The position numbers were made by a program, and so were the translations under genes. From a bacterium (GTDB taxonomy: Bacteria; Electryoneota; RPQS01), in assembly GCA_036504735.1 (NCBI GenBank), contig DASXUQ010000002.1, positions 124,001 through 188,000 of the forward strand: a stretch of DNA of 64,000 nt, in the 5' to 3' direction. Shown here one piece after another: positions 1 to 64,000 of this stretch (position 1 is the stretch's first letter; every line of letters starts with the position of its first letter). The notes beneath the pieces are model-generated. The model saw only the letters and a list, made by a program, of their open reading frames with translations, was not told the origin of the DNA and ran no database searches.

Positions 1-3000
1 CCGGCGCGTGGAAGTTAATCCACGGATGCACGTTGTCCGGGGACATGTACGCGGTTACATGAGAGGCCAGCACAGTGGCATCGCAACCCGACGCCAGGCA
101 CAGCGCCAGGCTTCCATAGCCCGGATTCGACCACTGCAAAAGCTGGCCGTTCCACTGCCACATGGTGGCGTCGCCGAACGGCGAAGCCGCCCACAGGAAC
201 CAGCAGGTGGTCGAACCGCCGGCAACGATCTCGATCCAGCCGGACAACTGCGTGCACGGCGGCGACAGCACGGCATCATACTCCCACACCGGGAAGTTCA
301 GCGTGCCCGACACGTAATTCATGCCGGTCGCCACACGGGTCAGCGACACGTCATACGAGCAGACCGCGGCGGAGGCCGGATAGCCGAGGCTGTCCAGATG
401 GAAGCTGATGGTAAACGGCATCGGGTCTTCGTCACACGTGGCCCAACTGCCGCCGTTGTAAGCATCCAGACCCCAGAAGCGGACGCTGCCAATCGGGCTG
501 CTGACCGAGTAGTTGTCATAGGCCAGATAGGTCTGGCTCGCTTCGCTGGTCACACCGGCCCACGCTTCGTCGGCGTTGTAGGGCGGCTGCGTGAGCATGA
601 TGTTGCCCGTCTGACAGGCAAGGTGCGTCGGGCACGGATTGCCCGCGCAAGTCATGGTGACATCCCATGCGCCTCCGAGAGCCGTGCAGGCCGGCTCCAC
701 GTTATCCGCGCAGAGCGGATTGGCCGGATCGCTCCCATAGCAGCAGCGGCCCGTGGGACAGGTGCCGCACGTCAGCGTAGCCCGGTAATCGAACGGCGCT
801 GCCGAAGGACTGGACTTATAGCAGCCTACCCACATGTAGTAGGTGCCCGGAAGCAGACAGGCCGAGACCGTGGCTGTCGAGCACATGCCCGCCGATACCG
901 CCGCCGTCAGACTGAGCGTTGAGCAAGGATCCATCACATGCTTGACGATGATCGCCGCCAGTGAGTCTTCACCGGTCACCGACCACGTCGCATAGGTGGT
1001 GGTGTTCACGACCAGACGATACCAGTCGGTGTCGCGATAAAGCAGGCCGCTGATGTTGTCCGTGTACATGAACGTCTTGCCGAAGATGGTCTCGCCGCAC
1101 TGAATATTCTGGAACAGCGGAGTGCCGGGACGGTTGTTGCAACCGCCATCCGGATCGTTCTGCGAGAAGTTGTTGGGGATCGGCCAGGGTTCGGTCACCT
1201 CGGCGATGTCGCCCGCCTGCTCCTGAATGTCACAGAAGCACGCCGTGCCCAGCAAGGTGTAGTTGCCCGATTCGCCGCCGTAACCGTCCACGACGATGAA
1301 GTAGGTAGTGCCCGCCGTCAACTGCAGGCAGGCCACACGCGACACGTACGGATTGGGAAAGAGTGGAGCCGTGCAGGCATCGTCATTGCACCCGACGGGA
1401 GTGCCATCACAGCTTCCGGCAAACACAAACAGCTTCGTGTCGTAGTCGGTCGTCCCCTGGCACAGGCTGAAGGTCACCAACTGGTCAACGGACGGCGTGT
1501 AGCTATAGACCACATCCGGCGATGTGCTGCTGTACGGACACACGGATTCATAGTTGTCCTGGAAGCCCACGGTCGTACCGTTATAGGGCGTATCCAGTGT
1601 AAACGGCAGGGCGTTCGCGCACGTTTCTCCCGGCGCGATCTCCGTCGCCACATAGTATTGCATCGTGAACGTGCTCGCTGCCGTTCCGGTGCAGGTGTGG
1701 CTGGCGTACGAAGAGTACGGCGCCAGCACGACGTAATAGGTCCCAGATGTGACCGGCGTCCAGGTGAAGTCATTGGGATGATAGGAGAGCGCCGTGCAGG
1801 CGCCGTCCTGCCCCGCCAGAATCGTACCCGCCGCATCGCAGATCTTAATATCAACGTCAAAGCTCGCGGTGCCCGCTCCCGGTGCGTCCGGGCAAAGGTC
1901 GAAATGGTACGTGTACCCCGCCGTGGCGCTGAACGAACCATCCCACTTGCCGCCATTGCCGCAATTTCCCGTCACCGATCCGGCCCACGGAGTCGTCGGA
2001 ATCGGATCGAGGCTCAGATCCGCCGGTAACAGCGTCGGGCACAGGCGCGCCACCGTCAGCGCGCAGAAGGCCGAGTCGTTCCCCGCCGGATTATCATGCG
2101 GCAGGAACCATCCACTCAAGGTATGGTTCCCAATCGACAGGTTCACCGTGGTCGTAAAGAACACGTCGAAGAAGCTGCTCGGGGCAATCGCCGGAACAGC
2201 CACGTTCTGCGTGGTCGCGCCGTTGTCAAAATTGAAATAGGCCGTCACCGGAGTCGAGGCCACCGCTCCCGCATTCGTCACGCGGAAGGAGACGCTCGCC
2301 GCCGGATTGGGATTCACCGCGCCGCACGGCGTCAGATTGCTCAGCCCCAGTTCTGCTGTGGGCGGAACAAACCGGTAGAACCAGATCGCCCGGCCGGTCG
2401 CCACTTGCTGACCGGTCGCGTTGTACTGGTACTGCAAAAAGTTCGTGCCTGTGCCCGCGCCCTGAATACCCACCGTGGGGCTCTGACTTACAATCGAGTT
2501 GTACTGGAACTTGATCTTGCCATCCGCGTACAGAATGGCTTCGAACTTCGGCGCTCCGCCGCCCGAGAAGTTCGTCACCGAGTCCCACTCGACCACACAG
2601 TACTGGTTGTTGAAGTTCTGCACATACACGCCGCCGATCGCGCCGGAGCCGATCATCAGATCGTCCCACAGCGGGAAAATCGCCGGGCCAACCAGGCCAT
2701 ACGTGGCGTCGCCTGCATACGGCAGTGCACTGTTGCTCCAGTACCGGTTGAGACTTCCCCCGAACTGGATGTTGCCGTTCGAGCAGATGCTTCCGGTCGT
2801 GTAGTTGGATCCGTAAAACGGAAACGAGAATCCAATGGTAAACGCAGCGGCAAGGTCATCCTGACCGTTCAGCGCCGTAATGCGCGTCCCCGTGGTTTTG
2901 ATTTCAACCCAGGAATAGGCCGCGGTGTCCGGTGCCTGGCTGTCTACAAAGTAGTAGTTGTAACCGTCCGGCCCCCCCACGGCATCCAGCGAATTGTCTC

Positions 3001-3331
3001 CGTCGTCACGCGATCCGAAGTACCTCTGCACCAGGGCTTCTTCGTCCTTGCTCAGAAGCGAGCCTTCCTGGCGGCGGATGTAGTTTTCTTTCGCGTAATC
3101 GTACTCCGTCCTCGATGCGATTACCTGGCCAACCGTGCTTGCTTTCTTGGCGGGAATGGAGTATGTGCCTTCAGGTGCGGCCTTGTCGGGACTCAGCGTC
3201 GGATGCGCTGCGATCCCTTTTGTCTGCGTCGACAGATGAGCCTTGCTTGCTTGAGTCGCGTACACGGCCAACACGCCGAGACTGCAACATAGAGCCACAA
3301 TGACTACAACCCAAAGCGTTCGCTTGAGCAT
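1..3331 (-). CDS. Giant secreted Cys-rich PPC-domain protein, paralog A (3' end outside window)
   Basis: The frame is open from ATG at 3331 to the left edge, about 1,110 codons, with no stop in the window. The N-terminus is a signal peptide (MLKRTLWVVVIVALCC...). Residues about 95-320 hold a module shared with the two downstream paralogs (GGPDGYNYYFVD, FPFYGSNY, a CSNGN turn, then a WFYR strand). An Ig-like segment and a pre-peptidase C-terminal (PPC) domain at about 560-690 follow (QLTAGTTYFIVVDGYGG). A small Cys-rich repeat starting GRCCYG lies at about 860-895. It is probably an exported, disulfide-rich surface or extracellular protein; no enzymatic motif was seen. The start is supported by GGAGAAGAC just upstream and by a promoter at 3476-3504. 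Confidence 0.85.
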   Translation of the reverse strand, partial: MLKRTLWVVVIVALCCSLGVLAVYATQASKAHLSTQTKGIAAHPTLSPDKAAPEGTYSIPAKKASTVGQVIASRTEYDYAKENYIRRQEGSLLSKDEEALVQRYFGSRDDGDNSLDAVGGPDGYNYYFVDSQAPDTAAYSWVEIKTTGTRITALNGQDDLAAAFTIGFSFPFYGSNYTTGSICSNGNIQFGGSLNRYWSNSALPYAGDATYGLVGPAIFPLWDDLMIGSGAIGGVYVQNFNNQYCVVEWDSVTNFSGGGAPKFEAILYADGKIKFQYNSIVSQSPTVGIQGAGTGTNFLQYQYNATGQQVATGRAIWFYRFVPPTAELGLSNLTPCGAVNPNPAASVSFRVTNAGAVASTPVTAYFNFDNGATTQNVAVPAIAPSSFFDVFFTTTVNLSIGNHTLSGWFLPHDNPAGNDSAFCALTVARLCPTLLPADLSLDPIPTTPWAGSVTGNCGNGGKWDGSFSATAGYTYHFDLCPDAPGAGTASFDVDIKICDAAGTILAGQDGACTALSYHPNDFTWTPVTSGTYYVVLAPYSSYASHTCTGTAASTFTMQYYVATEIAPGETCANALPFTLDTPYNGTTVGFQDNYESVCPYSSTSPDVVYSYTPSVDQLVTFSLCQGTTDYDTKLFVFAGSCDGTPVGCNDDACTAPLFPNPYVSRVACLQLTAGTTYFIVVDGYGGESGNYTLLGTACFCDIQEQAGDIAEVTEPWPIPNNFSQNDPDGGCNNRPGTPLFQNIQCGETIFGKTFMYTDNISGLLYRDTDWYRLVVNTTTYATWSVTGEDSLAAIIVKHVMDPCSTLSLTAAVSAGMCSTATVSACLLPGTYYMWVGCYKSSPSAAPFDYRATLTCGTCPTGRCCYGSDPANPLCADNVEPACTALGGAWDVTMTCAGNPCPTHLACQTGNIMLTQPPYNADEAWAGVTSEASQTYLAYDNYSVSSPIGSVRFWGLDAYNGGSWATCDEDPMPFTISFHLDSLGYPASAAVCSYDVSLTRVATGMNYVSGTLNFPVWEYDAVLSPPCTQLSGWIEIVAGGSTTCWFLWAASPFGDATMWQWNGQLLQWSNPGYGSLALCLASGCDATVLASHVTAYMSPDNVHPWINFHAP

Positions 3332-3818
3332 GTCTTCTCCTCTCCTTGTTTGGTGGTGAATACTCGCCCGTGTTTACAGAATTCGATGAGCACGAACCCG
3401 TATGTGGGCTGCTCCCAACAGCCCCTTTTGTTCTCCTCTTGGTATAATGGCATTCCAGCGATTTAAGTCAATATAAATATAACGGCGTCACTTTCACTTG
3501 TCAATAAGATTTAGAAAGTGCCCGCTCTTTTACCCATAACAACTCAAATGCTACCTTAATGATTGTTAAATAATCTCTTGAATCCAAACCACCCCTTTCT
3601 ATCCCGCTCGCGTGATTTTACGCAAGTTTCCTATTTGCAAGGAACAACATTGGATGGGTCATTTTCGTCGCAACCGTCTTGTGAGGCTGCCTCTTCTATA
3701 ATTTTCTCATTGATTAGCTTAGATCAACTAAACAACTGTATTATTTGTCTTTGTAATATCAAAAGCAACAATATCCTTAACTTACACATCCCTGTCCATC
3801 TTCCCCGACATAAAGAAA
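3332..3818. other. Intergenic region between paralogs A and B
   Basis: AT-rich spacer of about 490 bp holding the paralog A leader, its promoter and, at 3622-3646, a motif containing TATTTGCAAGGAAC that recurs upstream of paralog C. I see no credible gene; the 95-codon plus-strand frame here has no family features. Confidence 0.6.
3476..3504 (-). promoter_or_regulatory. Sigma-70 promoter of paralog A
   Basis: On the minus strand TTGACA (3504-3499), a 17-bp spacer and TATATT (3481-3476). It lies about 145 bp before the ATG at 3331. The same architecture stands before both other paralogs. Confidence 0.8.
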
Positions 3819-3844
3819 GCGGCCAGTACCGAAGCACTGGCCGC
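3811..3844 (-). terminator. Rho-independent terminator of paralog B
   Basis: Perfect 9-bp stem GCGGCCAGT/ACTGGCCGC (3819-3827 with 3836-3844), loop of 8, followed on the minus strand by TTTCTTTA. It lies 30 bp after the stop of the gene ending at 3874. Confidence 0.85.
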
Positions 3845-3873
3845 TTGTGAATCCAAGCCCTGTTTTTGTCCCG

Positions 3874-6819
3874 TTACGGTCCGGTGACCGTCATCGAGAA
3901 CGGGCCACCACCGCCGGCCGCATAGGCCGACACCCGCACAAAGTAGGTTGTCCCGGCCGTCGCGGCAAAGGTGACTTCACTCGCGCTGGCAACGCCGCAG
4001 AAGTCGTCATCACAGGCAATGCTCGTAGGTGACGGGCATGATCCTGTCAGGATGTCCAGAATCGAGTCGAAGCTCGTACCCGCGCACAGGCTCACGGTCA
4101 CCGTGCCGCTGGTCGCCGGCGTGTACCGGTACCACTCATCCTGATTCGGCACGTCGCCATAGCACAGATCGGTTACGGTACTGTTCGTCGCCAGTGTGAG
4201 ATCGCCGGTATACGTGCCGGGGCCGCTAATCGTGATCGCTCCGCCGCAGTCGTCGTTCGCCGGAAGCTGCGCGCACGGATTTGCCGTGCAGCTCGCCCCT
4301 GACGTCCATGTCCCGCTAAGAGTCGCACATTCCGCCGACGTGTTATCCGCACAGCTCGAGCCCGCATTGTAACAGCACCGTCCGATGCTGGCGCAATCAT
4401 GGATCACCACGTAGTTCTTGTACAAACCAATCGCCGACGTGTCTGTCCAGGTTTGAGTGCCGGCGCTGGCCGCTACAATCGTTGCCCGCAAGGTGAACGC
4501 CGGATCGCTGCTTCTCGGATCACCGTCGTTGTTCTTGTTCGTGCTTTCGTAAATCTTATACCGGCCAGTTGTGGACGGAGCGTTGAAGTGCACCCAGATG
4601 CGGTGCCCGCTGGTGTCCATGATCGCGGTGACCTGTGTCGGCGCATCGCAGAAACACGGAGCCGATGTGTTGATGTTCAGCACGCCTGAACCGGAGTTGG
4701 TGCTGAATCCGCCGACCTGAATCAGGTAGTTCCCCGGTGCCGCGTGGAAGCTGACCGCCGATTGCAGGCCGCAGGTATCGTCGTTACACACCAGCCCCAG
4801 CCCGGTCGGTCCGGGACACGTGCAGTTGGCATCCGTCGCAAACACGGCCAGCTTGGTATCGAAGCTCGAACCGCAGGTCGTGACATTAACGTCCACGTCG
4901 CACGGTGTGGACCAGCAGTACCAGATGTCATGGCCCATTCCGCAATAGGAATTCTCCGCCAGCGCCTGTGCCGCCGAGTTGTTCCACGCCAAACCGCTCA
5001 CCGTGCCGCTCAGGTGAATCGCGTTGGCGCAAAAGTCGTTCACCGGCGGTGTCGGACAATTGCCCGGAATGCAATCCAGCGTCGCCCGGTAACGCAGCGG
5101 CTCGGGTACTCCGTTGCCGACCACATTGGGCGAAACGAACATCGCGTACGTTCCCGGCGCCAGGCAGGCCGCCGTCGCCACCGTGGGCAAACACACGCCG
5201 GCATTTGTGTTGGACACGATAAAGGCCGGAGCCGTGCAGGGTGACACGCCGTTCACGATGCCGATCTGCACCGGGAACTCCGCGGTAACCGTCACGCGTA
5301 CGGTCTCGACCTGCGTGGTCGTAAACAGGTACCAGTCGGTATCCCGATAGATTTGGTTGGGCGTCGTATCGGTCCGCACGTAGGTGAATCCCACACCGCA
5401 CACCGTCTGGCCGCAGGTAATCGCGCCGTAGGCCGGAGGCAAACTGTTACACCCGCCGTCCGGATCATGCAAATAGTACAGCGGATCGGTGCGGACTTCC
5501 GTCACTTCGGGCACGTCGCCGCCCTGGCAGGTCACGCCGCACGCCGTCGTCACCGTCACCCGCAGCGTATCGTTGGCACGGTTGGCGTCCGTCGCCAGAT
5601 CCGACCACACCGCCAGCACATAGGAGCCGGGAGCCGCCGGGATGGTAATCGGCGTCGCAAACGAGTGATTCACGGTCGCCGCCGGGGCCACACTGCCCGT
5701 ATTCTCCGTTACAATCGCGCCCCCGTTGAACTGGTACTTGATGGGCGAAGACTCCGTGCTGCTGCCGCCGTTGCGGAACGTTCCTGTCACCGTGACCGAT
5801 GCGCCGCCGGGATACGTCACCGCCGCGGGACTGATGATCGCCGTCGTTGCAAAGTCGTGGGCAGGAGGCGGACCCGGATAGAACCAGATCGCCAGGTTCG
5901 CCGTGCCGTTGGGCAGTGTCGTGCTGTTGCATGTTCCGTATTCAACACCGTTGCTCGTACCCGGCGCATCGATGCCGATGGACGCGGAGTTCGGATTCAC
6001 CGTCGCCGACATAGTCAAGTATTGCGTCTTCACCTTGCCGTCCGAATACAAAATCGCTTCAAACGTGTAGCGGTCAGCCGAAGCCGAGTAGTGCGGAATC
6101 TGGCTCCACTCCACCACAAAATAGGTTCCGAAATTCCGGTAGCGTATCCACGGCGCGACTCCCGTGTTCGCGCACCCGCCGGCACTCGCCGCGTACAGAT
6201 CGTCCCAGTACGGCGCAATGATCGCGTCGGTGGGATTCGCCGCCGCAAACGGACAGGTATTGGTAAACGTCGAGGCCGCCGCCGTGAAATCAAGATAGCC
6301 GTTCGTCCCGATATTCACCGACGTGTAACTGCCGCCATAGAATGGAAAGGTAAATCCCAGCGGAGCCAGGGCCGAACCGTCGTCACCAATCGGCCCGTCG
6401 GTCGCGTTGGCATCGCCGCAGAGTTCAATCCAACTGAACACCGCCGTGTCCGGCGTAACACTGTCCACATAGCGGTAGCCGGATCCGTCCGGACCGCCCT
6501 GATTGTCCAGAGGATTCCCGTCCGAGCGATTTGCCCGGCTGAAGATGAACTCATCCATCAGCTCTTTTTCTTCCGGCGTCGCAGTGCCCGCCTGCTGCCA
6601 TCGCAGATACGCGTCGCGTGCGCGCGCCTCCCGCGGATCGCTGCTCATCGCGTCACTCATCGCCGGCACCTGCGGCGAAAGGGACTGCGCCGCAGACGCT
6701 GCATCCACCTTCTTGGTCTTAAGAACCGCTCTCCTCGCGTGGGCCGTGCCCGCAGCCGATGCTATCAGACAACAACACAGCACCAGCGCGCTGACCATCC
6801 AAATCTTTCGCTTAACCAT
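3874..6819 (-). CDS. Giant secreted Cys-rich PPC-domain protein, paralog B
   Basis: 981 aa. Signal peptide with a Cys-containing hydrophobic core (residues about 5-28). The shared N-terminal module starts with LDNQGGPDGSGYRYVD at about 103 and contains FPFYGGSYTS. An Ig-like segment comes next, then three or more PPC-like domains, for example VNDFCANAIHLSG with CGMGHDIWYCWST, and a final one ending GTTYFVRVSAYAAGG. One GRCCYN Cys-repeat sits near residue 815. The organisation matches the neighbour at 7265-10783, so the three genes arose by tandem duplication. It lacks the FlgD-like sorting tail seen in other exported proteins here. Role unknown; probably extracellular. Confidence 0.9.
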   Translation of the reverse strand: MVKRKIWMVSALVLCCCLIASAAGTAHARRAVLKTKKVDAASAAQSLSPQVPAMSDAMSSDPREARARDAYLRWQQAGTATPEEKELMDEFIFSRANRSDGNPLDNQGGPDGSGYRYVDSVTPDTAVFSWIELCGDANATDGPIGDDGSALAPLGFTFPFYGGSYTSVNIGTNGYLDFTAAASTFTNTCPFAAANPTDAIIAPYWDDLYAASAGGCANTGVAPWIRYRNFGTYFVVEWSQIPHYSASADRYTFEAILYSDGKVKTQYLTMSATVNPNSASIGIDAPGTSNGVEYGTCNSTTLPNGTANLAIWFYPGPPPAHDFATTAIISPAAVTYPGGASVTVTGTFRNGGSSTESSPIKYQFNGGAIVTENTGSVAPAATVNHSFATPITIPAAPGSYVLAVWSDLATDANRANDTLRVTVTTACGVTCQGGDVPEVTEVRTDPLYYLHDPDGGCNSLPPAYGAITCGQTVCGVGFTYVRTDTTPNQIYRDTDWYLFTTTQVETVRVTVTAEFPVQIGIVNGVSPCTAPAFIVSNTNAGVCLPTVATAACLAPGTYAMFVSPNVVGNGVPEPLRYRATLDCIPGNCPTPPVNDFCANAIHLSGTVSGLAWNNSAAQALAENSYCGMGHDIWYCWSTPCDVDVNVTTCGSSFDTKLAVFATDANCTCPGPTGLGLVCNDDTCGLQSAVSFHAAPGNYLIQVGGFSTNSGSGVLNINTSAPCFCDAPTQVTAIMDTSGHRIWVHFNAPSTTGRYKIYESTNKNNDGDPRSSDPAFTLRATIVAASAGTQTWTDTSAIGLYKNYVVIHDCASIGRCCYNAGSSCADNTSAECATLSGTWTSGASCTANPCAQLPANDDCGGAITISGPGTYTGDLTLATNSTVTDLCYGDVPNQDEWYRYTPATSGTVTVSLCAGTSFDSILDILTGSCPSPTSIACDDDFCGVASASEVTFAATAGTTYFVRVSAYAAGGGGPFSMTVTGP

Positions 6820-6947
6820 TTGTTTACTACTCCTGTTGACAAGATGCCGGGAACCCGTAAAGCTCTGGTCACTACAATGCTATGCACACATATTCGTTGG
6901 GAAGACCATAACATCGATTTCGCCTTCCCGGTTTCGCATTGACTTTA

Positions 6948-6976
6948 AATATAGGACGACACTTCCCGCTTGTCAA
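6948..6976 (-). promoter_or_regulatory. Sigma-70 promoter of paralog B
   Basis: Minus-strand TTGACA (6976-6971), spacer 17, TATATT (6953-6948), about 130 bp before the ATG at 6819. Confidence 0.8.
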
Positions 6977-7180
6977 CATTCCTCTGCAAACACACGATAT
7001 GAACCGCAAATAGTTTTTCTGCGGTTCCTAACGCATGTTTCGCCATTGCTTAAAATAATCAGGCGTTCAATCGGCATCCATGCGTTTACTTTCACAGAAT
7101 ATTTCTGCGCAAGTTCGCACCATTACGATACAGTAGCGCTTTTCCTTAGCTCTTCCTGTCCTCTCCCGTACTCCGGACAA

Positions 7181-7212
7181 AAGAAAGCGGCCAGTGCTTG
7201 CGCACTGGCCGC
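7181..7212 (-). terminator. Rho-independent terminator of paralog C
   Basis: Perfect 11-bp stem (7187-7197 with 7202-7212) followed on the minus strand by TTTCTTTTG. A second perfect hairpin, TTCCGGAAG/CTTCCGGAA at 7243-7263, sits directly after the stop codon. The stem sequence is nearly the same as in the paralog B terminator, so the terminator was duplicated with the gene. Confidence 0.85.
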
Positions 7213-7264
7213 TGAAGTGGAGTCGGAAGAAATAGTCATCTCTTCCGGAAGGTGCTTCCGGAAA

Positions 7265-10200
7265 TTACTGAGCCACCAAGGTCAGTGTGTACGGACCCTG
7301 ATAGGACGGGCTGACCGTCGAATAGTAGCTGGCCATACGAATGTAGTACGTCGTTCCGGCCACAGCGGTCCAGGCAACCTGCGACTGCGTCGTGCAGTAA
7401 TCGTCGTTGCAGGCCACGGAGGTGAATGAGCCGCAGCTGCCCGTCAATACTTCTACGATAGTGTCGTAGGTCGTGCCGGTGCAGGTGCGTACCGTGTCCG
7501 AACCGCCGTTGGTCGGCGTGAAGCTGTACCACACGTCAAAGTAGCCGGCGGTGGTGCAGGTGAAGGCGGGGGTAATCGCCGATACGCAGCCACTGTTGTC
7601 GCCGGTGTAATCACCCGAACCCGTCATCACGGTCGCGCCGGTGCAAAGATCATTGGCCGGACGAATCGGGCACGGATTGGCTTCGCACGTCAGCAGCGAA
7701 TCCCATGCGCCGCCGAGGGCGTTGCACTGGAAGTGGGCGTTGGTCGCGCACTGCGGAGCGGTCGGATCGCCGTAGCAGCAGCGGGCCAGGTGCGGAGTCG
7801 GGCACGGCGTGCTACAATCGGTGTTGGCCGTCCACACACCCTGCAGGGCGTCGCATTCGGCGCGGGTATCCACCGCGCAACTCGGAGTCATCACATCACC
7901 GTAGCAGCAGCGGCCCACCGGCGCGCAGTCGTGCAGTACGACGTAGTTCTTGTACTGACCGATCGCGGCCGTGTCCTGCCACATTTGCAGGCCCGGAGTC
8001 GTGGCCACGACAACACCACCCAGCGTAAAGGCCGGATCGTTGTTGCGCGGATCGCTGTCGTTGTTCTTAACGGTGCTTTCGTAGATCTTGTACCGGCCGG
8101 TCGTCGTCGGAGCATTGAAATGCACCCACGTGTGACCCGCGGAGTTCGGATTCATGTACACGGTGACCTGAGTCGCCGAATCGCAGGAGCACTGAACCGA
8201 CGTGTTGATCGTGAGCACGCCCGAACCGATGGACGTACTCCAGCCGCCGACCTGGATCAGGTAGTTGCCGGGCATCGCATGGAAGGTAATCGCTGACGCG
8301 TTGTTGCCGCAGGATGTGTCGTCGTTGCAGATGATCGGCGCGTCCGTCGCTCCCGGGCACGCATACGTGCTGTTGGTGCTGAATGCCGCGATCTTGGTGT
8401 CGAACAGCGAGCCGCAGGTGGTCATGTTGACGTCGACTTCGCACTGCGTCGACCACGCGTACCAGATGTCGTGGCCCATGCCGCAGTTCGTGTTCTCGGA
8501 CGCGGCCATCGCCGTCGTATTGTCGAACGGCAGGGCAGCCACGTTACCGGTCAGGTGAATCGCGTTCGCGCAGGCGTCGTTCGGCGGAGGCGGCGGGCAG
8601 GCGATGGCGCTGACGTCGATTGAATATGCGCCCGTATCGTTGCACGATACCGAGTATTCCACCGGCAGATAATAGGTCCCGGCGGGCAGTTGGTTATAGC
8701 GAATCGTGATGTTGCCGTTCGCGCACGTCGTGTAATCGGTCGTCGAGGAGCTGACGGAACTCGCGCACGGACAGCCGTTGATCAGGATGGTTTCGAAGCA
8801 GTTCCACGCCGCGTTCGTGTTGCAGTAGCTGACCGTCACGTTCGAACACTGGGTCGTCGTGAAGGCGTGCCACACTTCGCCGTCGCCGTAGGAATAAAGG
8901 CTGCAGTCGTGCGTCGCGTTGTTTACGTTGCCTGTAAACGTCGCGGGCAGGGACACCGGTGTCACGCTCGTGCAGTTGTCATTGACCGGACGGGCGGGGC
9001 AGGGGTTCGTGGCGCAAGTGATGCCCATCGTCCACGTGCCGTTCAGCGCCGTACAAGCCGCGTTGGTGTTGGTCGCGCAGTTCGGATTGGTCGGATCGCC
9101 ATAGCAGCAGCGTCCCGTGCCGCAATCACCGATCGAGAAATCGAAATTGGGAATGCAGTTCGGGGACGGCCACGTGTCGATCATAATGTAATAGGTGCCC
9201 GGCATCAAATGCTGGCAGAAGCTCAGCACAACCGCGCCCGAATTCATCGTGTCGCGGACGCATTGGCTGTCCGGCGGACAATGGTTGGAAAGCAGCATGC
9301 CCGGATAGGTCGTGCCGTGCGGATCCATGCGGAACAGATAATCGCCTTCCGTCAGGCAGGTCCACTTGTAAGTCATGTCTTCGCCGCCGTCATAATTGCC
9401 GAGACATGTGCTTGAATAGGTATTGCCTAAACCGCAGTTCGCCTGGCCTGTCACCGCAACAAAGCCTGAGCCCAGGTCTACGTTGTAGCAGGACCGAACA
9501 ACGATATTCACACTCGCCGTGTCGTTGCCGCGTGCCAGATCGCCGACCAGATCCGTCCACACTTTCAACTGGTAGCTGCCCGCAACCGCCGGCATCGTGA
9601 TCTGAGTGGCAAACGTGTGATTTTCCACGCCGTGTTGCGGGAGAGCCGCTGTCGCTTCCGACACAATCGCACCACCGTTGAACTGATATTTCACCGGAGA
9701 CGCTTCGGTGGTCTGACCCACGTTGCTGACGCTTGCCGTCACGCTCACCGTCTGGCCTACAAACTGCTGCAGGGCCGGGCTGGCAATCGTTGTGCAGCTA
9801 TAGTCATGCATCAGGCCGGGAGCCTGATAGAACCACACCACGCGCCCGGGAGCCGGAGCATGCCCCGTCGTAGTGTTGTTGGAAGAATTGAAGAACCAAT
9901 AGGGCAGGCCGTTGGCGCCCGGAGCATCCACGCTGATCGCCCAACTGCGCGCAGCCAGCGTCGGAAGCATGAAGTCCGTCTGATGGTACTGAACCTTCAT
10001 CTGGCCGTTCGGATACAAAATCGCTTCCACACTGAACAGGTTACCGGTCGTGTATTCCGGCATCCGTCTCCACTCCACGACAAAATACTGGTTCGGAGCC
10101 GTGCCGAAGGTCTCCCAGCGAATCCACGGAGCCGTGCCGTTGCTGGTGCAGCCGCCGTTCGTCCCCTGTCCCGTATTCATGTCAACAAAAAACGGCGCAA

Positions 10201-10783
10201 AATAAGGATAGGTCGGCGCCGTCGTGGTCGGATCTAACGCATTCCAGGCGGTATTGGATCCACCGAAAGAAAGCATGCCATTGGTGCTCACATAGCACGA
10301 CGTGTAAGCGGTGCCGTAAAACGAAAAGGGAAAACCGATGGTTGCCGATGCCGAAGCATCATCCCCCGTAGGGCCGTTCGTCGCGTTCGCATCACCGCAG
10401 AGTTCGATCCACGCGTAGCTGGCCGTGTCCGGCGCGACGTTGTCCACATAACGGTAGCCGTAGGCATCCGGCCCGCCCACGTTGTCCAACGCGCTGCCGC
10501 CGCGGCTGGGCTCGCCCACGAACCGCGCGATTTCCGCCTTCTCCGCTGCCGTCACACTGCCGCCGTTCTTCACGCGGTCATACAGTTCATACGCGTGCAG
10601 CTTCTGGGCAACATCGGCGTCCGCAGCCAGTTGCGCCTTGCTCGCCTTCCGAACTGACTTTACAGATACCGCTGACGGAGCCTTTTGCTCCTTCTTCTCT
10701 GTTCCGGCTGCTTGGAGCACACTCGTCGCTCCGAAGGCCAAGATCAGGGCAAGACATACATACCAAAGCGTTCGCTTCACCAT
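7265..10783 (-). CDS. Giant secreted Cys-rich PPC-domain protein, paralog C
   Basis: 1,172 aa from the ATG at 10783, preferred over a start 42 bp upstream because it gives a clean signal peptide (MVKRTLWYVCLALILAFG) after a GGAAGAGAAAGC purine stretch. Modules in order: shared N-terminal module (LDNVGGPDAYGYRYVD, FPFSFYGTAYTS), Ig-like domain, several PPC-like domains (NDNCTS..., NDACANAIHL..., NDLCTGATVM...), and three Cys-rich repeats that begin [GA]RCCYGD and end with an NPC- or TPC-type turn. Such RCCYG-type repeats are known from multi-domain exported proteins of Planctomycetes and related phyla. No catalytic motif was seen. An adhesive or matrix role is an inference. Confidence 0.9.
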   Translation of the reverse strand: MVKRTLWYVCLALILAFGATSVLQAAGTEKKEQKAPSAVSVKSVRKASKAQLAADADVAQKLHAYELYDRVKNGGSVTAAEKAEIARFVGEPSRGGSALDNVGGPDAYGYRYVDNVAPDTASYAWIELCGDANATNGPTGDDASASATIGFPFSFYGTAYTSCYVSTNGMLSFGGSNTAWNALDPTTTAPTYPYFAPFFVDMNTGQGTNGGCTSNGTAPWIRWETFGTAPNQYFVVEWRRMPEYTTGNLFSVEAILYPNGQMKVQYHQTDFMLPTLAARSWAISVDAPGANGLPYWFFNSSNNTTTGHAPAPGRVVWFYQAPGLMHDYSCTTIASPALQQFVGQTVSVTASVSNVGQTTEASPVKYQFNGGAIVSEATAALPQHGVENHTFATQITMPAVAGSYQLKVWTDLVGDLARGNDTASVNIVVRSCYNVDLGSGFVAVTGQANCGLGNTYSSTCLGNYDGGEDMTYKWTCLTEGDYLFRMDPHGTTYPGMLLSNHCPPDSQCVRDTMNSGAVVLSFCQHLMPGTYYIMIDTWPSPNCIPNFDFSIGDCGTGRCCYGDPTNPNCATNTNAACTALNGTWTMGITCATNPCPARPVNDNCTSVTPVSLPATFTGNVNNATHDCSLYSYGDGEVWHAFTTTQCSNVTVSYCNTNAAWNCFETILINGCPCASSVSSSTTDYTTCANGNITIRYNQLPAGTYYLPVEYSVSCNDTGAYSIDVSAIACPPPPPNDACANAIHLTGNVAALPFDNTTAMAASENTNCGMGHDIWYAWSTQCEVDVNMTTCGSLFDTKIAAFSTNSTYACPGATDAPIICNDDTSCGNNASAITFHAMPGNYLIQVGGWSTSIGSGVLTINTSVQCSCDSATQVTVYMNPNSAGHTWVHFNAPTTTGRYKIYESTVKNNDSDPRNNDPAFTLGGVVVATTPGLQMWQDTAAIGQYKNYVVLHDCAPVGRCCYGDVMTPSCAVDTRAECDALQGVWTANTDCSTPCPTPHLARCCYGDPTAPQCATNAHFQCNALGGAWDSLLTCEANPCPIRPANDLCTGATVMTGSGDYTGDNSGCVSAITPAFTCTTAGYFDVWYSFTPTNGGSDTVRTCTGTTYDTIVEVLTGSCGSFTSVACNDDYCTTQSQVAWTAVAGTTYYIRMASYYSTVSPSYQGPYTLTLVAQ

Positions 10784-11396
10784 GCTTTCTCTTCCTCTTC
10801 CTCGGTTGATTTGAAGTTCACCCACAGCTGGGACTTACACCATATTCAAAAATTAATCATACGCGCAGGAAAATCGAGCGGACGTAATCCACCCATCTTA
10901 TGCTAATAGGTGCTAAATATAGCGGCTGAGTCTTAGCCAGTCAATGATAAAGATCAAGGGCTGGAATTCATCGACAGCCTTGGTTGCCTCTTTAACTAAT
11001 ACCATATAATCAGAACTTTATATATTCGTTATTGCTCGCCCATCCCCTTCGCCCTATTTTGCAAGTTCAGTATTTGCAAGGAACCCTCTTACATCATTCT
11101 AAATAGTGTTGCCCCACACGTTTTTGTGGCCTCTCAATTCCTCTATCCTACGGCCCCACGGCACTTAACATACAGCTTAAAGCGGACAACTTTACACCTA
11201 TTCTCCGGCGAATTTCGCTAAACCCGCATATCACGCCAGGATAGGGCAATAGCATCACTCCTGTAAACATCTCATCTCCATAGTGCAATTTACCGTTGCA
11301 AATAGGAATATATGAAATTTTTCACATGAGATGCACACGCATGACGGCAACTCGACACCGTTTGAATTCTTGAGCCCAGGACCGTATCGCTTGAAT
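10784..11396. other. Intergenic region upstream of paralog C
   Basis: About 610 bp without a gene. It holds the paralog C promoter, a TATTTGCAAGGAAC motif at about 11061-11085, and an inverted TTGCAAATAGGAA at 11296-11308. I see nothing else in it. Confidence 0.6.
10916..10944 (-). promoter_or_regulatory. Sigma-70 promoter of paralog C
   Basis: Minus-strand TTGACT (10944-10939), spacer 17, TATATT (10921-10916), about 135 bp before the ATG at 10783; same geometry as for paralogs A and B. Confidence 0.75.
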
Positions 11397-11431
11397 AAAA
11401 AAGGGCGGCCTTCCATGAAGGCCGCCCTTTT
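11397..11431 (-). terminator. Terminator of the CheW/HDOD/receiver operon
   Basis: Perfect 11-bp stem GGGCGGCCTTC/GAAGGCCGCCC (11403-11413 with 11417-11427), 3-nt loop, T6 tract on the minus strand and TTTT on the plus strand. It lies 30 bp after the receiver gene stop. Confidence 0.9.
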
Positions 11432-11456
11432 CTCCTCCCGGTCTTGCCGTTTCCGG

Positions 11457-11891
11457 TCAATCCCGTTCGTCCCGTTTCATTCCCGGTGAGTACAAGATCT
11501 CTCGCAGCTTGGCGACTAACTCATCGCCGAACAGGCTCAAATCCAGCGCATGATCCGAAAATGTCTTCACCACCGTATCGACCGCGCCCAACCCCTGTGG
11601 ACGCCGCGCCAGCTCATCCGCCAGACCCGGCAACCCAGTGACAAACACCACCGGCACATCGCTCTCCTGTCGCAGACAGTGCAGCATTCCCAGTCCATCC
11701 AGCATCGGCATGTCCACGTCCAGTGTGATGACGTCCGGATGCAGATCCCGGGCCTTGGCCAGGCCATCCTCGCCATCCGCCGCCTCGCCGACCACCACAA
11801 AATCCCCTGTGGCTTCTAACAAGAGCTTGATAATCCGCCGCACAAAACGGGAATCATCCACCACGAGCACTCGTACCGCCTGCACAGACAA
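11457..11891 (-). CDS. CheB/CheY-type response regulator receiver protein
   Basis: 144 aa, a single receiver domain. Acidic pair D12-D13, phospho-acceptor D58 in the TLDVDMP context, T85 and K109 in GAVDTVVKTF. The MPMLDGL and GAVD signatures are those of CheB receivers, but no methylesterase domain follows, so this is a stand-alone receiver of about the usual CheY length. It is the last gene of a minus-strand operon with CheW and HDOD genes (gap of 18 bp to HDOD). It probably receives phosphate from a CheA-type kinase encoded elsewhere and may act through the HDOD partner. Confidence 0.9.
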   Translation of the reverse strand: MSVQAVRVLVVDDSRFVRRIIKLLLEATGDFVVVGEAADGEDGLAKARDLHPDVITLDVDMPMLDGLGMLHCLRQESDVPVVFVTGLPGLADELARRPQGLGAVDTVVKTFSDHALDLSLFGDELVAKLREILYSPGMKRDERD

Positions 11892-11909
11892 ACTCCCCCG
11901 TTGGTTGGT

Positions 11910-12863
11910 TCAGTCGCTGGCCAGCCGGATAAACTCCCGCGCCCGCTCAATATTCTCTTCAAGCTCCTCGGCAAAGCGCACAACATCCAGACTGATAATT
12001 TCCGGATTCTGTTTGGCCAGAACATCCCACGCCGGATCCCGCACCAGTTCCTCACTCAGATGAGGCCGCCCGTGAGGATCCAGCAGCATCCGGGTAAACA
12101 GATCCGCCAGCCGCACCACAGCCGTCAGCGGCGCATGGTCCGGCGCGTGGATCGGCTGATGGTGATACCGGATCGCTTCCACGATGGACGGCGGCAGGCA
12201 CCACACTTCTGCCAGCCACGATCCGATCTCGGCATGATCCACACCCATCTTCCGTCCTTCGGCTTCCACCGATGACAGGTGTTCCTCGGCAGCCAGATTG
12301 ACTGCCGCCATGAAATCATTGTGCAAATGCTGCTCGAAGACGATCTTGCCCACGTCGTGCAGCAGTCCGGCGGTGAACTCCACCCCGTGCAACCGCAAAT
12401 GCAGCCGCGTGGCAATCACCCGCGCGATCTCGCCGCAGCCCGCCGAATGCTCCCAGAAGGCGCGACGGTCGAAGTGCTGCGAGCCCGGCACTGGCGGAAA
12501 GGTTTTCAACACGGTGATGCACGTCACCAGGTTATTCAGTTCGCGCATCCCCAGCACCACCAGCGCCATGTTCAGCGATTCGATCCGCCGCGGCATTCCG
12601 TAAAAGGCGCTGTTGGCCACGCGCAGAATCTTGGCCGTGAGCGCCGGGTCGTTGCGGATAATCCGCACAATCTCCGACATGCCGGTCAGCGGATTGGAAG
12701 CCAGCCGGCTGACTTGCAACGCAATGAGCGGCAGCGTCGGCAGATCTCCGGCGGCCAGAATCTGATCTTTAACTTGTTTGAGCCGCGCTTCGTCACTTAC
12801 CGCCAGCGGCGCAGCCGCCGACGGCAACGGAAAAACTCGAACTTCTGCGGGAGTGGTGGCCAT
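11910..12863 (-). CDS. HDOD domain protein
   Basis: 317 aa. HDOD domain from about residue 30 to 240: ILAAGDLPTLP at the start, NDPALTAKILRVANSAFYG, and a retained HD motif in GLLHDVGKIV. Catalytic HD phosphohydrolase chemistry is normally lost in HDOD proteins, so a scaffolding or signalling role is expected; in other bacteria HDOD proteins work with chemotaxis-like systems and cyclic di-GMP. The gene lies between cheW-like and receiver genes with gaps of 11 and 18 bp, so all are probably one mRNA. The last 40 residues are Glu/Arg-rich helix. Confidence 0.9.
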   Translation of the reverse strand: MATTPAEVRVFPLPSAAAPLAVSDEARLKQVKDQILAAGDLPTLPLIALQVSRLASNPLTGMSEIVRIIRNDPALTAKILRVANSAFYGMPRRIESLNMALVVLGMRELNNLVTCITVLKTFPPVPGSQHFDRRAFWEHSAGCGEIARVIATRLHLRLHGVEFTAGLLHDVGKIVFEQHLHNDFMAAVNLAAEEHLSSVEAEGRKMGVDHAEIGSWLAEVWCLPPSIVEAIRYHHQPIHAPDHAPLTAVVRLADLFTRMLLDPHGRPHLSEELVRDPAWDVLAKQNPEIISLDVVRFAEELEENIERAREFIRLASD

Positions 12864-12874
12864 AGCTACGGTTC

Positions 12875-13345
12875 CTATTGAACGGCATCCTGCAGCAGTC
12901 GACCGAAATCCGGCAGGTACATCGGCCGGTTCTCATGACTGGCAACTGCCATAACATAATTTCCTACCGGTCCCGGTGCCGTGGCATCCGTGATCGTGAG
13001 GCTGGCCGGTGTTAACTTCACCACCTCCGATACCCGGTCCACGACAAACCCCACCGGTCCCTTAACATTATCTACGATGACAATCCAATGCGGCGGTACA
13101 CAGGTATCACTCACACCCGCAAACCGTCGTAAATTTACGATCGGGATCCGGCGATCTACCAGTTGAATCTCCCCGGCATAAACCGCAGGAGAATCCGGCG
13201 TCGGAATGATCGGCAATCCGTGATAGATGCCGTAGACTTCATCCACTTCCACCCCGTAATCCGTCCCGCCCAGCACGAAAGACACAAACAACATGTCCCC
13301 CTTGCCTGATCCGACCGTGCCCCGGCCCCGAGTTGCTGTTGTCAC
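12875..13345 (-). CDS. CheW-like adaptor protein
   Basis: 156 aa. A CheW fold is indicated by FVLGGTDYGVEVDEVYGIYHG, VDRRIPIVNLRRF, the HWIVIVDNVKGPVGFVVDRVSEV block and a PDFGRLL end. CheW bridges receptors and the CheA kinase. The first 15 residues are a Gly/Thr-rich extension. It is encoded 10 bp after the XRE regulator and 11 bp before the HDOD gene. No receptor or CheA is in the window. Confidence 0.88.
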   Translation of the reverse strand: MTTATRGRGTVGSGKGDMLFVSFVLGGTDYGVEVDEVYGIYHGLPIIPTPDSPAVYAGEIQLVDRRIPIVNLRRFAGVSDTCVPPHWIVIVDNVKGPVGFVVDRVSEVVKLTPASLTITDATAPGPVGNYVMAVASHENRPMYLPDFGRLLQDAVQ

Positions 13346-13355
13346 AAACTACCCC

Positions 13356-13556
13356 TTATTCCGCCGTTGCTTTAGCCTTCTTTTCCAGTCCGGCTAACAG
13401 CCGGTAGGCAATGCGATTCGGGGCAGACTTGCCGTTCTCCCAGCGATTGACCGTCGAAAAGGTCACGCCGATAAGATGGGCAAAATCTTCTTGCGTAAGC
13501 TGTAATCTCTGCCGAAGCATGCGGATACGCTCCGGCTCCATTCTCTGTTGTTCCAA
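13356..13556 (-). CDS. XRE-family HTH regulator
   Basis: 66 aa Cro/CI-type HTH: MLRQRLQLTQEDFAHLIGV, then STVNRWENGKSAPN. The start is TTG at 13556 with GGAGG 8 bp upstream; an in-frame ATG 15 bp later is an alternative. The motif resembles the stand-alone MqsA/HigA-like HTH domains with NRWENG recognition helices. It heads the operon and may regulate it; no toxin partner is adjacent. Confidence 0.85.
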   Translation of the reverse strand: MEQQRMEPERIRMLRQRLQLTQEDFAHLIGVTFSTVNRWENGKSAPNRIAYRLLAGLEKKAKATAE

Positions 13557-13734
13557 AGGTTAAGCCTCCCGAAAGGTCATTTCGTTCTTGGTTTCCTATG
13601 CTGAACTGCAAGTCCCGTGCCCTTGCCGATTCTATAGGGTTTCCCACCACTGCGGACCCACTGTTTCCCCTCCTATGATCCCTTATGCAAATCACAACCC
13701 CATTCCAAACTTTTTGCCAGCCCGGGTTTTGTCC

Positions 13735-13763
13735 TTGCATTGCCGCAGGGCCCGATGTATATT
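13735..13763 (+). promoter_or_regulatory. Promoter of the subtilisin gene
   Basis: TTGCAT (13735-13740), spacer 17, TATATT (13758-13763). It leaves a leader of about 195 nt before the ATG at 13966. The leader contains CTTGCAAATA at 13816-13825. Confidence 0.65.
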
Positions 13764-13965
13764 GGCTTGATTTGCTATCTTCGCCCGGTTCATAGACCGA
13801 AGAGCTTCTCTTTGTCTTGCAAATACAGCTTCTTGACTGGCAAAATCCACGGCAAATCCGCATGAAAATCCTTTGCGCACGGAGGCGCGGCTGATGCCCT
13901 TCTGCCCTGCCCATTGTGACCTGTTTAGCATTGATTATTGTGAAGTTTATGGATCCGGAGGAGTG

Positions 13966-16900
13966 ATGAGCGTTCGATTCCGCGTTGGGATGAGTCTGGT
14001 TCTGATCCTTGTGCTGCTGTCCGCCGGCGTGGCTTCGGCCCGTGACTACAAGCTGACCACCGATGGTCAGGCGTACTATTTTGACCTCAGCCTGTCCAAA
14101 GTTGCCGTAGGCTTTGCCCCATCCATGTCCGCCGAGGCCCGCGCGACCTTCCTGTCCACTCTCCCCGCCGTGGCCGCCGCGCCCATCGAACGCGTTGAGG
14201 CCCCGCTCGGCATGACCATTATTCGCCTGAAATCGTTCTCGGATGAGCAGGCCGTGCTCGCCACCCTCGCTTCCCTCGAAGCCTCGCCGCTGGTAGACTG
14301 GGCCGCTCCCGTACTGCTCTACGACGGCCTCGAACACGTTCCGACTCCGCATCTCTACGTGCAATTTGCCTCCGGGACTCCGCAGCCCACTGCGCAATCC
14401 ATTCTCAGCCGCTATGGTCTCACCCTTCTCAAACGCTGTGATGACTGGGCCGCGAACGTGGTGTATGCAGGCCGCGCCAAAGGCAGCGGTGTGGAGAGTC
14501 TCGATCTGGCCAACACCCTGATGTCCGATCCTTCCGTCGTCTGGGCAGCGCCCGATTTCAACCGCATCATGCGCCTGAACACCAATGATCCCCTTTACGG
14601 CAACCAATGGTACCTGTATCAGGCCAGCCGGCATGACATCCACGCCCCCGAAGCCTGGGCCATTACCACCGGCGACACCTTCGCCGTCATTTCCATCTGC
14701 GATGTCGGTGTTCAAATTGCTCATCCAGATCTGGCGGGCCATGTCAATACCGGCTATGATGCGTCCGACGGCGACAGTGATCCGACGCCTAACACCACCT
14801 ATCAGGATGACGGCCACGGCACCTGCGCCGCGGGAATCGCCGCCGCGGTCACCAACAACTCCACCGGCATTGCCGGCGTGGGCTACAATTGCCGCCTCAT
14901 CGGCACGCGGATGGGGTACATCGCCGCCGGAGGCTCCGGGATCCAGACCAGCGATAGCTGGATTATCAACTGCATCAACTACTCGCGCGATCACGCCAAG
15001 GTTCAGTCCGACTCGTGGGGCGGCGGGTCGCCGTCCAGTGCCGTCAACACCGCGCTGCAAAATGCCAAAAATGCCGGACTGACCATTCTCTTCTCTTCCG
15101 GCAACAACAACACCGCCGTCTCATGGCCGGCCACTCAGTCCAGCGTCATCGCCGTCGGTGCCACCAATGCCAATGATTACCGCTGCACACCTGCCGATTG
15201 GGGCTCGGGACAGGGGTCCAACTATGGCGCATCGCTGGATGTCGTCGCTCCCGGCAACAACCAGTACGCGACCGACGATTCCCGCACCGGCGCGGGCTAC
15301 AGCACCGGTTCCTACTTCGCGTCGTTTGGCGGCACCTCCGGTGCCTGCCCCGTCGCGGCAGGAGTCTGTGCGCTGATTATTTCCCGCAACCACGCGCTGA
15401 CTCCCGACTCCGTGCAATCCATCCTGCAACGCACGGCCAATGATCAGGTCGGCAATCCTACCGAAGATACTCCCGGCTGGGATCAGTACATGGGCTGGGG
15501 CCGCGTCAATGCCGGAGCCGCCGTCGCCGCCGCCAGCGGTTACACCATCACGTCGCCCAATGGCGGTGAAACCTGGTTCACCGGCGAAACCCACAGCATC
15601 ACTTGGACCACCGCTTCTGTCACCGGCAATGTGAAGCTCGAACTCAACCGCAGCTATCCTGCCGGCACATGGGAAACCATCGTCGCCAGCATCAGCAACA
15701 CGGGGTCCTACTCATGGCCGGTCACCGCTCCGGCATCTGCCGTCGCGCGTATTCGCGTCAGCAGCGTGACCACGCCCGCCATCAATGACATCTCCGATAA
15801 CAACTTCACCATTTCCGCGCCGATGGTCACCGTCACGTCGCCCAACGGCGGCGAGTCGCCGTGGGCCGGTCAGAGCATTACTCTCAGTTGGACCTCCGGC
15901 GGCTTCACCGGCAATGTGAATATCGACCTTAACCGCACCTATCCTTCCGGTGCGTGGGAAACGCTCTATTCCAACGTCGCCAATGATGGCAGCGAACCGT
16001 GGACCGTCACCGTTCCCGCCACCACACAGGCTCGCATTCGCGTCACCAGTGTCAGCACTCCGTCGGCCACCGATGTTTCCGATGCCAATTTCACCATTCT
16101 CGCGCCCATCGTCACGGTACTTTCACCCAACGGCGGCGAGCAGTTGAATGTCGGCGTCTCCCATAACATCACCTGGCTGCCTACAGGCTTCACCAGCCCC
16201 GTTTCCATCGAAATAAACCGCGCTTATCCGGCAGGCACTTGGGAAATGGTGTTCCCCAGTCTGCTCAATGACAGCATGGAAGCCTGGACGGTCTCCGGCC
16301 CGACCACCACGCAGGCCCGCATCCGCATTACCAGTCTTGCCGTGCCCACGACCTCCGATGTTTCCGATGCCAACTTCACCATTGCCGGGGCGCCGCCGCG
16401 CATTGTGCATGATGCCCTCGGGGACATCGCCACCGGCACAGGCAACGCCGTGGTGCGCGCATCCAGTACCTCCAGCAGTATTGCCTTCGTCTCCCTGTAT
16501 TATCGGGCCGTTGGCACCACACCCTTTACCCAGATCGCCGTTCCCTTTGCCGCCGCTCCGGATTACTACGCGCGCAGCCTGTCATTCCTGCTGCCCGGCT
16601 CCTATGAATATTACGTCGAAGCCACCGACAATGTCTCTCAGGTCAGCCGCGTCCCTTCTACGGCGCCCGCCGCTCTCTACACCTTCACCGTAGGTCCTTT
16701 GGGCGGCGCGGAACTCGGCTATGATGATGGCTCCGCCGAATGGTTCAACTATCCCGGCGCGGACAGCATCAGCTTCCGCTGGGCGGTCAAGTTCGGACCC
16801 GTGCCCACACCCTTTGCCCTGTACGGCGCGCGCTTTGCCGCTTCCCGCAGTCTGCCCGACACGGCGCACACACCTGTGCATGTCGCCGTCTATCTGTCCG

Positions 16901-17454
16901 ACGGCCCCGCAGGAATGCCCGGTACTCTGCTCGGCAGCTACACCAAGGGCTCCGTCGGCAATATCGTCGGCGGGCTTCCCACAGGCACGAACTGGGCACA
17001 GGTGATCTTCCGTGATGCCACCGGTAATCCCCTGCTGATCCCGTCCTCCGAGTTCTACATTGCCGTCTCCGAGATTCAGGAAGGATACTTCGAAGCCTTT
17101 GGCCGCGACACCAACGGTGCCAATGCCCACCACTCCTACGTATTCGATCCCTGTGACAATCAGTGGTTCAGCGAAGACGCCGCCGACACCTTAGTCACTC
17201 ACGCCGGCAACCGCCTCATCCGGGCACAGGGCTTCGGTCTTGTGCCGCCTGCTTTGACCATCAACCGCGTCGGCAATGACGTCCGCCTCTTCTGGAATAA
17301 CATGGGCGCGCCGGCCTACAAGGTCTACAATGCCGCCACTCCCGGTGGCCCGTTCAATTTCATTCAGACCACCGCTGACACCTTCCTCACCGTCTCCGGT
17401 GCCGACAGTGTCACGGCGCGCACTTTCTATCAGGTCCAGTCTGTGACACAGTAA
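13966..17454 (+). CDS. Secreted subtilisin-like (S8) serine protease with Ig-like repeats
   Basis: 1,162 aa from the ATG at 13966, chosen because GGAGGAG lies at 13957-13963 and a signal peptide follows (MSVRFRVGMSLVLILVLLSAG). Propeptide about 25-200. S8 triad: D246 (ICDVGVQIAHPDL), H284 (DDGHGTC) and S458 (GGTSGACP). The usual second His of HGTH is Cys here, and GTSMA is GTSGA. Three Kre9/KNH-like Ig repeats (SPNGGE...W, about 95 residues each) fill about 526-806. A C-terminal module follows (YDDGSAEWFNYPG, ARFAASRSLPDTAHTP) and then a final FN3-like strand region. The end of the protein is homologous to the next gene. It has no FlgD-like sorting tail. Confidence 0.93.
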   Translation: MSVRFRVGMSLVLILVLLSAGVASARDYKLTTDGQAYYFDLSLSKVAVGFAPSMSAEARATFLSTLPAVAAAPIERVEAPLGMTIIRLKSFSDEQAVLATLASLEASPLVDWAAPVLLYDGLEHVPTPHLYVQFASGTPQPTAQSILSRYGLTLLKRCDDWAANVVYAGRAKGSGVESLDLANTLMSDPSVVWAAPDFNRIMRLNTNDPLYGNQWYLYQASRHDIHAPEAWAITTGDTFAVISICDVGVQIAHPDLAGHVNTGYDASDGDSDPTPNTTYQDDGHGTCAAGIAAAVTNNSTGIAGVGYNCRLIGTRMGYIAAGGSGIQTSDSWIINCINYSRDHAKVQSDSWGGGSPSSAVNTALQNAKNAGLTILFSSGNNNTAVSWPATQSSVIAVGATNANDYRCTPADWGSGQGSNYGASLDVVAPGNNQYATDDSRTGAGYSTGSYFASFGGTSGACPVAAGVCALIISRNHALTPDSVQSILQRTANDQVGNPTEDTPGWDQYMGWGRVNAGAAVAAASGYTITSPNGGETWFTGETHSITWTTASVTGNVKLELNRSYPAGTWETIVASISNTGSYSWPVTAPASAVARIRVSSVTTPAINDISDNNFTISAPMVTVTSPNGGESPWAGQSITLSWTSGGFTGNVNIDLNRTYPSGAWETLYSNVANDGSEPWTVTVPATTQARIRVTSVSTPSATDVSDANFTILAPIVTVLSPNGGEQLNVGVSHNITWLPTGFTSPVSIEINRAYPAGTWEMVFPSLLNDSMEAWTVSGPTTTQARIRITSLAVPTTSDVSDANFTIAGAPPRIVHDALGDIATGTGNAVVRASSTSSSIAFVSLYYRAVGTTPFTQIAVPFAAAPDYYARSLSFLLPGSYEYYVEATDNVSQVSRVPSTAPAALYTFTVGPLGGAELGYDDGSAEWFNYPGADSISFRWAVKFGPVPTPFALYGARFAASRSLPDTAHTPVHVAVYLSDGPAGMPGTLLGSYTKGSVGNIVGGLPTGTNWAQVIFRDATGNPLLIPSSEFYIAVSEIQEGYFEAFGRDTNGANAHHSYVFDPCDNQWFSEDAADTLVTHAGNRLIRAQGFGLVPPALTINRVGNDVRLFWNNMGAPAYKVYNAATPGGPFNFIQTTADTFLTVSGADSVTARTFYQVQSVTQ

Positions 17455-17480
17455 ACACATCACAGAGTTATTCTGCGTAA

Positions 17481-17517
17481 TCGCCGCGGGACGTCTCCAA
17501 CTCCTGCGGCGACCCGT
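17481..17517 (+). terminator. Possible weak terminator between subtilisin and BNR genes
   Basis: 11-bp stem with one G-T pair (17481-17491 with 17502-17512), loop of 10, then CCCGTTTCTTCCC. The T tract is poor, so it may only attenuate read-through into 17566. Confidence 0.45.
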
Positions 17518-17565
17518 TTCTTCCCGTCCCGTCAACGCGTTCATCTCATAGAAAGGACAGGCATC

Positions 17566-20500
17566 TTGAAAAGGTTTTTTAGGTTTGCCGCACTTTCCGG
17601 CCTTTGCCTGTGGATGGCCACATCGGCAGGGGCCACTCAACCTTCGCAGGGCGCAGCCTCCTTCCGCACCGCAACGCGTGGCGCCATTCTTCAGCAACTT
17701 CATCGCGTCCCCCTTTCCGGTGTTGTTCTGTTTGAACCCACAGGTGCGCCGCAGGGCGGCATGGCTATCGAACAGGTTGGCGCCAACCAGCGCTGTAATC
17801 AGGATGCCATCGGGAACAATCAGAATGAGACTCCGATCTGCGCCAGCCCGGCCAACACAAACAATGTGCTGGCAGGCTCCAATGATTACCGCAACGGCGA
17901 CGCCTCCGCAGGTTTCTATCGCACGATGGATGGTGGCACGACGTGGGCCGATGCGCTGGTGACTCGCGGCCCCAGCGGACAATTTGAAGCCGCCGGTGAT
18001 CCGGTCACCGCAGTAGACAACACTGGCCGCATGTTTGCCGCCTACATTGGCTTTGACCGCACTACGCCCGACAATGGCATCTACGTCCACACTTCCACCG
18101 ACAACGGTTCCACATGGACCGGCCCGGTAACCGTCATTCAACACCTCGGCGGCGGCAATTCGGATTTCGAAGACAAGCCCTATGCCGCCTGTGATGCCAG
18201 CGCCGGCTCGCCCTTTCTGAACAACTATTACATCACGTGGACCAAGTTCACCACCACGGGCCTCGCCCCGATCTACATGGCGCGTTCCACAAATGGCGGT
18301 GCCAGTTTTTCCACGCCGCTTCAAATCTCGTCTTCCACCAATTGCCAATTCTCCTGCCCGACCGTTGGTCCGAACGGTGAAGTCTATGCCTGCTGGTTCG
18401 ATTACACCAGCAGCAGCATCAAGTTCGACCGCTCCACCAATGGCGGCGTCAGTTGGGGCACCGACGTCAGCGTCTCCAGCTTCAATGACAACTTCCCCGC
18501 CAATCCCTGCGGCACCTTTCGCGCTCCGGCCTATCCCGTCATAGCCTGCGATGTGTCTTCGGGACCGCGCCGTGGCTGGATCTATGTCTGCTGGGCTGAT
18601 GCCCGCAACGGTAATCCGGACATCTTCTTCAGCCGTTCCACCAACGGCGGCACCAGTTGGTCCGCCGCCGCGCGTGTCGACAATGACGTCACCAATCGCT
18701 GGCAGTGGTGGCAGTGGATTGCCACCAGCCGCGTGAACGGTGACGTCGGTGTTTCATGGCTGGACCGCCGTGAAGATCCCGCGGGCTGCACGTTTAAAAA
18801 CTACGCGACGATCTCCTCCGACGGTGGCACTACCTGGGCGCCGAACTTCGCCGTCTCCAGTGTCACTTCCAATCCCAGCAGTTCCAATTTCCTCGGAGAT
18901 TATTGCGGCGCCACCTTCCGCAGCAGCGGTTTCTATTCCGTCTGGGTGGACCTGCGCAATGATGGCGGCGACGTCTACAACGCGTGGTGGACCTTGTCTC
19001 CGACCCTCACGCTCACCGCACCCAACGGCGGCGAAACATGGCTGACCGGCGATGCCGACACCATCACATGGTCCTCAGCCAACTTCACCGACAACGTCAA
19101 ACTCGAACTCAACCGCAGCTATCCCGGTGCCACGTGGGAGACCATCGTTGCCAGCACTCCCAACAGCGGTTCATTCCCGTGGACCGTAACAGGTCCAACC
19201 TCCTCCACCGCCCGCGTCCGAATCAGCGGCGTCACCCAGACCACCGTCGGTGACACCTCGAATGCCAACTTCACCCTTGGCGCGCGCAGCCTTACCGTCG
19301 TTTCACCCAATGGCGCGGAAATCTGGATCGCCGGCGATGCCAACAGCATCACATGGACCTCGGCCAACCTTTCCGAAAACGTCAAGATCGAACTGAACCG
19401 CAGTTATCCCGGCGCCACATGGGAAACCCTTGTGGCCAGCACGGCTAACACCGGAAGCTTTCCGTGGACAGTAACCACGCCGCTGAGCACCGCCTGCCGC
19501 GTCCGCATCACCGGAGTCACGCACACCACCGTTGGTGACTCTTCTAACACCAACTTCGCCATCTCCTCGCGGGCCGTTACGGTTACTTCTCCCAACGGTG
19601 GCGAGAACTGGCTCACCGGCAGCAATGCCAACATCGCGTGGACGCCGCAAAACCTCACCGGCACCGTGATGATTGAACTCAATCGCAGCTATCCCGCCGG
19701 CACGTGGGAAACCCTCGCTGCGGGGCAACCCGTGGGTACGCCGTTTCTTTGGACTGTCACCACACCCATCAGCACTACGGCTCGTGTGCGGGTCACCAGT
19801 GAGAACTTCCCGCTGGTCACTGACATCTCCGACGCCAACTTCTCCATCTCACTGCCCAATCAGCCGCCGATCATTCTGCATGACCCGCTGCATGACATGG
19901 CTCCCGGAGCAGGCAGCATTACTTCCCGTGTGAGCGATCCATCCCTCGTGGCGTCCGTCGCTTCGGTCAAAATGTTCTTCCGTATATCAGGCGGTTCCTC
20001 GTTCGATTCTCTAACCCTCACACCTACGGTCAACCCCAGCGAGTACGCCGCCAGTCTGGCCGCGTTCGGCATCGGCTCCTTTGAATACTATCTGCGTTCT
20101 ACAGACAACACCGCACTGGCATCGTATCTTCCCTCCAATGCCCCGGCATCGCTCTTTCAGTTCGATGTGGACAATCTCTGCGCGCAGGAACTGGTCTATG
20201 ATGATGGCAGCGCGGAGCGCTTCAATTGGACCGACGGCAATCAGACCACGCCGTTTCAGTGGGCGGTGAAATTCACTCCCCCACCGGGCAGCTACGTGCT
20301 CTGTGGCGCGCGCTTTGCCGCCTCCCGCAGCCTGCCCGATTCGGCTCATTCACCCGTGCATGTCGCGGTCTATGCTGCCGATGGTCCTCTCGGCATGCCC
20401 GGCACTATCTTGTGGCAAACCACCACCGGCTCGGTCGGCAATGTTGTCGGTGGATTGCCCGCCGGAACCAACTGGTCCGAAGTTCTTGTGCGCGACGCTT

Positions 20501-20934
20501 TCGGCCAGCCTTTGCCGGTTACCAGTCCGTTCTACATCGCCCTTTCCAATCCTGTCAGTGGCCAGTATGAAGCATTCGGACGCGACATCAGTTCGCCCAA
20601 TGCCCATCACTCGTACGTGTTCGATGGCTGTCTGAGTCTCTGGTTCAGTGAGGATGACACGACCACCACCATCAACGCGCATCCGGGCAACCGTTTAGTC
20701 CGCGCACAATACTATTCCGCTCTGCCACCGGCGGTGGTGATCAACCGCGTCGCCAATACCATCGTGCTGAACTGGACCAACCTTGCCGCGCCGAACTACC
20801 GTGTGTCCACGTCTACTTCGCCCGCTGGTCCTTTCGCCTTCGTGCAAAGCACCACAGACACGTTCCTCACCGTCTCCACCGCCGACACGTCCGGCGCAAA
20901 ATTGTTCTACCAAGTCACCACCGCCAAACCCTGA
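17566..20934 (+). CDS. Secreted BNR/sialidase-like propeller protein with Ig-like repeats
   Basis: 1,122 aa. Start is TTG at 17566 with AAAGGA a few bases upstream, giving a signal peptide (MKRFFRFAALSGLCLW...). The N-terminal half is a six-bladed-type propeller with at least five Asp-boxes (STDNGSTWTG, STNGGASFST, STNGGVSWGT, STNGGTSWSA, SSDGGTTWAP). Three Ig-like repeats beginning with [AS]PNG[GA]E follow, and then the same C-terminal module as in the preceding protease. The FRIP and catalytic Tyr/Glu residues of true sialidases were not identified, so sugar cleavage is unproven. Lies 111 bp after the protease on the same strand. Confidence 0.88.
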   Translation: MKRFFRFAALSGLCLWMATSAGATQPSQGAASFRTATRGAILQQLHRVPLSGVVLFEPTGAPQGGMAIEQVGANQRCNQDAIGNNQNETPICASPANTNNVLAGSNDYRNGDASAGFYRTMDGGTTWADALVTRGPSGQFEAAGDPVTAVDNTGRMFAAYIGFDRTTPDNGIYVHTSTDNGSTWTGPVTVIQHLGGGNSDFEDKPYAACDASAGSPFLNNYYITWTKFTTTGLAPIYMARSTNGGASFSTPLQISSSTNCQFSCPTVGPNGEVYACWFDYTSSSIKFDRSTNGGVSWGTDVSVSSFNDNFPANPCGTFRAPAYPVIACDVSSGPRRGWIYVCWADARNGNPDIFFSRSTNGGTSWSAAARVDNDVTNRWQWWQWIATSRVNGDVGVSWLDRREDPAGCTFKNYATISSDGGTTWAPNFAVSSVTSNPSSSNFLGDYCGATFRSSGFYSVWVDLRNDGGDVYNAWWTLSPTLTLTAPNGGETWLTGDADTITWSSANFTDNVKLELNRSYPGATWETIVASTPNSGSFPWTVTGPTSSTARVRISGVTQTTVGDTSNANFTLGARSLTVVSPNGAEIWIAGDANSITWTSANLSENVKIELNRSYPGATWETLVASTANTGSFPWTVTTPLSTACRVRITGVTHTTVGDSSNTNFAISSRAVTVTSPNGGENWLTGSNANIAWTPQNLTGTVMIELNRSYPAGTWETLAAGQPVGTPFLWTVTTPISTTARVRVTSENFPLVTDISDANFSISLPNQPPIILHDPLHDMAPGAGSITSRVSDPSLVASVASVKMFFRISGGSSFDSLTLTPTVNPSEYAASLAAFGIGSFEYYLRSTDNTALASYLPSNAPASLFQFDVDNLCAQELVYDDGSAERFNWTDGNQTTPFQWAVKFTPPPGSYVLCGARFAASRSLPDSAHSPVHVAVYAADGPLGMPGTILWQTTTGSVGNVVGGLPAGTNWSEVLVRDAFGQPLPVTSPFYIALSNPVSGQYEAFGRDISSPNAHHSYVFDGCLSLWFSEDDTTTTINAHPGNRLVRAQYYSALPPAVVINRVANTIVLNWTNLAAPNYRVSTSTSPAGPFAFVQSTTDTFLTVSTADTSGAKLFYQVTTAKP

Positions 20935-20955
20935 CGCATCTCCCACGAGATTTAA

Positions 20956-20984
20956 GACACGCCGGCCCCAAAGGCCGGCGTGTC
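20956..20984 (+). terminator. Hairpin after the BNR gene
   Basis: Perfect 12-bp stem GACACGCCGGCC/GGCCGGCGTGTC with a 5-nt loop, 21 bp after the stop. It lacks a T tract, so it could act as a strong stem with weak termination or as an mRNA end stabiliser. Confidence 0.6.
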
Positions 20985-21364
20985 TGTGCAGTCTGTCTCG
21001 CAACAATCGGAGACCTCTGTCGAGTCGAAAGGCGGCACCGACTGCAGGAGCGTGCTATTTTGAGCAAAGTATTTGACTCTGTGCATCTTACGCTATTTCC
21101 TGAGAAGAGCTGGTTAAAGATTCATTGACCCATGTTTTTCGAAATTTTACTACTCAAATCGTTGACATATTGGATTCGGTTGTGTATAATGACTTGCCGT
21201 CGCGTCAAAAGCGCCGGGGCAGTGTGGATAAATTAGAATAGTGCCAACATGAGTTATCATCTGCCCAATACACCCGCCTCTTCATCTGGTCCTGACCCCT
21301 GTCGAATTCTTGACGTTTAGGCTCCGAATTTATTGCCTCCGGCTCATCTGCGAGAGCTGTACTT
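20985..21364. other. Intergenic region with promoter and long leader
   Basis: About 380 bp. It contains the consensus promoter at 21162-21190 and a leader of about 170 nt before the glycosyltransferase. A second possible promoter, TTGACC-N17-TACTAC, begins at about 21125. No gene or recognised riboswitch was seen. Confidence 0.55.
21162..21190 (+). promoter_or_regulatory. Perfect consensus sigma-70 promoter
   Basis: TTGACA (21162-21167), exactly 17 bp, TATAAT (21185-21190). Twelve of twelve consensus bases match. The transcript would start near 21197. Confidence 0.9.
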
Positions 21365-23083
21365 ATGCGTCTATCGAACCTTCCCCGCCCCTCAGCTTGG
21401 CCGCTTGCGGCCCAATCCCTGCTGGTGGGTGCGCTCTGGATCCTGTTTGCGCTACTGGTCAACCCTGTCGGGGAATTCCCCGTCAATGATGACTGGGGCT
21501 ACAGCAAGGCCGTAAACAGTCTGGTTAGCGGTGGCCATCTGCAGTTCCTTCAGGGCTGGGCGCAAACGACCTTCATTGCGCAACTCTTTTGGGGTGCGCT
21601 CTTTGCCCTGCCCTTCGGCTTCTCCTTCACCGCTCTCCGCATCTCAGGACTGGTCGCCGGCTTCATCGGCGTCGTCGCCACCCACCGCACCCTCCACCGC
21701 TACGGCTTCCGCACCGCCTATGCCTGGATCGGCACCCTCTGCCTCGTCCTCAATCCACTCTACTTCCAGCTCTGCTATTCCTTCATGACCGACGTGCCGT
21801 TCTTCGCCGCGTCCATGATCTCCTTTGTGCTGTTTCTCCGCGCCCTGCAGGAAGACCATTCTACCAGCGTCTGGACCGGCACTCTCTTTGCGGTGATTGC
21901 CACGCTTATCCGGCAAGTCGGCTTTCTCGTTCCCATCGCCTGGACCATTGTCCGCCTCGCGTCCCGCCCACAGAACCGCCGTGAAATCTGGCGCGCGGTC
22001 GCTCCCACGCTCATCACCATCGGCGCGCTCATCGTCTTCCAGTTCGGCATCGCACCGCTCATCGGCTTTGAGATGCACGACAACGCGCGGCTCCGCCTGA
22101 TGTACGTCGGCATCTTCCATAACGTCTTTACAGTGGCGCTGAAATACGCCGACAATGCCGCCGTCGCCGCCGTCTACCTCGGCCTGTTCCTGCTGCCGCT
22201 GGCCCTGCAAATCGAAAGCACCAACCGCCGGCGCAATCCGCTGCACTGGATCGGCCTCGCCCTCATTGCCGCCGTTATGACCGCGCTGATTGCCACCCGT
22301 GAGCATTCCATTATGCCCCTCGCGCGCAACATGCTCACCGCCAATAGCCTTGGCCCGCTGACCTTGCGCGACACCTACATTCTCGGCATGCCCCACGCCC
22401 CCTATGCTCCGCACTGGTTGTGGGTACTGCTTACCATCGGCGGAGTAATCGGCGGTGCGTCGCTTATCCAGCATGTGTTCAATCACGTCCGCAGCAGTTT
22501 CCGCTTCCGCATCGCCAACCGCGCCAACGCCGCCTACATGCTCGCCTTCGGAGTATGGTTGATGTACCTCGGACTCTGTGTCATGAGCGGTTTCTTTGAC
22601 CGCTACCTGCTCTACCTCATCCCTTTCAGCATCATCCTGCTGTGGACTCCCGGCTTCGTTCCGGCCAGGTCCCCCGCGTTGGTGCGTATGGCCACCGTAG
22701 GTTTGCTCGCCGCCTTTGCGCTCTATGATGTCGGTGCCACGCACGATTATCTTTCGTGGAACCGCGCCCGCTGGGACGCTCTGAACCATTTGAACACCGT
22801 GCAGCGGATTCCGCCCGACCGGGTCGACGGCGGCTACGAATACAACGGCTGGCACTTCTACTCCAAGGGTTTCACCTCCCCTCCCGGCAAAAGCTGGTGG
22901 TATGTTAAGGATGATGAATACGTCGCCGCCTTCGGCCCGCTTCCCGGCTACCACTTGCAGGATCATCGCCTTTATGCACGCTGGCTTCCGCCCGGCACCG
23001 ACTCCGTGCTGGTCCTTGCCCGTGATCCACAGGCCCCGTCCGTCACCGCTCTGGCCGACACATCTCAATCCCCCCATCTCTGA
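21365..23083 (+). CDS. GT-C (PMT/ArnT-like, GT39 type) membrane glycosyltransferase
   Basis: 572 aa with about 10-12 hydrophobic segments. The first outside loop after membrane segment 1 has NDDWGYSKAV, the acidic D/E-D motif of GT-C enzymes that use lipid-linked sugars. Further loops have MTDVPFF and TLIRQVGFL, typical of the GT39 dolichyl-phosphate-mannose-type family. The C-terminal third is soluble (residues about 460-572). It probably moves a polyprenyl-phosphate sugar to an envelope acceptor, protein or lipid; the acceptor cannot be read. Surrounded by exported protein genes, so protein glycosylation is a reasonable guess. Confidence 0.82.
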   Translation: MRLSNLPRPSAWPLAAQSLLVGALWILFALLVNPVGEFPVNDDWGYSKAVNSLVSGGHLQFLQGWAQTTFIAQLFWGALFALPFGFSFTALRISGLVAGFIGVVATHRTLHRYGFRTAYAWIGTLCLVLNPLYFQLCYSFMTDVPFFAASMISFVLFLRALQEDHSTSVWTGTLFAVIATLIRQVGFLVPIAWTIVRLASRPQNRREIWRAVAPTLITIGALIVFQFGIAPLIGFEMHDNARLRLMYVGIFHNVFTVALKYADNAAVAAVYLGLFLLPLALQIESTNRRRNPLHWIGLALIAAVMTALIATREHSIMPLARNMLTANSLGPLTLRDTYILGMPHAPYAPHWLWVLLTIGGVIGGASLIQHVFNHVRSSFRFRIANRANAAYMLAFGVWLMYLGLCVMSGFFDRYLLYLIPFSIILLWTPGFVPARSPALVRMATVGLLAAFALYDVGATHDYLSWNRARWDALNHLNTVQRIPPDRVDGGYEYNGWHFYSKGFTSPPGKSWWYVKDDEYVAAFGPLPGYHLQDHRLYARWLPPGTDSVLVLARDPQAPSVTALADTSQSPHL

Positions 23084-23108
23084 TCATCAGTTGGACCCAC
23101 AGAATATG

Positions 23109-23135
23109 AAAAGCCGGACCCAAGATCCGGCTTTT
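23109..23135. terminator. Bidirectional terminator between convergent genes
   Basis: Stem AAAAGCCGGA/TCCGGCTTTT (23109-23118 with 23126-23135), 7-nt loop, with A/T runs on both sides, serving the glycosyltransferase (plus) and the subtilisin at 23162 (minus). Confidence 0.9.
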
Positions 23136-23161
23136 CGCTTCATGCCATCCGCGTGAACGCC

Positions 23162-25729
23162 TTACGGCTTCACCGCTTTGATGACATAATAGGCTTGCGG
23201 GTGCATCAAGACCGCACTCGTATCGACATAGCTCGTATCCGCCGTCCAGCCGATAGAGTCGGACTCCGACGGCATGAAGTCGAAGAAATTGTTCCGGTAA
23301 ATGACGTAAAGATTCGCGCCACTCGGCGGCGGCGACCAGAGCAACTGCAGATCATCTCCCACCGGGAAGATCGCCACATCCGTCAGCGGATCCACGTGAG
23401 GCGGCGGCTCGGGAGCCACTCCCCGCACAAAAATGTCGTCTACAAACCAGCCCTCGTGAGCCGCGCCGCTGCTGTCGCTGCCGAACCGGAACCGCACGTG
23501 AATCGTCTGTCCCGCATAGGCCGACAAGTCCACCTGCCGCTGTACCCAGTTGATGATCCCGGAAAAACACGGACGCCCCGGCATCGGTCCCACATAGGAC
23601 AAACTGCGAGTCTGGCGGAAGGTCTTCGGATACCCGCCCACCGGCGTTACGGCGTCAAACGGTCCACCATTCGCCGAAATTTCCACCACGCCGCCATCCA
23701 GCGCCGAATCCGGATAGATGCTCGATAATTCCGCGTCCATCCATTGCGAAAAATACAGGGTCGAATGGGACGTAATCGCAATCGGAGGCGAGACCAGTCC
23801 GGCGTCGAGGCTGTTGACATACGGCACCGGGCCTTCGCCGCCGCACTTCCAGGAGTTCGAAGGTGACGCGCTCATCTCATTGCTGATATGCCACGCGTCG
23901 CTGTAGTTGGGCTGCACCGCGCCGTGCGTCCAGCCGTTCTCGCCGTTCTCCACGCTGTCCGCCCAATATACCACCGTACGCCCGATCTCCAGATTGAAAT
24001 ATTCCACCACGCTATAGCCGCCCGCCGCGCTCAGCGTCAGAGTTATCTGTGCGATGTGCCCCACCGGCGCCATCGAGTCCGCCAGCACCACAAACGGATC
24101 AGCCACATTGTTCTGCGACGCACTGGTGACAATGGCGCCGAAGGATCCGAGGCTGTCCACAACGGTCAGATACGGATCGGCCGTGCTCAGCGTCGCGGCC
24201 ACATTTGTGGCATTCGCTCCGTAGTTGCACAGAGTGATGGCCAGCCGTGCCGTCTCGCCGCTTTCCAGGGCTCCGTTGCCGTTGCCCGTCACCGAGTCTT
24301 CCACCGACTGGTTGATGTAAATCAAAAACGGCTGCACCGGCTGCGGACCCGTATACGCATGAATCCCCGTCGCCGCGCGATAAAGATTTACCCGCCCGCG
24401 CGAGACCGTCATCGTATCCATACTCGCCAGCACGTCCACGCTGTCCATCAGGAATTTCTTGATCAGCAGCGCCGCCGAATCCGGATGCGCCATATAATAG
24501 CGGTAAAATCCCGGACTGGCCGCCGCATGCAGAAACGCCACCGCGCCCGCAATGTGCGGACTGGACATCGACGTGCCGCTCAGCGTGCCCGTCCCCGTGT
24601 TGATCGTACTTAGAATCGCCGTGCCCGGCGCGCCGATGTCGATCGTCGTCCGTCCGTAACCCGCCGCCGAATATTTCTGATCCAGCGTGTTGGTATTGGT
24701 CACCGAGAACATATACGGACTCGCGCACCCGGTAGGCACGTCGCCGTAAAGGTCAACATTGATATTCAGATTCGCCGTGGCGCAGGCCGAAAGAATTCCT
24801 GCCGCGCCCATCGCGTTGTACAGATCATTCCAGATCGGAAAACTGTCGCTCTGGCAATTACCGAAATCCTGTCCGAAACTCGAATTCGTCGCCACCACAT
24901 TCGCACCCGTGCTGCCGCCGCTGGCCAGCCAGCGGGTCTTCTGCGTCAGTGCGTAATTATACCCGCGGGACACCACCGACGTCGAGGTGCTCGACGCGGC
25001 GATCTCCATCAGCTTGACATGCCAGTTGATGCCGCACACCTGCCGTCCGTTATTCCCCACCGCGCCGATGATTCCCGACACATGCGTGCCGTGATAGGGA
25101 GCGTTCGGCGACGGAATCGTTCCGTTGATGTTGTAGGCGTTCCAGCCGTTCACATCGTCAACATAACCGTTGCCGTCATCGTCGATGCCGTTGCCCGGAA
25201 TTTCGCCCGTGTTCACCCAGATATTCGGCGCCAGATCCAGATGCGTAAGCTGGCAGCCGTTGTCCACCACCGCCACCACAATATCGTTGCCCGCGGGATC
25301 CGTTCCACCCGTGGTAATATCCCAGGCTTCCGGCGCGTCGATATCGGCGTCGTTCGGCTGACTCAGACTCCACTGACTGCCGAATTGCGGATCATCCGGC
25401 GTCGTGCTGCGCAAATCCAGATAATAGTCAAGCTGTGCCCAGCGGACGCTCGGATAGCTTTTCAGCATCGCCACCGCATCCGCCGCCTTAATGCTCGCCT
25501 TGGGCAGTTTCACAAGGAAAATATCCAGGGAAGGCACCAGAGCTTCGCTCACATTCAACAAGGCATTATTGAGTTCCCGCCGCGCCTGCCCGAGGGTTGT
25601 CGGCTTATTGAATCGCACCAGCACCTGATCCGGCACCGTCGCCCGCGGAGGCGTAGACGGCTGCGCCAACAGCCCCAGCGGAGTCGCTAAAAACAACAAA
25701 ATAAGTATTAACTGTAGCCGAATAGTCAC
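23162..25729 (-). CDS. Secreted subtilisin-like (S8) serine protease
   Basis: 855 aa. GTG start at 25729 with GGAGA upstream; signal peptide to about residue 22. Inhibitor-like propeptide at about 33-110 (PDQVLVRFNKP). Catalytic residues D156 (VVAVVDNGCQ), H213 (YHGTHVSGI) and S387 (GTSMSSPHIAGA). A Ca-binding-like IDDDGNGYVDDVNGWN segment, as in fervidolysin and thermitase-like enzymes, lies at about 182-197. After the catalytic domain comes a CARDB/Ig-like region and a jelly-roll-like domain (about 590-770), then a short FN3-like end. It has no FlgD-like tail. A different lineage from the protease at 13966. Confidence 0.93.
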   Translation of the reverse strand: MTIRLQLILILLFLATPLGLLAQPSTPPRATVPDQVLVRFNKPTTLGQARRELNNALLNVSEALVPSLDIFLVKLPKASIKAADAVAMLKSYPSVRWAQLDYYLDLRSTTPDDPQFGSQWSLSQPNDADIDAPEAWDITTGGTDPAGNDIVVAVVDNGCQLTHLDLAPNIWVNTGEIPGNGIDDDGNGYVDDVNGWNAYNINGTIPSPNAPYHGTHVSGIIGAVGNNGRQVCGINWHVKLMEIAASSTSTSVVSRGYNYALTQKTRWLASGGSTGANVVATNSSFGQDFGNCQSDSFPIWNDLYNAMGAAGILSACATANLNINVDLYGDVPTGCASPYMFSVTNTNTLDQKYSAAGYGRTTIDIGAPGTAILSTINTGTGTLSGTSMSSPHIAGAVAFLHAAASPGFYRYYMAHPDSAALLIKKFLMDSVDVLASMDTMTVSRGRVNLYRAATGIHAYTGPQPVQPFLIYINQSVEDSVTGNGNGALESGETARLAITLCNYGANATNVAATLSTADPYLTVVDSLGSFGAIVTSASQNNVADPFVVLADSMAPVGHIAQITLTLSAAGGYSVVEYFNLEIGRTVVYWADSVENGENGWTHGAVQPNYSDAWHISNEMSASPSNSWKCGGEGPVPYVNSLDAGLVSPPIAITSHSTLYFSQWMDAELSSIYPDSALDGGVVEISANGGPFDAVTPVGGYPKTFRQTRSLSYVGPMPGRPCFSGIINWVQRQVDLSAYAGQTIHVRFRFGSDSSGAAHEGWFVDDIFVRGVAPEPPPHVDPLTDVAIFPVGDDLQLLWSPPPSGANLYVIYRNNFFDFMPSESDSIGWTADTSYVDTSAVLMHPQAYYVIKAVKP

Positions 25730-25796
25730 GGGTCTCCTTAAACACTTACGCTTTCAGACATTTCGCACACATGCGGATAGGGATCATATCTGACTA

Positions 25797-25825
25797 AGTG
25801 TAACAAAATACGGACGCGAAAGCAA
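25797..25825 (-). promoter_or_regulatory. Promoter of the 23162-25729 protease gene
   Basis: Minus-strand TTGCTT (25825-25820), spacer 17, TACACT (25802-25797), about 68 bp before the GTG start. Confidence 0.65.
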
Positions 25826-26014
25826 GGGGTTCTGACAAGTGGCCAAAAGAACTTTTCGTATCCTTACTGCTTCGTAATCAGGGCATTATCTCTGCCGTGC
25901 CCATCGCCGCCCTGACACATGCCATAGCCATCCTGAACCCCGTACCTCACAACGCAAGATTCATTCCCGCCCGTCGCCGAATATCTGCCGAAACCGCACA
26001 TCCTTCCGAAGAGT

Positions 26015-26266
26015 TTATAATCTGGCACCTCTGCGGCGCGGACGGTTTTCGCACATTGCGCAGGGGCAAATCCGGAGGTAGCTATGCCAGATCAGAGACA
26101 AAAAGCCCGCAATAAGAAACATGACAAGCGCGGGCAGAGCAGCAAATCCCCACAGGGCGGACAGGATCGCCAGACCGGTGGACTCCCGCAGGATCCCAAT
26201 CAGAAAGGTGATCGCGAGCGCCACGCGTAAGTTCGGATAGTTGCGCAGCACCTGCGCGCGGGCCAT
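26015..26266 (-). CDS. Small two-helix membrane protein, uncharacterised
   Basis: 83 aa from an ATG at 26266; a GTG 21 bp upstream is possible. Two hydrophobic stretches (LRVALAITFLIGIL and LPALVMFLIAGFLSLIW) and a basic, Cys-containing tail (ICPCAMCENRPRRR). No Shine-Dalgarno site is clear and no family is recognised. The hydrophobic pattern is the only support, so it may not be a gene. Confidence 0.4.
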   Translation of the reverse strand: MARAQVLRNYPNLRVALAITFLIGILRESTGLAILSALWGFAALPALVMFLIAGFLSLIWHSYLRICPCAMCENRPRRRGARL

Positions 26267-26570
26267 GAGGTTGCGCAATGGCTGCACAAAGGTTGGAGTT
26301 TCGCGTCCGAACTGTCACGGTTCGGACGCTTTGCTTTCCATATGCAGCGACCGCCCGCGCGCCCTCTTCTCCACCGATCCACCCGAAGCACCCTCAGTCG
26401 ATCTTGCTTCATCTAAGCCCGTCGCCAACGGTGGAACCCGCAAATTGTTATGGCGAGTTGTATAAATAGCTTGGCAACCAAGCCGGCATCTTTCATTGAT
26501 GAGAACGTGAGCACCGCAGGATGGCTCACAGTATGGATACGGATTATTTAGGATAGGCAAGGAGTTAATC

Positions 26571-26738
26571 ATGCCAGACGAAAGACGCGGTATGTCGCGC
26601 GAAGAAGCGGGACGAAAGGGCGGCGAAGCCAACAAGGGCACGACCCATGAGTCCCACGGCCAAGGCCGGGTGGTAGATCCGGAACACGATCGCCGCACCA
26701 AGGAAGGCCAGGAAAAGTCCGGCAGCAGCGGACGCTGA
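26571..26738 (+). CDS. KGG-motif (Con-10/GsiB-like) small stress protein
   Basis: 55 aa: very hydrophilic, no Cys or aromatic residues, with the RKGGEA motif at 15-20 and charged Gly-rich sequence typical of KGG-domain general stress proteins (GsiB, Con-10 relatives), which are desiccation or stress induced hydrophilins. AAGGAG lies 6-7 bp before the ATG. Stand-alone gene on the plus strand between minus-strand units. Confidence comes from the motif, the strong ribosome site and low-complexity composition. Confidence 0.75.
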   Translation: MPDERRGMSREEAGRKGGEANKGTTHESHGQGRVVDPEHDRRTKEGQEKSGSSGR

Positions 26739-26961
26739 CCCTTTTCCCCTAACTGAACTCTTATGGACTTGCCATCCCGGAGATTCTCCGCATGGCGAAA
26801 TAGAAGCGCCCGCGCTGCCTCAGCACGGGCGTCTTCTTGACGTTTAATGCGGGTTCCACGACCCGCGCACCCCCATAATTTGTCATGCTTACCGTCTTCG
26901 GGAAGCACCTCGGGCTCGCCCCCCAAAAACCGCCCCCCAAGCACCCGCCGCGTCGGGGTAG

Positions 26962-26982
26962 GGGCCGGTCTAAGACCGGCCC
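26962..26982. repeat. Dispersed palindrome, copy 1
   Basis: GGGCCGGTCT-A-AGACCGGCCC, a 10-bp perfect stem with a one-base centre. Related in layout to copies at 36136 and 42715 (GGGCGGATCT-T-AGATCCGCCC), all followed by GC. Confidence 0.7.
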
Positions 26983-26993
26983 GCCTGACAATT

Positions 26994-27104
26994 ACCCCAT
27001 CCCCAACCCGACCGAAACCAACCCCACCCAAGACCGCCGAGTCGGGTTGAGCCGAAAGACAAACAAACCCGCACCCCATCCACAACCCGACCGCAACCAA
27101 CCCC
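26994..27104. repeat. Pair of imperfect 30-bp direct repeats
   Basis: ACCCCATCC[CA]CAACCCGACC at 26994 and 27073, extending to about 32-35 bp each with few mismatches, 79 bp apart. Confidence 0.6.
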
Positions 27105-27121
27105 CATCGGCTCGTCTTCTT

Positions 27122-27149
27122 TCCTATTTCCTATTTCAAATTTCCTATT
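27122..27149. repeat. Heptamer tract at the end of the SBBP gene
   Basis: Four consecutive heptads: TCCTATT, TCCTATT, TCAAATT, TCCTATT. The last contains the stop codon of the minus-strand gene ending at 27145. Confidence 0.85.
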
Positions 27150-29574
27150 TGAGCATGATCATCTTCCTCACCCCCACATCCCTCCCCGCCTGTAATCTGG
27201 CAAAATACACCCCCGAGGATAGCTCCGATCCCTCAAACCGGTACTGCTGCTCCCCCGCACTCATCCTCCCCAACTCCTTCTGATACACACACCGCCCCAG
27301 CACATCAAACACCTCCAGCGTCACCTCGGACGGTGCAGGCAGCGTGAAGGACAGCGTAGTGGTGGGATTGAAAGGATTGGGGAAGGCAGAAAGGGCGAAA
27401 TCCTGTGGCAAGGGGTTGGACTTAGCGGCGACATCTGGACCTTGATCAATGGCGACGCGGCTCATGACATTATTGTAGCCCGCCGAGGCTACTGGCTGAA
27501 ACGCATCCGGAGTCACCGGGAACGTCCTGGAACTCGATGATCCTGCCAGCCACACCGAATCGCCTTCATCAAAGACGGCCGTACGCACATAGTCATTGGC
27601 ATCGCCCCCGAGACGGGATCCGTACAGTAGATGGCCCAAGTCGCCGCTTAAGCGGCATACAAACATGTCCCACCAGCCGTAGGTCGTGTCCATAGCATTG
27701 GGTGTTAAGGGAAAATCCGGACTGGCCGTATTACCCAAGGCCAGAATGTCGCCGGAAGGGGTGCTGTGCACGGCAACGACTTCATCACCGCCGGATCCGC
27801 CCAGAATTGTCGAGTACTCGATGGTCGCCGGGAGATGGAGGATGGTGATATACCCATCTGGGAGATTATCCCATAGGCGACGGGTCGTGTCAAAGGCCCC
27901 GGGCGTGACGGGAGGGAAATTGGTCGAAAATGTCCATCCGAACAGGGCGACACGGTCTTCGCCCACGAGCGACATCTGCATGAAATCATAGTCATTGCCG
28001 CCAAAGTATGAGCCGTACTCTACGACGCCCCGGAACAAATCCAGCCGCGTCAGAAAGCCATCCATCCCACTCACAAAATCGGCTTGATAAGCGTCGTCCG
28101 TGACCGCCAAGCCGCTGTCAGAGGCTGTGCCGGCGAGCCAGACACGTCGGTTGCCAAGCACGTACAATGAACTCGGGTCGATCTCCGAGGGAACGATAGT
28201 GCTGTAGAGCAAGGCATGCACGTGTGGATCAAAAATCATGACGCAGCCTGCAGCCCCGACCGTCTGGCGATACATGGCATCGGGCGTGAGCGGGAAATCA
28301 CTCTGGGATTCGTGCTCCGTCTGGCCGGCAAGATAGATGTCGCCGCTGAGACTATCCATGGCGGCGCGGCTCACCCTGTCTCGTCCCGCACCGCCCACAT
28401 AAGTGGAGTATTCCAACGTCGCTCCGTCGGATGAGAGCATAAAGAAAAATCCCTCGTATTCCCCACCGAATGTGCTGTCGAAGGCATCGGAGGTTAGAGG
28501 CCAGTCGGTGCTGTAAGTCATCCCGCCAACGCAGACATGGCCATCCCTATCAGAGACCACAGCACCAGAGCCTTCACCATCATAGGCGGAACCGCCAATG
28601 AACGTGCAAAAGAACAGGTCTTGTCCACCGGGGGCAAACTTGGCGACATAGGAATCCGTGGTGCCCACCATCACCGTCTGATAGGCGCCGGGCGTTACGG
28701 GGAAGTTGCCGTCAAAGGTGTCACCGACCCCGAGCAGATTATGCTGCGGATCATGGGCCAGCGCCAGCATGCCGTATCCGGCACCGAAATAGCTGCTGTA
28801 CACCAGCGGATCAATTATTACTTCCCGTGTGGTATCGTACAGCCCTAACACAAAGCGGTAGTTGCCTTCAGCGGTCAGGTCATAGCGGCAGGGGACTTCG
28901 ATCTGGGTGTGATTGAGGTTTTGATAGGCAAAGGGAGCTTTTTCTGTCACCAGACCCAGCGAGGTCAGGATCTGCAAAGAACCATCACCGGCAAGAGACA
29001 GCGTTCCCTCCTGCCCTTCATAGCGAAGCTGGATCAGAGATGCATTGGCACCGGGGTGGACGCGGTAGACGGTTTCAACGCCTTGAGTGGCGATCCGGTA
29101 CTGAACGTCAATGCCCGGCCAGACGTCTTGGGCGGTGATGCTGCGGTAATGGCCCACACGGCTGCGCCATTTGCAGCTATCACGAGACAGGAAGTAGTTG
29201 CTGTAGCTGGGGAGCTTGTCTTCGCCGGTCAGGATGGGGATGGGGTTGGCGTTCACATAGGAGAGCCGGAGCACATGCCCACGCACCGCCGGGGCAAGGG
29301 GCTTTAGCCCCTTGTCTGCCTCTGCATCACGGCTACGGCTGAAGTCCTTCCCCCACTTTGTGGGGGAAGTTAGATGGGGGTAATGCAAATCTACCGTCAT
29401 CCCCGACTCCGTCAAAAAATACGCCGCCCCCTTCCCCTCGTACTTGAAGGCAAACGCGCCGTCCCACTGGCCCTCATTCTGGACAAAGAAAGCCGTCTGC
29501 GGCAACGGAGTCCCCGCCCACACCGGCAGCGCCATCAGCACCGCCACCCACCACCTCACCCATGTGCTCGTCAT
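27145..29574 (-). CDS. SBBP-type beta-propeller surface protein with C-terminal sorting domain
   Basis: 809 aa. GGGAGGTG before the ATG; signal peptide to about residue 21. Residues 28-230 match the domain preceding SBBP propellers (FVQNEGQWDGAFAFKYEG, VWPGIDVQYR, RYDLTAEGNYRFVLG). SBBP-like blades follow (FIGGSAYDGEG, YVGGAGRDRVSRAAMD, YFGGNDYDFM, ILGGSGGDEVVAV). Residues 730-809 are a FlgD-like sorting module (FPNPFNPTTTLSFTLP, VFDVLGRCVY, ending KMIMLK). Residues about 69-93 are an unusual Lys/Arg/Asp-rich insert coded by two palindromes. Likely exported to the cell surface. It starts 74 bp after the S9 peptidase stop, probably co-transcribed. Confidence 0.92.
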   Translation of the reverse strand: MTSTWVRWWVAVLMALPVWAGTPLPQTAFFVQNEGQWDGAFAFKYEGKGAAYFLTESGMTVDLHYPHLTSPTKWGKDFSRSRDAEADKGLKPLAPAVRGHVLRLSYVNANPIPILTGEDKLPSYSNYFLSRDSCKWRSRVGHYRSITAQDVWPGIDVQYRIATQGVETVYRVHPGANASLIQLRYEGQEGTLSLAGDGSLQILTSLGLVTEKAPFAYQNLNHTQIEVPCRYDLTAEGNYRFVLGLYDTTREVIIDPLVYSSYFGAGYGMLALAHDPQHNLLGVGDTFDGNFPVTPGAYQTVMVGTTDSYVAKFAPGGQDLFFCTFIGGSAYDGEGSGAVVSDRDGHVCVGGMTYSTDWPLTSDAFDSTFGGEYEGFFFMLSSDGATLEYSTYVGGAGRDRVSRAAMDSLSGDIYLAGQTEHESQSDFPLTPDAMYRQTVGAAGCVMIFDPHVHALLYSTIVPSEIDPSSLYVLGNRRVWLAGTASDSGLAVTDDAYQADFVSGMDGFLTRLDLFRGVVEYGSYFGGNDYDFMQMSLVGEDRVALFGWTFSTNFPPVTPGAFDTTRRLWDNLPDGYITILHLPATIEYSTILGGSGGDEVVAVHSTPSGDILALGNTASPDFPLTPNAMDTTYGWWDMFVCRLSGDLGHLLYGSRLGGDANDYVRTAVFDEGDSVWLAGSSSSRTFPVTPDAFQPVASAGYNNVMSRVAIDQGPDVAAKSNPLPQDFALSAFPNPFNPTTTLSFTLPAPSEVTLEVFDVLGRCVYQKELGRMSAGEQQYRFEGSELSSGVYFARLQAGRDVGVRKMIMLK
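29296..29369. repeat. Palindromic insert inside a coding region
   Basis: Two perfect dyads, AAGGGGC/GCCCCTT (29296-29313) and CTTCCCCCAC/GTGGGGGAAG (29347-29369), read in frame through the SBBP protein. Confidence 0.75.
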
Positions 29575-29612
29575 GCTTCACCTCCCAAGGTGCATACATG
29601 CATCCGTTCGAG

Positions 29613-29675
29613 TCTCAAGTCTTCGGTCTCTGGTCTCGCGTTCCTCGTTCATCGTTTATCGTTCATCGTTCCTTC
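29613..29675. repeat. Nine-unit heptamer tract at the end of the S9 peptidase gene
   Basis: Nine 7-bp units in exact register, for example TCTCAAG, TCTTCGG, TCTCTGG, then TTCATCG, TTTATCG, TTCATCG. The tract covers the last eight sense codons and stop of the peptidase and continues 36 bp beyond. Confidence 0.85.
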
Positions 29676-31754
29676 AGCCTTCTTCCCCAGCACATACTTA
29701 TCAAACCACGCTATGTCCCAGGCCAGCTTCGCCTTGCGGTCCGTGTAGGTCATGAGCCCGTGGCCCTGTCCCGGATACATCACCAGTTCCGACGGAATAT
29801 TCCGGTAGAAATTCAGCGCGCGGAATAAGGTGCGGGCATGCACCGCCGGCACGCGCTCATCGTCCTCGCCCACGTGAATCAGGGTCGGTGTGGTAATCTT
29901 GTCCGCATCCCACAGCGGGGAAGCCTTGCGGTAGGCATTCGGGTTAGACCACGGGAACCCCTGCTGGAAATTGATCACATGCCCCGGCGTGTCTTCCGTG
30001 CCCCACTGCATCGCCATATCAAGCACGCCCGCGCCGCTCGAGGCCGCCTTAAAGCGGTTCGTCTTGGTGATCAGGCAATTGGTCAAATATCCGCCGTTGG
30101 ACCAGCCCGACACCGCCAGCTTGGAAGAGTCCGCAATCCCCCGCGCCACCATTGCGTCCACGCCCGTCAGAATGTCCTCGACTTCGATCTCGTTCTCATG
30201 TCCGACCAGATCCGTCAAAAACTTGTCGCCATAACCCACCGAGCCACGGTAGTTCGGTGCAAACACGGCCCAGCCGAGTGAGGCCCACAGTCCGCGTCCA
30301 TAAATCCAGTATTGAAAATAGAGATGATCCGCATCCGTCGGTCCGCCGTGCAAAGCCACATGCATCGGCAGCTTCTGCCCCGGCTTGTAGTCATACGGCA
30401 GTTCCAGAATCCCTTCCACGTTGTCCCCGTGCGCGCCCTTCCAGGACACCACCTGAATATGCGGCAGCTTCCACGTGTCAATCTGCGGATTCACCCGCGT
30501 CAGCCGCTTCAGGCCGCCCTTTCCCGCCACCGCGCCGAAATAAATATCCGCCGGATGCGTCGTGTCGCTGATCGCCGCTGCAAAACTCTTTCCGTCGGGA
30601 GTCATGCTGAAGGTCTCGGCCACAATATCTCCCGGTGTCAGCACCCGGTACGCGCCCTGCTTTCCCCCCTCAATCCCGCTGATTACTGCCACCCGCACCC
30701 GCGCCTTCACATCGCTCAAAAAGCACAGATCGCTGGAGGTGCCGATCCACATCATCCGCGGTGAATCTCCCAAAGAAAACTCTTCAGGCCGCTTCAGCCG
30801 GAAACTCTGCACCGTAGCGCCATTCCACTGTGCCACCAAAAGTTCCGAAGGATACCCGTCAAAGGATTCGCGGAAGGCCAGCTTCTTCGAGTCCGCGCTC
30901 CACGTCAACCCGTCCAGCCAGCCATAAGGTGACGGCGTGTTCTTGCGCCAGAGTTCATCGGCCAGAGTGGTCACCTTCTGCGCGGCGGCATCGTACACGT
31001 CCACCCGCGAGAACCCTTCGTTCCAGATATCCGGTTCGGCATAGCGCGTGATCATCGCAATCTTCTGCTCGTCCGGCGACACCGCAAATTCCACAATGTA
31101 CCGCTGCTCGTCAATCAGCTTGTCCGTGCGCCAGCTTGTCAGATCCAGTTTCCACACCTGCGTGTGCGTGTCCACACCCTTGCCGTAGGTCAGCTTGCTG
31201 TATTCCTCGCGCAGGTCTTTGAAATCCTCCGCAACCTTCTCCACCGGCGAAGAATAGTACAGCGTCTTCCCGTCGCGGGACATGGCATAGGCGCTTACAC
31301 CCTTTTGAAGCCGCGTCACCGCCTGCGGCTCGCCTCCGTCCACCGCCACCCGCCACACCTGCGTTTCCTTGTTCAGCGGCGCCGGATCCCCTTCCTTGCC
31401 GCGAGAACTCAGGAAATAAATGGTCTTGCTGTCATGGCTCCAACGCGGCTCCGAATCCGCCGCCGGATCAAACGTCAACCGCCGCGACTCCCCACTCTTG
31501 GTGTCCACCACCCACAATTCCGTGTTGCGCCGTTCTGCCGACGGCTCCCACCGCATTTCGCTGTAGACCACATACCGCCCGTCCGGCGAAATCGCGCAGT
31601 CGGAAATAAACGCCTGCGTAAAATAGTCGTCCAAAGTAATCTCGTGGGTGCGCGCCGGAGCACTCACCGTCCCCTGAGCCAGACACACCGCCGAAACGCC
31701 CGCCAGCCCCATCACGGCCAGCAGGGCAAGCATCGCCAAACGCAACCGGATCAT
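29649..31754 (-). CDS. Secreted S9 family (prolyl oligopeptidase-type) peptidase
   Basis: 701 aa from the ATG at 31754, preferred over an upstream start because AGGATTGATGCT precedes it and a signal peptide follows (MIRLRLAMLALLAVMGLAG). N-terminal beta-propeller of TolB/PD40 type (ISPDGRYVVYSEMRW, WSHDSKTIYFLSSRG, MSRDGKTLYYSS). C-terminal alpha/beta-hydrolase with S552 (GWSNGGY), D632 (GEDDERVP) and H665 (GQGHGL). Closest to acylaminoacyl-peptidase/dipeptidyl-peptidase-like S9C enzymes. It probably trims peptides in the periplasm. Its last residues, EGTMNDKR, are encoded by a heptamer tract. Confidence 0.93.
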   Translation of the reverse strand: MIRLRLAMLALLAVMGLAGVSAVCLAQGTVSAPARTHEITLDDYFTQAFISDCAISPDGRYVVYSEMRWEPSAERRNTELWVVDTKSGESRRLTFDPAADSEPRWSHDSKTIYFLSSRGKEGDPAPLNKETQVWRVAVDGGEPQAVTRLQKGVSAYAMSRDGKTLYYSSPVEKVAEDFKDLREEYSKLTYGKGVDTHTQVWKLDLTSWRTDKLIDEQRYIVEFAVSPDEQKIAMITRYAEPDIWNEGFSRVDVYDAAAQKVTTLADELWRKNTPSPYGWLDGLTWSADSKKLAFRESFDGYPSELLVAQWNGATVQSFRLKRPEEFSLGDSPRMMWIGTSSDLCFLSDVKARVRVAVISGIEGGKQGAYRVLTPGDIVAETFSMTPDGKSFAAAISDTTHPADIYFGAVAGKGGLKRLTRVNPQIDTWKLPHIQVVSWKGAHGDNVEGILELPYDYKPGQKLPMHVALHGGPTDADHLYFQYWIYGRGLWASLGWAVFAPNYRGSVGYGDKFLTDLVGHENEIEVEDILTGVDAMVARGIADSSKLAVSGWSNGGYLTNCLITKTNRFKAASSGAGVLDMAMQWGTEDTPGHVINFQQGFPWSNPNAYRKASPLWDADKITTPTLIHVGEDDERVPAVHARTLFRALNFYRNIPSELVMYPGQGHGLMTYTDRKAKLAWDIAWFDKYVLGKKAEGTMNDKR

Positions 31755-31943
31755 AGCATCAATCCTGTTAAATTGTGAGCCACCGACTGAATCCATAAAA
31801 GATGCAAAACTTCCCTCACGATTGCGAGCCGCAGCCTGTCGCCCGCCCATGCTTATAACAAACCATTCTACAAGCACTTGCATCATGGTTACGGTTCCCG
31901 CGCTTGCAACCTCACGACCTCCCCGGAGGCACACACAAATCAA

Positions 31944-31973
31944 AGCCGCGCAGGCTTTCACACCCGCGCGGCT
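31944..31973 (-). terminator. Terminator after the 32009-33523 gene
   Basis: AGCCGCGC/GCGCGGCT stem (31944-31951 with 31966-31973), 14-nt loop, then TTTGATTTG on the minus strand. Confidence 0.65.
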
Positions 31974-31979
31974 CTTCAC

Positions 31980-32011
31980 TTTCGGCGTTTCAGTATTTCA
32001 GCTTTTTCCTA
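31980..32011. repeat. Octamer tract at the stop of the 32009 gene
   Basis: Four 8-bp units: TTTCGGCG, TTTCAGTA, TTTCAGCT, TTTTCCTA; the last ends exactly with the stop codon (CTA on plus). Confidence 0.8.
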
Positions 32012-33523
32012 CTTGAGGAGCAGCACCTTCCGCGTCAGCATCTGCGGCCCGGCATGCAGCCGGCAGAAGTAGATGCCGTTGGGCAGATGATTCGCCTCAA
32101 ACCGCGCACTGTGCGCACCGGCAGGCAGTGTGCCGTTCACCAGCGTCGCCACCTCGCGCCCCACCACGTCGTAGACTTTTAAGTCCACGTGCGCGGACTT
32201 GGGCAGCACAAACGGTACCGTCGTCGAAGGGTTAAACGGATTCGGGAAATTCGGCAGCAGCGCAAACCCTTCCGCCGTAACCGCCGGCGCAGGCCTCACG
32301 GCGTTGGGAACCACCACTTCGCCGGTGTGAATATCCAGCGCCACGCGCCACGATTCCCACAGCGAATCTTGCGCGTGCCAGCTATATTCGGCAACCCAAA
32401 CGATCGCGTTCGGATTTTGCGGAAGGAACCATTGCAGGTTGCCTGCCATCAGGCTGATCTGCTGGATATTGTGCTGCGTGCGAATTTCCGCTCCGCCATT
32501 CTCTTCGGCAATCGCCATAATCGTATCGCTGTCCAGATAATCCAGCGGCAGCGTCAGCATGTTCGGCGGGAACTGGTTGTTCTGTGCCGTGTCCGGGGAA
32601 ATGCGCCCGGATTCCACGTTCAGACTCAAACAGCGCTGGCGCTCCGGTGAGAAGAAAATGTAGGACCAGCCGCGCGCCCTGCCGTCTATGCCCACGCTGT
32701 CGCTGTTCGACCGGATCGTCATCAGTTGAAAATCGCTGCCGAATTCCGCTGCCATCGCCCGCACCGTGTCGAGGCTCTCATGAGCAGTGATCCAGTGGTT
32801 TAAGTGCATCAGCACCATATCCACCGAGGGAAGACTTGCGTCCGTGACGGTAATGGCCTGCGGAGTGCCCGTGTGATCCGGATCATAGTAGCCGATCAGA
32901 TCCATTTCCCCGTCCATGCTCCCATCGTGATTGCCGTCGAGTGCACTAATCGGATAGTAGGTGCCGGGGCGGACAAAGGACGCCGTATAACTTCCGCCCA
33001 CAGTGCTGATCACCGTTCCGGCAAGCAGGGTCCCATGCTCCCCAAACGGACTGACATCCATCAGACCCATCACGGCTCCCACGGGTGAACCGCCGCCCTC
33101 CATGCTGACCGCTCCACTCACGGCAAACTCTCCCAAGCTCGCCGCCGTCGTGTAGCACAGCGGGTACGGCATAGAAAGCAGGTCTCCCGTCGCGCTCCAC
33201 GCCAGTTCCACCAGCCACAAAAAATCGGTATTCGCGGTATGCACCAGGTCCAGAGACATCGTCCGCAGGTCGGCGCTGTAGGAGACCCCCGCGAGGCTCA
33301 TCGAATCCTGCGGGTCATGCGCCAGAAAACTCACGCACAGCCCTTCATCCCCGATATGCCGCGAGGTATCCAGCGGCTCGCTGAAGGTAAAGCTCACCGT
33401 ACTGGCCGTGGCAACACCTACCGCGCCATTTTCCGGTACGCTTGAAACTACCGTCATCTGTCCCAGGGCCGCGGTCGCCAGCAGCGCCGCCGCCAGAAGT
33501 GAAAGAAAGAATCGCCTGTTCAT
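32009..33523 (-). CDS. Secreted Ig-like protein with FlgD-type sorting domain
   Basis: 504 aa from the ATG at 33523 (AAAAAGGAA upstream). Signal peptide MNRRFFLSLLAAALL. Residues 23-125 are a Big_5-type Ig domain (SSVPENGAVGV, VSFTFSEPLD). Residues about 130-230 resemble a carboxypeptidase-regulatory-like fold (FAVSGAVSMEGGGSPVGAVM, with DGNHDGSMDGEMD). The C-terminus has FPNPFNPSTTVPFVLP, VYDVVGREVA and ends RKVLLLK. Same architecture as the protein at 33815-34825. Function unknown; probably surface-exposed. Confidence 0.88.
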   Translation of the reverse strand: MNRRFFLSLLAAALLATAALGQMTVVSSVPENGAVGVATASTVSFTFSEPLDTSRHIGDEGLCVSFLAHDPQDSMSLAGVSYSADLRTMSLDLVHTANTDFLWLVELAWSATGDLLSMPYPLCYTTAASLGEFAVSGAVSMEGGGSPVGAVMGLMDVSPFGEHGTLLAGTVISTVGGSYTASFVRPGTYYPISALDGNHDGSMDGEMDLIGYYDPDHTGTPQAITVTDASLPSVDMVLMHLNHWITAHESLDTVRAMAAEFGSDFQLMTIRSNSDSVGIDGRARGWSYIFFSPERQRCLSLNVESGRISPDTAQNNQFPPNMLTLPLDYLDSDTIMAIAEENGGAEIRTQHNIQQISLMAGNLQWFLPQNPNAIVWVAEYSWHAQDSLWESWRVALDIHTGEVVVPNAVRPAPAVTAEGFALLPNFPNPFNPSTTVPFVLPKSAHVDLKVYDVVGREVATLVNGTLPAGAHSARFEANHLPNGIYFCRLHAGPQMLTRKVLLLK

Positions 33524-33730
33524 CCCGCATTCCTTTTTGTGAATCGAATGTTGCCTTGAAGTTGTTATGACAATGCGCACTCACACGGCAACATTGCCGA
33601 AAGCATCGGCAGTCTGTCTATTGCAAAAAGAATGCTCTCCGCATCCTCCGGTTCTAAAGCATTGTATTGTGGGTATGTGACCTCACCACCCGTACCGCCG
33701 TTCGGCAATTCCGTCCTACTCTGCCAAGCA

Positions 33731-33766
33731 AAAGAAGCCGCGCGAAGCATGACACTCCGCGCGGCT
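33731..33766 (-). terminator. Terminator after the 33815-34825 gene
   Basis: AGCCGCGCG/CGCGCGGCT stem (33736-33744 with 33758-33766), loop 13, then TCTTTT on the minus strand. Confidence 0.8.
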
Positions 33767-33814
33767 CTTCATGTAGAACCCCTTCGACGCCGGGCAGGCG
33801 ACACGGTACCCCTG

Positions 33815-34825
33815 CTACTTCACCAGCAGCATCTTCTGCGTCATGCTGAAGGATCCTGCCGTCAGACGGTAGAAGTAAATTCCTGAAGGCAGGCCCGCGC
33901 CGTCAAACTGTGCCGTGTGGCTGCCCGCGCTCATCGTGCCGCTGGCCAGCACCGCAATTTCCCGGCCCAGCATGTCAAACACCGACAGCTTCACCTTCTG
34001 CACGCTCGGCAGCGCGAACTGAATCTCCGTCGTCGGGTTGAAGGGATTCGGATAGTTCTGCGAAAGCGAAATCGCCGTCGGCAGCGTTCCGTGATGGACA
34101 ATCGCTCCGTTCGCGATCAGCCCCATCTCAAAATCAATCTGCGTCAGGTTATCGCCGCTGACGGTAATGCTGTTCGCGAGTCCATCGTGATTCGGGTCGT
34201 AGTTTCCGCCTTCATCCCGGTCATCAATCTCGCCGTCGTGGTTGATGTCGCGGACCACGACAGGCCAATAGGTGCCGTCTCGCACGTAACTGACGGTATA
34301 ATTGCCATCACCGGCGGTCAGTACCGCACCGGCCCGTGCGTAATGATCGGTATCTTCGTCCGGGTTGTGGTCCAACAGGGCCACAATGGCGCCATCCGAG
34401 TTGCCCGCATAAGTCACGTGCCCTGACACGGTCCGCTGTCCTACCGAAGTGGCCGTAGTAAACATTCCTACAATCGGCAGACCAAGGGAATCACCGGTCG
34501 TGCTGCGGATATTGGTGAACGCCCACACATAGTCCGTATTCGCCTGCAGATCTACCATCAGGGCCATCACGCGCAAATCGTGGCTGAAGCGGTGATCCGT
34601 CACCTCGAAGTTGGGGGGATCGAAACTCAGTACGGCCACGCAAGCGCCCGGATTGTTCCACCGCGCCGCCGTATCAATCGCCGCGCTGTAGATCCAGGAC
34701 AAGGTGTCGCTCAATCCTGCCGTCCCGCCATTGGCAGGGTCACACACAACCAGGGTCATCTGCGAGTAGGCCGGGACAATACACACCACAACAAGAAGCA
34801 TCACAGTAATAAACACACGTCGCAT
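33815..34825 (-). CDS. Secreted Ig-like protein with FlgD-type sorting domain
   Basis: 336 aa from the ATG at 34825 with GGAGAAACT directly upstream; start 39 bp earlier rejected. Signal peptide MRRVFITVMLLVVVCIV. A Big_5-like Ig domain (MTLVVCDPANGGTAGL), a regulatory-like beta-sandwich (RTVSGHVTYAGNSDGAIVAL) and an EF-hand-like DINHDGEIDDRDEGG segment follow. The end is a FlgD-like module: YPNPFNPTTEIQFALP, VFDMLGREIAV and the tail QKMLLVK. Short paralog of the upstream neighbour at 32009-33523. Confidence 0.88.
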   Translation of the reverse strand: MRRVFITVMLLVVVCIVPAYSQMTLVVCDPANGGTAGLSDTLSWIYSAAIDTAARWNNPGACVAVLSFDPPNFEVTDHRFSHDLRVMALMVDLQANTDYVWAFTNIRSTTGDSLGLPIVGMFTTATSVGQRTVSGHVTYAGNSDGAIVALLDHNPDEDTDHYARAGAVLTAGDGNYTVSYVRDGTYWPVVVRDINHDGEIDDRDEGGNYDPNHDGLANSITVSGDNLTQIDFEMGLIANGAIVHHGTLPTAISLSQNYPNPFNPTTEIQFALPSVQKVKLSVFDMLGREIAVLASGTMSAGSHTAQFDGAGLPSGIYFYRLTAGSFSMTQKMLLVK

Positions 34826-34864
34826 AGTTTCTCCGGAATTCATCGCTGGCTGAAAATCCAGCAA

Positions 34865-35137
34865 TGGGTTAACCTTCTAATCCTTTCCGCCGCAATGATG
34901 TGCGGCGGGAACACGCTAAGATGCAAAATTTTCGCCAACAAAACCAGATCTGCGATTTGCCGTGCGCTCCCCACCCATGCGATCTCTCACACTTGCTAAC
35001 CTCCTGATTGCGCACTGTCTGTCACGCTCCATTCAAAATGTGATATTTCAGCTTATCAAATTTCCGACATGCTCAAGAGGCGCGCATGTTCAACTCACAA
35101 GAAAAGCGACCGGAAATGATCCGGTCGCCTTGCAGTC
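34865..35137. other. Intergenic region upstream of the 34825 gene
   Basis: About 270 bp. A GC dyad CCGCCGCA/TGCGGCGG lies at about 34889-34912 and a CGACCGGAAATGATCCGGTCG hairpin (about 35107-35127) is a likely terminator for the sulfur operon. No gene. Confidence 0.5.
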
Positions 35138-35169
35138 TTTCAGATTTTCAGCCTTTCAGATTCTTCTTC
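35138..35169. repeat. Octamer tract at the stop of the DsrE-like gene
   Basis: Units TTTCAGAT, TTTCAGCC, TTTCAGAT, TCTTCTTC end within the stop codon of the minus-strand gene ending at 35168. Confidence 0.85.
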
Positions 35170-35638
35170 AGGTGAAGATAATCTGCCCGCCCGCCGATAT
35201 CTCGTAAAACTTGCCAACATTGATGATTGCTTCTGTTTGTGGGCAAAAGTCTTCCTTCTTCAGACCGAACATCTCCACCGTGGCCTTGCAGGCATATAGT
35301 TTAGCCCCGGCGTCGCGCACCATCTCCACGAATTCCGGAATCGGCGGAATGTCCAGCTTGTCCATCTGCTTTTTCATCATCCCCGTGGCAAAGGCCGACA
35401 TTCCCGGCAGCATCCCCAGCATCGTCGGCATATGCATCCCCGGATTTCCCACGGTCGCCACTTTGATATGGTTCATCTTCTTCGTGATGATCGCTTCCAG
35501 TCCGAAGAAGGTGAAAAACAGATTCGCCTCGATGCCTTCCATCCGCGCACCGTTCCCCATAATCAGCCCCGGATAGATGCCTTCCAGCGATCCGCGCGAA
35601 ATCACTATCGAGACCTTCTTGATTTTGTCGTCAGCCAT
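35168..35638 (-). CDS. DsrE/DsrF/DrsH-like (DsrE2) sulfur-carrier protein
   Basis: 156 aa. N-terminal KKVSIVISRGSLEGIYPGLIMGNGA and the long FFTFFGLEAI strand are those of the DsrE2 (DrsE_2) family, found with TusA, rhodaneses and sulfide oxidation genes. C117 (LYACKAT) is the conserved candidate persulfide Cys; C132 is a second. The Met/Gly-rich middle (residues 68-90) is a membrane-like hairpin. Last gene of the MarR-SQR operon; cytoplasmic or membrane-associated sulfur transfer is inferred from the family and context. Confidence 0.88.
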   Translation of the reverse strand: MADDKIKKVSIVISRGSLEGIYPGLIMGNGARMEGIEANLFFTFFGLEAIITKKMNHIKVATVGNPGMHMPTMLGMLPGMSAFATGMMKKQMDKLDIPPIPEFVEMVRDAGAKLYACKATVEMFGLKKEDFCPQTEAIINVGKFYEISAGGQIIFT

Positions 35639-35682
35639 CAGAGTTCTCCCTGTCTACGTTCGTTCCCAGACTCCGGTCTCCC

Positions 35683-35731
35683 CTTCATCCTTCCGCCTTC
35701 ATCCTTCCGCCTTCATCCTTCATCCTTCAAA
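35683..35731. repeat. Seven-unit heptamer tract between TusE-like and DsrE-like genes
   Basis: CTTCATC, CTTCCGC, CTTCATC, CTTCCGC, CTTCATC, CTTCATC, CTTCAAA; it ends exactly at the stop codon of the gene at 35732. Confidence 0.9.
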
Positions 35732-36049
35732 TCATACGCAGCCTTGCGGCTTGCCCAGCCCCGCCGCCCGTGCCGCCTTCTTCGCCGGACCGTTGGGGAA
35801 CAGTTCATAAAGCACATTCGTCGGAATCCCGCCCGCGTTCTTGATGCGGCGGATGGTCGGGATCTGACCGCTCGCCGTAAAATCATCCCGCATAAACCGG
35901 ATCACCTTCCAGTGTCCGTCTGTCAGCTCAGAGATCCCATCTTCCAGAGCCAACTCCGGAGCCATCGCTTCCGTCCAATCCGCCGGGTTCTTCAGAAATC
36001 CTTCCTCGTCCACTTCGACGGTCTTTCCCGCCAATGTCTTCGTCGCCAT
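35732..36049 (-). CDS. TusE/DsrC-like sulfur relay protein
   Basis: 105 aa from the ATG at 36049 with GGAG 8 bp upstream. Full-length DsrC/TusE fold: TVEVDEEGFLKNPADWTE, HWKVIRFMRDDF, PTIRRIKNAGG, and the arm ending GLGKPQGCV. The penultimate Cys is kept. The second Cys of true DsrC, 11 residues earlier, is Ala. That makes it TusE-like rather than a canonical DsrC trisulfide substrate of dissimilatory sulfite reductase. It probably accepts sulfur from a partner such as the DsrE-like protein in the same operon. Confidence 0.92.
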   Translation of the reverse strand: MATKTLAGKTVEVDEEGFLKNPADWTEAMAPELALEDGISELTDGHWKVIRFMRDDFTASGQIPTIRRIKNAGGIPTNVLYELFPNGPAKKAARAAGLGKPQGCV

Positions 36050-36302
36050 AATGTATTCTCCAAAATGAGATGTTTGTCGTGTGAAATCTCTTCTGTTGGC
36101 AAATATCGTAACCGCTCGCACGGCGGTTGTCGGAGGGGTGGATCTTAGATCCGCCCGCGTAACATCGACCGCCCCACAAGGCGGGCACGACGTGTCGTGC
36201 CCCTACGGCAGATCCAACCCTGGTCAGTGTCCGGCTCTTGGGGACCGCGCGGCCTTCACGTAGAACCCCTACGCCGCCGAGCAGGCGACCCGGGTGCAGG
36301 GC
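36050..36302. other. Intra-operon gap with palindromic repeats
   Basis: 253 bp between the DUF1641 and TusE-like genes. It contains the palindromes at 36136-36156 and 36183-36202 and one copy of the two-copy repeat. Unusually long for an otherwise tightly packed operon. Confidence 0.6.
36136..36156. repeat. Dispersed palindrome, copy 2
   Basis: GGGTGGATCT-T-AGATCCGCCC, matching copy 3 (42715) except one base. A second dyad, GGGCACGAC/GTCGTGCCC, lies at 36183-36202. Confidence 0.75.
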
Positions 36303-36968
36303 TTAGCCCTGCTTGGCCATGCTCTTGGCAAACTGCAACAAAAAGTAAATCCCCCGCCGCACCTCCGGATCGCCCATCTGCCTGATGAGCATCGTCAGGG
36401 ATACATCCTTCTGCACAGCGATATCCATCTTGCGGAAAAATCCCGTCGCATTATTGATCGAACTCAGCATGTCGGGCTGGGTCATGCTCTTGACCGTGTT
36501 CAGAATCGACACCACATTTTCCCGCAGGGCCCGCACGTCCTCCACCGAGTAGGAGGTCACAATCGTGTCCAGCACTCCGGTCATCTCGCGGAAGAAGGTG
36601 AAATAGCCCTTGCGGTCCAGTTCGTCCAGAGTCTCCAGCAATTCCTGGAACATCTGCTTGCCGATGGGCTTCATATCTTCGAAGAAATCCGCCGTGCTCG
36701 ACATCTGGTCCAGCATATGGTTCAGATTCCGCGTATTGCGCAGCAGTTTCTTCACCAGCCGCAGCAGATCCCGCGAATCGAAATGCTCCGCCACGTCGTC
36801 CAGTTCGATCACTGCCGCCTGAAACAGATCCTTGCCCACCAAGGCCAGATCGCTCTTGAGTTCCTGCATGTCGCGGCGGTGGCGGCTCTCGGCTTCGATG
36901 TACTCGGTAATCCGGTCCAGCTTCGACTCGATGGCTTCGAGGCGCGCGGCCAGTGCATCATCACTCAT
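36303..36968 (-). CDS. DUF1641 helical protein
   Basis: 221 aa, all-helical with heptad-like Leu/charged pattern (LAARLEAIESKLDRITEYIEA). The DUF1641 signature is seen in the region ITSMTQPDM... of the C-terminal third and in the final MGDPEVRRGIYFLLQFAKSM. DUF1641 proteins are commonly encoded beside sulfide:quinone oxidoreductase-like flavoproteins; here the start overlaps the SQR stop by 4 bp (ATGA), so the two are translationally coupled. Probably a partner or assembly factor of SQR. Confidence 0.85.
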   Translation of the reverse strand: MSDDALAARLEAIESKLDRITEYIEAESRHRRDMQELKSDLALVGKDLFQAAVIELDDVAEHFDSRDLLRLVKKLLRNTRNLNHMLDQMSSTADFFEDMKPIGKQMFQELLETLDELDRKGYFTFFREMTGVLDTIVTSYSVEDVRALRENVVSILNTVKSMTQPDMLSSINNATGFFRKMDIAVQKDVSLTMLIRQMGDPEVRRGIYFLLQFAKSMAKQG

Positions 36969-38203
36969 CGGGTCTGCCTCATCTTTCCGGCCATTGTCAT
37001 CTGGGCTTCAATCGGCATCTCAGCGCCTTTCAGCAGCAGATTCCAGTAGACCCAGCGGAAGGTCATCTTGCCCCAGTGGTTCATCCTCGTCTCTTCAAGC
37101 AGGGAGAACGGCCCCACGCCGGGCAACGGAAACTTCCCCGGCAGCGGTTCAACGTCATAGTTGAAATCGATCAGCACACCCTTGCCGAATCCCGATTCGA
37201 TGAAGCAATTGGCATGGCCGTCAAACGTCCCCTTGAGATCCCGCCCTTCCGCCGCCCGCAGGATATTTTCCACCAGCACGTCCGACTGGAAGTGCGCCAC
37301 CGACCCGGCCTTGGAACTCGGCAGGTTCGTCGCATCGCCCAGCACAAATACATTCTCGTAATCGCGCGACCGCAAGGTGTGCTTTTCCGTCGGGATGAAA
37401 TTCAAATCATCTCCCATCCCCGACCGTCCGATCACCTCCGCCCCCATGTTGGTAGGAATCGTCACCAGCACATCGTAGCCAACTTCCCGCTTGTCCCAGG
37501 AGACAATCTTGTTCGCCGCGCTGTCCACGCCGGCGATGGCAAATTCCGTAGTCAGGGCAATATTCTTGCGCTGCAGAAACTCCCCAAGATACCGCGAGGC
37601 AATCGGCTTGGTAAAGGCTCCGGGAAGCGGCGTCACCAGCTCGATCCGCACCTTGTCCCGCATCCCCTGCTCCGTAAACCACCAGTCCGCCAAAAACACA
37701 AATTCCAGCGGGGCCACCGGGCATTTGATCGGCATCTCGGCAATACTCACCACCAGCCGTCCGCCTTCCCAGTACTTGAAGAAGTTCGCCAGCGCCGTCG
37801 AGCCTTCGATGGTATAGAAATCGAAAATGTTCTTGCGCCACCCGCCGTCCATCATCCCTTCGATCTCTTCGGGATGAATTCGGCTACCCGTCGCAATAAT
37901 CAAATAGTCATAACCGATCTGCCGCCCATCCGCCAGGCGGACCCGGTTCTCTTTCGGTTCGATCACATCCACCGCCGCAGTGATCACATCCACTCCCGAC
38001 GGATAGAAATCGCGGCTCGGCTTGATCACATCATCAGGCGCATAGATTCCGAAGGGGATAAACAGAAATCCCGGCTGGTAGTAATGCACGCGCGATTCGT
38101 CTATCAGCGTGATCTGCCACTCACGTTTGTCGAGCACCGGCGACAGCCTGTTGGCCATGATCGTTCCCCCGGTGCCGCCGCCCAAGATCAAAAGTCTCTT
38201 CAT
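36965..38203 (-). CDS. sqr: Sulfide:quinone oxidoreductase-like flavoprotein
   Basis: 412 aa. FAD-binding Rossmann motif at 4-15 (LLILGGGTGGT), the YDYLIIATGSR motif at about 98, the FVLGDATNLPSSKAGSVAHFQ C-terminal FAD site at about 286 and an amphipathic membrane-binding tail. Cys161 (IKCPVAP) and Cys333 (HANCFIE) are at the positions of the two essential redox Cys of SQR; a third Cys found in some types is absent. It oxidises sulfide to polysulfide and passes electrons to quinone at the inner face of the membrane. Operon with MarR, DUF1641, TusE-like and DsrE-like genes. Confidence 0.92.
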   Translation of the reverse strand: MKRLLILGGGTGGTIMANRLSPVLDKREWQITLIDESRVHYYQPGFLFIPFGIYAPDDVIKPSRDFYPSGVDVITAAVDVIEPKENRVRLADGRQIGYDYLIIATGSRIHPEEIEGMMDGGWRKNIFDFYTIEGSTALANFFKYWEGGRLVVSIAEMPIKCPVAPLEFVFLADWWFTEQGMRDKVRIELVTPLPGAFTKPIASRYLGEFLQRKNIALTTEFAIAGVDSAANKIVSWDKREVGYDVLVTIPTNMGAEVIGRSGMGDDLNFIPTEKHTLRSRDYENVFVLGDATNLPSSKAGSVAHFQSDVLVENILRAAEGRDLKGTFDGHANCFIESGFGKGVLIDFNYDVEPLPGKFPLPGVGPFSLLEETRMNHWGKMTFRWVYWNLLLKGAEMPIEAQMTMAGKMRQTR

Positions 38204-38216
38204 ATCGGAGTGTCTT

Positions 38217-38244
38217 CCCTTATCCCTTATCCCTTATCCCTTAT
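38217..38244. repeat. Perfect (CCCTTAT)4 tract at the MarR/SQR junction
   Basis: Four identical 7-bp units spanning the MarR stop codon (38227-38229) and the upstream region of sqr, where it also supplies the AAGGGA ribosome-site-like sequence. Confidence 0.9.
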
Positions 38245-38721
38245 CTCTTCTCGCAGCACTTCAATCGCGCCGTGCAAAGAGTTCAGCACCCGGAAAAGCT
38301 GCTCGCGCTCTTCGGGCTTGAATCTCTTCAGCAACTGCTCATGAAAATCCAACTGAAATTCCGTCACATCCCGCGCGACCTTCCGGCCTGACGGCGTCAA
38401 GGTCAAGGTTCGCACCCGGCGGTCCTCCACCGATTCTGCGCGCTTCAAGAATTTCTTCACCACCAGCCCATCCACCAGCAAGGTTAACCGGCTGCGACCC
38501 AGATCCAAATCGCGCGCCACGTCCGACGGCGTGGAGGCTCCCCGATTAGCCACCGACTGCAGCACCCGCCCTTCGGCTACCGACAGGCGGAACCGGGTAA
38601 ATATCTGTTCTTCCTTGGCCTGACAGCACAAGGCCAGCTCATGCGTGAGGGCCATGAGGCCAGTCGCCTGCGCACTCAGTGCTTCCGTGGCGGATTTTAC
38701 TTCACCCTGCGAATAGTTCAT
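38227..38721 (-). CDS. MarR-family transcriptional regulator
   Basis: 164 aa from the ATG at 38721. Winged HTH: SVAEGRVLQSVANRGASTPSDVARDL, recognition helix GRSRLTLLVDGL, wing EDRRVRTLTLT with the typical LTPSGRKVA after it. First gene of the sulfide operon; probably an autorepressor responsive to sulfide, persulfide or redox change. Cys49-Cys50 of the ATG-start protein (approximate numbering, from ALCCQAKEE) is a candidate sensor pair near the HTH. The last residues are encoded by the CCCTTAT tract. Confidence 0.9.
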   Translation of the reverse strand: MNYSQGEVKSATEALSAQATGLMALTHELALCCQAKEEQIFTRFRLSVAEGRVLQSVANRGASTPSDVARDLDLGRSRLTLLVDGLVVKKFLKRAESVEDRRVRTLTLTPSGRKVARDVTEFQLDFHEQLLKRFKPEEREQLFRVLNSLHGAIEVLREEIRDKG

Positions 38722-38727
38722 GGCATG

Positions 38728-38756
38728 AAGATACGCCAACCTTATCAAAATGTCAA
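38728..38756 (-). promoter_or_regulatory. Promoter of the sulfide operon, leaderless geometry
   Basis: Minus-strand TTGACA (38756-38751), spacer 17, TATCTT (38733-38728). The -10 box ends 6 nt before the ATG at 38721, so the predicted mRNA would start at or next to the start codon. Confidence 0.75.
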
Positions 38757-38958
38757 GTCCCTTTTTTAACAAAGTATTTATTTATATTGCTGTTTTATAA
38801 CTATATAAGTGTTTTGTTTATCGCCCAAGAGGCAGAACTCCGGTCTCTTCGGCCTTCAATCCGCCATCTGAAGCAAACGCCCTGTAACCATTGATGTTGA
38901 CAAAAGGATGTTGTAAATTGAACGGCAAGTCCAGTTTCTTTAGGCTGCTGATCGCTCC

Positions 38959-39576
38959 ATGAACGAACCTTCTTCTCTTTGGCCGCACACCGGCGCTATC
39001 CTGATCGGCGCGGATTATCGGTATTCCGGCTCTGCACCGCAGGGGAAACCCATGTGGGATGGAAAAATCATGCTTGAGCATGTGCTCCGCCCCCTGCTGA
39101 GTGTCTGCCGTTCGGTGGTCATCGTGGGAGATGGCGGCGTACCCCTGCCGCAGGATGAGCGCATCCGCCAGATCGAGGATCCTCATCCCCAGCGCAGCCT
39201 GCTGTCCAGCCTCGAAGTCCTGCTCGCCAGCACCTTGGATAGCGGCTATCTGGTGGCAACCTGCAACCAGCCGTTTATGACGATTCCGCTGCTGCGGCAG
39301 CTCATAGAAGCCCATCCATCCGTCGCGCACCTGTTCCTCGTGCCGCGCGGCACCTCCTTTCATCCCTTCCCGGGCTATTACCCGGCCTCGCTGCTGGAGG
39401 ATGTGCGCCAGACTTTGAAGTCGGACTGTCCCTCCCTGCGCCATCTTACCCGGCAATGCCCGCCCATCTGGGTTCCCCTTTCCCAGATGGAAGAGAACCA
39501 CCTGCTGACCGTCAACCCGCCCGCCCAGCTTGAGCGGCTACAGCAGTTGGCCGGACACAACAACATCTCCATCTGA
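38959..39576 (+). CDS. MobA-like nucleotidyltransferase (molybdenum cofactor)
   Basis: 205 aa. Rossmann-like NTP-transferase with degenerate start GAILIGADYRYSG (family norm LAGGxSxRMG), conserved Lys in GKIMLEHVLRPLL, VVIVGDGG, and the metal-site-like VATCNQPFM (family: ACDMPF). MobA transfers GMP to molybdopterin. The altered loop, with Gly replaced in the LAGG motif, makes activity uncertain. It stands 105 bp upstream of a MoaC-MogA gene, which supports the Mo-cofactor assignment. ATG at 38959 lacks a strong ribosome site. Confidence 0.75.
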   Translation: MNEPSSLWPHTGAILIGADYRYSGSAPQGKPMWDGKIMLEHVLRPLLSVCRSVVIVGDGGVPLPQDERIRQIEDPHPQRSLLSSLEVLLASTLDSGYLVATCNQPFMTIPLLRQLIEAHPSVAHLFLVPRGTSFHPFPGYYPASLLEDVRQTLKSDCPSLRHLTRQCPPIWVPLSQMEENHLLTVNPPAQLERLQQLAGHNNISI

Positions 39577-39681
39577 GATCGCAGCCATTCGGCGTTTTCC
39601 GTTTTGCTTTCGCTCTTTGAAGACTTATTGTATCCATAGTTACGGCATTATGCGCTTACGAGGATGAGGGAGTACGGTATT

Positions 39682-40623
39682 ATGCATGATATTACTCGCA
39701 AGACTAACACGCTGCGCATCTCCACCGCCGAAGCGACGGTCCATATGCGCCCGGAGACCATTGAACGCATTCAGCGCAAGGACATTCCCAAGGGTGACGT
39801 GCTTGAAGTCGCCCGCGTCGCGGGAATTCAGGCTGCCAAGAATTGCAGTCAACTGATCCCCCTTGTTCATCCGGTGCCGGTCGAATTTGTCGGAATACTC
39901 TTTGCCATCGGCGAAAAGGAGATCGTCGTCACCGCCACCGTCAAAGCCATCGCCCGCACCGGCTTGGAGATGGAGGCCCTGACCGCCACCTCCACCGCCG
40001 CACTCACGATCTATGACATGATCCGGGTCTTTGATGACACCCTGGAGATCGACCGCATCCGGCTGGTGATCAAGAAAGGCAGTCGCTTCGATTACCGCGA
40101 GAGCTTTGCCAAGCCCCTGCGCGCTGCCGTGCTGGTAGTGTCCGATGCCATTGCCGCCGGGAACAAAGAGGATCTGGCGGGCAAACTCATCGCCGACCGC
40201 CTGCGCGGCGAAGGCCTCCGTGTGGAAGACTACAAAGTCGTTGCCTGTGATCCGCTGGCCATTGCCCCGGCCCTGGTGAGCTATGCCGACAAAATGTCGC
40301 TGGATTTGGTGCTGACTTCCGGCGGCACCGGTTTCGGCCCGCGGGATCACACGCCCGAAGCCACCACCACCGTCATCGAGCGCGAGATTCCCGGCATTCC
40401 CGAGGCCCTGCGAGCCTACGGTCAGGAACGCGCACCGCACTCCATGCTCACCCGCGGCAAGTCCGGCATTCGCGGCCATACGATTATCATCAATCTGCCC
40501 GGATCCAAGAAGGGCGTTGCCGAGGCCCTCGACGCGCTCTTCCCCGGCCTGCTGCACTCCTTCAAAATCCTGTGGGGCGGTGCGCATCCCGAAAAGAAAG
40601 CCCGCCCGGAAACCGCCGGATGA
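39682..40623 (+). CDS. MoaC-MogA fusion, molybdopterin synthesis
   Basis: 313 aa from the ATG at 39682, preferred because GGGAG sits 10 bp upstream and MoaC homology begins MHDITRK; an ATG at 39664 is in frame. Residues 1-150 are MoaC (AKNCSQLIPLVHPVPVEF, GLEMEALTATSTAALTIYDM), which with MoaA makes cyclic pyranopterin phosphate. Residues about 155-305 are MogA/MoaB (VLVVSDAIAAG, LTSGGTGFGPRDHTPEAT, GKSGIRGHTIIINLPGS), which adenylates molybdopterin. MoaC-MogA fusions (MoaCB type) are known in several phyla. Confidence 0.93.
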   Translation: MHDITRKTNTLRISTAEATVHMRPETIERIQRKDIPKGDVLEVARVAGIQAAKNCSQLIPLVHPVPVEFVGILFAIGEKEIVVTATVKAIARTGLEMEALTATSTAALTIYDMIRVFDDTLEIDRIRLVIKKGSRFDYRESFAKPLRAAVLVVSDAIAAGNKEDLAGKLIADRLRGEGLRVEDYKVVACDPLAIAPALVSYADKMSLDLVLTSGGTGFGPRDHTPEATTTVIEREIPGIPEALRAYGQERAPHSMLTRGKSGIRGHTIIINLPGSKKGVAEALDALFPGLLHSFKILWGGAHPEKKARPETAG

Positions 40624-40877
40624 TCCGTCCGTTCTGACTACAGCCTACAGTCAAAAGAGCACGGCAAGGCGTGCTCTTTTGCGTTTCCAATCTGCACTTG
40701 AAAGAGTGAGTCAAAAAGACTATATTTCTTCTGCGGTGCAACCCGCAAGCCATTACTTTTTCATTCTCTTAACGTCTGTTCTGCCACTGCTTGTAAAGCG
40801 GACTCTTCGGATGCACAGGTCGTCTGAATCGCCCGCCGACGCTGCTTGCAGGCACTGAACATCACTGGGTATTGACC

Positions 40878-42602
40878 ATGAAACGCTTTGAAATGCGTGT
40901 GGACCCGCTCACGCAGGAAATTTATTACGAAGTTCCCGAAAAGGGCTATGCCCTGATGCGCGACCCGCTACTCAACAAGGGCAGCGCCTTCCCCTATCAG
41001 GAACGCAATGAATTCCACCTCACCGGATTGATTACCGACAGTGTCGGTTCCCTCGAACATCAGATCGAACGCGCCTACGAGAACTACTCTTCCAAGCGCA
41101 CGGACCTCGGCAAGTACATCGCTCTTGAATCCCTGCTCGACCGCAACGAGACCCTGTTTTACGCGCTGATGATGCGTCATCTTGAAGAGATGCTGCCCAT
41201 TGTGTATACGCCTACCGTGGGCCAGGCCTGTACGCAGATGTCGCACATCATGCGCCACTACCGCGGCGTCTACATCACTCCGCAAAACGTCGTCGCGGTG
41301 GAAGAGATTCTGGAGAGCGTCGGTCTGCCCAACATTTCGCTGATCGTCGTCACCGACGGCGAGCGCATTCTCGGTCTCGGCGACCTGGGCGCCAACGGCA
41401 TGGGTATTCCCATCGGCAAGCTGGCGCTCTACATCGCTGCCGCGGGTATTCATCCGGCGTCGACGCTTCCCATCTGCCTCGACGTCGGCACCAACAACCA
41501 GCAACTGCTGGACGATCATCTCTATCTCGGCATCCGCCAGCGCCGTCTGACCGGCGATGCCTACTATGAAGTCGTCGAGCGCTTCGTGCAGGGTGTGCGC
41601 CGCATGTTTCCCCGCGCGCTGTTGCAGTGGGAAGACTTCGGCAAGCACAATGCCTTCAATCTGCTGGACCGCTACAGCCACCGCCTGCCCTGCTTCAATG
41701 ACGATATTCAGGGCACGGGCGCAACGGCCGCCGCCGCTCTGATGACCGCCAAGAAGATTACCGGGCGCGACATGTGTGATGAGCGGGTGGCGATCCTCGG
41801 CTTCGGTCAGGCCGGAAGCGGTGTGGCCAATGCCATCTGCACCATGATGCATGAAGAAGAAGGCACGCCCCTTGATGAGGCCCGCCGCCGCATCTTCGCC
41901 TTCGATCTTCCCGGACTGTTGATGGACGGCATGAAGGTGGAGCCGTATCAGGCGCCCTTCTGCCAGCCCAGCGACGTGGCCGCCAACTGGCCGATCCCCC
42001 ACGACCGTCCGCCGACACTGGCCGAAGTGGTGGAGCACGGCAAGATCACGACGCTGATCGGCCTTTCCGCTCAGCCCGGCGTCTTCGATGAGCCGCTGCT
42101 GCGCAAACTGATGAAGCATTGTGACCGTCCCGTGGTGCTGGCCCTGTCCAATCCTACGGCCAAGTGCGAGACCACGCCCGATGTGGTCATGCGCGCCACC
42201 GATGGCCGCGCGCTGATGGCGACGGGAAGTCCCTTCGCGCCGGTGCGTCTGCCCAATGGCCGCGAGCTGCACATCTCCCAATGCAATAACCTCTACATCT
42301 TCCCCGGCGTCGGTCTGGGTGCGATTGTCTGTCAGGCGTCGCGGGTTACGCACAGCATGTTCCACGCGGCAAGCTGCGCCATTTCCAAGATGGTGTCTCC
42401 CGAGCAGCGCGAGAATGGCATGCTGTTGCCGTCGCTGAAGCACATCCGGCAGGTCAGCTTCGAAGTCGCCATGGCCGTCGCCCGCCAGGCCCGCGAGGAG
42501 GGTCTCGGCATCCGCGAGTCCGATGAGCGCCTCGAGCACCTCATCCACGCCGCCATGTGGGAGCCGCACTACTACCCCTACCGCTCCCGCCCCATGAAGT
42601 AA
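40878..42602 (+). CDS. NAD-type malic enzyme
   Basis: 574 aa from the ATG at 40878. Malic enzyme signature set: YTPTVGQACTQMSHI (start of the N domain), the Lys-containing active site in GIPIGKLALYIAAAGIHPA, FNDDIQGTGA for metal, and the NAD(P) site VAILGFGQAGSGVA. Length is close to the SfcA/MaeA family (about 565 aa), so it oxidatively decarboxylates malate to pyruvate with NAD or NADP; the cofactor is not settled. Cytoplasmic. Monocistronic, with a 250-bp spacer before it. Confidence 0.95.
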   Translation: MKRFEMRVDPLTQEIYYEVPEKGYALMRDPLLNKGSAFPYQERNEFHLTGLITDSVGSLEHQIERAYENYSSKRTDLGKYIALESLLDRNETLFYALMMRHLEEMLPIVYTPTVGQACTQMSHIMRHYRGVYITPQNVVAVEEILESVGLPNISLIVVTDGERILGLGDLGANGMGIPIGKLALYIAAAGIHPASTLPICLDVGTNNQQLLDDHLYLGIRQRRLTGDAYYEVVERFVQGVRRMFPRALLQWEDFGKHNAFNLLDRYSHRLPCFNDDIQGTGATAAAALMTAKKITGRDMCDERVAILGFGQAGSGVANAICTMMHEEEGTPLDEARRRIFAFDLPGLLMDGMKVEPYQAPFCQPSDVAANWPIPHDRPPTLAEVVEHGKITTLIGLSAQPGVFDEPLLRKLMKHCDRPVVLALSNPTAKCETTPDVVMRATDGRALMATGSPFAPVRLPNGRELHISQCNNLYIFPGVGLGAIVCQASRVTHSMFHAASCAISKMVSPEQRENGMLLPSLKHIRQVSFEVAMAVARQAREEGLGIRESDERLEHLIHAAMWEPHYYPYRSRPMK

Positions 42603-42609
42603 GATACTC

Positions 42610-42681
42610 GCACAGCAAGCTGTGCAACTACGCATTCTTCCATTTCAGGTAATCCTTGTGTAGTTGCGCAGCTTGCTGCGC
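42610..42681. repeat. Inverted-repeat pair with internal dyads
   Basis: Left arm GCACAGC-AA-GCTGTGC then AACTAC (42610-42631); right arm GTAGTT then GCGCAGC-TT-GCTGCGC (42660-42681). The two arms are complementary over 22 bp with two mismatches. Confidence 0.8.
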
Positions 42682-42714
42682 TCTTTCAAACCGCCCGCAG
42701 AGCGGTTATCTGAG

Positions 42715-42735
42715 GGGCGGATCTTAGATCCGCCC
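42715..42735. repeat. Dispersed palindrome, copy 3
   Basis: GGGCGGATCT-T-AGATCCGCCC, a perfect 10-bp stem with one-base centre, followed by GCC. Confidence 0.8.
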
Positions 42736-42769
42736 GCCTCGCGAAAGAACATATATCCCTAAAAACTGC

Positions 42770-42795
42770 GGTGTCGGCGGCTTGCCGCCGACACC
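42770..42795. repeat. 12-bp hairpin with a 2-nt loop
   Basis: GGTGTCGGCGGC/GCCGCCGACACC around TT; perfect pairing, no T tract. Confidence 0.75.
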
Positions 42796-42907
42796 ATATT
42801 GCTGCCTTTCGGGCTGATAATCCGCGCCAAACCGGAGGTCGCCGCTTCGGTTCATCTCGAAAGGGGCCTCTCGCCGCCCATCCCAAAAGCGAGGCCCAGC
42901 CTCCGCT

Positions 42908-42949
42908 TTCCCATTTCCGATTTCTAATTGCCTATTTTGCGTTCTCCAT
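42908..42949. repeat. Six-unit heptamer tract
   Basis: TTCCCAT, TTCCGAT, TTCTAAT, TGCCTAT, TTTGCGT, TCTCCAT in exact 7-bp register. Confidence 0.75.
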
Positions 42950-43084
42950 GCCGCTTGACAACCCTGCCCACCCGTTCATATATTGTGACGGTGCACGGGT
43001 ATTCGCCGAGGCAAAAAGGCAGGTGCGAAGACAATTTCCCGCTTTTCTTTTGGCATCCTGGTTTCTATGGCTTTTGGCGTCTTT

Positions 43085-43124
43085 TTTCAGCCTTTCAGAT
43101 TCTCAGATTTTCAGCGTTTTCTTC
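43085..43124. repeat. Five-unit octamer tract upstream of cstA
   Basis: TTTCAGCC, TTTCAGAT, TCTCAGAT, TTTCAGCG, TTTTCTTC in exact 8-bp register. Confidence 0.85.
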
Positions 43125-43242
43125 GGGTTAAGTGGTTCGTTTGGTCAAAAAACATTTTCGATGCGAACACATCGACGCATCTCGCAGGTTTTGCAGGCGT
43201 GACGTCTCCGTAGTGACGATGTAAGCTCCCGGACAAAGGCGC

Positions 43243-45063
43243 ATGAATTCTCTTCCCTTCATGGTCGGCACACTCTGCGTGCTGGCCCTTGCCTACCGCT
43301 ACTACAGCGCGTTTCTCGCGACCAAGGTCGCGGTGCTCGATGATTCCCGAGTCACTCCGGCCTTCAAACAGAGTGACGGCAACAATTTTGTGCCGACCGG
43401 CAAGTGGGTGCTCTTCGGCCACCATTTTGCCGCCATTGCCGGAGCGGGCCCACTCATCGGGCCTGTGCTGGCGGCGCAATTCGGATTCATGCCGGGCTTT
43501 CTGTGGATGCTCATCGGCTCGGTGCTGGCCGGCGCGGTGCATGATTTCATTCTGCTCTTTGCCTCAGTGCGGCATGGCGGCAAATCGCTGGCCGACATTG
43601 CCCGCAGTGAGATCGGGCCGCTGGCAGGGCTCATGGCGGGAATTGCCATTCTGTTTGTGGTGATCATCTCGCTCTCCGGTCTCGGTCTGGCGGTGGTCAA
43701 CGCGCTTAAAGACAGTGCGTGGGGTGTGTTCACCATCGGTTGCACGGTGCCCATTGCCATCTACATGGGTTTCCACACGCAGAAGATCCGCCCCGGTAAA
43801 ATTACCGAGGCTACGATCTTCGGGGTGAGCCTGCTGTTCGCCGCCGTGATCTTTGGCCGCACTATCGCCAATTCCGGCGCGGCGGGCATCTTCACCTTTA
43901 ATCAGACCCAGATCACCACCGGTCTGGTGATCTACGGCTTTCTGGCCTCCGTGCTGCCGGTGTGGATGCTGCTCGTGCCACGCGACTACCTGAGTTCCTA
44001 TATGAAGCTCGGCACCATCGCGCTGCTTGTGGTCGGCATCATCATCGTGCATCCCACCATGCAGGCGCCAATGCTGAGTAAGTTCGCCTCCGGTGGCGGA
44101 CCGATCATTCCCGGAGCCCTGTTCCCGTACCTGTTCATTACCATTGCCTGCGGAGCCATCAGCGGCTTCCATTCACTGGTTGGCTCCGGAACCACTCCCA
44201 AAATGATCAGCCGCGAATCGGACATTCGCACCATCGGCTACGGCGCGATGATCACCGAAGGCCTGATTGGCATCACCTGCCTCGTGGCGGTGTGCTGCCT
44301 GAACACCGGTGACTACTTCGCTATCAATGTTCCCCCGGCAAAATTCCAAACGCTGGGCATGACACAGGTGGAACTGCCGCAGCTTGCGCGGGAAGTGGGC
44401 GAGAATGTGGAAGGCCGCCCCGGCGGCGCGGTGTCGCTGGCCGTGAGCGTCGCCCACATCTTCTCCAAACTGCCCGGCATGAGCGGCCTGATGTCCTACT
44501 GGTATCATTTCCTGATTATGTTCGAGGCGCTGTTCATCCTCACCACCATTGATACCGGCACCCGCGTCGCCCGTTTTCTGGTGCAGGAATCGCTGGGCCG
44601 CCTGCATCCCAAATTAGGGGAGCACAACTGGCTTCCCGGCAACCTGATCACCAGCCTGATCGTCTGCGTGTCGTGGTCCTATTTCATCTACACCGGCTCC
44701 ATCAGCACCATCTGGCCGATGTTCGGCGTGGCCAATCAACTGCTGGCCGGCATCGGTTTGTGCGTCGCCACCACCGTGATCATTCATCTCGGCAAGGCCC
44801 GCTATGCATGGATCACCGCGCTGCCCATGGCCTTTGTCATGGTGGCCACTCTGACCGCGGGCTGGGAGAACATCTTCAACAACTTCCTGCCACTGGCCCT
44901 CACCAATCCCCTGCTTGGGTATCTGGATTCGGCGCTTACGGCGGTGATGATGATTTGTGTGGTTTTCGTGCTTGTGACCTCTATGAAAAAATGGTGGGAC
45001 ACCCTTTATGGACCAGCGGCCATGATGCCCGAACCCGTGCGTGTTTCCACCGCCCGAAAGTGA
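43243..45063 (+). CDS. cstA: CstA-type carbon starvation/peptide transporter
   Basis: 606 aa with about 14-16 membrane segments. CstA signatures: NNFVPTGKWVLFGHHFAAIAG near the N-terminus, AGAGPLIGPVLAAQFG, GAVHDFILL, AGFHSL-type SGFHSLVGSGTTPKMI, and TIDTGTRVARF late. Shorter than the E. coli protein (701 aa) but in line with many phyla. CstA imports peptides or pyruvate on starvation. The next gene follows after 10 bp, so the two are probably co-transcribed. Confidence 0.95.
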   Translation: MNSLPFMVGTLCVLALAYRYYSAFLATKVAVLDDSRVTPAFKQSDGNNFVPTGKWVLFGHHFAAIAGAGPLIGPVLAAQFGFMPGFLWMLIGSVLAGAVHDFILLFASVRHGGKSLADIARSEIGPLAGLMAGIAILFVVIISLSGLGLAVVNALKDSAWGVFTIGCTVPIAIYMGFHTQKIRPGKITEATIFGVSLLFAAVIFGRTIANSGAAGIFTFNQTQITTGLVIYGFLASVLPVWMLLVPRDYLSSYMKLGTIALLVVGIIIVHPTMQAPMLSKFASGGGPIIPGALFPYLFITIACGAISGFHSLVGSGTTPKMISRESDIRTIGYGAMITEGLIGITCLVAVCCLNTGDYFAINVPPAKFQTLGMTQVELPQLAREVGENVEGRPGGAVSLAVSVAHIFSKLPGMSGLMSYWYHFLIMFEALFILTTIDTGTRVARFLVQESLGRLHPKLGEHNWLPGNLITSLIVCVSWSYFIYTGSISTIWPMFGVANQLLAGIGLCVATTVIIHLGKARYAWITALPMAFVMVATLTAGWENIFNNFLPLALTNPLLGYLDSALTAVMMICVVFVLVTSMKKWWDTLYGPAAMMPEPVRVSTARK

Positions 45064-45073
45064 GTTGTTGTTG

Positions 45074-45610
45074 ATGGATTGGTATATTCAATGGGTCACA
45101 GGGTCTCCCTTCACCTCCGCGGCGATTCAGTTTGCGCTGCTTGGAACGCTCGGTGAATTGCTGTCGTTCTGGCTGCGTGTCAAGCAGGCCGCCCTGCCCT
45201 GCTCGCTGACGATTCTGCTGGGGAAAATCGCCGCCTGGGCGGTGCTGGGAATTATTATCAAGCTCGGCTTTACCGGAATGCGCGGCTTTGTGGCCTCGCT
45301 GAACGAGCACAGCCTGGTGCCGGAGTTTCTGACGGGCACCGTGGGCATGGCCTTTGTGCTGTCGGTGAACACCAATCTGTTCTTCGGCCCGCAGATGATG
45401 TTCATCCATCGCGTCGAAGAGAACCTGCTCGCGCGCCGCTGGGATATGGCCGGAATACAGAAGGCGTGGCTGACACTGCTCTGGTTCTGGATCCCCGCGC
45501 ATACCATTACGTTTTCCTTGCCCAAGGACTTTCAAATCGGTCTGGCCGCGCTCTGGTCGGTGGCGCTGGGCCTGATCATGGGACTCACTGCACCGAAGAA
45601 GACCGCCTGA
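45074..45610 (+). CDS. Uncharacterised membrane protein linked to cstA (weak Mpv17/PMP22 resemblance)
   Basis: 178 aa from the ATG at 45074, 10 bp after the cstA stop. Four or more hydrophobic segments. The layout of an early WYIQWVTGSPF, a central FFGPQMMFIHRVEENLLARRWD and a late LWFWIPAHTITFSLPKDFQIG loosely recalls the Mpv17/PMP22 family, but conserved Trp-Pro residues are missing. The link with a peptide transporter is positional only. Real gene likely; function unknown. Confidence 0.7.
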   Translation: MDWYIQWVTGSPFTSAAIQFALLGTLGELLSFWLRVKQAALPCSLTILLGKIAAWAVLGIIIKLGFTGMRGFVASLNEHSLVPEFLTGTVGMAFVLSVNTNLFFGPQMMFIHRVEENLLARRWDMAGIQKAWLTLLWFWIPAHTITFSLPKDFQIGLAALWSVALGLIMGLTAPKKTA

Positions 45611-45632
45611 CCACTCACCGGAGGGAATCCCT

Positions 45633-46526
45633 ATGAGAACTCTTGCTCTGATTTTCGGACTTGCTCTGTGCGCCGCGCTCGCGTTCGGAACGGTGGACCT
45701 CGCGCATTTCGAAGCCATTCCCGGCTCGGGACAGGTGCGTTTCCAGTGGGGCACCACCACTGAAACCAACAACTACTTTTTCGAGATCTGGCGCAACGAC
45801 ACCTCGCAGGTGCAGATCACGGGACACGGCACGACCACGCAGCCGTGGGAATACTCCTGGACCGACCTGCATGCGGTCAACGAGACCCGTTACCGCTATA
45901 CGCTGAAGACCGGCAGCACGTCGGGACGCGATTCCATCGCCAGCGTGATCGTGATTCCCCCGCACTGGGTAGCGCTCGGCAATTTTCTGACCCATGGCGG
46001 TCCGCGACTGGCGCAGCTTAACTGGGTAGCCTTAAGCGAGATCAACAACGTGCGCTTCGAGATTTTCCGCAACGGCACGTGGGTGGCGTCGGTAACCGGA
46101 CACTCCAGCAACGTCCCTCACAACTACGCGTGGACCGATACGCTGGTGAACCATGGCGCCACCTATGAGTACTCGCTGTGGGCGGTAAACGTGGATGCTG
46201 CGCGCGATTCCCTCGCCACCTCCACGATTACACTCGGCGCGGACGAACTGCGCGCGCCGCTGCCACAGAGCGCGAAACTGTCGGCCTATCCCAACCCCTT
46301 CAATCCGGCGACAACACTCTCCTTCACCCTGACTGCGCCGCAGCGCCTGACGGTTACGGTCTATGACCTTAACGGTCGCGAGCGGCAGACGCTGGCGCGC
46401 GATCTGTTCGCCACCGGCGAGCACCGTCTGACCTTCGACGCGTCGGCGCTCCCCACAGGAGTCTATGTGGCCCGCATCACCGGCGAGCAGTTTAATGCCT
46501 CGCAGAAGCTGCTGCTGCTGAAGTAG
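45633..46526 (+). CDS. Secreted FN3-like protein with FlgD-type sorting domain
   Basis: 297 aa. GGAGGGAA just before the ATG; signal peptide to about residue 18. Two FN3-like repeats with ETNNYFFEIWRND and SEINNVRFEIFRNG motifs, each followed by a YAWTDTLV-type strand. The end has YPNPFNPATTLSFTLT, VYDLNGRERQT and the tail QKLLLLK. Likely a small surface or extracellular protein. It follows the membrane protein by 22 bp and may share its transcript. Confidence 0.85.
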   Translation: MRTLALIFGLALCAALAFGTVDLAHFEAIPGSGQVRFQWGTTTETNNYFFEIWRNDTSQVQITGHGTTTQPWEYSWTDLHAVNETRYRYTLKTGSTSGRDSIASVIVIPPHWVALGNFLTHGGPRLAQLNWVALSEINNVRFEIFRNGTWVASVTGHSSNVPHNYAWTDTLVNHGATYEYSLWAVNVDAARDSLATSTITLGADELRAPLPQSAKLSAYPNPFNPATTLSFTLTAPQRLTVTVYDLNGRERQTLARDLFATGEHRLTFDASALPTGVYVARITGEQFNASQKLLLLK

Positions 46527-46548
46527 CCGCCGTGATCACCGCCTATGC

Positions 46549-46578
46549 AAAGAGCCCCGCATCGCGCGGGGCTCTTTT
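46549..46578. terminator. Bidirectional terminator between convergent genes
   Basis: GAGCCCCGC/GCGGGGCTC stem (46552-46560 with 46566-46574), 5-nt loop, AAA before and TTTT after, serving the genes ending at 46526 and 46603. Confidence 0.9.
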
Positions 46579-46602
46579 GTTGTGATCCAATGGGAAGAGA
46601 AG

Positions 46603-49347
46603 CTACTTCAACAGTATCAGCTTCTGTGTCTGACGCACTTCTCCGGCTTCGAGCACCGCGAAGTAAAGACCGGAGGAATACTCACCGGCATTCCATGTCA
46701 GCTCATGCGCTCCCGCCGGCATCATTCCGTCCATCAGCACAGCCACCTGCTGCCCGAGCATATTGTAGATGGCCAGCCGCACATGCCTCATCGCCGACAG
46801 ATCGAATCGCAGCGTGGTGACAGGATTGAAAGGATTGGGATAACTCGGGTGAAGCACTGTGCTGCGCGGAAGCGGTGCAGGAGGCGGTGTTGGTACATCC
46901 AGATTCATCGAGCGCAGGGTGTCGATGCAGGCGGACAGAATCGTCTGCGCGTCGCTCTCGTGCAGGAAGTACAACGGGAAAGTGAGCACGATCTCACCGG
47001 GACCGATCACTCCACACGGCTGGTTGGAAAAGCCGGAGCTGTCGGTGGACAGCACTACGGTGCGGTAGAGCACGCTCGTGTTGCCGGTTGGCCAGAGCAG
47101 GTCCACCTCCGGTAAATAGTCATAGCGGTTGGTGCCGAAGCGGATGAAATGCACCCGCGCCGTGTCCAGCGCGAAGCTCGGAAATCCGGAATGCGCTGAG
47201 GTGGCGCCGGAGAACTGCATGCCCGGCCGGTTCACATGATACATCGACGCGTAAACCGAATCGAGCTGCAGCGGAGCGAGCGATGCCCACGTCGCCGTGG
47301 CGCGGTTGATGCCTTCGGCCAGATGCAGGGTTCCCGCGCAGAATTCCCGGGAAATGCGCAGCAGTCTGCCGCCCGCGGCAACATAGCGGCGCAGCGCATC
47401 CTCTCGCGTGTCATTGCTGGACGTGGCGCGGTTCTCGTTGCACCAGATGACCAGATCATAGCGCGCCAGCGAGTCGGTGGTGCCGCACCCCGGTTCGCGG
47501 CAGTAGTCGAAGGGCTGGCCGATGGCCGTCATCAGGCGTTGATAAAGCGCGGTGGCGCTGTCGGCGGGAATGGCTCCCGCAGCCGGTGTGCCGGGCGCGG
47601 TTTCATCCATCACCAGAATGCGGCTCTGCGGAGCCCACGGCACCAGATCTACCGAATCGCTGTAGAAACTGTAGATTCCGAGGTCGTTGACGGCCTGCAC
47701 ACGGTAGATATTGTCATAGCCGCGACGGGGAGTGTTGTCCTGATAGGCCGGGGCAGTGGTTGCAAAGAGCGCGGTATCCACGACACCCGAGGTCAGGCGG
47801 GTCGTTCGAGTGACACGGTAGCCGGTCACATTCGGCTCGGAGCTTGGGTTCCAATTCAGTGTAACGGCGCCCTGCTCGGTGTGTCCGCTGAGGCCGGTCA
47901 CCGGAAGCGCGGCGCCCACACGGCTCAGCACTTCGGCATAGACGCTGCCCTGCCCGCTGGTGTCGCGTGTCTCCAGTTGGAAGAGCCAGTCCGTGCCGTT
48001 TTGCAGCCCGGTGACAGTGAAGGTGGTGTCGGTGATCAGCGCGGTGTTGAATTGTTCCTGCTGGCCTGCTCCGGCGGAATCACGTCCGAAGAGATTGTAA
48101 CCGATGAAGGTGCCGATGCTGGGCGGACTCCAGGCGAGCGTGACTGTTCCCGACGTACTGGATACGACGTGGAAGTTCTCGGCGGGTGCGGGTGGATGGT
48201 AGTTGTATCCGGAATCAAAGAGAGCCTGCGCGCGCGCCGCGTTGACATCCAGCGAGTCCAGGTTAGCACCCGAGAGAAAGGCCACGCTGATGTAGAGCGT
48301 GCTGTCGGGCGCAAGCTCAAATCCATTGGTGGCTGCGGGACCGAAACAGAGCAGCATCCGCCAATCGTCCACATGGCTCGACGTGTCCGATGAGTTTCCG
48401 GAGGACATGAGGCTGTACTTGTCCTCATCGACAGGCGGATCACCGCCGGTTAGACGGGCAAAGTTGCGAAACGTGATGCGAAGCTGATCCAGCGGCACCG
48501 GAGCGCCGGTAACCTTCATCGCCCATAGGCCGGGCGTGGGTGCGCCTCTCCAGAAATTGTATTTGCCCTGCACGGCCATCAGGCGGGTGTCATCATAGAA
48601 ATTGCCGTCATGGGCGGAGGCATTGTCGCCGGTCTCACCTGCTGCGCCGATATCCGGATCGGCAAACAGAGCGAGATACACGTGATGCAGCGGATCGAGT
48701 CCCATATTGTGAATAAGGTAATCCACGAAGATGATGTCCCGCGCGATGTATCCCGGCCAGACGTGGGTACGCTGCGCGATGTGCACGCTGAGCGGCACAT
48801 GGCCGTCGGGATCCATGCTGCGAACAAAGACAGGGGAAATGCTGTCCTGAAAGGCCGCATAGAACTCTTCGTAAGCACGGATCGAGTCCAGGCGCTCATA
48901 GAGCCGGCCACGATACTGAGTCAGACAGCAGGACTGCACCCACCAGTCGGCACTGGGATTTTGTGGAGGGTGCGTGCCGATATGCTCGGGCCAGAACTCC
49001 TCGGTGCCATTGTCACCGTCGGTGGTTGTGCTCACGCGGTGGCCAGCACCAATTTCCGCACCGACCCACACGCCGGCGGAAAAGAGAAAGTTGTTTCCGC
49101 TGTTAATCGGCCACTCCCAACCGTGATAGCCCGAAGTGGCATTGGGGTTGCCCCATACGCCGTAGTTGGAAAGCGTGGTACGAACCGCGCCCATCCGATG
49201 CTCCATAAGTGAGAACGTCGCGGCAGGATCGGCGTCATCGAGGCGAACCGTGCCGCGAACGGTGTGTTCGACAGCCGGGCGGGCAAAGCCAGCGCTCAGG
49301 ATGGCGCTCATCAGCAGGGCAAGCAGGACGATTCCGAGAGCCTTCAT
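46603..49347 (-). CDS. Large secreted FN3 protein with FlgD-type sorting domain
   Basis: 914 aa; AAGGAGAAAG before the ATG. Signal peptide to about residue 22. Residues 50-385 form a conserved exported module of FCB bacteria (NYGVWGNP, FSAGVWVGAEIG, TRLMAVQ..., SVAFLSGANLDSL). Two FN3 domains (AWSPPSIGTFIGYNLFG; LNWNPSSEPNVTGYRVTRT) come next, followed by a ThuA-like/glutamine-amidotransferase-like segment (YDLVIWCNENRATSS, YVAAGGRLLRISREF). The end is YPNPFNPVTTLRFDLS, IYNMLGQQVAV, and QKLILLK. Probably exported to the surface. No enzyme active site was identified with certainty. Confidence 0.9.
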   Translation of the reverse strand: MKALGIVLLALLMSAILSAGFARPAVEHTVRGTVRLDDADPAATFSLMEHRMGAVRTTLSNYGVWGNPNATSGYHGWEWPINSGNNFLFSAGVWVGAEIGAGHRVSTTTDGDNGTEEFWPEHIGTHPPQNPSADWWVQSCCLTQYRGRLYERLDSIRAYEEFYAAFQDSISPVFVRSMDPDGHVPLSVHIAQRTHVWPGYIARDIIFVDYLIHNMGLDPLHHVYLALFADPDIGAAGETGDNASAHDGNFYDDTRLMAVQGKYNFWRGAPTPGLWAMKVTGAPVPLDQLRITFRNFARLTGGDPPVDEDKYSLMSSGNSSDTSSHVDDWRMLLCFGPAATNGFELAPDSTLYISVAFLSGANLDSLDVNAARAQALFDSGYNYHPPAPAENFHVVSSTSGTVTLAWSPPSIGTFIGYNLFGRDSAGAGQQEQFNTALITDTTFTVTGLQNGTDWLFQLETRDTSGQGSVYAEVLSRVGAALPVTGLSGHTEQGAVTLNWNPSSEPNVTGYRVTRTTRLTSGVVDTALFATTAPAYQDNTPRRGYDNIYRVQAVNDLGIYSFYSDSVDLVPWAPQSRILVMDETAPGTPAAGAIPADSATALYQRLMTAIGQPFDYCREPGCGTTDSLARYDLVIWCNENRATSSNDTREDALRRYVAAGGRLLRISREFCAGTLHLAEGINRATATWASLAPLQLDSVYASMYHVNRPGMQFSGATSAHSGFPSFALDTARVHFIRFGTNRYDYLPEVDLLWPTGNTSVLYRTVVLSTDSSGFSNQPCGVIGPGEIVLTFPLYFLHESDAQTILSACIDTLRSMNLDVPTPPPAPLPRSTVLHPSYPNPFNPVTTLRFDLSAMRHVRLAIYNMLGQQVAVLMDGMMPAGAHELTWNAGEYSSGLYFAVLEAGEVRQTQKLILLK

Positions 49348-49406
49348 GGCCTTTCTCCTTCGAAAAATGAAAGATTTCAGCCAAAAGTCAACAAGTAAAG
49401 TAACTT

Positions 49407-49436
49407 ATAATAAATGCATTATTCCGTAAATGTCAA
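49407..49436 (-). promoter_or_regulatory. Promoter of the 46603-49347 gene
   Basis: Minus-strand TTGACA (49436-49431), spacer 18, TATTAT (49412-49407), 60 bp before the ATG. Confidence 0.75.
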
Positions 49437-49447
49437 CCAATGCCCCA

Positions 49448-49482
49448 AAATAAGTACGGACGGTGCTGAACCGTCCGTACTT
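49448..49482 (-). terminator. Terminator after the DedA gene
   Basis: 13-bp perfect stem AAGTACGGACGGT/ACCGTCCGTACTT (49452-49464 with 49470-49482), 5-nt loop, TATTTT on the minus strand. It lies just upstream of the promoter at 49407-49436. Confidence 0.85.
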
Positions 49483-49530
49483 TATCACATTGTGGCTATG
49501 TAACGTCTGAATAATGGTTATATTACAGGA

Positions 49531-50121
49531 CTACGGAGTTTTGTCCTTATCTGTGGGAATGTAACGCTTGCTGACGCGCTTGGCGATCAGGCCGTAGGCT
49601 ACTCCCAACACGGCCAGAACGATGGTGAAGATGATTTCGAACTTCTCCACCTGTCCAACAAACTTTTTGGCCGCAAGGCCGAAGAGATAGCCGACCCAGA
49701 CAAAGATTCCGGCCCAGACAATAGCCGTGGCGATGTTGTAGCGGACAAAACGGCCAAAGGGAATAGAGGACATGCCGCAGATGATGGGCATGGCCATGCG
49801 CACGCCGAAAAAATAGCGCATAAAGATCATCACGCGGCTGGGATGGCGGTCCACCACATCGCGCGCCCACGCCAGACTCGTCTTCGCCATGCCGGGCAAT
49901 TTGTTCAGCACCTTCTCTCCCCAGCGACGGCCCAGATAAAAGTAGATGACATCGCCCGCCGTGGCACTGAGCGAGCCGGTCAGCCACACCAGAAACACAT
50001 TCAGGTGCCCCTGATGGGCCAGAAACCCACAGATCAGCAACGCAGCATCACCCTGCAAAGCGGTGCCGACGACGACGATGGGATAGCCCCACGTTTGAAC
50101 TAACAGGCCGAGATCGAGCAC
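49531..50121 (-). CDS. DedA-family (SNARE-associated Golgi-like) membrane protein
   Basis: 196 aa with five to six hydrophobic segments. DedA features: GxPIVVVGTALQGDAALL with the E/D at the first re-entrant loop, GDVIYFYLGRRWGEKVL, RYFFGVRMAMPIICGMSSIPFGRFVRYN. DedA proteins move undecaprenyl phosphate or phospholipids across the inner membrane. GTG start at 50121 without a strong ribosome site. In the same orientation as signal peptidase I, 111 bp downstream of it. Confidence 0.9.
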   Translation of the reverse strand: MLDLGLLVQTWGYPIVVVGTALQGDAALLICGFLAHQGHLNVFLVWLTGSLSATAGDVIYFYLGRRWGEKVLNKLPGMAKTSLAWARDVVDRHPSRVMIFMRYFFGVRMAMPIICGMSSIPFGRFVRYNIATAIVWAGIFVWVGYLFGLAAKKFVGQVEKFEIIFTIVLAVLGVAYGLIAKRVSKRYIPTDKDKTP

Positions 50122-50131
50122 TTGAAGAAAA

Positions 50132-50163
50132 GGCTGAAATTGTAAAATTCTGAAAGACTGAAA
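50132..50163. repeat. Octamer tract between lepB and dedA
   Basis: GGCTGAAA, TTGTAAAA, TTCTGAAA, GACTGAAA: four 8-bp units. Here the pyrimidine-rich TTTCAG strand is the minus strand. Confidence 0.8.
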
Positions 50164-50232
50164 GTAGAAGGCAAAATGGCTCGCCGTTGGGGCGAGCCAC
50201 TGTGTGCTGCGCGAAGAGATGTCTGCCGACGG

Positions 50233-50946
50233 TTACAAGGGAAGCAGGAAACGGTTCAGGCGGGGCAAGTGGTAGTTGTCATAGTTGAAAGACATCACCA
50301 CCGCCAGCGCATGTCCCATGATGCGGTCACGGGAGATGAAGCCGATGTAGCGCGAATCCGCGCTGTTGTCACGGTTATCTCCCATTACAAAATAACTGCC
50401 CGCGGGAACCTGCACCGCCCCGAAAGAGCGCATGGCGGGAGTGCCGGGAGTAATCATTACCGTATGATCTTTACCCGGCAGAGCCTCTGCAAAGAACTTG
50501 TAGTGATCGGCATCGTTCACCATGACCTTGTGAAAGGCGCTCTCGTCGATGGGCGCGTAATCTACAGGCTGCCCGTTGACCGTGAGGCGGTCATTCTGCA
50601 TGGCAATGACGTCTCCCGGAATGCCGATCACGCGTTTGACCAGCCGGATTCCATCGGTGGGAGACTTAAGCACCACCACATCGCCGCGCGACGGAGCGCC
50701 CCACGTGGCAATGTGCCATGTGGTGAAAGGCACCTTGAGGTCATAGGCAAGCTTATTGACGAATACCCGGTCCCCTTCCATGATGGTAGGCTTCATTGAG
50801 CCGGTGGGAACCTCATACCAGTCGGCGATGGACGAGCGAAGGGGCAGGACAATGACGACCGCGAGAAGTGCGGCCTTGCCCCATTCGCGGCAGAGCCGGA
50901 GCCATTTCACCTTGGCGATGGCGATCTTCTTTTCTTTTTGAGACAT
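50233..50946 (-). CDS. lepB: Signal peptidase I
   Basis: 237 aa. N-terminal membrane anchor at about 25-40; catalytic Ser50 in PTGSMKPTI and Lys104 in RLVKRVIGIPGD; box D/E GDNRDNSADSR at about 190. Cleaves signal peptides on the periplasmic side, serving the many secreted proteins around. Its start faces the sulfur cluster at 51132 with 185 bp between. Confidence 0.96.
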   Translation of the reverse strand: MSQKEKKIAIAKVKWLRLCREWGKAALLAVVIVLPLRSSIADWYEVPTGSMKPTIMEGDRVFVNKLAYDLKVPFTTWHIATWGAPSRGDVVVLKSPTDGIRLVKRVIGIPGDVIAMQNDRLTVNGQPVDYAPIDESAFHKVMVNDADHYKFFAEALPGKDHTVMITPGTPAMRSFGAVQVPAGSYFVMGDNRDNSADSRYIGFISRDRIMGHALAVVMSFNYDNYHLPRLNRFLLPL

Positions 50947-51131
50947 AATTGGACTCGTTTGTCATAATGATGAACAACAGTCACATATTAGACAACTTTG
51001 ACAAGTAAAAGGTTCCCGATGCGAGCACCACTGTCGCAGATTTATTTTGACATCACAGAGCCACGCCATCCACTTCTGCAAAAGTCCGGACGAATCGGGA
51101 ACTTTGGCCAATAAAACGCGGTCTGTAGGAC

Positions 51132-51377
51132 ATGATGGAATTACTTCAAGCCGATTCTGTATATGATGCCGCCGGGTTGGGATGCGGCGAACTGGCGATG
51201 GCGCTGATGAAAGCGATCAAGGCGATTGAGCCGGGTCAGCTTCTGGAATTCCGCGCCGACGACACAGGCGCCGTCGTGGATATTCCCGCGTGGTGCGGAA
51301 TGACGGGACATAAATTGGTTGCCGGGCCGGCCGGCATTAAGAGTAATAGTTACTTTATTCGAAAGAAGGAAACGTAA
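51132..51377 (+). CDS. TusA-like sulfur-carrier protein
   Basis: 81 aa. TusA/SirA/YedF fold: DAAGLGCGELAMALMKAIKAIEPGQLLEF, then ADDTGAVVDIPAWCGMTGHKL. Cys18 is at the place of the TusA persulfide Cys; the usual CPxP is CGEL. Cys55 (PAWCGMT) is an extra Cys seen in the anaerobe-type group. AGGA lies directly before the ATG at 51132; an ATG at 51135 is an alternative. First gene of the TusA-DsrE-TusA/OsmC-MetE cluster, 3 bp before the DsrE gene. Confidence 0.85.
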   Translation: MMELLQADSVYDAAGLGCGELAMALMKAIKAIEPGQLLEFRADDTGAVVDIPAWCGMTGHKLVAGPAGIKSNSYFIRKKET

Positions 51378-51380
51378 ATC

Positions 51381-51740
51381 ATGGCGAAGTTGCTTATCAG
51401 TATTACCAATGCCAAGAATGACGCGGACCGGGCGACGGTGGGCTTTGTGGTGGCCAACGCTTCAGTGGCGTCGGGTGTGGAGACCGTGGTGTTTCTGAGC
51501 ACAGAAGGCGTACGGCTCGCGCAGCAGGGATATGCCGACAGCATTCACGAGGAAGGCTTTGCGCCGCTGAAGGAATTGATGGATAATTATGTCGGAGCCG
51601 GCGGGACGATCTGGGTATGCTCGCCGTGCTTCAAGAAGCGCGGCCTGAATGAGAGCAAACTGACAGGCAACACGGCGATTGTGGGCGGGGCCAAGGTGGT
51701 GGAGTTTCTGGTGACGGGTGGAAGTTCGATTACATATTGA
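51381..51740 (+). CDS. DsrE/DsrF-like protein
   Basis: 119 aa. DsrE fold: LLISITNAKNDADRATVGFVVANASV, VVFLSTEGVRL, then LKELMDNYVGAGGTIWVC. Cys80 and Cys83 (VCSPCFKKRG) stand at the persulfide-bearing end of the domain. It receives or gives sulfur to TusA-type partners in characterised systems. AAGGAAACGT ribosome site lies inside the end of the preceding gene. Confidence 0.88.
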   Translation: MAKLLISITNAKNDADRATVGFVVANASVASGVETVVFLSTEGVRLAQQGYADSIHEEGFAPLKELMDNYVGAGGTIWVCSPCFKKRGLNESKLTGNTAIVGGAKVVEFLVTGGSSITY

Positions 51741-51749
51741 TGGCTCCTC

Positions 51750-52490
51750 ATGCTTGAACAGCCTCCTCAGATTACGGAAGACATTCCGGCCAGCGCGGTA
51801 TGCGACGGCGGCAATTTGGATTGCGGATCGGGATTGCTGCTGGTGATCCGCAAGGCGATGGATGCGGTACAACCGGGCGGCGTGCTGGAGATTCGCAGTA
51901 CGGAGACCTCCGTGTGTGAGGATCTTCCCGCGTGGTGCCGGATGACGCGCAATCCGTTTTTGGGATGGCGCAAAACGGAGGCTTCCAACAAGTTCTTCGT
52001 GCGGCGCGGAGATGACGCGGCATCCGAAGAGAAGACGGAACAAGCCGCACGGGATTTTGCGTGGCAGACGCGGGTGCGATGGTCGGGCGGGCCGACAACG
52101 AAAGTGTATGCGCGCAATCATGCGTGGGAGGCTGGGCAGCCGGCGAGCTTTGACGTGCAGGATGCCGCTCCGAGCGCGGTGGAATATCTGCTGGGAGCGG
52201 TCGGCTCGTGCCTGACGATGGGTTTTCAGATCCATGCGTCGCGGCGCGGGATTGTTGTCGAGCAGATCGAGATGGTGCTCAGCGGAAAAATCGACAATAT
52301 CTTCGTGTTCCTCGGCACGGAGACGGAAGGGCACAGCGGGTTCAAAGAGATTCACGGCACGGTGTATGTGCAGGCGGATGCGGAGGAGAACGTGCTACAG
52401 GAAATCTGGCGGCACACGGTGGAGGTTTCGCCTGTGTTGAATAGCATTGGACGCGGCGCGGCGATGGACATCAGCATGAGAGTGGTATGA
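51750..52490 (+). CDS. TusA-OsmC fusion protein
   Basis: 246 aa. Residues about 15-85 repeat the TusA fold of the first gene (NLDCGSGLLLVIRKAMDAVQ, Cys25; DLPAWCRMTRN, Cys63). Residues about 100-246 are OsmC/Ohr-like (KVYARNHAWEAGQPASFD, PSAVEYLLGAVGSCLTMGF with Cys154, ending MDISMRVV). The second Cys of OsmC, normally before the C-terminal helix, is replaced (HTVEVSPVL). So peroxidase chemistry is unlikely, and thiol or persulfide handling is more plausible. The stop overlaps the MetE start by 4 bp. Confidence 0.88.
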   Translation: MLEQPPQITEDIPASAVCDGGNLDCGSGLLLVIRKAMDAVQPGGVLEIRSTETSVCEDLPAWCRMTRNPFLGWRKTEASNKFFVRRGDDAASEEKTEQAARDFAWQTRVRWSGGPTTKVYARNHAWEAGQPASFDVQDAAPSAVEYLLGAVGSCLTMGFQIHASRRGIVVEQIEMVLSGKIDNIFVFLGTETEGHSGFKEIHGTVYVQADAEENVLQEIWRHTVEVSPVLNSIGRGAAMDISMRVV

Positions 52491-53653
52491 CCAATCGAAA
52501 CGGGATGCCGCTGTTTCCGGTAACCACAGTGGGAAGCCTGCCGCGCAGTGCGGCGATGCTCGATCTGTTGCGGCGGAAACAGCGCGGGAAAATCAGCGCG
52601 GAAGAGTTTCAGACAGGAGCGGATGCGGAGGTGCTGCGCGCACTGCGGGTGCAGGAAGAAGCAGGTGCGGATCTGGTGACGGACGGCGAGCAGCGGCGGG
52701 ACAATTTCTATTCGTTTATCGCGGACCGCACGGATGGCGTGACCCTTTACAGTCTGGCGGAGTTGCTCGACCACGTGGAAGACAAGGCCGCCTTCGAGCG
52801 GATCTTGCAGGCGCTGGATGTACCGGCCTTCGCGATCCGCAATCCGGTGGTGACGGGAAAGATTGCGAGACGGAAGACGTTGGCCGCAGAGGATGTGGCT
52901 TTTTTGAAACGGCACACGCAGAAACCGATTAAGGTTGCGCTGCCCGGACCGTATCTGTTGACACGCTCGATGTGGGTGAAGAGTCTCACGGCGGAGATTT
53001 ATCCTACCAAGGAGAGTCTCGGCGAAGATGTGGTGCGGCTGCTGCGTGAAGAGTTGCTGGCGCTGCGCGAAGCGGGCTGCGCCTTTGTGCAGTTCGATGA
53101 GCCGGTGCTGTCGGAAGTCGCGTTCGCCGGGCCACATGCGACGCATACGTTCATGTGCGCGGCACTGTCGGAGAAGGCAAGTCCCGAAAGCGAACTGAAC
53201 TTTGCGGTGGAGCTGATTAACGAGGTGGTGAAGGGCGTGGACGGGATCCGCACGGGATTGCATGTCTGCCGGGGCAACTGGAGCCGCAAGGAAGATGTAC
53301 TGCTGGCGGGAGCGTATGATCCACTGGTGCCGTATTTTTCGCGGATGAACGTCGACCAGTTTGTGCTGGAATATGCCACAGATCGTGCAGGAAGTGTGGA
53401 CGTGCTGGCGGCGCTTCCCGAAGAGAAAGAGATTGGTTTAGGCGTGGTGAATCCGCGGACGTCGGAGATCGAGTCTGTGGAGTTCATTGTGGACAAGGTG
53501 CGCGGACTTTTGAAGAAGCGGGCGGCAGAGAAGATATTTTTGAATCCGGATTGCGGGTTCGGAACCTTTGCCGATCGGCCGGTGAGCACGGAAGAGATTG
53601 CGGGACAGAAGCTCTCGGCAATCAGTGCGGCGGCAAAGGTGCTGCGCGCATAA
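52487..53653 (+). CDS. Short (core) MetE-type methyltransferase
   Basis: 388 aa, only the C-terminal catalytic barrel of cobalamin-independent methionine synthase; the 360-residue N-terminal domain of MetE is absent. Start motif VTTVGSLPRS, GADLVTDGEQRRDNFY, FVQFDEPVLSE. Predicted zinc ligands H259 and C261 (GLHVCRGN), E295 and C356 (NPDCGFGTF). Such core enzymes are known in archaea, with varied methyl donors. Translationally coupled (ATGA) to the TusA-OsmC gene, so the substrate may be a carried thiol rather than only homocysteine. Confidence 0.9.
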   Translation: MTNRNGMPLFPVTTVGSLPRSAAMLDLLRRKQRGKISAEEFQTGADAEVLRALRVQEEAGADLVTDGEQRRDNFYSFIADRTDGVTLYSLAELLDHVEDKAAFERILQALDVPAFAIRNPVVTGKIARRKTLAAEDVAFLKRHTQKPIKVALPGPYLLTRSMWVKSLTAEIYPTKESLGEDVVRLLREELLALREAGCAFVQFDEPVLSEVAFAGPHATHTFMCAALSEKASPESELNFAVELINEVVKGVDGIRTGLHVCRGNWSRKEDVLLAGAYDPLVPYFSRMNVDQFVLEYATDRAGSVDVLAALPEEKEIGLGVVNPRTSEIESVEFIVDKVRGLLKKRAAEKIFLNPDCGFGTFADRPVSTEEIAGQKLSAISAAAKVLRA

Positions 53654-53677
53654 AACCGGCATTCATGGTCAGAGCAA

Positions 53678-53707
53678 AAAGAGCCCCGCAATCTGGCGGG
53701 GCTTTTC
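53678..53707. terminator. Bidirectional terminator after the MetE-like gene
   Basis: AGCCCCGC/GCGGGGCT stem (53682-53689 with 53696-53703), 6-nt loop, AAAA before and TTTTCTT after, shared with the gene ending at 53727. Confidence 0.9.
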
Positions 53708-53726
53708 TTGTGCGGTGAAGGTGATG

Positions 53727-55910
53727 CTATTTCATCAGCACCATCTTATTTACGATTTGGGTCGGGCCGGAGGTCAGAACGGCAAAGTAGATGCCGGAGG
53801 AAACGGCGGCGGCGTTCCAGAGGACCTCGTGGCGTCCGGCAGGTTGCATGCCGTCGGTGAGGCGAGCCACTTCCTGACCAAGAACATTCAGGACTCGCAA
53901 TGTAGCTGGACCATTTCGCCGCAAATCAAAGGTAATGCGTGTGCAGGAATTGAAGGGATTGGGATAGGCTTGCAGATCGAAACTCTGCACAACCTCTTTC
54001 GAGCTGGCGGCATTCACCGTGGGCGCACCCCAGCGCATGATCACGCCGTTCTGTCCCACAAGGTAACCGAGTGAATTGTTGACGATGCACATGTCATCCA
54101 CGTACTCGCCAACCGCAAAGGTCATCGGTGCCCAGGTTTCACCGCCATCGTCGGTGGTAAAGACTCTTTCCGGAGGGTGAAAGCCTGATCCGAGCACCCA
54201 GCCATGGAGCGAGTCAGTAAAGGTCACGCGGCGGAGATCGCTAATGTAACCGAACATCGCCAAGGACAGGCGTTCCCATGTTTCGCCCCCGTCAGACGTG
54301 CGGCCGAGCCACACGGAATCACGGTTGGTGGTGAGACCTACAATCCAGCCGTGGCGCGGATCGGGGAAGTCAACGTCGGCATAGTGGAAGACGTCGGAAC
54401 CGAGTTGCACCCGGTTCCAGTCGGCGCCGCCATTGGTAGTGTGCATGACCAACCCGGAGGATCCGACCGCCCAGCCATCCAACGATGAGGTCATGCAGAT
54501 GTCGCTGACTCCCGAGCCAAAACCGCTGTATTTGATTTCCCAGTTCAGGCCTCCGTCGGTGCTGTGCCGAATGGCCGTCGAGTCGCCGTCCGGATTGGAA
54601 TACCACATATCACTGCACACCCACAACTCCGAGGAGCTGATGGGCAGGATACCGGTAATATATTGGTTCCAGCCGGTCTCAGTCTCCTGCCAAGATTGAC
54701 CGCCGTCGGTGGTGCGGGCCATTCGGTTGTAACCGCCCAGCCAGCCGTGAGCCGCATCAATGAAAGCCACCTTGGCGTAATAGGCCTGTGGATTCATCGT
54801 CACGTCCTGCCAATGTTCACCGGCATCCGCGGTGTGGACGAGCGCTCCGTCGCCGACGGTCCAGCCCTCGGTTTCGCTGACAAAGCTCACCGAGCGGAAT
54901 ATGCAATGGGGGCCGCGGTCCAGCGTGGCCCACGAGGCGCCGCCGTTAGTGGTCTTGCGGATTTGCCCCCACTGCCCTACATGCCACGCGGTGTTCGGGT
55001 CAATGGCGTCGATCGCCGTGTTGTTATAGAACTCCGTGCTCTGCAGCGTCCACGTGGTTCCTCCATCTGTGGTATGCAGCAGCGCGCTCGAGCCTGTGAT
55101 CCAGCCGTTCTGAGGATCCACGAAGCGAATCTGGTCGATGTCGTAATCATGCGCAAGTGCACGCGGCTCCCAGGTCAAGCCACCGTCCGTAGTCTTGTAC
55201 AGGTTGGTGACGGGGGTGCCGCCCCGGTAGCCGGTACCGCCGACCCAACCGTTCACCGAATCAAGGAAGAAGATGGTGGGAGAAACCGAAGGTCCGGCGG
55301 GTAATCCGGTTTGGCTCCAGTTGAGGCCGCCATCGTCGGTGCGGTAGACTACGATCTGACTATCGGATTCACTGACGCCGCAGGCCCAGCCACGCCGGGC
55401 ATCCACGAAAGTGACGTCGATATACGCGCCCCAATCACCTGTTGCCTGAGAAACCCAGTTTTCGCCTCCATCCTCCGTATGGAAGACGGTGCTGGCGCTG
55501 ACCGCCCAACCGGTATCCGGCGTGACGAAACTGGCACTATTGATACGGTAACCGTCACAACCATGGCTGGTCCAGGTCGCGCCGCCATCGGTGGTGCGCA
55601 TAGCGTTGCCGGGCGGATAGCCACTGGCGCCTTCGCCGAACACCCAGCCATTCTGTGCATCAAAGAACTTCACATCGAACCACCACATCGCCTCGGGCAG
55701 GCGCTGGGAAATCCACGTCGCGCCGCCATCTTCGGTCTTCAGGATTTCTCCGTAGTAGCCTACGGCCCAACCGGTGTTCGCGTCGATGAAATCCACATCG
55801 AGCAGATTGTGGGATGAGGGCCACGGGTTCTGCAGGTTCCAGTCGTAGGCCAGAGCCGTCGCACTTAAGGCACAGCACAAAATGAGGCACAAGCTAAGTT
55901 GCCGAATCAT
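53727..55910 (-). CDS. Ycf48/BNR-type propeller protein with FlgD-type sorting domain
   Basis: 727 aa; AAAGGAGGGTG before the ATG is a full ribosome site. Signal peptide to about 21. About 12-14 repeats of a D-x-x-x-GW-x-V-G strand followed by an Asp-box (TEDGGATW, TTDGGTTW, TTNGGASW) form one or two photosynthesis-assembly Ycf48-like propellers. The C-terminal ~85 residues are a FlgD-like sorting module (YPNPFNSCTRITFDL, VLNVLGQEVA, NKMVLMK). Exported protein; ligand unknown. Confidence 0.92.
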   Translation of the reverse strand: MIRQLSLCLILCCALSATALAYDWNLQNPWPSSHNLLDVDFIDANTGWAVGYYGEILKTEDGGATWISQRLPEAMWWFDVKFFDAQNGWVFGEGASGYPPGNAMRTTDGGATWTSHGCDGYRINSASFVTPDTGWAVSASTVFHTEDGGENWVSQATGDWGAYIDVTFVDARRGWACGVSESDSQIVVYRTDDGGLNWSQTGLPAGPSVSPTIFFLDSVNGWVGGTGYRGGTPVTNLYKTTDGGLTWEPRALAHDYDIDQIRFVDPQNGWITGSSALLHTTDGGTTWTLQSTEFYNNTAIDAIDPNTAWHVGQWGQIRKTTNGGASWATLDRGPHCIFRSVSFVSETEGWTVGDGALVHTADAGEHWQDVTMNPQAYYAKVAFIDAAHGWLGGYNRMARTTDGGQSWQETETGWNQYITGILPISSSELWVCSDMWYSNPDGDSTAIRHSTDGGLNWEIKYSGFGSGVSDICMTSSLDGWAVGSSGLVMHTTNGGADWNRVQLGSDVFHYADVDFPDPRHGWIVGLTTNRDSVWLGRTSDGGETWERLSLAMFGYISDLRRVTFTDSLHGWVLGSGFHPPERVFTTDDGGETWAPMTFAVGEYVDDMCIVNNSLGYLVGQNGVIMRWGAPTVNAASSKEVVQSFDLQAYPNPFNSCTRITFDLRRNGPATLRVLNVLGQEVARLTDGMQPAGRHEVLWNAAAVSSGIYFAVLTSGPTQIVNKMVLMK

Positions 55911-55963
55911 GTCACCCTCCTTTGACCGAAGTTCAGTAAGCCTCTGAGGTGTCGTATAGCTTG

Positions 55964-55992
55964 AATATAATGCTGTTGTTCTCAGAAATCAA
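55964..55992 (-). promoter_or_regulatory. Promoter of the 53727-55910 gene
   Basis: Minus-strand TTGATT (55992-55987), spacer 17, TATATT (55969-55964), 54 bp before the ATG. Confidence 0.75.
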
Positions 55993-56045
55993 TAGCTTAT
56001 TCCCGAATCTTTCAAAGAGATTAGCTGGGCGTTATAATCCCGCAA

Positions 56046-56079
56046 AAAACACGAAAGCTGACAAGAATGTCAGCTTTCG
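56046..56079 (-). terminator. Terminator after the 56143-57432 gene
   Basis: 12-bp perfect stem CGAAAGCTGACA/TGTCAGCTTTCG (56052-56063 with 56068-56079), 4-nt loop, TTTTTT on the minus strand. Confidence 0.9.
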
Positions 56080-56142
56080 GATAAACAGGTCTCAAGCGTT
56101 GCGGCAGTAGGCAATTAGGCGCTAATGCCAAAACGGGGCGGC

Positions 56143-57432
56143 TCAGCGCAGTGCGGCAACATAGTAGTATTTCTGACCTGCGGCGACGGGAGAGGTCCAT
56201 GTGGTATCGGCAAAGGTCCCGGAGTGATCAAGCAGGTAGGGGCCGCTTACCGAGGCAGCGGAATAGACCTCGTAACTTGTGGCATTGGGCACAGAGTGCC
56301 AGCGCAGAGTCAGGCCGGTATCGGTGGCATTAACAGTAAGAGATTGCGGCGGAGAAGGCGGAGCAAGGTCCGGCGCGTATTTGGTGAGAATGAGCTGAGA
56401 AGGATTGAAACCGGCAACAATGTATCCGCCATCGGCTGTCGGCGAGAGCGCCCAGGCATTGGCATACGTGGACCAGAGCGAGTCGCCTGCCGAGTTGATC
56501 TTCATCAGCATCCCCGCCGAGCCATTGTAGGCGAGCAGAATGTATCCGCCGTCTTGCGTCTGGCGAACATCCCACGCATAATCGCTGTAGCCTGCGTTGT
56601 AACGGCGTGTCCAGAGCGTGTCGCCTGCGCTGTTGACCTTCATCACAAACATGTCGAGGTCATTGGTGGGCAAACCGAGGGAATCGGAACCGACCAAAAT
56701 GTAACCGCCATCACGGGTGGCATCCATGCCGTAGCAGATCTGGCCACCCGGCAGCGCGTAGGTGTGCTGCCAGCTCATGGTGCCGAACAGATCGGTATGC
56801 ACGAGATAAAAATCGGGCGCGGTAGCGCTGTTCAGGTTGTTGCCGCCGCCGGTGTAGGTGCCATCGGAAAGCGGCTTCACATAGCGCAGATCACCGTCAT
56901 ACAGACGCTCGAAGAGATTCTGTCCGGTGGTGCTGACGCGCATGAGACCCGCGTAGGCTTCGCCGCCGACCACGTAGCCGCCGTCGCCGCAACGCTCGAG
57001 CGACCAGGGGTCTCCGTAGGCAAACCCGTTAGTGACGACATTGGCCCAAACATTTCCGCCGGAAGGGCTGACCTTGGAGACGAACCAGTAGCGCGCATCC
57101 CACGGGTTGTAATAGTTGGTGCCAACAAGCGCATAACTGCTGTCCGGGTTTTGGATCACCTCTTTGGCCGCATGGCCGCGCGCCGTTCCGGCGGCAAAGG
57201 AGAAGGTCCGCCACTGGATAGCGCCGAGAGAATCCACCTTTTGAAAATAGGGCGTGTAGATCTGGGACACTCCGGCTACCGCATAGCCCCCATCGAGTGT
57301 TTGAATAATAGCGTTGGGAACAGGCACATCCAAGGTGTAGCTGTGGGTCCATTGGACGGCGGGCGGCTGCGCTATGGCGGCTGCGGAAATGAACAGCAAG
57401 GCGGTACAAACGGTTACTATCATCTGCTTCAT
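56143..57432 (-). CDS. Secreted repeat protein with C-terminal FN3 domain
   Basis: 429 aa from the ATG at 57432 with GGAGA 8 bp upstream. Signal peptide MKQMIVTVCTALLF. About seven repeats with a [DE]GGY[AIV][VL][AVL]G core (TLDGGYAVAGV, CGDGGYVVGGE, TRDGGYILVGS, TQDGGYILLAY, TADGGYIVAGF) and W-x-x-x-Y strands, which form a beta-propeller. A C-terminal FN3 domain (LTLRWHSVPNATSYEVY) ends at the stop without the K-tail sorting motif, unlike the neighbour. Function unknown. Confidence 0.85.
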   Translation of the reverse strand: MKQMIVTVCTALLFISAAAIAQPPAVQWTHSYTLDVPVPNAIIQTLDGGYAVAGVSQIYTPYFQKVDSLGAIQWRTFSFAAGTARGHAAKEVIQNPDSSYALVGTNYYNPWDARYWFVSKVSPSGGNVWANVVTNGFAYGDPWSLERCGDGGYVVGGEAYAGLMRVSTTGQNLFERLYDGDLRYVKPLSDGTYTGGGNNLNSATAPDFYLVHTDLFGTMSWQHTYALPGGQICYGMDATRDGGYILVGSDSLGLPTNDLDMFVMKVNSAGDTLWTRRYNAGYSDYAWDVRQTQDGGYILLAYNGSAGMLMKINSAGDSLWSTYANAWALSPTADGGYIVAGFNPSQLILTKYAPDLAPPSPPQSLTVNATDTGLTLRWHSVPNATSYEVYSAASVSGPYLLDHSGTFADTTWTSPVAAGQKYYYVAALR

Positions 57433-57671
57433 GAGAATCGTCTCCATTCTGATATTGCTTATGGATTATGCCGCGCGTAGTCGGATATTGAGTGCCTTAA
57501 GCCGTAGGGCCGCAGGTGATGGTGGGTGCGAAGGACATGGAAGAGCAGGTTTGGCAATGGTTGCAGGAATTCCTTACTTGCGAATCAGCATGTCGTCTTA
57601 ATTCATTCCACATTTCCTTGCCCTGCCCCAATAGTACGGGAAGGTCCGTTTTCTTGTTCCAGACGTAAACA
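57433..57671. other. Intergenic region with one short Cys-rich frame
   Basis: About 240 bp upstream of the 57432 gene. It contains only the 38-residue frame at 57497-57613; no clear promoter was found. Confidence 0.4.
57497..57613 (-). CDS. Possible 38-aa Cys-rich peptide
   Basis: Minus-strand ATG at 57613 preceded by GGCAAGGAA; 38 codons, stop at 57497. Cys at 17, 20, 23 and 33 in C-x2-C-x2-C-x9-C spacing, in the second half of the peptide. It lies 64 bp upstream of the secreted-protein gene at 57432 and downstream of the terminator at 57672. No maturation enzyme is next to it. It could be a peptide precursor, a small metal-site protein or chance. Confidence 0.25.
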   Translation of the reverse strand: MWNELRRHADSQVRNSCNHCQTCSSMSFAPTITCGPTA

Positions 57672-57705
57672 TAAAAATGCCCGCATCCGGTGATGCAGGC
57701 ATTTT
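57672..57705 (-). terminator. Terminator after the NAD(P)-binding gene
   Basis: AAAATGCC-c-GCATC paired with GATGC-a-GGCATTTT (57674-57687 with 57692-57705), 4-nt loop, T5 on the minus strand. It lies 131 bp after the stop at 57837. Confidence 0.75.
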
Positions 57706-57836
57706 CAGTTGGCAAGGGTCTTTAGGAGAATGGTGATCAAGAAGAGACAACTCCTTTCATGGATCGAAAAGAGAGGCTTCCTCAACTTCACGCATCGCGG
57801 GAGTCAAGATTGGGTTCTGCTCTATAAGCGGGTTGC

Positions 57837-58496
57837 TTACAGGCGGTTGATGTCCGGGGTCTCAAGGACACGTTTGGGTGCACCGTTCCGCGCGACCTGA
57901 AGCATGGCCCGACCCACCTGTGTGGTTGTGGTGACATAGCTGGGAAAGAGAGCTTTCCAGAGCGGATAGAGCGGCGCAGCCAGTATGTATGCCACGCGGT
58001 ACACTTTCGTCTTGGCGACAATGCCGTGTTGCGGTTGGATGTAACCGGGGCGGAACATGAACGCGGCTTTGAAGGGCAGGGCCAGCAAGGCGTTTTCGGT
58101 TTCGCCCTTCACCCGTGCCCACATGCTCCGACCACTGCCGGTGCTGTCGGTGCCGGTACCGGATACATAGATAAAGGTCATCTGCGGGTTCAGCCGGACC
58201 AGAGTCTGCGCGGCGTTTACGGCCAGGTCATACGTCAGGTGGCGGTAGTTCTGTTCGGACATGCCTACAGAGGAAACGCCAAGGCAGAAGAAGCAGGCAT
58301 CGTATCCGGCGAGTTGATTTTCGATGCTTGAAAAGTCAAAGAAGTCCCGGTGTACAATCTCCTTCAGCTTTGCGTGACGCTGCCCGGTGGTGGTACGCAC
58401 AACAGCCAAAACGCTTTCCACGTCGTCTGCAAGCAGGCACTCCCGCAGGACACCCTGCCCGACCATTCCCGTTGCTCCGAAGAGGATGACTTTCAT
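57837..58496 (-). CDS. NAD(P)H-binding oxidoreductase-like protein (atypical SDR)
   Basis: 219 aa. Rossmann start VILFGATGMVGQGVLREC, then YDACFFCLGVSS and YVSGTGTD where SDRs have the catalytic Ser; the SDR Tyr-x3-Lys is changed (MWARVKGETENALL). This matches the HTATIP2/NmrA-like atypical SDR group. It starts 24 bp after the EttA stop on the same strand, so probably the same mRNA. Substrate unknown. Confidence 0.85.
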   Translation of the reverse strand: MKVILFGATGMVGQGVLRECLLADDVESVLAVVRTTTGQRHAKLKEIVHRDFFDFSSIENQLAGYDACFFCLGVSSVGMSEQNYRHLTYDLAVNAAQTLVRLNPQMTFIYVSGTGTDSTGSGRSMWARVKGETENALLALPFKAAFMFRPGYIQPQHGIVAKTKVYRVAYILAAPLYPLWKALFPSYVTTTTQVGRAMLQVARNGAPKRVLETPDINRL

Positions 58497-58520
58497 AGGG
58501 CCATTCCCGGTTGGGCTTTG

Positions 58521-60191
<1,671 letters not shown>

Positions 60192-60370
60192 GAGGTTTGC
60201 TTGGTGTCGATTTTGTCGTGTTTCGATCCGTGCGGCGGTCGGACTGGCCGCTTGGTCCGGGTCTGCCGGGAGTGGGCGGAATCCCCATAGTAATCTAAGA
60301 CAAAAAGACCGGACCTGCAAGTGACCGAGAGACTGCTCCAGTACCAGGAGTTCCACCGCGGCACCGGCCA

Positions 60371-60406
60371 CAAAGAAGAGCCTTCGTCAGACTGACGAAG
60401 GCTCTT
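60371..60406 (-). terminator. Terminator after the 60430-61071 gene
   Basis: 15-bp perfect arms (60376-60390 with 60392-60406) around a one-base centre, followed by TTCTTTG on the minus strand. It also sits inside the 5' region before ettA. Confidence 0.75.
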
Positions 60407-60429
60407 AAAATACAAGTGATTGCCGCATA

Positions 60430-61071
60430 CTAAGACATGCGCTTCATGAGCCGTTTGTGAGTGAGATAGGGTGGGAGTTCTAAGGCCACCCAACCCCAGA
60501 CCATTAATTGTCCTGCAATCATAAAACGGCCATCGACCAATGAAGACGGCAGCCAATGCTCAAAGCAACTAATAAAGGGCGGAAACCCTGCCCAAGCACC
60601 AACGGGCAGCAGAAATCGCTTCTTGGGGTTCGTCAGCAGGTCAACACGCCGACCTTGCATCTTTGCAATAATGGAACTTCGAATAGCCATTGACGCCACA
60701 ATCACAAAGATCGAAACCATCCAAATCTCGTTGATTCCTGTGCTGGCGAGATTCCAAAAATCCTGCCCACTCCCGTTCATTTGAAATTGGGGTATGATTC
60801 GATAAAAGATGGCTCCCAAATCCATGAGCATAACAGCTATGAAAGTAGGTTTGGTTAGCGCGCCTGCCAACGCAAGCACCCACAGAAGCATTCCAAAGCC
60901 ATAAGACACGACAATCCAACGAACGTCCCAGCCCGTGAATAGTCCGACGTTGCCAGCAACATCAAAGGCCACATCCGCCAGCATGGGATAAAAGAAGATC
61001 GGGCCCAATCCCCAACAAAGGGCTAGTGCAATGAGAAATCCGGCGTAGTACAATAGAGTTTCAAATCCCAT
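60430..61071 (-). CDS. Uncharacterised six-helix membrane protein
   Basis: 213 aa with about six hydrophobic segments (LIALALCWGLGPIFFYPM; IVVSYGFGMLLWVLALAG; EIWMVSIFVIVASMAI; FMIAGQLMVWGWVALELP). A cytosolic loop is basic (AKMQGRRVDLLTNPKKR). Family not recognised. It stands alone between terminators, 21 bp downstream of the 61093 gene, same strand. Confidence 0.7.
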   Translation of the reverse strand: MGFETLLYYAGFLIALALCWGLGPIFFYPMLADVAFDVAGNVGLFTGWDVRWIVVSYGFGMLLWVLALAGALTKPTFIAVMLMDLGAIFYRIIPQFQMNGSGQDFWNLASTGINEIWMVSIFVIVASMAIRSSIIAKMQGRRVDLLTNPKKRFLLPVGAWAGFPPFISCFEHWLPSSLVDGRFMIAGQLMVWGWVALELPPYLTHKRLMKRMS

Positions 61072-61092
61072 TGCCCTAAGGATCCCTACTGT

Positions 61093-61497
61093 CTAAATAT
61101 CGCTCTTGGACTTCGGTGGCCAAAAATGCAAATTGTAAGTATGCCCCGACTGAATCTCGTAACTGTTTGATGTAGCAGGCGTATCCACAGCACCCGTGGT
61201 CCAGCAGGCTTCGATGTAGTCGCGATCTACGTCATCGGCATCGTTAAAGACCGCGGCCATTTGATTGGCGCTTAGTGCAACCGTCAGGAAGTCGGTACCG
61301 GCCGTGGCGTTAAAGTTGTGATTGTAGAGCGTGCCGCCCTTTTGAGTGATGAGATTCAGCGCATTCACTGCACCGGCCGTGATGTTGGTGAGCTTGAAGG
61401 TGACTGGTTGTGCGTTTGCGACCAGTTCCGCGAAGGTGATGTCGCCGCTCTGGATACTCTTGTCGTTGAGAGGCAGTGCAAATTGCTTGATGGCCAT
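61093..61497 (-). CDS. Uncharacterised small protein
   Basis: 134 aa with AAGGAG 7 bp before the ATG. Ser/Thr/Asn-rich beta-type sequence without signal peptide or membrane segment (LNDKSIQSGDITFAELVAN, FLTVALSANQMAAVFNDADD). It follows the 61509 gene by 11 bp and is probably co-transcribed. The short beta-rich profile recalls phage or virion-associated head/tail proteins, but no family is recognised. Confidence 0.65.
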   Translation of the reverse strand: MAIKQFALPLNDKSIQSGDITFAELVANAQPVTFKLTNITAGAVNALNLITQKGGTLYNHNFNATAGTDFLTVALSANQMAAVFNDADDVDRDYIEACWTTGAVDTPATSNSYEIQSGHTYNLHFWPPKSKSDI

Positions 61498-61508
61498 TCA
61501 CGAACTCC

Positions 61509-62021
61509 TTAAGCATTCTGTTGAGGTTCAACTGACATAAGGGGTGCATGCGCGGGCCGCTTGTTCTTCCGCACTTTTTCCAGCCGCCGCATAAGCAAGC
61601 ACTCCACCTGAAGCACGATCGGGAGAATCTCCGTGCGAACCATGATGCAGAGCCGTTGCAGATCCGCTTCATGATTCATTCTGGAAATCCGGCCTGCCGA
61701 ATCGGACAGGACACCGACCCCCTTAGCCAGGGCCAGCACCTGTGGCACCATCGCAACCGGACCGGTCTTCACCGATTCGATTCCCCGACATGCTTCGTTG
61801 AACCCATGCAAAATTCCTTCCAATTCCGTGCGATAGCCAACCTCGCGAATAGCCGCGAACAGCGAGACGAGTTCATCCGCCGACAACCGAGCCTGTGCTG
61901 CGGTGGGGCGCAACTTGGCCGACAACGTGGACCCGCTGATGCCCATCACTTGGGCAACAGCCGAGACGATTCTGCGTTCATGCATCCATTCGTACAGCAC
62001 AAGCGTAATGGAATACTCCAC
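61509..62021 (-). CDS. Possible phage CII-like regulatory protein
   Basis: 170 aa from GTG at 62021 with GGGGAGG 5 bp upstream. N-terminal HTH-like stretch (VSAVAQVMGISGSTLSAKLRP) then ARLSADELVSLFAAIREVGY, resembling the phage regulatory CII-like family in which a short HTH is followed by a seed of conserved L-D/E-E-L. The C-terminal half is all-helical. First gene of a two-gene unit with 61093-61497. DNA-binding is a guess from the HTH. Confidence 0.55.
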   Translation of the reverse strand: MEYSITLVLYEWMHERRIVSAVAQVMGISGSTLSAKLRPTAAQARLSADELVSLFAAIREVGYRTELEGILHGFNEACRGIESVKTGPVAMVPQVLALAKGVGVLSDSAGRISRMNHEADLQRLCIMVRTEILPIVLQVECLLMRRLEKVRKNKRPAHAPLMSVEPQQNA

Positions 62022-62440
62022 AAAACCTCCCCTGTCCGCCTAAGCCATGTAACACCTTCCTAAAAGCCATGGAATCGGTTCTAAGTATAGTTCAACTTAT
62101 GCGAAATGTCAAGGAATGGCTGTCCCTTACTCTTCCTGAACGGGTTATCAAGTGATCAGCGTAACTACCGACTATATCATGTTTTAGCTCAATTGGGTGG
62201 ATAGGGATAGCCAAACAACAGCGTTTTTGTCGCCCAAATAAGAGGACAGCTTCAGTTTCCGGGCATCTCCGCGATTTTGTGGCGGAATGCCAAACTAAGT
62301 ACAAGATTTTCATGCGGATGGTGGCTGTGGGCGGGAGCCTCTGCCACACATGGCCGCGCTGGCACTTTAGGTAAGTATAGGTTTATTATATATGTGTATC
62401 ACGGATTCGTGGACGGGCGGGAGCCCGCCCCCAGACTGTT
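62022..62440. other. Gene-free stretch
   Basis: About 420 bp. No convincing gene. It contains two short GGGCGGGAGCC fragments (about 62330 and 62415), the second in a GGGCGGGAGCCCGCCC palindrome. Confidence 0.5.
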
Positions 62441-62545
62441 TTATTTCATCAGCAGCAGCTTCTTCTCGGCGGCGAGGCCGTTGACCCAAAATGCCACTTT
62501 CTGACCCATCAGGTTCAGGTTGCAGACCTGCAACGGCGCAAAACG
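62441..62545 (-). pseudogene. Truncated FlgD-type sorting-domain remnant
   Basis: Minus-strand frame of 35 codons bounded upstream by TGA: it reads PLQVCNLNLMGQKVAFWVNG, then LAAEKKLLLMK and a stop. This matches the last strands of the sorting domain in the six intact exported proteins (VYDxLGQxVA..., K-x-L-x-K) but lacks signal peptide, YPNPFNP motif and body. A leftover of a deleted gene. Confidence 0.7.
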
Positions 62546-62584
62546 TTGTCAACGGAATGCGATTCTCGGCAGGCAGGACACCCT

Positions 62585-62617
62585 AAAACAGAAACCCCCG
62601 ACATTTCACGTCAGGGG
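62585..62617 (-). terminator. Terminator after the tRNA-Ser fragment
   Basis: CCCCTGAC paired with GTCGGGGG (one G-T pair), 7-nt loop, then TTTCTGTTTT on the minus strand. It lies 6 bp after the tRNA 3' end. Confidence 0.75.
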
Positions 62618-62623
62618 TCTTTG

Positions 62624-62681
62624 CGGAGAGGCCGGGATTCGAACCCGGGGTACCGGTTGTGCCCGCACTCACGCCTTCCAG
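62624..62681 (-). tRNA. 3' part of a tRNA-Ser(GGA) gene; 5' half missing
   Basis: Minus-strand sequence from the anticodon loop CTGGAAG through a long variable arm, the T arm CCGGGTTCGAATCCCGG and the acceptor 3' strand CCTCTCC. The matching 5' acceptor strand GGAGAGG is not found within 100 bp and the 5' anticodon stem does not pair, so the homology starts at the anticodon loop. This is the usual core of tRNA-integrated element attachment sites. CCA is not encoded. Confidence 0.8.
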
Positions 62682-62692
62682 GCTCTTCGGTT

Positions 62693-63280
62693 CTATGCCG
62701 GATCCGTGGCGCTTGCGCGTCGAAACAGCAACGCGGATGTGACAAACAGCGCGATGAACAAGGCATTCAAAATGAAGACCCCCACCATACCGGGGGGTTC
62801 ATCGAACGCAGGCCTCCAGAAAATCAGCGCAATAAGGGGAACCAACGCTTGAGCGAGTGCCGTCGCGAACAGCGCGCGCGCCATTCCACGGGGCCGAAAG
62901 CGCGCGATGAAGGCACAGATGAATCCGACGGCAGGCACGCTGACATACAGCACCGTGGGGAGTTTGCCCTCGGACCCAATGATCCCGGCAGCGGCGTTCC
63001 CCCAAATCAGCAGCAATCCGGTCGCCACCGCGATGCCTACGGCAAAACGGTAGGCCTTGCTGTCTGACAACCTTGATATCAGCACATAGGTGAGACCGCT
63101 GCCGAACAAGAGGACGCCCATGAAAACAAAATCGAAGAAGGTCCAATTCCACCCCACCCCTTCAACTCCTCCATCCCGTATCGTCAAGAGCAGGGGTATC
63201 ACTAATATGGCCGTGGTTGCGAGCGCCACATACCATAGCCGGCGGCGGATGCTGCGGCGAACGGGAGAAACAGATACCAT
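62693..63280 (-). CDS. Uncharacterised five-helix membrane protein
   Basis: 195 aa. Hydrophobic segments at about 15-32, 46-66, 78-97, 107-125, 135-153 and 165-185. N-terminus is basic (VRRSIRRR). No family assigned. Its stop lies 12 bp from the tRNA-Ser fragment, so it is the first gene on the right side of the putative attachment site. Reads away from the DUF1801 gene with 40 bp between, same strand. Confidence 0.75.
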   Translation of the reverse strand: MVSVSPVRRSIRRRLWYVALATTAILVIPLLLTIRDGGVEGVGWNWTFFDFVFMGVLLFGSGLTYVLISRLSDSKAYRFAVGIAVATGLLLIWGNAAAGIIGSEGKLPTVLYVSVPAVGFICAFIARFRPRGMARALFATALAQALVPLIALIFWRPAFDEPPGMVGVFILNALFIALFVTSALLFRRASATDPA

Positions 63281-63320
63281 TCACACCTCCGATGATCTCA
63301 ACTTTCGATCAGTTCGAGAT

Positions 63321-63737
63321 TCACTTCTTCTTCCCCGACATGTTCAGCGAGACGGCGGCACGGATGAGATTCCTGAACGCAGACTCATCCATCTTTTCTC
63401 CTTCATGGATATCTATTGCGCGGCGGGCGTTGCCTTCGAGGCTCGCGTTGAAAAGAGCCGCTGGATCACCCAGCGAAGCACCTTTGGGAAAAGTGAGCTT
63501 CACGGCTTTCTTGTACGACTCACCGGTACAGATGATCCCGTTGTGAGACCAGACCGGAACTTCCCATTTCCATTCTTCGGTGATTTCCGGATCGGCTTGT
63601 TTGATGAGTTCGCGGACATGGCGAAGCACGTCCCCGCGCCAATCCGCCAGTTCCGCGATTCTCGCGCTGATCAACTCGGAGGCTGATTTTCCGTCAGCGG
63701 TGTCAGTTTCTGTGCTTGTACGGTGCCGCTTATTCAC
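63321..63737 (-). CDS. DUF1801 (YdhG/YjbR-like) protein
   Basis: 138 aa from GTG at 63737 with AAGGAG 6 bp upstream; TTG 27 bp earlier rejected for lack of a site. DUF1801 fold: EWKWEVPVWSHNGIICTGESYKKAVKLTFPKGASLGDP, then LFNASLEGNARRAIDIHEGE. Small cytosolic protein of unknown function found widely in cargo-like settings. Confidence 0.92.
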   Translation of the reverse strand: MNKRHRTSTETDTADGKSASELISARIAELADWRGDVLRHVRELIKQADPEITEEWKWEVPVWSHNGIICTGESYKKAVKLTFPKGASLGDPAALFNASLEGNARRAIDIHEGEKMDESAFRNLIRAAVSLNMSGKKK

Positions 63738-63816
63738 GGTGCGCTCCTTGTCTCTTATTGACAAGTTCTATGGTCTATAGGCCGTCAGACTTGTAGATGA
63801 TGGCGACGCACTCCCA

Positions 63817-64000
63817 TCAAACAAGACGGCGGTAGGTTTTGCCATCCGGAGTTCGCTCGAAGAACCCGAATTCAATCAGATCCCGGCGCAGCGTGGCAAC
63901 GTCTTCAAACCGCGATTTCAGTTTCTGATTTACCTCAAGTGCGCTATAGGTCTTGTTGTTTTCGAACATTCCCGCAAGGTGCGCCAGGACAACGAGCTTC
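63817..64000 (-). CDS. DUF2087 domain protein (5' end outside window)
   Basis: 61 residues and the stop are visible. The segment KLVVLAHLAGMFENNKTYS, ALEVNQKLKSRFEDVATLRR, DLIEFGFFER matches the DUF2087 winged-helix-like fold, often fused to or next to a HTH or GNAT domain. The upstream start is beyond the right edge. Confidence 0.85.
   Translation of the reverse strand, partial: KLVVLAHLAGMFENNKTYSALEVNQKLKSRFEDVATLRRDLIEFGFFERTPDGKTYRRLV

Follow-up and report, generated by a model that had tools for sequence, protein, structure and literature searches.

Why would genes for sulfur carriers stand in one operon with an enzyme of the methionine-synthase fold? The question arises from positions 51132-53653 of the window, that is, the whole stretch of 64,000 nucleotides analyzed here from a bacterium of the phylum Electryoneota (GTDB). 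Four open reading frames lie there on the plus strand, with intergenic gaps of 3, 9 and -4 bp. They are listed here together with one codon of the last gene.

51132..51377, plus strand, TusA-like sulfur carrier of 81 aa (Pfam PF01206, 45 bits; C18 and C55 kept in 47/47 relatives)
51381..51740, plus strand, DsrE-like protein of 119 aa with the motif C80-S-P-C83 (Pfam PF02635, 49.5 bits; both cysteines kept in 44/44)
51750..52490, plus strand, TusA/OsmC fusion of 246 aa (OsmC, PF02566, 53.8 bits; TusA, PF01206, 30 bits)
52487..53653, plus strand, MetE-like zinc enzyme of the core form, 388 aa (PF01717 Meth_synt_2, 116 bits; MetE/MesD fold match)
53156..53158, plus strand, Cys224 codon TGC of the MetE-like enzyme (position occupied by UGA, predicted selenocysteine, in 15 related loci)

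The Pfam matches of all four proteins exceed curated cut-offs and, with the reading frames, bear out the arrangement and gaps described in the initial annotation. The nearest solved structures are E. coli TusA, a DsrE-family protein, OsmC-like proteins, and MetE/MesD, one for each operon protein. The two TusA domains of the operon are the only ones detected in the 4.16 Mb genome. On one side the operon is flanked by a divergent signal peptidase gene and on the other by a convergent gene for a large protein. Large proteins with C-terminal YPNPFN-type sorting domains, which we take to be like those of FCB-group bacteria, are encoded at 45633-49347 and 53727-55910 of the window.

With the MetE-like protein as query against genome contigs, we recovered 50 loci whose best segments were 51-71% identical, and later loci were added. 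The order TusA-DsrE-TusA/OsmC-MetE, on one strand, was found in 55 of the 90 relatives that were fetched, a few of which are re-fetched copies. A further six of the 90 have DsrE-OsmC-MetE, and several of the remainder are loci cut by short flanks. Because so many relatives, from Bacillaceae to Planctomycetota, share the same order, the grouping is not due to chance; the survey of gene order proposed in the initial annotation thus found the four-gene unit conserved. Across the variants the MetE-like enzyme is constant and its partners change. In one arrangement OsmC lies 3' of MetE, with a rhodanese nearby at two loci (L031 and L034), and some operon types lack TusA and DsrE. In one clade (L116-L120), TusA and DsrE are followed by a fusion of TusA, a linker and MetE, and OsmC is absent. 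A second operon type, seen in Planctomycetota and Acidobacteriota, consists of OsmC, a substrate-binding-like protein, MetE and an acyl-CoA-dehydrogenase-like gene (L041:1814-5438, L109:7527-11540 and L104:7909-11893). Its substrate-binding-like protein looks cytoplasmic, belongs to the Rv1680 family and gives a weak selenate-binding match; this second type may serve an organosulfur or organoselenium pathway.

What kind of enzyme is the constant member? Its predicted structure has the fold of the MetE catalytic domain, and in a fold search it was 21-24% identical to solved MetE/Mes members. The zinc set that the initial annotation had listed (H259, C261, E295 and C356) is invariant in 53 sequences, save for one gap at 356. 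Residues S17, E68 and D204, the equivalents of S433, E484 and D599 in E. coli MetE, are kept in 53/53; the roles of the zinc and homocysteine-binding residues have been described (PMC7857596). The same zinc and homocysteine-binding residues are found in the core methionine synthases, MesA-MesD and core-MetE, which likewise have the MetE catalytic fold but lack the folate domain (PMC7857596, PMC7005905). One could suppose that the operon encodes a further folate-independent methionine synthase. It would methylate homocysteine, and TusA, DsrE and OsmC, in a role resembling that of MesX toward MesD, would provide the methyl donor or maintain Cys/Sec224 and the zinc site in a reduced state. The retained residues, the closeness of the MetE and MesD folds and the precedent of core synthases with partner proteins (PMC7857596) all speak for this possibility, yet we consider it unlikely. 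MetH scores over cut-off in 26 of 34 genomes, including that of the window, selenium genes occur among the neighbors, and no corrinoid partner was seen in the examined flanks. As the sole methionine synthase of these cells the enzyme is an unlikely candidate, given that distribution of MetH. It falls far short of all curated methionine-synthase models, the best match reaching 178.3 of 406 bits. Furthermore, the operon enzyme differs from MesA-MesD in having an extra Cys/Sec224, and its partners are TusA, DsrE and OsmC, whereas those of the Mes type are a corrinoid protein or MesX; the MesA-D paper makes no mention of TusA, DsrE or OsmC.

The initial annotation had also proposed that relayed sulfur becomes an acceptor thiol, other than homocysteine, that the MetE-like enzyme methylates. 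That proposal is supported in part. The link between relay and enzyme is real, given that the genes form a conserved unit, that no relay cysteine varies and that one clade has TusA and the enzyme as a single fused protein. An acceptor unlike homocysteine, however, is not supported, since the zinc and homocysteine-binding residues are invariant. The operon and the fusion connect the relay proteins with the enzyme under this proposal as well, but it conflicts with an invariant site for the homocysteine amino acid and leaves Cys/Sec224 and the selenium neighbors without a role, and we regard it as improbable.

Residue 224 is a new feature of the enzyme. Among 53 aligned sequences it is Cys in 38, an in-frame UGA (U) in 13 and Arg in two. 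Every relative with partner genes has Cys or UGA at this position. The two Arg224 members have no TusA, DsrE or OsmC partner, and the same is true of two more distant relatives with Pro or a gap. The window copy is of the Cys form, not the UGA form. Residue 224 sits on loop 214-232, the low-confidence part of an otherwise confident structure model, and the loop is accordingly predicted to be flexible or mobile.

Several lines of evidence indicate that the UGA is read as selenocysteine. In 15 loci from several phyla codon 224 is TGA, never TAA or TAG, in alignment with Cys224, and the frames 3' of it still match the MetE-like family strongly. In all 11 loci of one group (clade A), a 6-bp stem with the loop CGKGAY starts 12 nt past the UGA. 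Four third codon positions inside this stem are identical in 11/11 while seven outside it vary, as read from the alignment; a codon-position test made without alignment was left out, since indels confound it. A G early in the loop, at such spacing, agrees with the bacterial SECIS consensus. At an acidimicrobiid locus (L065) the stem is shifted relative to clade A, and at L087 and L091 the hairpin is weak and unconvincing. In a maximum-likelihood tree the Sec sequences fall in three places with supported branches between them, which suggests at least three independent changes between Cys and Sec at this residue. The split reading frames might instead be pseudogenes or assembly errors that contain no selenocysteine, and many of the loci do come from metagenome bins, and L068 carries a frameshift. 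To this we assign next to no probability, and we rejected it: the codon is always the same TGA across several phyla, the downstream frame is retained, third positions are frozen in the stem, only Cys replaces UGA in partner-bearing loci, and SelB is present. Judged by these sequence features, the UGA-type relatives look like a previously undescribed selenoprotein family. The May 2026 inventory, which covers 119 families of prokaryotic selenoproteins, does not include it; the Haft and Tolstoy 2025 families were compared as that review lists them (PMC13188914). A selenoprotein family predicted in the methionine-synthase fold would be an addition to the known inventory.

The genomes that carry the family are generally equipped for selenocysteine. 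SelB passes its cut-off in 40 of 42, the exceptions being two partial MAGs with the UGA form (G050 and G051), and tRNA-Sec scores above 55 bits in most; the window genome has both. Co-occurrence with selB reaches significance in Planctomycetota, at 29/31 versus 185/312 (p=6e-5), and is weak in Bacillaceae, at 46/48 versus 124/145 (p=0.07), statistics that ignore MAG completeness and phylogeny. The selB gene is common in these clades, and in the phylum of the window its co-occurrence carries no information. We therefore dropped SelB co-occurrence as stand-alone proof and, with base rates this high, count it as support only.

The neighborhoods also point to selenium. In Siminovitchia fortis (L022/L100) the operon is followed by selD, selA, tRNA-Sec and selB, with selD on the opposite strand and itself bearing a Sec motif. 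At the acidimicrobiid locus a Sec-type selD lies ~27 bp 3' of the UGA-type enzyme gene on the same strand; selD adjacency is confined to these two loci. In nine Bacillaceae the divergent neighbor of the operon belongs to one close cluster of LysR regulators. The four of these that were scanned are all over cut-off for NF040786, the selenium metabolism-associated LysR, as is a LysR about 2 kb from the UGA form in a gammaproteobacterium. Altogether, a LysR of the selenium type adjoins or lies near the operon in ten lineages, a subset of which was scanned against NF040786. Two Planctomycetota (L104 and L105) with selB some 8 kb away from the MetE gene were left out of this count, their operon type being different. 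Taken as a whole, these neighborhoods suggest that selenium metabolism is what benefits from the operon, and the gene set looks like a previously undescribed pathway.

The carrier proteins complete the picture. The two TusA cysteine pairs reported in the initial annotation, C18/C55 in the carrier and C25/C63 in the TusA domain of the fusion (TusA2), are present and invariant in relatives. Both cysteines of C80-x-P-C83 in DsrE are invariant as well (44/44); the initial annotation had mentioned neither these cysteines nor Cys/Sec224, and it had missed the connection with selenium genes. The OsmC domain of the window has a single Cys, compared with the two redox cysteines of OsmC/Ohr peroxidase, so the earlier description of a retained C154 and a lost second Cys is accurate for this copy. 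It does not extend to the family, in which position 154 is Cys in 33, Asp in 11 and Ala in eight of 52 sequences. C154 was rejected as a general relay thiol, since the residue is lost in Sec-type loci, where it is Ala or Asp in 11/11. In the same loci the N-terminal Cys of the fusion protein (C18 in the window) is replaced by Phe or Leu, again in 11/11.

Three features suggest that the relay and residue 224 exchange a chalcogen: the invariant carrier cysteines, the TusA fusion and the fact that Cys/Sec224 goes together with the carriers. Our preferred reading, in which we place about even confidence, is that the conserved operon is a relay for sulfane sulfur or selenium that exchanges with the zinc enzyme through Cys/Sec224 and is tied to selenium metabolism. 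The invariant cysteines of TusA, DsrE and TusA2 would hold the chalcogen in persulfide or perselenide form. These carriers would either load Cys/Sec224 with it or receive it from there; the residue sits on the mobile loop, which we infer can reach the zinc. The zinc would hold a homocysteine- or selenohomocysteine-type amino acid, and the product side would be connected with the selenium supply, most likely for SelD. Selenocysteine suits persulfide or perselenide exchange, and a neutral methyl selenide is a poor methyl donor, making a methyl ping-pong through Sec224 less likely.

The in vivo selenium donor system for SelD is still unresolved (PMC13188914), and the operon, lying beside selD and the selenium LysR and found in cultured Bacillaceae, is a specific candidate. 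More tentatively, as a possibility that we rate well below the relay itself, the zinc MetE-fold (seleno)enzyme might use Cys/Sec224 to release or load selenium from a substrate of the selenohomocysteine or selenomethionine type, with TusA and DsrE delivering perselenide to SelD.

Comparison with known carriers shows both likeness and novelty. Where E. coli TusA has its CPxP motif the operon TusA has C-G, and its partner is a MetE-like enzyme. The two proteins share the TusA fold and both conserved cysteines, and the E. coli structures (PDB 1dcj, 3lvj) match. YedF, the selenium-associated TusA-DsrE fusion (TIGR03527; PMC5322559), resembles the operon in its order of TusA then DsrE and its occurrence in selenium-using bacteria. 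It differs in that the operon has separate TusA and DsrE genes, CxPC in place of the CGxC of YedF, and the coupling to TusA/OsmC and MetE. The presence of YedF did not separate genomes with the operon from those without it, so replacement of YedF is not indicated either way. DsrE-like and OsmC-like selenoproteins (PMC13188914) have related carrier folds, whereas in this family the predicted selenocysteine belongs to the MetE-like enzyme. Among NCBIfam models, NF041052 (OsmC_like_Se) comes closest to the operon OsmC domains, which score 23-42 bits, short of its cut-off of 95. No paper treating TusA, DsrE and OsmC together was found in the literature searched. What the operon adds is a MetE fold coupled to a persulfide-carrier relay, even through gene fusion.

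One locus raises a different function. At L068:4184-7232, an ArsM-like methyltransferase, DsrE and a MerC-like gene accompany a UGA-type MetE that is broken by a shift of one base, which probably arose in assembly. A unit for metal or metalloid detoxification, with Sec/Cys224 as the binding site for mercury or arsenic species, would account for such company, but this is a single locus and the other flanks show no recurrent metal-resistance genes, making that function very improbable for the family. A transporter of the BCCT type does recur near the operon in three Bacilli flanks (L022, L049 and L066), and in L022 and L066 it is of the glycine betaine type.
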